Assembly: GCA_018398765.1 (NCBI GenBank)
Contig: JAHBMJ010004682.1
Location: forward strand, 2,501 to 43,899
Length of the DNA: 41,399 nt
Source of the DNA: Chromera velia
Taxonomy: Eukaryota; Sar; Chromeraceae
Reading direction: 5' to 3'
Translations under genes and position numbers: made by a program
The notes under the pieces: model-generated
What the model was told of the DNA's origin: nothing
The model's input: only the letters and a program-made list of their open reading frames with translations
The model's database searches: none
In this document: piece by piece, positions 1-41,399 of the stretch
How positions within the stretch are numbered: position 1 is the first letter of the stretch
How the letters are laid out: every line of letters starts with the position of its first letter

Positions 1-1
1 T

Positions 2-1603
2 TTGGGGGGTATACAACAGCAGGAGCCCGATCCCCCCCAGAGATACTGGCACCAGCTCTGGTATGCGGATGACACGTCCAATACCGGCTGGTTACGCCAG
101 TTGCGAGCATGGCTACGCAAGTTAGTCAAGAGGGGGCCCGCGGCAGGGTATGTAGTAAAGGTGGACAAGTTGATCATTGCAGTGCTCCCGCAATTTATAC
201 AGAAAGCCAAGGAGATTTTTGCAGAGTTCCCCGACCTGCAGATAGTAGAGGGGACGCGTCTCCTAGGGGGGCACGTAGGTACGGACGCACACAGAGAGAA
301 ATGGGTGCAGGAGAAGGTGAAGGAGTGGGCCGGAAGCGTGGAAAGCGTCGCATCAGCAGCAAAATTTGCCCCACACGAAGCAGACGCAGCCTGTTCAAAA
401 TCCCTGCAGCATGAATGGAAATTTGTGACGCGGGTAGTACCAGGGGCGGGGGGACAGATGGGGCAGCTGGAAGACACGATCAGAGACCGCCTCATCCCCG
501 CCCTGATGAAGGGACGACGGAACGGAGGGCCCCCCATCCAACATGACGTATGGCTGAGAGACGTTGCCGCCCTCCCAGTCCGACTGCTAGGCCTAGGCAT
601 CCCCAAACCCACCGAAACAGCGGACAAGGATTACAAGACCTCAGCCGCAGCCAGTAAAGCGATCACAGAGGCCATCCTTCGAGGAGAGGACATAGACGCA
701 GACGAGCACATGAAGAGGAGGCAGAAGGCAAGGGCAGCCCACAAAGAAGCAGTAAAAGAAGAAATAGAGAAGGAGTGGGAGAGGTTAGGCAGCCAGTCAG
801 GGCAGGCAGCCAGTGAGGACCAGTGTGAGGAAGTTAGGCAGTCAAAAGAAAAGAGGCAGTCAGGATGGCTGACGGCCACCTCCCTGAAGGAACACAGAAT
901 GAATCTCAGCCCAGACGAATTCCGAGATGCGATGACAATCCGATACCAGGGTAGGGTAGGGGGGGAGAAGAGCAGATGTGAGGGATGTGGGGGAAGGTGG
1001 AGTCTGCAACATGCCCTTAACTGCCCAGTCGGGGGACTGCCGACGCTGCGACATGACGAAGTCAACCGTACGTGGGCGAGTCTAGCAGCGGAAGCATACC
1101 CTGCGGGAGCGGTCCACGCAAAGGAGCCGATCATTAGGGAGGAAGGGGAAGTGCAGGGATGTCCGGCGCTAAGGGGGGACTTCCAAGTCCGGGGGGCCTA
1201 TGCTCCACAAAGGCTGGCAATTTTCGACACCAGGGTGATAAACCCACACGCCGCCTCGAGGGAGAAGGTGACCTGGACTCAAGCCCTCAAAGCAGCAGCA
1301 GAAGAAAAGAAGAGGAAACATGGGCAGGCAAGCGCGGACAGAGGGTGCGACTTCACTCCACTCGTGAGTGCGGTCGACGGGACGATGGAGGAGGAGGCAA
1401 AGATGTTCTTGAAGAGGGTGGCAGAGCGATTGAGTGAGAAATGGGGGCAACATGTGAGCAAGACATGCGGCCAAATCCGAGCCCGACTGCAGATTGCCCA
1501 CCTAAAAGCGGCAAGCGCGTGCATTCGAAGGACCAGAGGAGTGCAGGGAGAGGGCTGGGAGGAAGGAGGAGTAGGCAGTGTACTGGTCATGACTGAAGGG
1601 TAG
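2..1603 (+). mobile_element. R2-like non-LTR retrotransposon ORF, 3' part (RT end plus endonuclease-like tail)
   Basis: The frame is open at the left window edge, so the protein's beginning lies outside; 533 codons are visible. A reverse transcriptase catalytic box YADD is at residues 21-24 (bases 62-73), so only the end of the palm and the thumb are present. After a long basic, Lys/Glu-rich linker comes a zinc-knuckle pattern Cys326-x2-Cys329-x7-His337-x3-Cys341, then RHDEV, then Asp393 (RGDF) and Asp409 (IFDTRV). This order (CCHC, RHD, paired Asp) matches the C-terminal restriction-like endonuclease of R2/NeSL-type elements, which nicks target DNA to prime reverse transcription. The family call is inferred from motif order; Asp393 follows Gly rather than the usual Pro. 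The ORF stops at TAG 1601, and the frame then stays open 25 codons to TAG-TAG-TGA. No intron signs are seen. Confidence 0.75.
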
Positions 1604-1784
1604 GAAGTACTTAGCAAATGCCAAAGAAGGCATTCAGATGGAGGAGCGTCAAGTATGAGGTCGCATGAGAGAGAGAGCTAGTAGTGAGAGCAGTAACCAG
1701 GACAGAAGGAAGAGATGAAAGACGTATAGGCCAGATGCTAGGAACAAACTTTAAGTCAATGCCCCCCCCAGGGGTATATACTGA
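1604..1784 (+). other. Probable 3' untranslated tail of the retroelement
   Basis: This short stretch follows the retroelement stop and runs to the start of a 37-bp direct repeat. It is purine-rich (many AGAG and GAAG runs), contains a C8 run at 1762, and has no poly(A) tail. Its link to the element rests on position only. Confidence 0.3.
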
Positions 1785-1865
1785 GTTGATTGAGGTTTTT
1801 GTTATGCATGCCGCGTCCTCGTTTATACATATTAATATATGCATGCAAATGTAGATCTTTTCCCG

Positions 1866-2497
1866 AATTCTAGGCCGCACTTATAGAATTTTACCTTTAT
1901 AAATTTGTTTTTTATATAAAATTATATATATAATTTAAGACTTATAGAAATTTATGCGTATAATAAAATTTTTGAATGCGTATAATTTTTTTGGGACATG
2001 TAGAATTCTATGCATTTTTGAGAAAAAGACTCGTATAAATCAGCATTTTTTTTATTTAATTTTCAAAACAGCCGTATAATTTCGTTTTGACTTATATTAA
2101 ATTATACATAAACTCATATATAATTATACACATCATCAAATTATACGTGTATAATTTCCACTTTTTCAAAATTATACACGTATAATTTGACGATGTATAT
2201 AATTACATATGGGTTTATGTATAATTCAAGATTGAGGTTTATATATAATTCAATATAATTCAAAACAAATGAAATTATAAGGCTGTTTTAGAAATTGAAT
2301 AAGAAAAATGCTGATTTATCGATATACAGGTCTTTTTCTAAAAAATGCATAGAATTCTACAGGTCAAAAAAAAAATATACGTATTCAAAAATTTTATTAT
2401 ATGTATAAATTTCTACGGGTCTTAAATTATACACATAATTTTATATAAAAGGCAAATTTATACAAGTAAAATTCTACAAGACTAAGTGTGGCCTGGG
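1866..2497. repeat. Long AT-rich imperfect palindrome (fold-back element), ~630 bp
   Basis: The left arm (about 1866-2158) is the reverse complement of the right arm (about 2168-2497) along nearly its whole length. The innermost segment AAATTATACGTGTATAATTT at 2139 pairs with AAATTATACACGTATAATTT at 2168 around a loop of about ten bases. Outermost, the GGCCGCACTT region near 1873 pairs with the AAGTGTGGCC region near 2483. Indels make the arms unequal. There is no ORF. It resembles a fold-back/MITE-type non-autonomous element; a transcript would form a very long hairpin. Confidence 0.8.
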
Positions 2498-2519
2498 ATA
2501 TATACGGATACACCCATTG

Positions 2520-2870
2520 GCAACTAGTTGGGAGAGTGTCTCGGGGGGCCATTTAGGGGGTCCGCTCACATTTGATTGGTGCACACCATTGGGGGCTTAG
2601 GCATGTCTTGTATGCTGCCGTGGGGCGGGGGCCACGGCAATACACGTGAAGTATATGCTTTTTGGGACCGCGCACGTCGTATATATATGGGATATACCCA
2701 ACCAGTTGGATGAGTGCCTCGGGGAGCTATTTAGGGGGTCCGCTCATATTTGATTGGTGCACACCATCGGGGGCTTAAACATGTCTTGTGTGCTGCCATA
2801 GGGTGAGGACCACAGCAATAGGCACGAAGTATTTGCTTTTCAGGACTTTGCGCGTCGTATATATGTTGAT
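2520..2870. repeat. Two-copy tandem repeat, period about 178 bp
   Basis: Two diverged copies lie head to tail. Landmarks shared in order are a TCGGGG block, TTTAGGGGGTCCGCTCA (tccgctca at 2561 and 2739), TTTGATTGGTGCACACCAT, GGGGGCTTA, CATGTCTTG, TGCTGCC, and CGTCGTATATAT. The GC-rich character contrasts with the AT-rich palindrome beside it. No coding potential is seen. Confidence 0.75.
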
Positions 2871-2967
2871 TGAGGTTTTTGTTATGCATGCTGCGTCCCC
2901 GTGTATGAGGGGCAGATCTAGCTTAGTCTGTCAAAAGGTTCCGTTTTGTCCTGTCTGTTCTTATATA

Positions 2968-3493
2968 TACATATGCAACTTCATGTAAGTTATACTTGAG
3001 GGGCACGTATGCGCAAAGTAAGTAAAGCACTGTAGTGTCCTACCTCCAGCGCCACCATTCCGCCGCCGCCGCTTAGTCCTTCTCGCATGTACACCACTTT
3101 TGCTTCGATCGCCCGCCGCCGCGTTCAATCTGTCTGGCCCTACAAAGCTTGTCTTTGCATTCGCACGGGAACCACTCAGATTTAATCCGTCCCCAGCCGT
3201 CTCGCTGAGATCGTTTGTTCCGTTTGTCTGGTCATGAGTCTGTCTTCTCTTGAATGAATGCATTGCTAGCTAAGCCTTGCAGAACTTAAGTCAAGCCTCT
3301 CGACTCTATGAAGGGCCAAGGATCTTCCCGTATCCAATCCTTTAGCTACCTTTAGCTGATAGAGGAATTCAGACTGAGCTAGAGTCAGACTCTGTAGAGT
3401 TTGTAGATCTGTCTCTCTGTCTAGGCCTTATCTCTGGGTCTAGCCCTCTGTCTGTCTTGCCGTTACCTCTAAAGCAACAGGAAGACATTACAT
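2968..3493. repeat. Dispersed repeat family, copy 1
   Basis: The block 3032-3493 matches 6918-7351 in direct orientation along its whole length, from GTAGTGTCCTACCT to AGGAAGACATTAC. Copy 2 lacks about 20 bases (TTTGTTCCGTTTGTCTGGTC region, near 3212). A leader of about 62 bases at 2968-3030 (CATATGCAACTT, ACTTGAGGGGCAC, CAAAGTAAGTAA) also occurs near copy 2, but at 7546-7615, downstream of the main block, so the two modules are in permuted order. Confidence 0.75.
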
Positions 3494-6400
3494 GTGGTGA
3501 CTTGCTTCAGTGAAAGGTGACTACTTCCTTCTATTGTGGATTCAGTTATCGCCTCGGTTTTTTCCATCTTCTTTCGGGAAGAGAATCTGCGTCCATGCAT
3601 CCGTCTCTTTTCCCAACCGCAGTAGGCATAGTCAGAAGACTGTGAAAGAGGGTGTCAGAGACCCCTTACCTCCCGTGTTAGCTGGCCGAAGCCCTCCTTT
3701 CTTACTTTTCTGGTCTGGTGGGAACTTTTCTTTCTCGGTTCCTGAGGAAGAAGCTAGAGACGGGAGACCGAAATTGTTGTGAAGTCGGGAGAGACTGGAG
3801 ACGAAAAGAGATTTCTTTCTTACAAAGACTGGAGCGAAGCTTGGAGACGATCGGCCTTGCCATCCACAAGCAGACTGCCAGTGGAGAGAAATGGGCAGTT
3901 GCTTTCTTTGTTTCTGTGTGTTGTTGACCGGCTGTTTTATCATTCGTCTTCAGTGCAAGAGGAGACTGATCCCCTTCGCTTGCCTTGCTGTGGTCGCTTG
4001 CTTGCCCGCTCGGGTCTGACCAGCCTGTGCGGCTTGCAAACACTAACTGTCTGCCTTTGCTCGTTAGACTGGTCATCCAGCGGCTTTGGTAGATCAGACA
4101 GCAGGAAGACAGATCTTTTTGCTTTGAGTGAGACAGTTTGTGCAAGCATGTGCATTTATAATATGACTGAGAGTGACTGCTGTCGATGGATGAATATAAG
4201 ATAGCGTGAAAGCGTTTATTGAAAGATGAAGAACAGAGAGATTACAGCAGTATCTGTATGCCTGACGCATGTCAGGGAGACAGACGGAGGAAACGAAGGG
4301 AAAGAGAGGAAAAGAGTTGCATGAAGGAGAAGCCGGGTGTCCTGAGTATGAAGAAGAATAGGGGGAGGGCTACTGGGGGGGGAGGGACTAGGAATGGGAG
4401 AGCCGATGAGAGCTGATGTACCAGCGGAGGAACAAAGGGGGGGGAGAGCCGGTGTCATAGTGCCAGGGGGGCGGGAAAAGGGGGGGAGAAGCAGAGAGGG
4501 ATGCAGACATCAATGGCTGTAAGAAGAGAGTGAAATGTGGACGTCAATGGCCGCGCAAGAGGGGTAATAACGACTTAAAGCCTCCGTAAATGGCTACAAG
4601 CGACTCGAGCCTCTGTTAATGGCTATGAGAGGCTAGGGCTCCGTTAATGCCCAGCCACTTGGGAGGAGGGACCGATGATTGGCTAGGATCATCGTGTAGT
4701 AAAGTCACCCTACTGCCCAGCAATGGAAGATGACAGTAGGAGATGAGAATAGAAGAGAATGAAGAATGTAGAGTGTAACAGAGTGTATGTTTGGATGCGT
4801 TGAAGTGTATGCATAAATTGAAGTGTGATTGATGAGAAAGCTATGCGAGCGCGATGAAGAAGAAAGACAGTCTGAGAAGAATATGTAAAGGCATTAGTCC
4901 GTAGAGCAGTGTGCAGCGTATGGTGTTCCCTTCCCTCCCTCCCTTTATGCAGCCATTGACACGTGCGACGTGTGTTCGTGTTTGCCAAGACCACCGAGTC
5001 CGATCATCAAGATGAGAACCCAAAGTCGATCACCTACCCCAACGCCACGTATATGCGAGACGGGCAGAGGACTGTCTGATGCCGCCGCTATACGCTTACG
5101 TCTGCGTATGCCCGCGATTGCCTTCATACCCCCACAATAGACTTGGGGGGGGAAGGTAACCAATTGACCTCCTTATGAAGCTGAGCGGCAAAGAGGAAAA
5201 CTCTAAGAAGAACAAGTCAAGCACCGCCTGAGTATACTTAGAGTTGCTTGAGCTTCCCCAGTGGATCGATCTCTTTCTCTTTGTTTCATCACTTGAGTTT
5301 GCGCCTTTGTCTTCTCTCTTTAATCTCTTTGGTAAAAGAGTGTCCAGTCCATGCGCAAGTGAATCTTTCTAAGTCGGACGTTTCGTTTCTCTATGAAAAG
5401 AAGAAAAAAAGAGAGACCAAGCAAAGAAGAGAGGAACAGAGAGGAAGAGAGAGAAAATGAGGAGGTGTGAATGTGAGGAAAGGAAATGTCTGTCAAGACA
5501 AACATTTGTAAAGCAGAATGAAAGAGAAGAAGTCAGCCTGAAGGAACAGCCTGTGCATCCCTTTGTGTCTTCTTTCTCTTTGTGTCTGCCACTGCAGGGG
5601 GAATTGCGGTGCTCTGAATCCTTCTGGGTCTGGCAGTATCGTCTCTTTCCCCCTGGCAGCGGGCACAGCGCGATGTCCATCTCGAGGTAACTTGTGGAGA
5701 CCATCATGACAACACGATTGGGTTGTTGTCTGTTTCGGTTTGTTTCTCCTTATGCTCGTGTGTGTACATCTCTCTCCAGCGCTTATGTCTCTAGTAACTC
5801 TTTTCTCCTCTTGTAATATGTGTGTGAATAGGGGATACCGGGGGACTAAAGAAAAAGAAAGAGAAAGAAGAAAATGAATCTGCTCTCTGTCCTCCCTTTA
5901 CTGTTGGCATCTTTCTATCTGTCTTTCCCTGACTTGCTGTCACCGTAACAGTTTGCACCGGAAATTGACAGTACTCTTCCTTAAAAGTGAGGGCACATAG
6001 TAGTTGAAAAGGAGTTCGGAGGTGGGAGGAATGAAAAAAAAAAAGAAAGATTAAGAAAAAAAAGAGAAGAAAATGACTGTCTTCTGTTCTGCCCCATCTT
6101 TGCTTGGTTTGATGAGAGGCTTTTCTGTTTGTCTGCCCACGTATTCGTCTGTAAAGCTGCCGAGTGCTCTGTTGTGTGCCTCTTGTCAACAGAGGTAGTT
6201 GACAGAAGAAAGTAGCTTCCCTGAAGATAAAGAAAAAGAAAGAGAGCAGACTAAGTGCATCCGCTGTCTTTGTTTCTATCCACTGCTGCTTTTGTGTTGG
6301 AAGCTTTGAAGAAAAGACAGTAGAAAGAAAGAAGAAGAGAAACAAGAATGAATGAGGAGTTGATAGAAACTATAGTCGCCTGTCCAACCTTGACTGGTGA

Positions 6401-6917
6401 CGCAAAGCGAACGAAGCCTGGTGTTTCGGTAGTGGCATGTCCAATAAGAAAAGCCTGGAGCCAAAGGTTCCAAGGTAAAGTACCTGGTCTGGTCTTAGAA
6501 GGTAGAAGGTTACATCAGATCTCTGTCAGCAGCTGATCTCGCGATCTGGCACCCTCAGAAAGAAAAAAAAAAAAAAAAAGAGTTGCGCAGAAAAGAAAGC
6601 GACAGGCCCACTGCATTGGGTTGACCAACCATGACTCCGCTATCTGCATTTACACTGCTCTGTCAATCAATTTCTCATCGTTGTGCATGACTGACTTGCT
6701 TTGCCCAGCTAAGTCCTTGCGTGTTCAGCTATGTTTCACAAAGAAGTGTGTCAGTTCAGCGCTTTTGCTTTGTTGTCTGCAAGCGGTATGCCATACATTC
6801 ATCTGGTTTTCAACGTATGCTTGCATAGTTATGTCTTGATTGTGTTTATGCGCATGCTCGAAAGTGTTTGAATGATCGTGAGGGCGCGATTTCTTTGCCG
6901 GTGAGAGGGGAGGATAT
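3494..6917. other. No supported gene; low-complexity and weak exon-like DNA
   Basis: Many short ORFs are present on both strands but none shows a recognisable domain. At 4216-4500 the plus strand is strongly AG-rich with G homopolymers. At about 4503-4660 a degenerate tandem motif around TCAATGGC / TTAATGGCTA recurs at roughly 30-40-base spacing. At 5400-6340 GAAA/TTTC runs dominate, with a 17-base A run at 6564. An exon-shaped segment 5598-5686 (acceptor ACTGCAG, donor GTAACT, one open frame) is the best hint of a gene; it has no partner exons I could join. Confidence 0.4.
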
Positions 6918-7803
6918 GTAGTGTCCTACCTTCGGCGCTGCCGTTCCGCCACCGCCGCTCGGTCCTTCTTGCATGCGCGCCGCCTTTGCTTCGATTGCCC
7001 ACCGCAGCGTTCAATCTGTTTGGCCCCAGAAAGCTTGTCTTTGCGTTTGCGCGGGGACCGGTCAGATTTAATCTATCCCCAGCCATCTCATTGAGATCGT
7101 GAGTCTGTCCTCTCTTGAATAAATGTATCGCTAGCTAAGCCTTGTAGAACTTAAGTCAAACCTTTCAACTCTATGAAAGGCCAAGGATCTTCCCGTATCC
7201 AATCTTTTAGCTACTTTTAGCTGACAGAAGAATTCAGACTGAGCTAGAGTCTGTAAAGTTTATAGATTCGTCTCTCTGTCTAGGCCTCGTCTCTGGGTGT
7301 AGCTCTCTGTCTGTCCTGCCGTTACCTCTAAAGCAGCAGGAAGACATTACAGCATGTGCGATCGCAGCTCCATACGAGTTACTTGAGGGGCATATTTTGG
7401 AACTCGGGCGATACCGACCGACTATGACAGAGACATTACCGATCCCCCCCCACCCAAAAATAAAAAAATGCATTATGCGAGTGCGTGCAATCTCAGGGCC
7501 TCTCATGTAATCTCAGTAGAGCTGAGCTGCCCCCCGAGGTGATACATATGCAACTCCGTGCGAGTTATACTTGAGGGGCACGCATACGCAAAGTAATGCA
7601 AAGTAAGTAAGGCACGCGCGATCACAGCATCGTGCAAGTTGCTTGAGGAGCACATTTTGGAACTCAGGCGACACTGACCGACCGTGACAGAGACAGAACC
7701 GATCCCCTCCCCCCCCCCTAAACGAAAAAATGCGTTATGCGAGTGCGTGCAATCTCAGGGCCTCTCGGGTGTATGATCTCAGCAGAGCTGAGCTGCCCCC
7801 AAC
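6918..7803. repeat. Dispersed repeat family, copy 2, with adjoining ~258-bp tandem pair
   Basis: 6918-7351 is the second copy of the block at 3032-3493. It is followed by two tandem units, about 7356-7535 and 7613-7803. The units share GCGATC, a GTTRCTTGAGG segment, CATWTTGGAACTC, a GACAGAGACA segment, a C-rich run, AAAAAATGC, TTATGCGAGTGCGTGCAATC, TCAGGGCCTCTC and AGAGCTGAGCTGCCCCC. Between them (7546-7615) sits the leader module seen at 2968-3030. No gene is supported here. Confidence 0.7.
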
Positions 7804-7913
7804 ACATGAATAATAGATGTCGGTACCCCTCCCCCCCCCTCCCCCCACAATATCACGTATGCCGGGGGTGAGTGGGATGCTTTTTGCCCCCCTAAAGCGG
7901 CGCATTTCCGCAA
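7804..7913. other. C-rich tract and GCGGCG palindromic motif beside the second palindrome
   Basis: Two C runs (7830-7850) are followed by TTTTTGCCCCCCTAAAGCGG, CGCATTTCCGC and AAAAAACTCG at 7881-7921. A close relative of this 40-base motif occurs at 22929-22971 (TTTTTTGCCCCTCCAAAGCG, then GCGCTTTGCCGCC and AAAAACTTG). It contains an imperfect palindrome around GCGGCGC. It may be the end of a mobile element. Confidence 0.5.
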
Positions 7914-8492
7914 AAAACTCGTTTGCATAATTGGTAAGGAGTTAGAAGCTGCTACTTTGTGTAAAAAGACGTTGTAATGATAGAAAAAGAACTATAGAAC
8001 AGATGTTTTATATCATTTCTAAAAATATAGGCTGTGATACATTTTTTTTTATTTTGAAACCATTTTTTAACGGTTTTGAATAGTAAGAAAAATGGTATGA
8101 AACAACCTTCCTGAACCTAAGTGTCACTTGAAAAAATATAATCAAGATGATCTCTATCTACGGCATCGTTTTTTAAGAGACCGTTTATGCCTGCGGCATA
8201 GACGGTCAAAACACCGCCCAGATATATGCGGCTTTAGCTTTCAAGACACCGTAAATGATCTACGCTTGCGGCGTGGACTTTCAAGTTTATCCAAAAATGC
8301 GGTTTGAATTTTTAAGTGGTAGTTACTAGTTAGGTTCAGAGAGGTTTATGAAACTTACAAAATTTATATGGCAGCCTATATTCCCAGAAATGATATACAA
8401 AATCTGTTCCATAGTTCTTTTTTTATTATTACAACACCTTTTTACATAAAGTTTCAGCTTCTAACTCCTTACCAATTATGAGAACGAGTTTT
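7914..8492. repeat. Second long imperfect palindrome (fold-back element), ~580 bp
   Basis: The left end AAAACTCGTTTGCATAATTG and the following GTAAGGAGTTAGAAGCTG pair with the right end, whose reverse complement reads AAAACTCGTTCTCATAATTG then GTAAGGAGTTAGAAGCTG. The match continues inward (AAGAACTATRGAACAGAT, TATATCATTTCT, ATATAGGCTG, CTGAACCTAA) towards a centre near 8203, where small nested hairpins occur, for example GACCGTTTATGCC with GGCATAGACGGTC at 8179-8208. It is unrelated in sequence to the 1.9-kb palindrome. No ORF is present. Confidence 0.8.
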
Positions 8493-9060
8493 AACTGACT
8501 ATACTGACAATTGAAACTTTTGTACTGAAAAGTGACTTCAAAAAATTTAGTTTTTAAAACATTAAAACAGATAGTTTAACTTTTAAACTAATTGATTTTC
8601 ATAATTTAATTAAGACTATTTAAGCTTAGTAAGATGTTTAAAAAATGAAATAAAAAAATATATATAGAGAGTATGTGTTTTTTCAAAACCATAAATTGTT
8701 TGGTACCTATTATTGTAAATTAACGCTAAGACGAAAACATAATAAGAAATGTATCTGAATGGCTTTGAATCAATCCGATTGAAGCATTTCTTCTCATGAT
8801 CATAACTGTTTTGTTTTTAATTCATATGAGGCACTGCTCAACGGCGGGCGTGTCAGGGGCAAGGGGGGGGGANNNNNNNNNNNNNNNNNNNNNNNNNNNG
8901 GGGGGGGGGGGGGGGGGCATCTCAGTATATATCAAACATGCACATCCATGAACGCTACCTGCAGAAATACATGCACACAAACAGAAAGTCAGTCAAATTG
9001 CTAGAATACTCATAAAAGCATGCATGCAAACACAACCTGTATCTTTAATTTATATCAGAA
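8493..9060. other. AT-rich DNA around the assembly gap; no gene seen
   Basis: 8493-8820 is AT-rich with many TTTAAAA motifs and no ORF of note. The gap follows, then short A-rich sequence with CATGCATG motifs up to the minisatellite. Confidence 0.5.
8873..8899. other. Assembly gap (27 N) inside a G homopolymer
   Basis: The 27 undefined bases are flanked by a G run on the left (8862-8871) and about 18 G on the right (8900-8917). The true length of the G tract and any sequence within it is unknown. Confidence 0.98.
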
Positions 9061-9071
9061 TAATACATGAA

Positions 9072-9800
9072 AGTAGGAAGACCGAAATTGGGAAAACAAT
9101 CGGATGGGTAGGAAGGCTGAAATTGGGAAGGCAATCAAGCGGGCAGGAAGGCCAAAATTGGAAGGCAGTCAGGCCATCAAGAAAACTAAAAATGGAAGGC
9201 AGGCATGTGGGCAGAAAGAACAAACTTTGGGAGGCAGTCAGATATACAAGAAGGCCGAACTTGAGAAGACAGTCAGGCCAGCAGGAAGAACAAAATTGGG
9301 AAGGCCATCGGGCAAGCAGGATAACTGAAATTAGGAAGCGTTAGGAGGAAACTTGGGCAGGAAGGAAGGCCAAAACAGAGAAAGCAATTAGGTAGGCAGG
9401 AAAGCTGAAATTGGGAAGACAACCGGACAAGCAGGAAGGCCGAAATTGCGAAATCAGTCAGACAGATAGAAAGGCCGAAATTTGGAAAGCATTGAAACAG
9501 ACAGAAAAACTGAAATTTGGAGGGCAGTCAGGCAGGCAAGAAGGCCGAAATCGGAAAGCAGTCAGCATGGCAGGAATGTAAAACTCTGGAAAGCAGTCAG
9601 GCAGGCAAGAAGGCCGAAATTGGGAAGGCAATCGGGCAGGCAGAAAGACCGAAATTGGGAGCGTGGCGAAGGTCGAAATTAGAAAGGCAATAAGGCGGGC
9701 GGAAAAGCCAAAATTGGGAAGGCATTTAGCCAGACAGAAAAGCTGAAAGCTAGGGGGCAGTCAAGCAGGCAAGAAGGGCAAAATTTCAGAGGCAGTCAGG
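9072..9800. repeat. Minisatellite, unit about 32-36 bp
   Basis: A diverged tandem array with consensus close to AGGAAGGCCGAAATTGGGAA followed by GGCAGTCAGGCAGGC. About twenty degenerate units are recognisable. Short ORFs cross it (9024-9344, 9104-9328, 9482-9682) but they simply translate the repeat and are not supported as genes. Confidence 0.85.
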
Positions 9801-10898
9801 CCGGTAGAAAAAAACACAGACTCGGTACGTATGGGCGCTGCTCTTTTTTGCAGTCTGAAGACTGCGGCCGCAACGAAGATACAAAGACCTACCTCTAGAG
9901 GTCCTGGAGTTGAAAAAAGCCTGGGGCCTAGAACAAACATCTCCCAAATGAGACTAACGACCTGCAAAGAGCAGAGAAGGGGGGAAGGGGTAAGCAACAC
10001 ACGCAAAAGGAGACGGCAGTTTTTTGCCTTACCGAGAACAGACCGGTCAGTCGCTCAGCAACTCCAATGGCCAGGTTGCAACTATACAAGAACACTTACA
10101 GACATCGTACAAAGCCTTCTGCATGCACTAAAAAGGCTCATCTCTGCAAACAAGATTTTTTCAATTCCCTCACTGGGAGGGGGGGGTAGACCCTCTTGCA
10201 AGGGTATGAAACGACCCAGTTTTGTACCCCTGGTGGAGGGGGGAGGTCCAACCTGCTCTGCAGGTTTGCGTCCAAAGGAGTGTTCGGACCCCTGCTTTCC
10301 ACCAGGGGTACAAAACTTGGTCGTTTCATACCCCTGCGAGAGGGTCCACCCCCCCTTGTTGCTGTGGAACGATATAAAACGAACTGACCTGATTGAGCGA
10401 TCCAAACCAGTCCGGCAACCCTTTTAGTTGTCGAACAACTCCTTTGCACCGAGGCAACCACTCCCACGAGCAACCAGAGGTGTCCAGCCAACACAGATAC
10501 CAGAGGGGGACAATACTCTAGAATCTGTAACCCCTCCAAAAATGAGGTTCTAGAATAATAAGCTGAACATGATTTCATCATTGTTAAGCCTTCCAATACA
10601 ATCCAATGGAACGCTTGACAACGAGATTTTATGGATAGAGGCCCATTCTGTTGATCCGACTTTCTGAGTGGAGGAGAACTTTCTGAAGACTTGACTGAGA
10701 ATTTTTCAGATTGGCATTTTGATGGGTCAGCGCGCAGCTGGGAAGTGCTTTTTGGCCTTGGTAGCCGGCTGGGCCCTGGCCCGCAATGCATAGCTTGCCT
10801 TCCAAGGCCGTTATATGGTTGGCCAATCTAAAATCGGCTCCCAAAATCGGCTTTCCGTCGAATGTTTCAAATCGATCAGAGCACGACCTAGTGCCGCT
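9801..10898. other. No supported gene; holds a fold-back repeat
   Basis: Apart from the inverted repeat at 10181-10356, I see only short ORFs without domains. The plus-strand frame 9831-10427 and the minus-strand frames 10082-10405 and 10138-10791 owe their length largely to the inverted repeat, which is open on both strands. Confidence 0.4.
10181..10356. repeat. Inverted repeat with ~57-bp arms (fold-back hairpin)
   Basis: The left arm 10181-10238 (GGGTAGACCCTCTTGCAAGG, then GTATGAAACGACC and TTTTGTACCCCTGGTGGA) is nearly the reverse complement of the right arm 10297-10356 (CCACCAGGGGTACAAAA, GGTCGTTTCATACCCCTG, GAGAGGGTCCACCC). The loop of about 58 bases contains a smaller hairpin, AACCTGC-TCT-GCAGGTT. 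It would suit a small fold-back element or a structured RNA. Confidence 0.75.
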
Positions 10899-12565
10899 GC
10901 TTTGTCCCTCCTATCCAGCCACCTTATGGCATCCAGACAGAAGGTAAAACAAGGATAAGAACCTTAGGACGATCTAGAGAAAGAACGTGAGCAACACTAA
11001 CTCAAACAATACTTTACAGGAGGTTTGGCTCTATATCAGTTTAATGTAACGCGGTGGCGGGTCATACAGATATACATGGACCAATTAGAACCCGCCGCCA
11101 GACCTTTACTGGCTCAAACATTTTAAGGGAAAAAGGAACAGCCCTCTGTTTCCTTTTCCTTCCTGGACTCAAAACAACGACCCTAGGAGACGTTAGTTCG
11201 CCTTTCTAGACTCTCTCTAGCTGCTTGGTATAGAAAAAACGACTCCTAGACTCACAGGGAGTCCAAAGAACGGACGTCTGAGGTCTAACACCTGAAGAAG
11301 CCAAAGTGGCCTTCCTGGACTCAGAAGTTCAGAAAAGGCTGTGGTACATCAATGATAATAAAATGTATACCAACACGCTCTATCTGGTCCAGGTAAGTTA
11401 GTTCTAACAGGAGATAAGGAATGGTTGATGCACTGTGGACTTCAACTGACAAGTCTGCTCATGAACAGAAAGATACACTCCAGATGGCGCCCTATGTCAA
11501 ATTGTCGGAAGGGCTTTTTCCTTCTTGAGCACTTCAAACCTGCAGCCATCGTATAAAGGTACTGCCTAACACTCATATGCTCTTGTCTGGAGGGAAAGAG
11601 TAGGACAGAACCACTTACCGGGGGAGCTGGAGGTCGATTAATACCCCTGACACACCAATTCTCCACAACAGGAAGACAAAACAATCTCGCCTTCCCACAA
11701 CCAGCAGACTCACCAGAAACTTATCCCACTGGCCTGGAAGGATGACAACAGATACAGGGCATTGGGCAAAATTGCTGGGGATCGATTCTGCGGCCTCCTG
11801 GTAGAAAGAAGGAATATTGCTTTGGAGGCCTGGGAGGTACTTTCCTGACTGGTCCAGACTGGAGCTACCAGACACGCCAAAGCAGATCAACTGTGTTACA
11901 AGACTTCACCCTGACATAGAGGCAAGCTGTCTAGTACTAGGGGAGCAAAATTGTGCCAGTTTGACCATCGGTACTGCTCTACACAACAAGGTAGACAGGA
12001 AGGGACGAGAGGATAAAATGACCTTTCTCTGTGTATTGGTGTGCTTTTTGAGCATTCTAAGCATAATTTCGGGATTTTGAGAGTGGCCCCGGAAAGTTTT
12101 GGCCCAAATTCTTGCACCAACGTACTCAGCGGCCTCTGAGGACCAATTTGGTGCCTTTTTAGGCCCTGGGCGCCGCCGGAATCGCGCGGACCGGCTTAAC
12201 CAGCTAATTAGTCCATGCACATCTGTATAACCACCTTCCGCGTTGCGAAGCTCTAGCACGATCTGGGATTCCGATCAGCTGGGTTCATTCTATTATGCAC
12301 GGTTTCTGCTTATTCCTCTCTCTGGAGCTGTGTCTATATAGAACTGTGTCGAACAGGCATCAGACTCAAACGATCGATGCTATTAATATCCGTTGCTCAA
12401 GTGACATGTTGCATGCCTGAAGGCAAAGGTCAGACTCGACTTTGATCGACGCGCGCGACACGTACAAAGCAAAGCACGGCAGCGGAATGTGGCGCGACAT
12501 GCGGGCTCACGCAGTCACGGCGCATGCGAAGGCTTAAAGAGCGGCGCCATAGGGTAGGACTCCAT
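10899..12565. repeat. Dispersed repeat family 2, copy 1 (interrupted)
   Basis: 10899-11042 matches 15637-15781 and 12247-12565 matches 15782-16100, both direct. In this copy a further 1.2 kb lies between the two halves. The left end holds a hairpin: GCTTTATCCCTCCTGTC in copy 2 pairs with GACAGGAGGTAAAGC 20 bases on. No ORF with a domain is seen. Confidence 0.8.
11043..12247. mobile_element. Terminal-inverted-repeat element inserted in repeat family 2, ~1.2 kb
   Basis: Comparison with the uninterrupted copy at 15637-16100 defines the insert directly. Its ends are imperfect terminal inverted repeats of about 43 bp: 11046-11088 and the reverse complement of 12204-12246 share AACGCGG, ATACAGAT, CATGGAC and AATTAG in order with roughly ten mismatches. 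The site reads TTTA|AGCTCTAG in the uninterrupted copy; no clear target duplication beyond one or two A bases is visible. The interior has short ORFs but no transposase I can recognise, so it is probably non-autonomous or decayed. Confidence 0.7.
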
Positions 12566-15500
12566 AGATCCCCCCCGGCTATGGATAGGAAAATCGCGTC
12601 CTCGCGATCAGCCAAACACATCCGAGCATGCGCGGAAAGGAAAAAAGAGGCGAACAAAAGAGCATGATCAACCAGACGTAATACAAACGCATGTAAGCAA
12701 TAGAACACTTCAAAGCATGTAGTCGAAGGAATGAAATCGTGAGTAAGCTCATTCTGATAAATCCTCGCTCTTCAAACTCTTACGTAGTTCCACTGTTTCG
12801 TTTTTCTCTTGTTTCTCTTTCACGCTGCCTTAAAGTTGGTTTCCCTTGAAGCAAGATAGAAAAACAAAGCGCCTCCCATACCTCCATCGCCTCAAAACAA
12901 AGACGCAGATCGAACACCACCAACGACAAAGTGATCGAAAAGAAAAAGACGGAACCGGTGGAAGGAAAGAGATAGCCAACTCCATTTCCCAACTTTATTT
13001 CACCATCTCTCACTCTCTCTCTCTTTCTCAGACCAGCCTGCTGGAAAGAAGCAGACGACAGACAGATTAGTACACGTATAACAGATCTCTTCGTGGTTCT
13101 TTTTTTTTTTTTGAATACAAGTAGATGGATAGACCGAGGGACTAACAAAGCACGAAGAGACAAAGAAACCAGAAAGCGGCAGTAGAAAGCCTCACACACG
13201 TACGTACATCCACATCTCTTCCTTCGCTCTCTTCTATCTCATCTCCTTCCCAAAGTCTGCATGCGTGTCTCTTCGCTTGTTGTCACCAACACTGTAGATC
13301 GACCTAACACAACGGATACAGACCAGGCAAGCAACCGAAAGAACCGGGGATACAAGAGAAAGAGACATAGTAAACCTTGTATCTCGATGTGAGGGGAGAG
13401 ACGGACACAAAGTGACAGAGGCAGGGAAGGGCAAATCAAGACAACAGACATCAATGAATGAACGGCCGTGAACGGCACCCGGTCAGACCTATTCGAGGGA
13501 GACGCCTGGCGGTACACCACCTGGCCCCACACAGATGTTTGCGCAGAGACGGCTGGCTCCACCAAGGCCCCCATCAACTCCCGTGCTGCAAGGGGGAGAG
13601 GCGATACCCACAAAATCCAGAGGGCCTCTAAAGCACCGGCATCCCCCTGCAGGGAAAAGAATCTCTGATGCAGAAGGGACAAAGAGACATACATGGGCTA
13701 TCGCCTCGTTTTTTTTTTTTCTTCTTCTTCTTTTCTCATTGTAACAGACATCTCTTTCTTTTTCCTTCAAGATTCGTTCTTTCTTTGCTCCTCCTCTTCT
13801 CATTTTTCCTCGGCCTCTTCCAGTCTCTTTCCCTCAAAGGAAGAAACTAGAGATAACCCGAAACGTTTCAAAGCAGCAGAAGGAAACGAGAAGGAGACAA
13901 CGAATAAAGGCGCCCCCTCGTGTGCTCGTGCTCTCAGCCATACGAGGGGTCTGACTCCCAAGCCACGCGTAAAGCAAAGCCAAGAGAAGCCGAGAGAGAA
14001 GGAAGGTCACTCTTCCAAAAGGAGTCCCAGAAGTTCCAAATGCGCAGCACATGCGGCGCTCGACTTATCGTTCTCGCAGTCTGTCTCTTTGACGCTCACC
14101 TTCGTAATGAGCTCAATCCCCCCCCAAGTTCAGTACAGGGGTGCAAGGGCGGTCACAAGCAGTCGCGGGCATGCGCAGGCATAAGCATATGGCGGCGACA
14201 ATCAGGCAGTCTTCTGCCTGTGTCTCATATGTAGCTGACGTAGAGATAGGCAATCAACTTCGAGTTCTCGTTGACAAAAGGGCTTGGCCGTCTTGTTGAG
14301 CACAAACACATTTTACGCATGTCAGTAGCTGCATAAAGGGAGGGAGGGAAGGGACCGGACACATTGCAGACTGCCCTGCTGGTCTCTTTTTATCTTGTCT
14401 CTTCTTTCTATCTTGTTTCATCCCCTTGTTGCTCCTTTCAACACATGAACTCTCAACTCCGAATAAAAGACGCTCCAGTCACACTCAGTCGCTAGTACTT
14501 CGCATGCTCTCGGCCAGCCTCGATTCGATTTGCCCCCCCCCACCCCGAAGCAACCCCCCTCTCCCCCTCTTTCCCCCCCTTTTTCCCTCCCCTTCCCTTC
14601 CCTTTTGTCCCCCGCTTTCACCCCTTTCCTCCATGACCCGCTTTGCCCTTCCCGATCCCTATTAAAAATTTTGCCGGCGCCGGCAAGAGACAAGGCGGCA
14701 GCTGCCGTGTGCCCTACTCTATCTCTCCGTAGGTCTGCCGCGACCCTTCTGCCTCTCTTACTGTCGAGGGCAGGCTCGATGTCATTTTGTACCCCTTCTT
14801 TACTTCCCCCTCCTTCCTACTCCAGGCTTGCCACGTCGGGGTCCCAGAGCAGAAGGCCTTCCCGGGCTGGCACACCGGCCGTCACTGCGTTGTTCCATGT
14901 GGTACGCCGCCACCTGTTCCTTCTGTCTGTTTAACATGCATGCAGAGTCTCACGCACCCGATTGAACGGCCACTCATCGAACGATCCATACGATAGCCAG
15001 ACAGCTAGAAGCGACAAGCTCACTCTTGGAAGAAAACGGCAGCATCGCAGATATATGGAGAGATGAAGGGCGTCTTTCTGTGTTTGCACACTGTTGAAGG
15101 ACCAGTCCAGACAGACCCAGACACGCTGGAGGTGTTTGTGGGCCACGAAGGTGGTCAGCCTTGCGCAGACAAGCAAGCAACCAACAGCAAAGACAAGTGA
15201 AGGTGATCAGCCGACACTCGTCCGGAAGATAGAGACAGTTACAGAATGAAAAGGCATAGAAAAAGCATTCTACTGGCCATTTGGATTGCGATCTGCTCGT
15301 AGGCGGCATTCTCAATGAAATCAGGCTTCTCAAAGTCCTGAGCAACACCAAGCAACGTCTCTACCATCGGCTTTGGCGACCTCCAACGATCTTTAGGCTC
15401 TCCATCCAAGGACAAAGGCAAAGTCCAGGATCCGACTCGAAAGGGGATCTCCGAAACAGGGCTCCAGGCTGCTTGGGACACAAGGGGACGCTGAATTCCC

Positions 15501-15636
15501 CTACTGATGGTCTTTGCCTGACCGTGCCCATATCGTTGCAATCGGCTTTCTACTGTTGCACAAAAGGACAGATCTGCTCCTCATTACAGAAGGTACACGA
15601 GAATCGACACTCATCGAGCTTGGCGTTCACCACAAT
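12566..15636. other. No supported gene; pyrimidine-rich and low-complexity DNA
   Basis: The stretch has many CTCTTT / GAAAGA tracts (12960-13130, 13700-13830, 14380-14420), a C-rich block at 14530-14600, and a T13 run at 13100. ORFs in all frames (for example 13693-14184 plus, 13239-13694 minus, 14530-14934 plus) are low complexity and carry no recognisable domain. Some may hide exons, but I cannot support any. Confidence 0.4.
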
Positions 15637-16100
15637 GCTTTATCCCTCCTGTCCAGCCACCTTATGGCGTCCAGACAGGAGGTAAAGCAAGGATAAGAAC
15701 CTTAGGAAGATCTAAAGAAAGAATATGAGCAACACTAACTCAAACAACACTTTACAGGAGGTTTGGCTCTATATTACTTTAAGCTCTAGCGCAATCTAGG
15801 ATTCCAATCAGCTAGGTTCATTCTATCATGCACAGTTTCTGCTTATTCCTTTCTCTGGAGCTGTGTCTATATAGAACTGTGTCGAACAGGCATCAGACTC
15901 AAACGATCGATGCTATTAATATCCGTTGCTCAAGTGACATGTTACATGCCTGAAGGCAAAGGTCAGACTCGACTTTGATCGACGCGCGCGACACGTACAA
16001 AGCAAAGCACGGCGGCGGAATGTGGCGCGGCATGCGGGCTTACGCAGTCATGGCGTATATGAAGGCTCAAAGGGCGGCGCCACAGGGTAGGACTCCACAC
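15637..16100. repeat. Dispersed repeat family 2, copy 2 (uninterrupted)
   Basis: This is the intact ~460-bp relative of the two halves at 10899-11042 and 12247-12565. Shared landmarks include GTCCAGCCACCTTATGG, GGATAAGAACCTTAGGA, TTTACAGGAGGTTTGGCTCT, CTATATAGAACTGTGTCGAA, CAGGCATCAGACTCAAACGA and GACTCGACTTTGATCGACGC. It serves as an empty site that dates the 1.2-kb insertion after the family's spread, or else the deletion of that segment here. Confidence 0.8.
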
Positions 16101-17981
16101 CGCCTCTTTCCCATCATACAGACTTGCTCTCCAGCGATGAAAGTAGGCTTTATCGAAAGCCTAGAGGATTGGCTTCTTTGCTTTTTCTTGAGTTTATGAC
16201 ATTCACTCTAGTGGTTGTCCTGAGAGGGCAATTTTAATCTTCCATCACGAACGACACGGCCCGTCTCCACGCAAAAGGGGCCTACAAAGTTGCCCCAGTA
16301 AAGCTTCTATTGAATCCTTTCCATGTGTGCGCTCTAACAAGCTCTAGATGAGGAGCTGGAAAGGCTTTCTAGATGAGAGAGCTAGCTCTAGGTGGCCAAA
16401 AGGTGAGCCACTTTATGAATTTTTGCATATCTGTGCTGCAAGTCAGACTGAGCCTTTCTCGGAGGACCGTTTATCGGTGCTTGGGTTTCGTAAGGAAGCA
16501 TTATGACTGGTAATCTCGGGTGATTTGAAGTTGTAGGAGTGAGGCGCAGCTCTTGTTTGCATAAGAATTTGGAAGCAGGGCTCCTGGGTGGATTAAGACC
16601 CAGTAGCCTGTGCCGGGCCTCACCCAGAAATTTAAAAACAAGAATACTATGATGGCCGGTCGTGGGTAAGGCCCTCTGGCTAGAGGTTATAGATCGATCA
16701 GGCTTTTAGAAGCGAAACATTCACCTCTTGCACGGTTATAGTGCTCAACATTTGTTTAGTTGAACTGCTTTCTGTGGGTGTCAAATCGGCAGATCTGTTT
16801 GTAGACATTCATTCTTACCTTTCATGGGGGTTGCCCGCTGTGTGCTCCCTCCTTACATCAGTGTGCGGATTCGGCGTATTCCATTAGAAGTAAAAGTTAG
16901 CTTGTTTATGCATTACACTGCACATTGTCATATACCTGCAGAGTCTGCAATCACTCCCCGACATATAAACACACTATAACTCTTTCATCTCACTCATATC
17001 CAACAATTTCCAACATACACACCATAAACCCATTAAACCTTATCTTTAAAACAGAGTGGACTCCAAAGTAGGACTTAGTGGAATTCAAAGTGACTTTTAA
17101 ATTTACTATATTCTAGCTTCATTATAAAGTAAAACTAGGTTGCTTAAAGCAATCTAGAGCATTTTAAAGCATTTAAAATCGTTACTCCTGTGCAAATCTG
17201 CTCAAATATGCTCAAAAGACTGGTTGATTAGCTAGAGTGCATGGTAGGAAAAATTATGATCACCGCGGCACGTAGAAGTTAGTGAATGTTACCTGCAAAG
17301 AAATATACAGGCATAACACTAATAGATACGCTCAAAAGCAACGTTTAGCGCCGCCAATCAACTACAAAGAATTGCTTTTTTTGCAAGGGAAACAGTGCAG
17401 GAAAGAGGGCTTCACAGCTAGGCTGGTCAGACCGGACAGGAGGCGGTCAGTAGGGGTTAGACACTAGGGTTGGACAGGATTCTGAAGAACAGAGCACAGA
17501 GACAACATAATGCTATTCACAAAGAACTCACACTACACGGCGCAAAACCTTGCAACTCATTCTGCGTATGTCAATGAGAAACTGTAAAAAAGAAGGACAG
17601 GTCCGTAGGTAGATCCAGATGTTTAGAGGGAGACTAGTACAGAGTGTCACAAATGAAAAAGGATGAACGAGTAAGGAACACTTGCGTCGGGATAGTATGG
17701 ACCGCTTTTAAGGACTGACACACACAGAGCAAGTAGAAAACATTCAAATGCATGAAAGCTGAGTGATTGTTCTGGGTGGAAAAATGTTTGGCACGACTGA
17801 GAGCTGTGCAAAGCTTCAGAAGAGGCGGTCAGAAAATGGAGGCTTCAGCAGACTCTCCATCAACCCTCTCTCAGTGACCTCCCTTGTACGTTTCTATCAA
17901 GCTCCTAGCAGAACAAAGAAGCTAGATGCTAAGCAAATCATCATGCAAAGCAAGAGAGCGAGCCGCGCTTCCTTAACTGAC
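16101..17981. other. No supported gene
   Basis: Mixed-composition DNA with an AT-rich centre (16900-17250, repeated ATTTAAA and CTCAAA words). The plus-strand ORF 17763-18122 overlaps exon-like segments on the other strand and looks like a shadow. I see no RNA gene, no mobile element ends and no domain. Confidence 0.4.
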
Positions 17982-18440
17982 CTGCAGGTGTCCTCAAGTC
18001 TCCGTCCACCAACACCTGCAAACACGGAGGGACAAACGTTCACGCTTTGTGCAGTCAAAGAAGCACTTCTGTCTAGCTTATTCTGCACGCACAAGGTCCC
18101 AAGGAAAAGACCAAGAGCCTAAGAAGCAGCGGGTCTGGACAGGCTGACCTGGAGGTTGACTTCGGGGCTCCCAAGACTGTGACCTGCAAGGAAAGAGTAA
18201 GGAGAGCGATGAGGGCAACAGTACTTTAACACCTAGATAAGGCCGGCAGCCCTTCCTTGCTTGAACAGGAGGAGCAGCAGCAAGCAGAAAGACGTTGGAA
18301 ACAAGACTAAGACGGCTGGTGTCCACTGGACCTACCTCTAAGCTCCACTTCGTGCCGACCAAAGATGTCCCAGCAACTGTTGTTACAGCCGTCTCCTCCA
18401 GAGCCCCGAAAGTACACTCCCGAAAAAAAAGTCAAAACCG
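17982..18440 (-). CDS. Possible small multi-exon gene, unknown product (partial)
   Basis: Three exon-shaped pieces on the minus strand join in frame. The first is open from about 18440 to 18336 (donor GTAGGT; reads VYFRGSGGDGCNNSCWDIFG). The second is 18183-18149 (acceptor TTGCAG, donor GTCAGC). The third is 18082-17982 (acceptor GTGCAG, donor GTCAGT; reads NKLDRSASLTAQSVNVCPSV). Phases 1 and 0 are kept across introns of 152 and 66 bases. The splice style matches the neighbouring genes. I found neither a start nor a final exon, and the residues resemble no family I know. It could be a downstream part of gene A's transcript, but three hairpins lie between them. Confidence 0.35.
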
Positions 18441-18443
18441 AGA

Positions 18444-18777
18444 AAACGCTATGTCAGACATCTTCTGAAACCATCAGAAGACATCTGACAGAGCGCTTTT
18501 TGTGATAACATTTCTGTGGGAAAAGTGTGTTTGCTCAGAGGTTCAAAACTCCGCAGTTTTGAACCTGTGGACCTTCAAGATGGATAAGAGACTTCAGACC
18601 TGATTATTGGCCGATAGAGGCAAAGTCGGCTGCGTGCGTCGAAGGGGCAGGGTGCCGCCACCCCCTCTGGCCCCGTGGCGGTGCCTTCCAGACCCACGAT
18701 AAGCCCATGTCTGGACCTGGCGGCGGGGGGGTTTGACCCCCCTTGCCCAAGGTTCAGAAGTGCGGACTTCTGAACCT
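18444..18777. repeat. Three short hairpins in the gap between two minus-strand genes
   Basis: Hairpin one spans 18444-18501 with core arms TGTCAGACATCTTCTGA and TCAGAAGACATCTGACA. Hairpin two is 18539-18566, AGGTTCAAAACT-CCGC-AGTTTTGAACCT, a perfect 12-bp stem. Hairpin three is 18750-18777, AGGTTCAGAAGT-GCGG-ACTTCTGAACCT, also perfect. The last two share stem ends, and their loops are reverse complements of each other. Confidence 0.7.
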
Positions 18778-18827
18778 CGGGGGGGGGGGTGTCCGACCCA
18801 ACTCGAGGTTCCTAACCCAAAACAGTC

Positions 18828-20472
18828 TCAGAAGGTGATGCCCCCACCCCTTTCCTGTGACGCCCCCCCTCGACCCCTTCTATTTCCTTCTCCTGCTTGC
18901 TGCTGCTGCTCAGCCCCCCCTACGGGCTGCTGCTGATCAGCCCCCCCTACTGGCTGCTGCTGCTCAGCCCCCCCTACTGGCTGCTACTGATCAGCCCCCC
19001 CTGCTGGCTGCTGCTGATCAGCCCCTCCTGCTAGCTGCTGTTGATAAGGGTTTAGGGGGAGGGCGCCTGGAGGGAAGATCGGAAGGTTAGGGGGAAGATC
19101 GGGAGGAAACCATGCCTGCAGTGCTGGCACTTTGCTCTTCACATACACATTCCAGAAGGGGGGCTGTTTGGACAGCTTTCCCATCAAGTAGTCGTAGAGC
19201 GCCTTGACATGAATCCGGTTTGCAGGATGCAGTACTCCTCCTATCTCCTTCCGGTTTATCTTTGCCTTGATGGCACGTTGCATGCTGTTCCAGGCCTTCT
19301 TTGTGGGTTTGTTCTTTGTATCTTCGACTTCCCACATCTCCAAAAACTTGTAGGTCTGATTCCCTCGCCCGTCTCTGCCTACGTGTGAGTTCCACAGAGC
19401 CAGGTATACTTCTATAACAGCACGCCTATCCTGGTTGTTGAGCATCAGAGAGACGGAGTTTAACCCCGCCGATCCAACGGCAGCCGCCAAAATCCTGTTA
19501 TGCGCAGAGAAGATCAGCATCTGCACGCACAGAGATTGAAGGCAGGGTAAAAGGAGGTGACAGGAGGAGAGAGGAATTGAAAGCAGGGTACGTGAAAGGA
19601 GATGGTAGGAGGAGAGAGGAATTGAAAGCAGCTAGTGTGAAAGGAGGTGATATTGCACGACGACTGACCGTAAGCCAAGCCCTTTCCCAGAAAGTGATGG
19701 AGCAAAAAATTTCTCCCGTCTCTCCCGTATGACGAAGACTGTCGTCCTCCTTTATGTGTTGATGCTCGATGATCTCTTGCATGAGCCGCCTGTTAAAGGC
19801 CCCCTTATCCGTCTGGTTACACCTCTCTGCATATACACAAAGAAAAAAGAAATACATTGACACACGCCCAATCAGATCAGAACAGGGAAAATCGTTCTAA
19901 CTGACAGACCTGTCAGAGTTGCCATCCGGAACCATTCTGCATCCAAGAGATCCCCCAGTTTAAAAACCCTCAGTGACACTGCAGAGGCTGAAGACTGCGG
20001 ATTTAACACCTGCACACAGGAGGGGAGGGGAGCGGAGGGGAGGGTCGGAATTAATTGAAACCCAACATTTGTCTCAAGCGGAATGCTTTTGTTGAAACTC
20101 ACTGACCTGGGGTTGTGCTTGAAGTTGTAGTTGAGCTCTACTTCTGTCTTTGGCTTCTTGCTTGTACTGGTCAAGTATCATTTTGACTGCACTCTTTGCA
20201 CCTGCAGAATGTTTTGCATAAAAATTGGGGTCTGCTTTAAAGAACTCTTCGACCTCTGACGACAGAGTCTCCTGAACCATTCTACAAAAAATGGAAACAA
20301 CATCGAGATGGCCAGTCGATTCTGGGAGGATGGCTTTATATTGACTAGTATTCTGTAACACAATAACCTGCTCTCGGATCAGGTCAGAAAATTCGGTTCC
20401 ATCATCCTGTTCTTCGGCCATATCCAGACACGCAGCTAATTTCGATCGAAACAGAGTTGCTACTGCTTCCAT
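18828..20472 (-). CDS. Gene A: four-exon gene, unknown protein with Gln-rich C-terminal repeat
   Basis: Exons are 20472-20107, 20009-19910, 19826-19669 and 19520 onward. Donors are GTCAGT, GTCTGT and GTCAGT; acceptors are all TGCAG; introns are 97, 83 and 148 bases; all phases agree. The start ATG (MEAVATLFRSKL) is the first in frame, just after a possible upstream acceptor TTTTCCAG. The N-terminal 120 residues are helical and charged, ending in a Gln-rich stretch. The last exon includes FWNVYVKSKVPALQAWF, then proline-rich sequence, then repeats of QQQPAGGADQ. With the standard code it ends at TAG 18986-18984 after 386 residues. That TAG replaces a CAG in the repeat, and the frame continues through three more repeat units for 51 codons to TGA at 18830-18828. 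No known domain is recognised; the function is unknown. Confidence 0.7.
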
Positions 20473-20619
20473 GATGCCCTCTGGAAAATGGAAAGAAACG
20501 GAGTAGAGAGAGAAGAAGAGGTGACTCTAAGCTTTATACACATGCAGCGAGGTCTTGCGTCTCTGTCGATCTTTGTCTCTAGTATATACGATATCCTCTA
20601 TTCATTGAAGACGTCCACT

Positions 20620-20885
20620 TACCTTTTGGAACACGTGTGTCCTACATTTTGGAACGGTTCATCAAAACAAAATGGAGCACATTGCAGATCGGAGCAGATG
20701 GCTAGGTGTTCCAAAGTGTAGACCATGCTATTTTAGAACATGTTCCATTGTGTTTTGGAACAGGTCCTTGCAACACTTTGGCGCATGCATGCAATATTTT
20801 GGAACATGTGTCCCAATGCGTGCGCGCATTTCAGAACAACATTCTGACATTTTGGCACATGTTCCGATCTGATTTGGGGCCTGGG
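20620..20885. repeat. Degenerate short repeat around ATTTTGGAACATGT
   Basis: At least eight imperfect copies of a TTTTGGAAC-type word, often followed by an ATGTTCC-like or GTGTCC-like segment, occur at roughly 25-40-base spacing (near 20629, 20648, 20735, 20752, 20775, 20797, 20828, 20850). The array sits 150-400 bases upstream of gene A. It could be a decayed minisatellite or a cluster of binding sites. Confidence 0.5.
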
Positions 20886-20903
20886 TAGCGCATTAATCCA
20901 TTA

Positions 20904-21222
20904 ACACATGTCAATACAAACTCTCTCCAATTTGGTTATACACTCTTCAACCGCCCTCATGCCCGCCAGAGGCTGGAACGACGAAATAAAAGCGATCATC
21001 TCTCGGACTTTCTTTTCATTCTCCCCCACTCCTCTACTAGCAGAGGCAGCCATCCATTACGCAATTTCCACCCGTTTCTCAATGGGCGCGCGCTCCTTTA
21101 TTCTGCTGATAATTTTGTCAAGTTTCTGTCTTTCCCTCTCTGTGTTCACATATTCCGTGAGCAAGTGGATCTCATCACAAACTTTTCTGCCAGAGTAAGC
21201 AGGTCTTCTCTAGCTCCCCTCG
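20904..21222 (-). pseudogene. Coiled-coil exon, apparently interrupted
   Basis: After an acceptor GTGCAG (exon start 21222) the minus strand reads RGAREDLLTLAEK. One base later in frame it reads VCDEIHLLTEYVNTERERQK, followed by a continuous charged helical sequence to about 20904. A single missing base in an A run near 21182 would explain the shift. One in-frame TAA lies at 21059-21057 (VEIA-stop-WMAAS), with good coding character on both sides. It lies 430 bases upstream of gene A in the same direction and might be an upstream exon or the remains of a related gene. No family is recognised. Confidence 0.45.
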
Positions 21223-21655
21223 CTGCACATAACCACCCGTCATCGCTCTCAGGAGAGGGCGGATGTTTGTAGAGGATTTAAGAAGACAAGGGGACAGTAT
21301 GCGTATGTGCAAATCGTTTTCTGTGTTTGACGGACGTGACTGTCATTTCCTTTCTGCTAGGAGGAGCATGGAGAGCCTCTGTCTGGAAGGGTTCTCTCTT
21401 TGGAAATTAGTAAGAACAGCATGGGGATGGAAGATTCTGTCTTTATTCCTGTTGCCTTCCTGCTTTTTAGCCCATTCCCCAAGCCATTGGTTCGTCTGGA
21501 TCTTGCGACACGTCTCTTTCCGTTTATATTTCCTCTTTTTTTTTTATTTTTCTTGGCGTGGCTCATTCGTATCTTCAAGGAGAGAATTGTCAAGGGGCAT
21601 AGCCAGACGTTTGGTAGAGGATACAAAAGGGGCACTAGAACCAGCGATGTACGCC

Positions 21656-22900
21656 TCCTATACAGCCGTAGGTAAGACGCGTTCTATAGATTTGAGAGAC
21701 TGAAAGAAGCTGGCTACCTGTTTCACAAGCAGACAGCCAAAAGGTTTCAAACCAAAGGAATGAAGAGAAGGTGAGACAAAAGAGTTATGAGATAAACCAA
21801 ATGACTAGCAAATAAAACGAAGTTGCAATGCATCGAGGCATTGAACATCTGACTGCCCGAGAGGAAAGGCTTCAAGACCAAACATTGCAACGGGCACCTA
21901 AAGAGCTTTGAACAGTTGAATTCGTGAAAAAAAAGAAACGAAACCAATTGAAAAAAGAGTTCCAAACACACCCCCCAGTGCCTTTTCTGCCGATTCAATT
22001 CTTGCTTTCACAGTTTTACATAGATCCCCCCCCTCAAAAATCCAGTTGCCGAGGTATTTGTATTTATCAATATGCTCAACCGGCCTTCTATTAAAAACAA
22101 AAGGGGAAGCGGAATCAATGAGAGGATCAGGGGAAGATAGACGACGGATCTTTGTTTTTTTCAAGTTTGCCGTGAGTCTGTGTTCATTGCAGTATACCTC
22201 GAGGTGCCGGAGTCTCTCTTGCAGGTCTGCGGCGCTGTGAGCAAACAACATAAGGTCATCAGCATAACCAATACTCTCTATTAGAGTTGTGGAAAGCTTG
22301 ACAGGTTTGAAAGCGCTCCTTCCTTCATTACCACTCGGCTGTTGGTTCTCAGAGCTGAGGGCTTTGTGTAAATTGTTTATAAACAGGAGAAAAAGAAGAG
22401 GAGAAAGAGGATCACCCTGCTTTACACCCACTCCCTCTGATAAGCACTTGTCCCCCCTATCAACCCTTGTAGCAATATTATAGTACATGGAATGAATTAT
22501 GTGGATGTCTGCCTGACTGACCCCTTCATCCTTCATGCAGTCTCTCTAACATTTTCTCTTTAGGCACTGTATGAAAGGCTTTGGAAAAGTCTACAAATGC
22601 TGCAATGAGGGGTTCTTTTTTGTGTTTAGACTGAAAAATGAGAGAAGAGAGGGACGCGAACGCTTCCCATGTCCCCACGCCCCTCCTGAAGCCTAACTGT
22701 CTCTCATCGATCCTCGTCTCTTTACGAAGGCGGACATCCATAAAAAGAGCAAAAACCTTACCCAGAAGACCAACAATGTGAATAGGCCTCCATTCATTGT
22801 AATCAAGGGAAGGAGGATCCTTTAGTACTGGAGCAATCCTCAAGACGTTCCATCTACATGGCCAAAAGGAAAAAGAATGAAACAAATTGAAGAAGACAAA
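21656..22900 (-). mobile_element. LINE-type reverse transcriptase fragment, decayed or recoded
   Basis: The minus strand carries the ordered motifs of a non-LTR reverse transcriptase: an entry segment with NEWRPIHIVGLLGKVF (about 22800), QLGFRRGVGTWEA (22690), AAFVDFSKAFHTVPKEK (22590), VGVKQGDPLSPLLF (22430), the catalytic YADD at 22266-22255, and the thumb region (NLKKTK, KYKYLGNW). A one-base shift near 22535 splits the frame (the upstream frame ends at TGA 22526). After TAG 21900-21898 the frame continues with typical LINE thumb sequence (VPVAMFGLEAFPLG), passes TAG at 21807-21805 and at 21660-21658, and then stays open to a TAA at an A run near 21550. The 5' part, including any endonuclease, is absent. 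No flanking target duplication was identified. Confidence 0.75.
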
Positions 22901-22928
22901 GAGGAGACGCATACCAGGGCCCGCCGGG

Positions 22929-22971
22929 TTCTTTTTTGCCCCTCCAAAGCGGCGCTTTGCCGCCAAAAACT
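22929..22971. repeat. GCGGCG palindromic motif, second copy
   Basis: TTTTTTGCCCCTCCAAAGCG, then GCGCTTTGCCGCC and AAAAACTTG, matches the motif at 7881-7921 beside the second long palindrome. Here it borders the upstream edge of the LINE fragment. It may be a mobile-element terminus into or beside which the LINE was inserted. Confidence 0.5.
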
Positions 22972-23037
22972 TGACTGAACCAACCAAGTGGCCTCCAGAG
23001 CTGAAAGTTGGGGGATTTCTTACCTATCCCACTCCCA

Positions 23038-23130
23038 CACTGCGGGCCCGGCATCGTCAATGCCGGGGCCTATGAGCCATGGACGAACCATGGGCTCAAT
23101 GCCTGACCTTTTTCTGGTATTGAGCCCTCC
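23038..23130. repeat. Adjacent hairpins, copy 1
   Basis: Three stems follow one another: GGGCCCGGCAT-CGTCA-ATGCCGGGGCC; GAGCCATGG-ACGAA-CCATGGGCTC; and GGGCTCAATGCC with GGTATTGAGCCC at 23090-23125. The first two reappear in inverted orientation at 28497-28556. The segment lies about 250 bases upstream of gene C. Confidence 0.65.
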
Positions 23131-23346
23131 TGCCCTCCTATTTCTGGCATGGAGGCAAACATACACAGATGAACAATATGACCTCACAACCTTCTTAGTT
23201 GACTTCAGTGTTGCTGATGCCTGTACTTTTTTGGAGTAGAAACAGTTTCTGGGACGGCGAGATCGAGATCTCGATATTTAAGTTTTTTTCTTACTGTTGC
23301 TCGGAGACGTCTACTCAGATCCCAACTCCTTAAGAGCTTGTAGCCC

Positions 23347-24013
23347 ATGTTCATCATACTCTATATGATCCAAGTGCTTTGCAAACTCTATACTTGTCGA
23401 TTAGAAACGGTTTGCTTGGGTTCTGCCGCATTTTCTGTGGTGGAGGGGGTACAGTGTCAGCCCCCAGGTCCAGTTGCCCGGTATATGAAGGAGAATATCT
23501 CCATATCTCACCCTTACCCTTTTTGCCCGTTGATTTGCCGGGTACCGCAACAGCTCAATGACCACCTGCTTGTTTGCAAAGGTCGACAAGAAGCAGAGGC
23601 CACAGCCCAAGTGAGTGGTAGGCCCATCCAATTTGAAACCAACGATGTGGAAGAAGAGTGGGATGGAATGTATTTGGATCAACGCCCAACAATGAGAAGG
23701 GATGCTCTGATCAACTCTCTTCGTGCCGACATCATGAGAAAAATGAAATGGATTGGGGGCTCGAACGCGATACGTCGGTGACGAAGTCACAGAAAGCTGC
23801 ATTGTGGGTAGAAAGAACAAGCTGTACAGAATCATCGACGTGACTTCGGATTATGTGCTTTTGTCTCAACTCTCTGTAACAGAGCCGTTTCTTCTGTCGC
23901 CAGTTCTTATTGCACACGACAGGGGAGAAAACCTTTCGCGAAGAGTCAGAGAGGAGGTTGCAAATTTTGAGTTTTACAGCTTTCTTCCCTCAGAAATACA
24001 CGCAAGAGGTTGA
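23347..24013 (+). CDS. Gene C: unknown protein with CCHC-like knuckle, one frameshift
   Basis: The first frame (23347-23781) ends SLRADIMRKMKWIGGS..., and the second (from 23753) begins GARTRYVGDEVTESCIVGRK and runs to TGA at 24011. They overlap at a run of five G at 23753-23757; dropping one G joins them smoothly, so a one-base indel or sequencing error is likely. In the first part FCPLICRVPQQLNDHLLVCK has a Cys-x3-Cys-x8-His-x4-Cys spacing that could bind zinc. The second part is rich in short beta-type strands (KLYRIIDVTSDYVLLSQL). The beginning is uncertain: the first 40 codons look non-coding, and an upstream exon is likely. The family is unknown. Confidence 0.5.
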
Positions 24014-24617
24014 TGGGTTTTTCCCGGATTGAAGGACATCGTTTAACGATTGATGAAACTTACCAAAAATTTTGTTGAGAAATAATTTTTCTACTATTTT
24101 TTTAAAGTGATTTTGTCTATATTCACCCTAAGTCTTAGATCATTTAAAATTGCAAGCTAGAGCTGTCCCTCTAATGAACAATCATTTGCCTCATTTAGAA
24201 TCATTTAAACACTTCTAAACACTTTACATTTTATTTTATAATACTTAACGATTGATCAAACTCACCAAAAAAATTGTTGAGAAATATTTTTTCTATTATT
24301 TTTTTAAAGTGCTCTTCGACTGTTTGGTTTAATCAGGATAGCGAAAAAATGACAGTGTAGAATTTTGTGCAAATCTGCGACGATGTAGCCAGACACGCAA
24401 TGTTTCTATAGAGAAAGAATCAAAGAAATCTTCGGGTAGATTCCTAACCATCGGTCAGATGATTTTATTTATATATTTATCCTAAATCTTATATATAGCT
24501 AGATATATAGATCATTTAACGTAATTTTAACGTTGCAGGCTATAGGGCTGTTCATCTTGAAATATTTTTTTTTTTGTTTTTTTTTTTGTTTTTTTAAATA
24601 CAAATTTGTTTTGTCAA
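24014..24617. repeat. AT-rich spacer with direct repeats between convergent genes C and B
   Basis: A ~66-bp segment (AACGATTGAT, AAACTYACCAAAAA, TTTGTTGAGAAATA, TTTTTTTAAAGTG) occurs at about 24045-24110 and 24248-24312. A second pair (ATCATTTAA...GCTAKAGNGCTGT) lies near 24142 and 24510. T runs occur at 24566-24595. No gene is seen. Confidence 0.6.
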
Positions 24618-27600
24618 TCACAAGACAAGCTTTTCACACTTGTCGGGACTTCCACTTCTCGCCCTAGTTGACTGAGAAGGACCAGGTGGGGGAGAAATGA
24701 ATCTTAACAGACTGTATGGTAGATAACAATCAGAGACCACAAGATCTCCTCCCTCCGACAGTGATCTTTGCTTCTGGGGATTCTGCCCCTTCTGCCATGT
24801 AATAAAAACTTGGTCTTCCTCTTTTTCAATCGTTGCCCAGGTGTTTCTGGGGGTTCGACCGATTTTTGTTGCTACCCCCTGCAGCTCCGAGGTCATATGG
24901 ATGGTGAAAGGCCCCCGAAGGGCGGCGATCGCCTCAGGAGAGAAAGGCTGCTGCATAGTCAAGAACGGGTCTATGGGGGGGGGGTTCGGATCAAACATTC
25001 CCAGAGGCAGTAGCTTTTCTTTGAAAAAGTCTTTGTTTGTGTTCGCATCGACTGCACACAGAAGAGTGGGGGCTCTGTAGTGCATCTAGACTTCCTGCTG
25101 TTCTGCAAACTTTTCGAGGAGGTCCTCCTGGTGGCTCTCCCAGTCTGCTGTACCCCCTTTTCGGAGGGCTTTTCCCTTTTCAATCAAATCATCAACCCCC
25201 CCTTCTGCTTCTGCAACTGCCTCTGTGATGTCTTCGTTTTCTCGTTCTTTCTCAGTCTGCCCCCCCTCTATCTCGTTCTTCTCTGCCGCTCCTGCAACTT
25301 CCCTACCCTCCATGATGACATCACCCTGATTGTCGACACCAGACTGAGTGCTTTCAGGTTGTTCATGAATGCTAACTCTGCTGAGAGCTGCACTCGGAGA
25401 AGGGGGGGCTAGACGGGGGGGGGCAGTAGCCTCATGGTGAGGCTGAACTGAAACAGCAGCCACCGTTGCCGCGTTATTCTGTTTAGAGACCCAGCCCTCC
25501 TTCTGATTGAACCCAGTAGCCAGACGTTTAGCCTCTCTCGACACGCCCGTCTTGGAATGTCTGACACTTTTGACGGCGGGTGAGCCATCATCTTCGGGGG
25601 CGGCGCCTCCTAGAGAGGGGTGCGCATGGAGAATGATTTCTTTCCCGTCAACAACAGTCACACGTTCCTTCTTCCCATCTGTACTATCTCGCACAAAAAC
25701 GGGTGGGTTCTTAGGAGGGGGCATGCGGTGTTTGTCCCTTTCCAACGCTTTCACTCTCTCTTCTTCAGCGGTCTCCCACTTCTCCTTCCTTCTCACCATA
25801 AACACCTCCCAATCATTGTCCTCCATGTCCCCAAAGTGATCTTTGTTGGGGGGAGAGAAAGGACGGACATAGAGGGGCAGAGCCGCTAACTCTTTTGCCT
25901 TCTTTTCTTCTTCTGCCCTCTGCAACGCCCTCACTCTCTCTTCTTCAGCGGCCTCCCACTTCTTCTTCCTTCTCCCCATAAACACCTCCCAATCATCGTC
26001 TTCCATGTCCCCAAAGTGATCTCTGTTGGGGGGAGAGAAAGGACGGACATAGGGGGGCAGAGCCGCTAAGTTAAACTCTTTTGCCTTCTTTTCTTCTTCT
26101 GCCCTCTGCAACGCCCTCACTCTCTCTTCTTCAGCGGCCTCCCACTTCTTCTTCCTTCTCCCCACAAACACCTCCCAATCATCGTCTTCCATGTCCCCAA
26201 AGTGATCTCTGTTGGGGGGAGAGAAAGGACGGACATAGGGGGGCAGAGCCACTAAGTTAAACTCTTTTGCCTTCTTTTCTTCTTCTGCCCTCTGCAACGC
26301 CCTCACTCCCTCTTCTTCAGCGGCCTCCCACTTCTTCTTCCTTCCCTCCACAAACACCTCCCAATCATCGTCCTCCATGTCCCGAAACTGATCTCTGTTT
26401 GGGGGAGAGAAAGGACGGACATAGGGGGGCAAAGCAACTACTCCCTCTTTTGTCTCCTTTATCAGGGAGGCCCCCCCCCTGAGATGTGAAAAGACCCCTC
26501 TCATGTCATTTCTGCCTCCCATTCCGAGTGCTGCAGCGGCCGCAGGAGTAGGCGCAAGCATTTGTTCTTCGAAACTCCCTATAGGCTCGTCATCATCTCC
26601 AATGTCAACACATTCGGCGCCGTCAGACGGAGTAGGGGAAGCTTCTCGGCTCCGCTGATCAAAGCCAGAGACACCATAGCGACCTGCATGAAACGAAATA
26701 AAAAGTTTGAAGGAAACTCTATCTAGTGTGTACATTTACAAAGTGAAGAGCCGAAGAGAAAAACTTTAAGCAAGTGGGGAGAGGAGAGGGAAAGTCTCCC
26801 CGGAAAGACGGCCGGCCGCGGACTAACCTCTAGATGTACCGCCTCCACTTGCTGATGATGCAGATGAAATGAATCGGGAGGGCCCTGGGAGACCAAGAGT
26901 CTGGTTGGAGCCACCCTGCTGCATGCCCTGCTGTGCGAGAAGCAGTTCTTTCAGAGCATTCGCCTTCTCTTCGGCTGAAACCCCCTGCTTTCTCTCTTTC
27001 ACAGTAGCAATGACACTACATGAAAGCCACTTCTTCTCTTTGTCGCACCCCCATGTCTTGCAATACCCCATAACGCCGTCAACGAAGCAGCTGCAAAAAC
27101 ATATACAAATAGAGACAGACAGAATCAAGAAGGCAAGAAGAAGACGGACAGACAGAACGCACTGTTTAATGCAGGCCAACGTGCTGGAAGTCAATGACGA
27201 GCATGGAAGAAGGAGACGGACAGACAGAATGCATGGAAGGCTTAGCGTGATGGAAGAATGAAGACGAGCAGGCAAGATAGAGCTTACTGAAGGTAAACAT
27301 TGACTTACTTGAAATCTCTCTCTGATCCTTCTACGTCGTAGACCGTTCTCCACTCTTCTTTGTTGAGGACGACCTTGGACAGAAAAGGCATTCCTGCGAT
27401 GGTGATTGCACGGGCTGCCTGGAGTGAGATCCCCCAGATTCGGTCATCCTTCCTCTGGATCCTGCAGAGCACCAAATCTCCGGTCGCCTGCTTCCACCGC
27501 AACCAGATGTATTCCAACGACTTGGGGAGGACGTACTCACAAATCTCTGCCTTCAGGCGGTTCTCCTTTTCCTACCTGCAGTGGAGGCAAGGAAAGTCCG

Positions 27601-28105
27601 GATAGAGAGATAAAAAAGGATAATCTGGTGCAAACCGCAATCAACAGCTAGGTGCGAAGAGCCATCAAAAGCAGACTGACTTGTCAAGATGAGTGCTTGG
27701 CTGGATGACAGTTCCACCTTTCCCTGTTCTAAAAATATCATACCCTCTGTGAATGTGCCATATCAGGCACCTCCTCCTTTGGACTAGTTTGCGAACTTGG
27801 GAGTAGAAAAGACGGTGAAGCGGGGCATCATCAGGTTCATATATGACCCTCCTCGCCCCTTCTATCACTTCCACTGGAGTTTGACAGATAAACGAATAAA
27901 TTTCTGTGTCAGTTGGCTCCCCGAAAATCTCCTTCCACTCTGCCTCAGTCAGCTTGTCTGCATCTGAAAGCATCACATTAAGTTTCGTTGGAGAAGTAGG
28001 GGTCAGTTTGTTCAGATCCGTCACTGGAGCCTGAAGCAAAGGTGCTACTCGTGGCGAGCTGTCCCTGTCCGTCGCTCTTGTCGCTATCATATTCATTTCT
28101 GGCAT
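24618..28105 (-). CDS. Gene B: four-exon gene, unknown protein with four 62-residue charged repeats
   Basis: Exons are 28105-27681, 27575-27309, 27090-26828 and 26683-24618. Donors are GTCAGT, GTAAGT and GTTAGT; acceptors are all TGCAG; introns are 105, 218 and 144 bases. Phases agree only if TAG 27574-27572, the second codon of exon 2, is read. A weaker splice (donor GTCTGC at 27675, acceptor GGTAG) would avoid it. The start MPEMNMIATRAT is the first ATG and lies in a possible acceptor CCAG, so an upstream exon is possible. Exon 2 includes YIWLRWKQATGDLVLCRIQR and exon 3 has VDGVMGYCKTWGCDKEKKWL. Exon 4 holds four repeats of about 62 residues (ALPPYVRPFSPPNRDHFGDM, WEVF, then a KKKWEAAEEERVRALQRAEE helix). 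A second in-frame TAG at 25088-25086 is followed immediately by ATG and 155 more codons of coding character, to TGA 24620-24618. If both TAGs are read the product is about 1,000 residues. No known domain was recognised. Confidence 0.65.
25750..26465 (-). repeat. In-frame tandem repeat within gene B, four units of 180-186 bp
   Basis: The landmark GGACGGACATAG recurs at 25861, 26041, 26227 and 26413, so units are 180, 186 and 186 bases, all multiples of three. Copies differ mainly by scattered substitutions plus a two-codon deletion. The outer copies (nearest 25.8 and 26.4 kb) are the most diverged, which fits expansion from the middle. Confidence 0.85.
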
Positions 28106-28496
28106 GGAAACGGGAAGTGCAATTCATAAAACAAGACTTTGCGAACGATGAAACGCCAATTTCCTTCCAAAAAGCAGCCAAACAAGATTCAGAGAGACCA
28201 ACAGAGAATGTGTGAACCGTGCAGAGGCTTCCATCAGCAAATTTCTGGGCCTGACAGGGAAGCTTGCGACGTAAAAAGACCGTTGCACGTTTTTGCACGA
28301 AAGAATGGTCTTTTGCGCCAACCTTTACGTATATTGCAAAACCTGATTTCCTCGTTCACTACAAGTAATGTACCGTTTCTCTTCCTATTTTCTCGGCATT
28401 GTGCCTTCAAAACCTCCTGAATACGATGGTGGCACCAGGATTTATATTCAGAAACAGGATTACCAATGCCAGATACACCCCTCAATGAATGGAATC

Positions 28497-28556
28497 ATCA
28501 GGCCATGGTTCGTCCATGGCCTATGGGCCCTGGCATTGACGATGCCGGGCCCGCAG
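28497..28556. repeat. Adjacent hairpins, copy 2 (inverted relative to 23.04 kb)
   Basis: AGGCCATGG-TTCGT-CCATGGCCT is followed by GGGCCCTGGCAT-TGACG-ATGCCGGGCCC. Its reverse complement matches 23038-23093. It lies in the divergent space between gene B (minus) and gene D (plus); read in gene B's direction it has the same orientation as copy 1 has to gene C. Stem differences between copies tend to be matched on both sides. Gene D's only upstream in-frame ATGs (28505 and 28523) lie inside it. Confidence 0.65.
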
Positions 28557-29137
28557 TGCATCAATTCTGTGGAACAGAATCTCCAGACTTCAATTATAGC
28601 TAGTGCACCAGCAGTTTCCTGTTTGCCAGTTTGTTTTTTGAAAAAAATTCGTCTCCGCTCCCTTCCATCTCCATAGCTGCTGAAAGTGTGGAGGCAGCCA
28701 TCGCGGCAGTGAGGCAGTGCAGAAGCATATTTCTGGATGAGGGACCCATCACGGCCCTAATTTTAGCGTTGGAAGGAAAGTCGGCCCCCCGAGAAGAGAA
28801 GAAAGACGGAGTCCTTAAATTGTTTGACTCATTCCAATCGAAGATAACCAACTCTTTCTCTGTTTTATTCAAAAACCTGCTCTTGTTGACAATGTGGAGG
28901 CCTGAGTATGGGGCCAAGGAGGCTCCAAAAGAAATCCCAGGGCACTGGGTTGCGAGGGGCCGGGCCTTTTTTGACTTGTGCAAGGACGAATTCAATGAAT
29001 TTCACGATTCATTGAATTGGTTGTCCTACAGATTATGCGTGTCGAACGGCCTCAAGTACTTCGCGTTGAAGTACCGAGTCCTCTCGCTTACTACTTACCA
29101 GACGGACATTCTGACCGTCCCCAATGTCATCTTTTGA
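28523..29137 (+). CDS. Gene D: unknown protein, 5' end interrupted by TAG
   Basis: The frame is open from 28604 to TGA 29135-29137 and has clear coding character: ISIAAESVEAAIAAVRQCRS, then IFLDEGPITALILALEGKSA, KLFDSFQSKITNSFSVLFKN and DSLNWLSYRLCVSNGLKYFA. No ATG occurs in this part before MWRPEYGAKE at about 28891. Going upstream in the same frame, a single TAG (28601-28603) separates it from ATG codons at 28523 and 28505, with protein-like sequence between (VHQFCGTESPDFNYS). So it either starts within the hairpin motif with UAG read, has an upstream spliced exon, or is 5'-truncated. The overlapping frame 28368-28676 is an alternative first exon (it reads PPEYDGGTRIYIQKQDYQCQ). Family unknown. 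Confidence 0.5.
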
Positions 29138-29578
29138 AACCTGCTTGAACCTGCCAATACCAGTATTAACATAGTATAAACTAGCCTCAAACTGTTCAAA
29201 ACAAACTTAAAACTGATGATTTGACTCTTCAAAACTGTTATTGAGACACCTTGTCTCGGCAAGCTAGGCAGTCATGCATACGGGAAAAATATTATCAAAT
29301 TTTAATAAATTTGCGATGGAGCATTCAAGCTGGCAAACAAATGGAATCAGGGACAACAGAGAAAAAAATATGATAACAATAAAAGATCGAAAGCAAAAAG
29401 GTGCTGTGGCTGTTCGAGAGAGCCCTTTTCTCAGCTTTCCCCCCTCATGTCTTCTCTGCTTAGCCCCCTGCTGTCTCACTTATAGCCACAGAGCCGAAGC
29501 TCTCCTCTAGAGAGCGAGGACTATTCTGTTGGGGTAGGGGACGTTGTTGCTTGCAGGTGGGAAAGCAGTGACAGCAGT

Positions 29579-29956
29579 ATGGAAGAGTGGTTTATCAGCA
29601 AAGCTTTAGACTTAATTGATCCATCTGATGTGCACCCGACAACAAAAAAAGGAAGAAGTTTGGGGGTATCTCGGATTGCCCTTATTGAAGAGAATGCCGC
29701 ATTTTCCGCTCATATCATTTCATATGAACAGGTTTCTTCTTCAGATGACACAACAAAGTTCAAACCGCTTTTATTTCGTGGCACGTTGACGCCAAAAACT
29801 AACAACACACCCCTTTCTACTGTTTTTTTCTGGTTGCATTCGGTAGCTTTGGTTGAGGGGGGGGTAACGGTGAATAACGACAAGCTTGCTCGCGCAGAAA
29901 GTCAGTTTAATGATATGATTGAGCGTGAAAGTGATGAAAAGGATGAAACCCTATAG
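29579..29956 (+). CDS. Gene E: small unknown protein
   Basis: An ATG-started frame of 125 codons (MEEWFISKALDLIDPSDVHP ... ERESDEKDETL) has balanced, soluble-protein composition: an acidic tail, a beta-like centre (FKPLLFRGTLTPKTNNTPLS), and a hydrophobic stretch FFWLHSVALVEGG too short to span a membrane. The ATG lies 22 bases after a TGCAG (29552-29556) that could be an acceptor, and the frame is open back to it, so this may be a downstream exon. The frame ends at TAG 29954-29956 but stays open 21 codons more to TGA 30020. Family unknown. Confidence 0.5.
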   Translation: MEEWFISKALDLIDPSDVHPTTKKGRSLGVSRIALIEENAAFSAHIISYEQVSSSDDTTKFKPLLFRGTLTPKTNNTPLSTVFFWLHSVALVEGGVTVNNDKLARAESQFNDMIERESDEKDETL

Positions 29957-30022
29957 ATGAAAGCTGAAGGAGAGTTAAGTTATATGGTTTTGAAATCATG
30001 TCTGCTGGTATTAATGAAGTGA

Positions 30023-30690
30023 TTTGAAGCAGGTTATACCAGGTTACATAAGGTTTAGGTAGGTTAAGTGTTAGGTTATATAACGATATTTTTACTATTC
30101 TTAGAACCCTAAGTGGCAACATAATGAAAACCTTAAATAACCATCATAAATCATGATATTACAAGTCTTTTTTTAAGTTTATGAAGGTTCTTTTAGGTAA
30201 AAAACCACATTAAACATACTTTTAGATGTCTAGAGTGTTTTACATACTTGAAGGGGGGGGTATAAAATTAATTTTTATTATTTTTTTTTTAAGTGAAATA
30301 CCCTAGAAAGCGAAGTACTTCAGCTTCAGCACACTCGACCACAGCGAGATATTCTTCGTCAAAGTCCTTGTCCCACTACTTTCTGAACGCCCTGGATTAG
30401 TAGGGTGAACGTTAGTGGAGATCAACGAGTCTTTAGTTCATAAACGAAGAGACATAACGAGACATGACACCCCCTCGGATGGAGAAGATGTGGGCCGACA
30501 GGGTTTGCCGAATTGGTCTGCTAGCACGGAGGGGGTGAGGGGCAGAACGTCTGCTAGACAGTCACGTCAAGCCATCGTTATTCAGGGTTAGAGTCTTCCG
30601 ATCCTCTCTTCAACGTCTGCAGCCCTTATCCAAGCCAGTCTACTGCGTAGAGTCGTGACTAGATCAACTCTCTCTGCAGGCCGGCGTTCC
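30023..30690. other. No gene seen; AT-rich then mixed DNA
   Basis: 30023-30300 is AT-rich with AGGTTA words (AGGTTATACC, AGGTTACATAAGG, AGGTTTAGGTAGG) and a T10 run. 30300-30690 is mixed and ends with CTCTCTGCAG (30671-30680), an acceptor-like site 14 bases before the RNase H start. Confidence 0.4.
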
Positions 30691-30693
30691 ACC

Positions 30694-31245
30694 ATGTTGT
30701 CTGCTGTCTGGTCATTAGATGCCCACCGTTCAGGCACTTACCCGTTTTTCTCCCTTCTGTTACTCTCATAAGTGTCAGTTGTCTACACGGATGGCGCCAG
30801 CCGCTCTAATGGTACGCCTCACGCGAAGGCGGGTTATGAAACATATTGGGGTCCTGGACATCTATGTAACCTCAGCTGTAGACTCAGAGGTAAGCAGACA
30901 AACAATCGAGCCGAGCTGAGTGCGATCATAGCTACGCTTGAAACTGGAATTCTCTATAGTCCTCCTTGCACGCTGATAGTCAAATCTGATTCGTGGTATG
31001 TTTGCCGAGCTCTGGAGTCATGGGTTCCGCGATGGGAAAGAAATGGTTGGAGGAGACCTCATGGAAAGCCAATGTGCAATTAAGATTTGATTGGCAAGTT
31101 GGTTAGCCTTGTTAATGAATACGAATGGGTACTGGGGGGGCCTGTGTCCATCTAATGGGTGAAGGCGCACAATAAAGAGCCTGGTAACGAGGCAGCGGAT
31201 GCTCTCGCTGTCAAGGGTGCACATCTTCCCATCCTTTGTGCATAA
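30694..31245 (+). pseudogene. RNase H1-like ORF with three internal TAA codons
   Basis: From ATG 30694 the frame reads a short hydrophobic leader, a TAA (30769-30771), then a well-preserved RNase HI fold: VYTDGASRSNG (first catalytic Asp), QTNNRAELSAI (catalytic Glu), VKSDSWYVCRALESW (Asp), ERNGW, a TAA (31081-31083), DLIGKLV, a TAA (31153-31155), WVKAHN and GNEAADALA (the His loop and last catalytic Asp), ending at TAA 31243-31245 where the family usually ends. All four acidic active-site residues are present. The enzyme cuts RNA in RNA-DNA hybrids; the leader could suit mitochondrial or plastid import. Unlike the neighbouring genes it has no introns, so a retrocopy or retroelement-derived domain is possible. 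The internal TAA codons make it a pseudogene under the standard code. Confidence 0.75.
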
Positions 31246-32576
31246 TGTTCTTGTCTGTAAAGGAGTAGACGGTTAGGTGTGTTGGCCTGATACACTGGGC
31301 TGGAGTGAGAGAGCGTAACTTGAGGTGGAAAGAGAGATTTAGTTCTGGCCTTGGAAGTTGAAGACTGTTTGGCGCTGCATCCTCCTCTTAGAGCTAGAGG
31401 AGGTTGTGCTGACTGAGTTTATCCATTCTTCTTCTTGGTCGTTGATGCAGCATGCTTGGTAGGAGTTCTTCTCCTCTTAGTATGAGTCGGTTTTCTGCCT
31501 TGGCCTGTTTTTTCTCATTAACTGGTACTGTATGCCAGAGGCTTTTTGTCTAAGACCACTTTAGGGAGTGGGCCGATAGACCGTATGCATGACCAGACAC
31601 GTAGCGTGCGGCGGGTAATGCCGAGCAGTTACGTGATACATGTGTATGGGGTGGAGGTACTACCCGGACGGGTGGATGCTTCCATACCCCCCCTTAATAC
31701 CTAATACCTAATGCTAGGGCCTCTCGCTCAGCAGATCGAGCCCCCGCGATCGAGGCGACACGCGCGCTCCAAGGATCGACCGCTCCGCGCACCCTCCGCG
31801 GGGCCACAGAGCCGATCTGCATGGGAGGATCGAAATTCGATCAGATCGATCAGATCGCAAGTTCATGCAATTAATGCATGCGTGCGAGCGCGTCTCTGTA
31901 CGAGTTTCTGTTGCAGCGGGGAGTGAAGGAAGGAGTGAAATAAAGAAGGAGTAAGAAGGAAATAAAATGAAGTCATCAGGTGGGGAGAGGCCAGCGGTTG
32001 CAGAGAAAGAAAAGTTTAAAGAAAAGACAGATGAAAGTACGACAGTTGAGTCAGGCGTAGTCAAAGGTGGAGAAAAGTGGTGAAGCCATTGCGCTCGATG
32101 GCATAAATAGAAGAAATACTAGGCAAAGACGCGATAGCAAGGCAGGTCGTTGCAAAATCAACCCGACTGGATAGACTCTAGGCAAACAGGTCTAGGCACG
32201 ACTCCCAATGCCGAGCAGTCTACGGCCGGTATGCTGGGACGTGCTATGCATCCCCGAACCGTCAGAAGAAGTTTCTGTTGCTCATGCAGCATGACAATAT
32301 GCTTTTCCTAGCTTGCAAAACCCGATCGAGACTCACGTACGTGCGCAATTGATCAATCGATTCCTGTTCTTTGACGAGTCCGTGAGAAATTGACACTTCC
32401 GGAGCAGTTAATCACGGCCTGAAAGGCGAATCAAGTACATAGACAGCTTGTCGATCGTTCTTGTAGTCCTTAACGCAAGAAATAGATAGACCTCTCACTC
32501 AGAGACCTTTGACCAAAAGAGTTCTCTGTGCCTGTGACCGAACAGTCAGACCGCATCTTCAAAGAGGACGTACGTC
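31246..32576. other. Upstream region of the phosphatase gene; no gene seen
   Basis: Mixed DNA without a supported ORF. 31830-31860 has repeated GATCAGATC words and 31865-31890 is CATGCAATTAATGCATGC-like. 31920-32090 is AG-rich. The region presumably holds the phosphatase promoter, but I see no definable element. Confidence 0.4.
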
Positions 32577-35500
32577 ATGCTGCGCTTCTGCGAGGACGCA
32601 GATGCACTGCAAGAAGATGTGCAGAGAGCCTTGAACTCGAGAGCTCAGAGCGATGGTGCCAATCCGAATGATCCCAGTGTCAGCCTTACTCTCGCCCTCG
32701 CTCGAAAGCTCCAAATAAAGGGAGGCACGGGGGCAAGTCGTCCCCGCGCTCTCACCGCATCTGTCGTTGACACTTCCGTCGGGCTGCCGCTCGCTATTGC
32801 AAGTCAAGGAGGGGGGGGAACAAAGCCGGACACGTCCGGTTCCAGACTCATGAGACCAAGTCATAGTAGCAATGACATAAGAGGCCAGCTTGAGGGCTCA
32901 GGCAGCCCATCTGCAGAGGACATCTCCGATCGACTGCTGGAAAGGTGGCCAGCCGATGTCCTGAGGGCGCTGGTTCATCCAGCGCTTCTCGACAGATCGT
33001 CTTCTTCTTGCAATGCAGTAGGTTCAGGCTTTAGCAGAGAGGTTCAGAAAGAGGCAGCGGGAGATGAGGAAAGTGTAATCAAAAAGGACTCGGGGGCAGC
33101 CATTCGTGGCTCCCCGGCTTTCTATCACCGCATTTCTTCCACCGCCCTCCCGGGAGATGGTGAAGAAGAGGGTCCAGATCGACAGTCATCTCCCCCCGTG
33201 TCTTCAGTACATTCCTCTTCCTCTTCTGTGCCCCCAAAAGAAGAACGTGAGGGCCAAGAGGGAGCTCCTGCAAACACTGTATCCGCGTCGCCGCCTGCGG
33301 TGACGCCTGCACGTTCCCAATCTCCCGCCTGCCCAAACGAGAGACGGTCCCCAACACCCGCAGTTGCATGTCATTCGATATTCGGCACGGGACCCCACGC
33401 CCTCATCCGAGGTGAGCCAGCTGAGGCAGGCGTAGTGCCAAGCCCTGCAGGGAAGAGACGGGATGAGAGAGGTCAGTTGTACCTCTGGAGTGCGGCGTTC
33501 GGTGTTCCCCGTCCAGACAAGGACGCGTCGTCGGTGAGTGCGGATTGTTTTCTTTTGGGAGAACAGCTGGGCCGTATAGATCGGGAGGGAATTACTGTGG
33601 AGGATTGTAGAGATAGGGTAAAAGGTGGGGGGGATGAGCACGAGGCGGGAGCGTCTACGTCTGCTGCAGGTGGGGGGGCACGTGTAGTGCGTACGAGCGC
33701 AACGCTGCATCGTGCTGTCGATGAATGCACGGAGAGAGAACGAAAGGAAAGGGCGTGTTTTGATGTGATTGCTGTCGCAGACGGGGTAGGCGAATGGGAA
33801 GACTTGGGCCTGGATCCCTCCCGGTTTTCCACAGAGCTCTGCAGAAGTCTAGTGAAGACTTCCTGTATTTGCACACGCACACCGTCCAGCAGTAGTAGAA
33901 GCGGTAGCGCTGGTGCCGATTCGATTCCAAAGCCCTTTTCCCCATCGTCTTCTGACGGGCTCAGAGGGGCGGTTGTCGGCGCGGCCATAAGGACAGCCGA
34001 TCAGGTGCTCTCTGCTCTCGGGGGCAGAAGTAGATCGTCGTCAAAGAGTCAGCATGGGTTGGGGTGCCCAGGAGAGACGTCGGAATCTGCCGGGGTCTTA
34101 GCAAAGACCCTTGTGACGCACGCAGCCAGCAGTGTAACGAGTGGAAAGATATTTGGGTCGTCCACCCTTTGTCTTGCCGTGCTGAGAAATAAAGAGTCAA
34201 TGCCGGGGTCGGGATCGGCACGGGGGGGGGGAAGGAGGAGGCCTTTCCTTTGGAATAACCTCGGTGTTGCAAATCTGGGAGATTCGTCTGCATTCGTTCT
34301 CCGTCGCCAGCCTGTTACGGGTGGTTGCGGTGTTGCAGCAATGCGGAGATGTATGTCGGAGAAGGCTGCTTCATTTGTAGGGAAAGAGGGGAAGGATGAG
34401 AGGTGGAGAGAAGAGGGGGAAGCGGAAGACATCCGTTCGAGGAGTAAGAGCGAGAGCAAAGAAGATCTTTCGCCTGCTGCAACTGCAGGAGCAGGAGCTG
34501 CCTGTGGAGTCTTGAGAAGAATGTCCTCCCCTTCTGTTGCTGGAGAGGGAGAGAAGGAGAGGGAAAAGGATTGGTTTGGAGGAATTTTTGGGTCTGGGGG
34601 TTCGTCCACCTCTTGGGGGGGGGCGAAGAGAAGCTTTGTGCTTCGGACGCAGGAACAACAACACCGGTGAGAGAATGAGGATTATCTTTCTGTCCGATTG
34701 AATTCGTGTCCCTGCTTCATGCGCCCATTCACTCACTGACTCCCTTCTCATTCCATTCAACGGCCTTCCGACGGCCATTTCTTCTTCTTCTCCTCTCTCT
34801 CTCTCTCCCTCTCTGCCAAGCATGCCCACGGGAGATGCCATGACACCCAACATGAAATAATGAATTTTGACAGAATATTTTGGCTAGCAATGCCTTGGTG
34901 CCGTGATCTTAGGGAAGCTGCTCGTTGAGAGACAAAGTTGAGTGTTCACCTTACTGGTCGCCATGTTGCATGGGGGTGTTGTCCCCTGATACGTGCATGC
35001 AGTTAAAGCTTTCATTTTTCACCGTGTCTTTTTGTCTGTATGTGCACGTGCGCGTACATGTTTCAGTCTGCATGTTCTTCTGCCGATATTCTTTTGATGC
35101 CTGATTCTAGCTGTTCTGATGCGCCACTGATTCCCATGGCATGAATGAGTGCATTCAGGTGGAACTGCCCTTTTCAGTTTGCAAACATCCCGAAGCCCAA
35201 GCACTGGCCGGAGCTCCTGAGCTGGGGCAAGGACCGTCTGGTGAGGATGTTGCGTCAGTCGTTGATGCAGCAGCGACAGCGGGAGCAGAAGGAAGCGGCA
35301 GCCAAGAGACGAGGGATTCTGGCGAGCGCTGGCGTTGCTGGCGGCTCTTCGTCTAGTTCTGGCATGGAGGGAGACAGGTGAGTGGGTCAGTCAATTCCGT
35401 GCATGGGCGACAGAAAAGCTTTTCTTATTCGAACAAAAGGCAGAGGTCAAGAGCGCCGCAACTGGGTTGCTATGTACATGCTACTGATGTTCGCTGGGTT

Positions 35501-37359
35501 CGAAGGACCGGCTGCAAGAAGGAAGAAATTGAAGGCTTCGGTTATCTATCAGACAATCCGTTTATATTGGGTAGCAGTATGAGAGAGGAAATGAGTATCA
35601 TTGTGTTTGAAAAGCCAGTCATCTTGAGTGAAGACGGTTGCTTTTCATTTGTCTTCCCTTCTCCCATGCAGACCCGAAAGATGTCAAACTTACGAGACCC
35701 GCGTGGACGAAGGCGACCTGGTAGTGTTGTGTTCCGACGGTGTGACGGACAATTTGTGGGACTTCGAGATCGAGGCGCTCCTCTCTCTTGCCGTCTCCCC
35801 GAGAGAGGCTCTCGTCGCGTTCGGAGACGAATCGATGGCCACACCTCCCTCGGTCCGTCACCTTGCAACCACGCAAACCTTGCAAGAGAACCAGCCAGTC
35901 TGTCTCTCAGTATGTGTGTCACTTCATCAAGCGCCAAGTGCAACGGTATTTCCTTAGCCTCACCGTGTCAACACGGGGCGTCAGGTCTACCTCTGTCCTC
36001 CCGCTCCCCCTCTTCCCCTTATTGGTCTATCAGTCCGTCCGTCCGACTGTCTGTCTGTCTTCATGTTTTTTTGAGCCCCCTGCCGAGCTTGTCTGAGTGA
36101 CCGTGTCGTTCTTTTGTCTTGTATTCGTTCTTTCTTTCTGCAGCGAATGTGGAAGGAATCAAACAAGGAGAAAAAGAGTCTGCCTGTTAGTCTGTCTGTC
36201 TCTGAATGCGTCCCCCCACGTCCAGCTCCCCCTCTCAAGTCCAGACAAACAGTCCGGAAGAGGAATGAAATCCGGTCGTGCACTGTCGAAGAAGGGAAAG
36301 GAAGAAGTGGTTGTTTCTGTAACCTCTCTTCTTCAAACGAATCGTTCCCCTCTCCTTCCTTCCTTCATGCCTGCAGATGATCGCCAAAGCCCTGACCATT
36401 GCGGCCCTGCACAGATCTCTTGACCCTCGGGCCTGCACTCCTTTCTTGCACAGGTGGGCAGGCGATGCTTTCTTGTGCCTGTCTCGCAAAGCTTCAGTGA
36501 ATTCAGCTGTTCTCTCGCGCTTGCGTATGTGTCTTTTCGTCTGTGTGGTTCCGGTCAGCTTAAGGATCCATGGAGAAAGGAAACCGTAACTTCTCCCACG
36601 CAGAGCTGTTCTTATCCCTCCCACGGAACGTGTCGGCTTTGTGTGAACGTGTGTTTGCTACTCTTTCTTTCTCTCCATCCAGCACAGGTGATGCATGGAA
36701 TTCTTTTTTCTTCCCGTTTCTCTCCACACTGTGACTATGCCTTTTCTAAGACGGAGAAACGAAAAGAACTCCAATCCAGTCTACACCGCCAACAGAAAAG
36801 ATCAATGAGAGTGTGTGAGTGCTTCGGCAAGTGTGCGTACATTCTGGATGTATGTGCATGTATCGGTTCGCGCACGCCCGACCAAATACTGATGGATGTA
36901 TTCGTATTCATGCATGCAGAATGCCCGACGAGATCCGGCAGCAGTGCGGTTATGTGGTCAGACAGGATATCGTAGAGGGAGAAGAGACTGGAGGGGGGAA
37001 GCCTGATGACATCACGGTCAGTCAGCCAATCGGTGAATCAATCATGGGTGCGGATGGATTTTTGAGGACACATAAGAAACACAGGTGACCAGCTACAGAA
37101 AGTCAACACATGTCAAGAAGACAGACATACAGACAGGACATGCAAAAGAGAAAGAATGAGGGACAGATGGATGGATCAGAATGAGGATGTTTGGATGAAA
37201 GGACGGCAGCGTTGGCGCCCTGACTCACAAGCGAGCAATAGATGCCTTCATTCCCTCCCTCCCTTGGAGACAACCGTGAATGCAAAAATGTACGTGCATC
37301 AGAATGAAAGGATGGATGGATGCGTGCAGGTTGTCGCTGCGTGGGTACACGGAGGCTAA
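32577..37359 (+). CDS. PTC7-type PP2C protein phosphatase, seven exons
   Basis: This is a metal-dependent Ser/Thr phosphatase, assembled from exons 32577-34666, 35159-35377, 35672-35909, 36144-36185, 36377-36453, 36920-37016 and 37330-37359. All join in frame to 930 residues ending at TAA. Core motifs, in order, are ADCFLL, VADGVGEW (Asp402), GSSTLCLAVL, NLGDSS (Asp569), RTQEQQH/WNCPFQF across the first junction, GDLVVLCSDGVTDNLWDFEI (Asp792), AKALTIAALHRSL, TPFLH, and GGGKPDDIT/VVAAWV (Asp918-919). The EQQH-NCPFQ signature points to the PTC7/PPTC7 branch. Two features differ from the family: a low-complexity N-terminal extension of about 300 residues, and a Ser/Glu/Arg-rich insertion of about 100 residues between NLGDSS and EQQH. 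The 42-base fourth exon is the least certain. ATG 32577 is the first in its frame. No signal peptide is seen. Confidence 0.85.
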
Positions 37360-37480
37360 GGGAAACGCACGGGGGCGGGGGGGGAGGGGACAATCGACCG
37401 GAGAAGTATCGGGGTGTGCCCTGCTCTTCTTGCTGGCCATGGGCACTCCCTTTCTCTGCATCTTTCTGTCGCTCTCTCTT

Positions 37481-37500
37481 CCCCCCCCCCCCCCCCCCCC
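37481..37500. repeat. C20 homopolymer
   Basis: Twenty consecutive C follow CTCTCTCTT and precede TCTCTCTG. Length is likely variable and error-prone. Confidence 0.95.
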
Positions 37501-38518
37501 TCTCTCTGTTGTGCGTGGATGGATGCAGATGCAGATTCTCTTTCCTCCCCTTCACTGTTTTGTCTGTGCATGTGATCGAGGGTTTTTGGGTGGAGTGAGG
37601 GTGGGGATTCGTCAGTGCTTTTGGTTTTGAGCAACAGGAGATGAAGAGGGCATGCAAAGAGACCAGAACCAGAAGGGCGAGCAGTCTCTTTATCCTCTTC
37701 ATCAATTTTTCTTTCTCTCTTTTCTTCAGTTCCTTTTTCTCTGGTCTGCCTTGAAGCGCAGGCCGGCCTCTATGTTTCTCTTTTTATTCGATAATCCTTG
37801 TGTTCCCTTCCTTCTATCTGCTCACGTCTGTTTCTTGTCTTCCATTTTTCGTCCTGATTCGCTCCCTGTATCCAATATCTCTCCCTTTTCCCTTCACTTC
37901 TCGCCCTCTCAGGCAAACGATTCATCCATTTTTGTAGGCGGATTTACGGCTCTAATTTGACCTCTGATACCTAGCCGGCTCCCTCTAGCTTGCGCCCGCT
38001 TGCTCGACGGAAGTAGATTTTTCTCTTTCGCCTCTGACATGCTGAATGTCGGTCTTGTCTCCCTTGCAACCCTTCCTACCTCCTTTGCTCGCTCTCGCTT
38101 TAACTCTCTCCCTGTCTCTCTTTTTGCCGCGAATACATGTTGGGAGAGAGCGGGAAAGAAAATCTCACGGAGGGACTGCAAGCCTAAGACGGAGAGAGGA
38201 GGTCAGCGGTCTCTCCATCCTCTCTTTCAAGCTCCCTCCTTCCCTCGCGCAGACTGACGGACCCAAACAGACCAGACGAACGAAGGAAAGAAAGAAACAT
38301 GCAGACACCCCGGCAACTGAAGAGGGGGGGTGCGAGTGGTGATCCTCCAACAGTGGCTTGCCGACTTGCCAGCTTGCGCATGCCTGCGTGCGAAAGGGTC
38401 TTTTCGGGACCCGGCGAGAAAACAGGCGCGGTTGATGATCTTTCGGTCTCGTACCTCTTCTCTTTGATGGCCGTCGTTTATGACTCTTCTTTCTGTTGAA
38501 GGAGAAGGTGAACAGCAA

Positions 38519-38519
<1 letters not shown>

Positions 38520-38552
<33 letters not shown>
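38520..38552. repeat. (GT)16 microsatellite
   Basis: Uninterrupted GT dinucleotides lie here; the ORFs that cross it on either strand are translations of the repeat. Confidence 0.95.
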
Positions 38553-38556
<4 letters not shown>

Positions 38557-39411
38557 AACGCCGAAAAACAAAATGATCGGGACTTACGAACGTACACGCT
38601 TGCTTATTTTTCTGCCTCAGTCAATCGGTTTCCGAGCCGTTGTGCACGTTCCTGTTTGCGCATCTTTAACTGTGTGCGTTCTCTTCCTTGCGTCTGGCAT
38701 GAGGAGATGTTAGCTCTCTTCCGTCTGGCGTGAAAATGCAGAATTGGAGACTGCCAGTCAGATCTTCTCTCCTTTACACGTTGAGAAATGAAGAGGAAGT
38801 CCACATTTAAATGCAGCGAGAAGCCAGAATAGTTTTTGTTGAAATATTCGCGCAAAAAAAAGAAGACCAAGACAGCGACTGGTGAGTGCGGCATGTGGCC
38901 GCTTGGTGTTGCTTCTTTCCGTGCCTGGTGGACAGGCAACCAATGTAGAGACAGACAGAGGTCACACGACAAGAGAGGCAAAGGAGAAAGACAATATCTG
39001 CAGTCCTCCTTATGATCTGTTCTTATCTCCTCCCGGCGCCTTGCGTGTCATCCGCAGAATTCAGGGGTGACAGGCAAATGGAATGTTTATTTTCGAATGA
39101 TTATTTGAAATTCTGGCTCGTGCATTCACGCACATCCACACGCAAGCACACCGTTCAGAAGGTGTGCAGCAGGCTGCTTGCACGGCACTGGGGGGGGAAA
39201 GGAAGGCGGTCGGAGAAAGGAGGAAAGCGAGAATTGGGGATTCTTGCTGGTTGGTTTTGTGTACTAGGTGTCAAATAAGATATCTTCCCCCCCACCTGCT
39301 TGCACCGAGAAAGCCCGGGCTTGCTCCCCTCACATTTTTGTGTGACAAGGCCATACATGTTCAATTTTCGACCTGGCTAGACTCGTACTGTTGTGATTGT
39401 TTTTGAGTAGA

Positions 39412-39480
39412 GAAACAGACAGACAGATAGACAGACGGACAGACAGACAGATAGACAGACGGACAGACAGACGGACAGAG
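39412..39480. repeat. (CAGA)n tetranucleotide array
   Basis: About 68 bases of CAGA with regular variants TAGA and CGGA. It is complementary to the TCTG array 0.5 kb downstream. Confidence 0.9.
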
Positions 39481-39991
39481 GCTCGGAATTGAAACCAGGA
39501 TCGGAAGAGAGTCCATACATGAACTAGAAGAGAGAAGGGGGGAGGCTTTGCTGCTCGACTGAAGGAGACGTGCCTGGCTTTCCTCCTAGTTTCATCACTC
39601 GAGCACCGTCGCCTCTCTCTCCCTTCCTTTCCCTTCCATGTGACCGCATGCAATCAGACCCATTGGCAGCTTCGTGGGTGATTGACTGGTTGAGTGAGTT
39701 ACTGAGTGGAGCTGGAGAAAGAAAGAGGGAGACTCACAGAGGCATGCAGCCGGGGACTGTCTCCGAAGGGCGGCTTTGGAAGACAGACCAGACAAAAAGA
39801 AGGAATCACAGGATCTCTCCACAGCGTCTGTCCTCTCTGGTCTAGCTGCCTGTCGTTCCGACTGTTCCTCCGCACGAGAAATGGAAGCAAGAAAAGAAGG
39901 AACAAGAGATCGTCGCTGGCCAGTAGTTTGTATGTTTGTCTGCATATTGATGCGTGAGTCCGCCTTTGTCTCCATCTACCTACTTTTCTGT

Positions 39992-39992
39992 C

Positions 39993-40060
<68 letters not shown>

Positions 40061-40104
40061 GACTGACTGACTGTCTGTCTGTCTGTCTGTCCGTCTGTCT
40101 GTGT
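39992..40104. repeat. (TCTG)n tetranucleotide array
   Basis: About 110 bases of TCTG with a GACT-type interruption near 40060-40070. Together with 39412-39480 it forms an inverted pair able to fold around a ~510-base loop. Confidence 0.9.
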
Positions 40105-41399
40105 GTCGATTTGTTGGATTGAAGAAAAGCTCTGTAGACGACTGAGAAGTCACTCACAGGGGTTGTCTGTCTCACTTATTTACTCACTCACAGACGTGCA
40201 CGTGTTGTTTTCTTTTCCCGTTCTCGGCTTTCTTTCTTGGTGTCTTTCTTTCCTCTTGATGGTAAATGTGATGGCTTGGATTTTTCTTGGTTGGGTTTTC
40301 CCATTTATAGACAGATCGATTCACGGAGCTGCTTTCTCTCCCCTCTGCCTCCGCGTCTGTCCTTGCCCTCTCTGCTTCTCTCCTTTTCCACCTTCGTTCA
40401 GTCTTTGCTCCACCCCTGTCTTGTCTCCTTCTCTTTCCTTCTCTGTCGGGGGGTATCCCCTTCATGCGTGTATGTCATTCCGGACGAGATCAAAGAATCC
40501 AATCTCAATCCTCCTCTCTCTTCCTCTTTTTTCTAAAGGATCTATGCTGATTTTTCGTTCCTGCTTTCTCCCTCCTGCTTCTTGCAATGCACTCTTTCCG
40601 GTGCCCGTGCGTCTGCAGAGCTGTTGAAAGACAATTCAGGAAGACGAACAATCCCTGCGCCTATGTGCCTGCGTCATGTCTGCACGCATCAGGACTAAAA
40701 TTGAAGAACTGCCTGCCCCGCATTTTTGTGTTGTGGCTGCACTGCAAAGTGTTGCTATTTCTCACCCACTTCTCTCTCCTTCTGCAACCCTGCTTTCCTC
40801 CATGGCCATTTTCATGATACCCTATTCCTTCTTTCCCCCCCTCCTGTCGAGCATGAAGAGCTGTACGTAGAGAAAGAAAATAAAAAGACCGTCGAGGCAA
40901 AACGAAAGACCAAGTCAGGTGACTTCCGTGTACGCAGCAGCCGGCCTGGGGGTCTGTCTGGTGGACTGGTGCTGTGCAGTGTTATGCTGGAAGTCTGTAT
41001 AAGTAGGGGCGTTCGTCGGCTCGTTGAGGAGGGTCTGGAAGAGTATCTGTCTGACGCTCAGCCCAGCGAGTTGACATAAGTCGGTGTGGGTTTGTCGACA
41101 CCGGAAACTTTATCAGAAGGAAGGTCCGAAATGAAAAAGGGTGCACAGAAGTATAAGGCAGCTAAGCAGAGAGGGCGTATACTGTTTTGCAGTCGATGCG
41201 AGCCTCAGGGAGACAGCACATCAAGTTCAAGTGTCATCAACTTGCTGTGCCCTCCCCTAATGTCACCTAACATATGTCAGGGGTCTGCTTGACTCACTGG
41301 ACAGGCTGTACAGCTCCAAGAGACCGAGTGGGGCTCTCTTGGCTTCTAGCTTGGCTTGCAGGCATACATGGGTAACCTGTCTGCCCGCCTGCCTGATTC

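Follow-up and report, generated by a model that had tools for sequence, protein, structure and literature searches.

Codons of the TAR type (TAA or TAG) inside otherwise open reading frames have close counterparts in described systems. In the ciliate nuclear code (NCBI table 6) UAR is read as Gln, whereas in the RIP (repeat-induced point mutation) of ascomycetes a specialised apparatus detects repeated DNA and converts its C to T, with a preference for CpA described in the excerpt of one report (PMC12543289), and TAR stops arise from CAA, CAG and TGG. The stretch of DNA analysed here, hereafter the window, comprises 41,399 nucleotides of Chromera velia (contig JAHBMJ010004682.1), an assignment in line with 100% identity of the plastid uL14c, and shares traits with both systems. 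As in the ciliate code, TAA and TAG stand in frame at some Gln positions, however, in C. velia some TAGs replace Trp codons, genes do terminate at UAA and UAG, the eRF1 is of the standard kind and no suppressor tRNA occurs among the 44 tRNA genes read. As in RIP, the repeats of the window show C-to-T change favouring CpA and TAR stops derived from CAA, CAG and TGG, but CpG is hit about equally, the host is an alveolate, no enzyme of the RID or Dim-2 type was recognised, and the only control bearing on repeat specificity is one histone-locus pair. From decayed LINEs, on the other hand, we found no feature setting the LINE of the window apart: it shares with them the RVT_1 domain, many copies, a sharp 3' end, and stops and frameshifts that are independent in each copy.

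The in-frame stops are ordinary mutational damage in old mobile elements of C. velia and do not represent a new genetic code. The window is almost certainly a nest of dead or dying nuclear mobile elements, in which indels, together with C-to-T transitions in either strand, have disrupted the former frames, with no recoding. This disposes of an apparent case for a new nuclear code, and it illustrates how CpA decay mimics recoding, with TAA and TAG stops gathering at Gln and Trp positions and TGA being rarer.

A Nest of Mobile Elements

An earlier note on positions 18828-31245 had described seven gene-like loci. Comparison of genomic copies shows these to belong to five elements, repeat or mobile in kind, namely the gene-A repeat, a LINE, repeat D with a 5.5-kb element with terminal inverted repeats (TIR) lodged within it, and an RNase H repeat of 1.4 kb. 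All 15 coordinates given for 11 TAR codons and four terminal TGA codons are correct. The Rfam search of the window returned no match, the tRNA search of the window found none, and a Pfam scan of the A, C and D frames and of that at 27668-28105 gave no domain match. The gene-A repeat (18847-20888, minus strand) holds Gln-rich tandem units and has copies in C1271 (L108, L109, L112) and C644 (L107); the similarity to C1271 ends at window position 20888.

A 5'-truncated copy of a LINE (non-LTR retrotransposon) occupies 20886-22906 on the minus strand, recognised by its reverse transcriptase domain, its multiple copies and its fixed 3' end. RVT_1 was matched in both pieces, the reverse transcriptase lying in two frames with a frameshift near 22526. 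The 3' end is sharp at 20886, most other 3' matches starting at query base 7, and the 5' edge (22906) was inferred from the start of the D element. There are 125 other matches listed for the family, from 126 of 1471 candidates scored.

Repeat D (plus strand) is split into a 5' part at 22907-23037 and a 3' part at 28559-29115; three other copies (L117, L126, L127) match 22907/8-23035/7 and then resume at 28559/60-29115. Between the two parts lies a 5,521-bp element (23038-28558) that holds loci B, C and 27574 and has copies in C3475 (L129), C1422 (L130) and, in part, C359 (L131). Its 59-bp terminal inverted repeats are identical at 54 of 59 positions and begin and end with CACTG...CAGTG. These inverted ends and a target duplication are shared with CACTA-like and other TIR DNA transposons, and CACTA-like would be a tentative superfamily label, but the duplication is of 2 bp (CA) and no transposase domain was matched by Pfam in the scanned frames. 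Locus B (24618-26735, minus strand) consists of open frames of 549 and 155 amino acids joined across the TAG at 25088. Its stretch is absent from copies L129 and L130, and the C359 copy, read over the 301 bases at 24744-25044, shows 12 differences that are not concentrated at third positions, the frame being open in both copies. A homologue search with residues 1-78 of locus B gave two candidates, neither significant, and its Pfam matches all fell under the curated cut-offs. The RNase H repeat unit (30306-31712, plus strand, 1,407 bp) matches PF00075 (E 1.8e-29), and its genomic copies have near-identical ends and 88-91% identity.

Source Codons of the In-Frame Stops

Genomic copies reveal the source codon at nine of the 11 TAR sites, and each of the nine stops arose by C-to-T change at CpA. 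Codons of the LINE were read in 12 of 19 other copies retrieved (five divergent copies, L035 and L036 were left out): TAG 21900 corresponds to TGG in ten and TAG in two, TAG 21807 to TGG in all 12, TAG 21660 to TGG in 11 and TAG in one, and TAA 21059 to CAA in ten and TAA in two. A further TAA at 21546 was excluded, lying in an A-rich, indel-rich stretch where the copies read CCA, CTA or CAA. The TAG at 27574 (27572-27574, minus strand) is TGG in both other copies read (L129 and L130). In the 14 other copies of the RNase H unit, TAA 30769 is matched by CAA in ten and TAA in four, 31081 by CAA in 13 and CAG in one, and 31153 by CAA throughout. The TAG at 18986 is CAG in C1271, the sole copy reaching this site; that copy carries a TAG and a TAA of its own where the window has CAG or CAA, and the C644 copy has its own TAG at a TGG position of the window. 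Thus, Trp is the source at four sites (21900, 21807, 21660, 27574) and Gln at five (18986, 21059, 30769, 31081, 31153). Counting window copies, a source codon can be assigned to 48 stops, 23 of them in the reverse transcriptase and 25 in the RNase H part, and 41 of these 48 are TAR.

The TAG at 28601 is of another kind. Among the 13 copies of the D 3' part compared (12 of the 13 near-complete other copies were used, C128 being left out), 11 have TAG, one CAG and one TAC, and the codon lies upstream of the family ATG (28673), itself ATA in the window copy. Substitutions upstream of that ATG show no codon-position signal (164/164/152), whereas those downstream show a third-position excess (49/51/95). 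This TAG is not a decay product of the window copy.

The earlier note had found Gln to fit at TAR sites where the context allowed a guess, which holds at five of them, including 18986, and fails at the four Trp sites. Its alternative, decay of CAA and CAG at CpA in silenced copies, was right as to mechanism but incomplete, as four of the nine stops came from TGG and TGA does occur. It had also named, as evidence against recoding, other copies with CAG or CAA at these sites together with many C-to-T changes, and both were found. Errors of assembly or sequencing would be conceivable in a draft assembly in which homopolymer frameshifts had been noted, but the stops are all one kind of base substitution, the same class of change arises independently in copies on other contigs, and some stops are common to several copies (30769 in 5 of 15), which makes this explanation highly improbable.

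Why TGA Is Rarer

In-frame TGA was said to be missing. However, the LINE has one at 21345, column-aligned with its relatives (11 of the 12 other copies read TGG and one reads TGA), and TGA is present in 40 of the 125 other listed LINE matches, where a hand tally gave 49 TGA, 92 TAG and 57 TAA. TGAs also lie shortly upstream in the 27574 frame, in frame in all three aligned copies; that upstream stretch is therefore either intronic or not coding throughout. A CpA transition turns CAA and CAG into TAA and TAG, and on the opposite strand turns TGG into TAG, whereas TGA is reached only by the rarer routes from CGA (CpG) and from TGG (CpC), so that TAR stops predominate without recoding. From codon content and context rates, the predicted TGA share is 0.16 in the LINE and 0.39 in the RNase H unit; at 0.16, the probability of no TGA in nine is 0.21. 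The scarcity of TGA is within chance expectation.

Termination Elsewhere in the Genome

Reading of UAR as an amino acid is refuted. With Trp at four TAG sites and Gln at five TAR sites, no single meaning of UAR fits, and UAA and UAG both end genes. The natural stop of the LINE ORF is TAA (20903), retained in 12 of 12 other copies (13 of 13 with that of the window). The 12 histone loci comprise seven with canonical ends, two H3-like copies ending at TAA, one ending at TGA and two that are unreadable. In the seven, one TAG (L044) and six TAA (L045, L046, L050, L051, L052, L055) follow what we take to be the usual histone C-termini. The eRF1 copy in C1868 has TASNIKS and YLCDNKF, the canonical motifs of standard stop reading, and the C3696 paralogue has VASNIKS and YVCNSAF. 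With 63 of 4117 tRNA candidates scored, 52 genes were listed, and none of the 44 that were read has the anticodon CTA or TTA; a pattern search for a tRNA-Gln arm with either anticodon gave no perfect and three imperfect matches, one being the known tRNA-Gln(TTG). A ciliate-type nuclear code with UAR as Gln and UGA as sole stop could appeal to the five Gln sites and to the kinase open frames inspected, eight of eight of which end at TGA. Nevertheless, TGA is the commonest stop triplet there (2252, against 1017 TAA and 855 TAG), and these frames may end in introns. Among 136 kinase matches, 125 have no internal stop, five have TAR and eight have TGA. Taken with the Trp sites, the histone and LINE ends and the eRF1 motifs, this leaves such a code with practically no probability.

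Substitution Spectrum and the Agent of Decay

With substitutions polarised by the commonest base per column, without a tree, C>T and G>A together make up 81-88% of changes: 612 of 721 in the LINE (13 copies), 641 of 787 in the RNase H unit (15) and 142 of 162 in D (13). In 15 reverse transcriptase copies including one divergent, they account for 415 of 543 (76%), and in strict singletons they drop to 70-78% (89/127, 94/121 and 41/54 in the three families). C>T outpaces A>G by a factor of 7-16, or of 6-8 among strict singletons. C before A or G changes about twice as often as C before C or T. CpA exceeds CpC plus CpT among strict singletons in each of the three families (p 0.003, 0.03, 0.02), with a pooled odds ratio of 1.87 (p 1e-5, a value that ignores dependence between sites and copies). 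Among strict singletons the CpG excess reaches significance in D alone (p 0.0015, against 0.12 in the LINE and 0.13 in RNase H), and over all substitutions of RNase H and D the preference for CpG is no weaker than that for CpA. A clear rise in TpA/ApT is confined to the RNase H unit (1.01); values for the remaining elements (0.58-0.72) overlap those of non-repeat stretches (0.47-0.81). We suggest that in silenced repeats methylated cytosine, or cytosine exposed in another way, is deaminated, and that this would account for the C-to-T excess.

What drives this change can be weighed further. A RIP-like process, with an apparatus of its own that singles out repeats for C-to-T mutation mainly at CpA, would account for the excess in three of three repeat families with CpA favoured, and for its absence at CpA in the control, a single unpolarised, coding histone-locus pair under selection (105 transitions in 204 differences; next base A 20, C 22, G 25, T 15). 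Yet this one pair is too little to establish repeat specificity, CpG in the RNase H unit and in D is hit no less than CpA, the substitutions have no consistent per-copy strand bias, and the only candidate enzymes recognised are two DNMT2-like genes and one fragment; we regard RIP-like mutation as quite unlikely. PF00145 has four matches on three contigs of the genome, the two genes being closest to DNMT2 among PDB chains and the fragment, in C675, being unclassified. A genome-wide mutation bias unlinked to repeats, which the elements reveal as neutral, multi-copy DNA, is possible, though less likely than not. Neutral DNA often shows a C-to-T bias, and CpG observed/expected is 0.68 in the whole window and 0.78 in 20 other loci, however, the size of the C>T excess over A>G in the elements tells against it, as does the lack of such an excess in the histone pair, albeit under selection and unpolarised.

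Directed decay of C. velia elements at both CpA and CpG, through a DNMT2-like or unrecognised methyltransferase or deaminase, may also be entertained as a RIP-like or methylation-linked genome defence, though we think it unlikely. If true, it would be a genome defence by cytosine decay in an alga near the apicomplexans. No publication on DNA methylation in C. velia was found in the literature searched, and the repeats are material with which to ask if marking and mutation of transposons takes place in a photosynthetic relative of apicomplexans. A plant-like methylation signature of CHG type was considered and rejected, with CAG not above CAA, CAC or CAT, and CCG and CTG low. Elsewhere in the window, the putative phosphatase gave only a sub-threshold Pfam match, to SpoIIE, in an exon at 35628-35954.

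Elements and source codons

Ordinary transposon decay accounts for the in-frame stops of the window, contig C3592 of the 177.8 Mb genome searched here (4040 contigs). For the published Chromera velia assembly, PMC4501334 gives 193.6 Mb with transposable elements at approximately 30 Mb. A LINE copy with a sharp 3′ end and at least 125 further genomic matches runs from 20886 to approximately 22906 on the minus strand, its RVT_1 divided between two frames. A 1.4 kb repeat unit at 30306-31712, whose ends nearly coincide among aligned copies, has RNase H as its recognizable domain; this high-copy unit may be complete in itself or may form the terminal part of a longer element. Element D forms two parts (22907-23037 and 28559-29115) flanking the TIR element at 23038-28558, which has 59-bp inverted ends with a 2-bp CA duplication and contains loci B and C and the stop at 27574. 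The TIR element has CACTG ends and is an insertion nested in D; no transposase Pfam match was found in its scanned frames (B, C, and 27668-28105). The gene-A repeat occupies 18847-20888. An open frame at 2-1603 (533 codons) is without significant Pfam match, with its 1282-1408 part recurring beside a D copy, and a short repeat at 2498-2841 also occurs next to L015 and L021, both copies of the RNase H unit.

The earlier note located 11 internal TAA/TAG (TAR) codons and four terminal TGA codons, and all 15 positions are correct. The source codon could be read at nine of the 11 TAR sites, Trp at four and Gln at five. Among the 12 other LINE copies, TGG stands at 21900 in 10 (TAG in two), at 21807 in all 12 and at 21660 in 11 (TAG in one), while 21059 is CAA in 10 and TAA in two. 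Among the 14 other RNase H copies, 30769 is CAA in 10 and TAA in four, 31081 is CAA in 13 and CAG in one, and 31153 is CAA throughout. At 27574 both other TIR-element copies have TGG, and 18986 in gene A is CAG in C1271, the sole copy reaching that site, and likewise in neighboring units of the window's own repeat. All nine changes are C-to-T at CpA: the cytosine lay in the coding strand where CAA or CAG became a stop, and in the opposite strand where TGG became TAG. The suggestion that Gln codons had decayed in this way is thus borne out by the CAA/CAG of other copies.

Of the remaining two sites, TAG 28601 is shared by 11 of 13 D copies (CAG and TAC in one each). Substitutions by codon position are 164/164/152 upstream of it, without codon phase, and 49/51/95 downstream, where phase is present. 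Farther upstream the same frame has TGA in four and TAA in one of five D copies read, and position 28673 is ATA in the window vs. ATG in the 12 other copies. Therefore, TAG 28601 lies 5′ of the reading frame. The stretch holding 25088 (locus B) is absent from two TIR-element copies; a third was read over 24744-25044 only, a range without 25088.

The absence of in-frame TGA claimed earlier does not hold, as the LINE copy has TGA at 21345 (TGG in 11 of 12 other copies), and TGA lies inside 40 of the 125 other LINE matches listed. The predicted TGA share of stops is 0.16 for the LINE and 0.39 for the RNase H unit; at the LINE value, zero TGA among nine stops (P = 0.21) is unremarkable.

Mutation pattern and mechanism

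These stops were made by C-to-T decay of old repeats, on both strands and favoring CpA; in wider counts CpG was also favored. C>T plus G>A make up 612/721 substitutions in the LINE, 641/787 in the RNase H unit and 142/162 in D. Rates per cytosine (same order) are 0.089, 0.080, and 0.043 at CpA, 0.087, 0.110, and 0.082 at CpG, 0.040, 0.030, and 0.025 at CpC and 0.044, 0.036, and 0.026 at CpT; A>G rates are 0.004, 0.009, and 0.003. In a strict set of singletons with invariant neighbors, C>T plus G>A form 89/127, 94/121, and 41/54, and CpA exceeds CpC+CpT in every family (p = 0.003, 0.03, and 0.02). CpG does so only in D (p = 0.0015; LINE 0.12, RNase H 0.13). TpA/ApT rises clearly in the RNase H unit only, where no CHG signature was seen. 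A histone-locus pair (unpolarized, partly coding) has 105 transitions among 204 differences and lacks the CpA excess.

The decay may stem from deamination of methylated cytosine in silenced repeats. Our exon-by-exon methyltransferase search, whose count is a lower bound, returned just two DNMT2-like genes and one fragment, which counts against a simple form of this explanation. The C-terminal fragment (L105, contig C675) carries GNSVSVPVI, unlike both DNMT2-like genes. The main text of PMC4501334, the C. velia genome paper, contains neither "methylation" nor "genetic code." CpA preference is common to C. velia repeats and RIP, in the account of PMC12543289 a process described in fungi; the C. 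velia repeats were compared with one histone-locus pair only.

Genetic code

That UAR is read as an amino acid is refuted. The LINE ORF ends ...DMC-TAA in 13/13 copies. Among 12 histone loci, seven have canonical ends (one TAG, six TAA), one ends at TGA and two are unreadable; two H3-like copies have TAA ends, one with an internal TAG. These divergent copies (L047, contig C1557; L048, contig C1899) have common downstream sequence, and the TAG of one is Gln in the other. Of 136 kinase matches, 125 lack internal stops, TAR occurring in five and TGA in eight. No CTA/TTA anticodon was found in the 44 tRNA genes read (52 listed; 63 of 4117 candidates scored), and a suppressor-form tRNA-Gln pattern gave zero perfect and three imperfect matches, one of these being tRNA-Gln(TTG). 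eRF1 has TASNIKS and YLCDNKF; of two paralogues (L056, contig C1868; L058, contig C3696), the second has VASNIKS for TASNIKS, plus YVCNSAF. On a plastid-type contig (C213, L101), whose uL14c matches the C. velia protein with 100% identity, reading frames need TGA as Trp.
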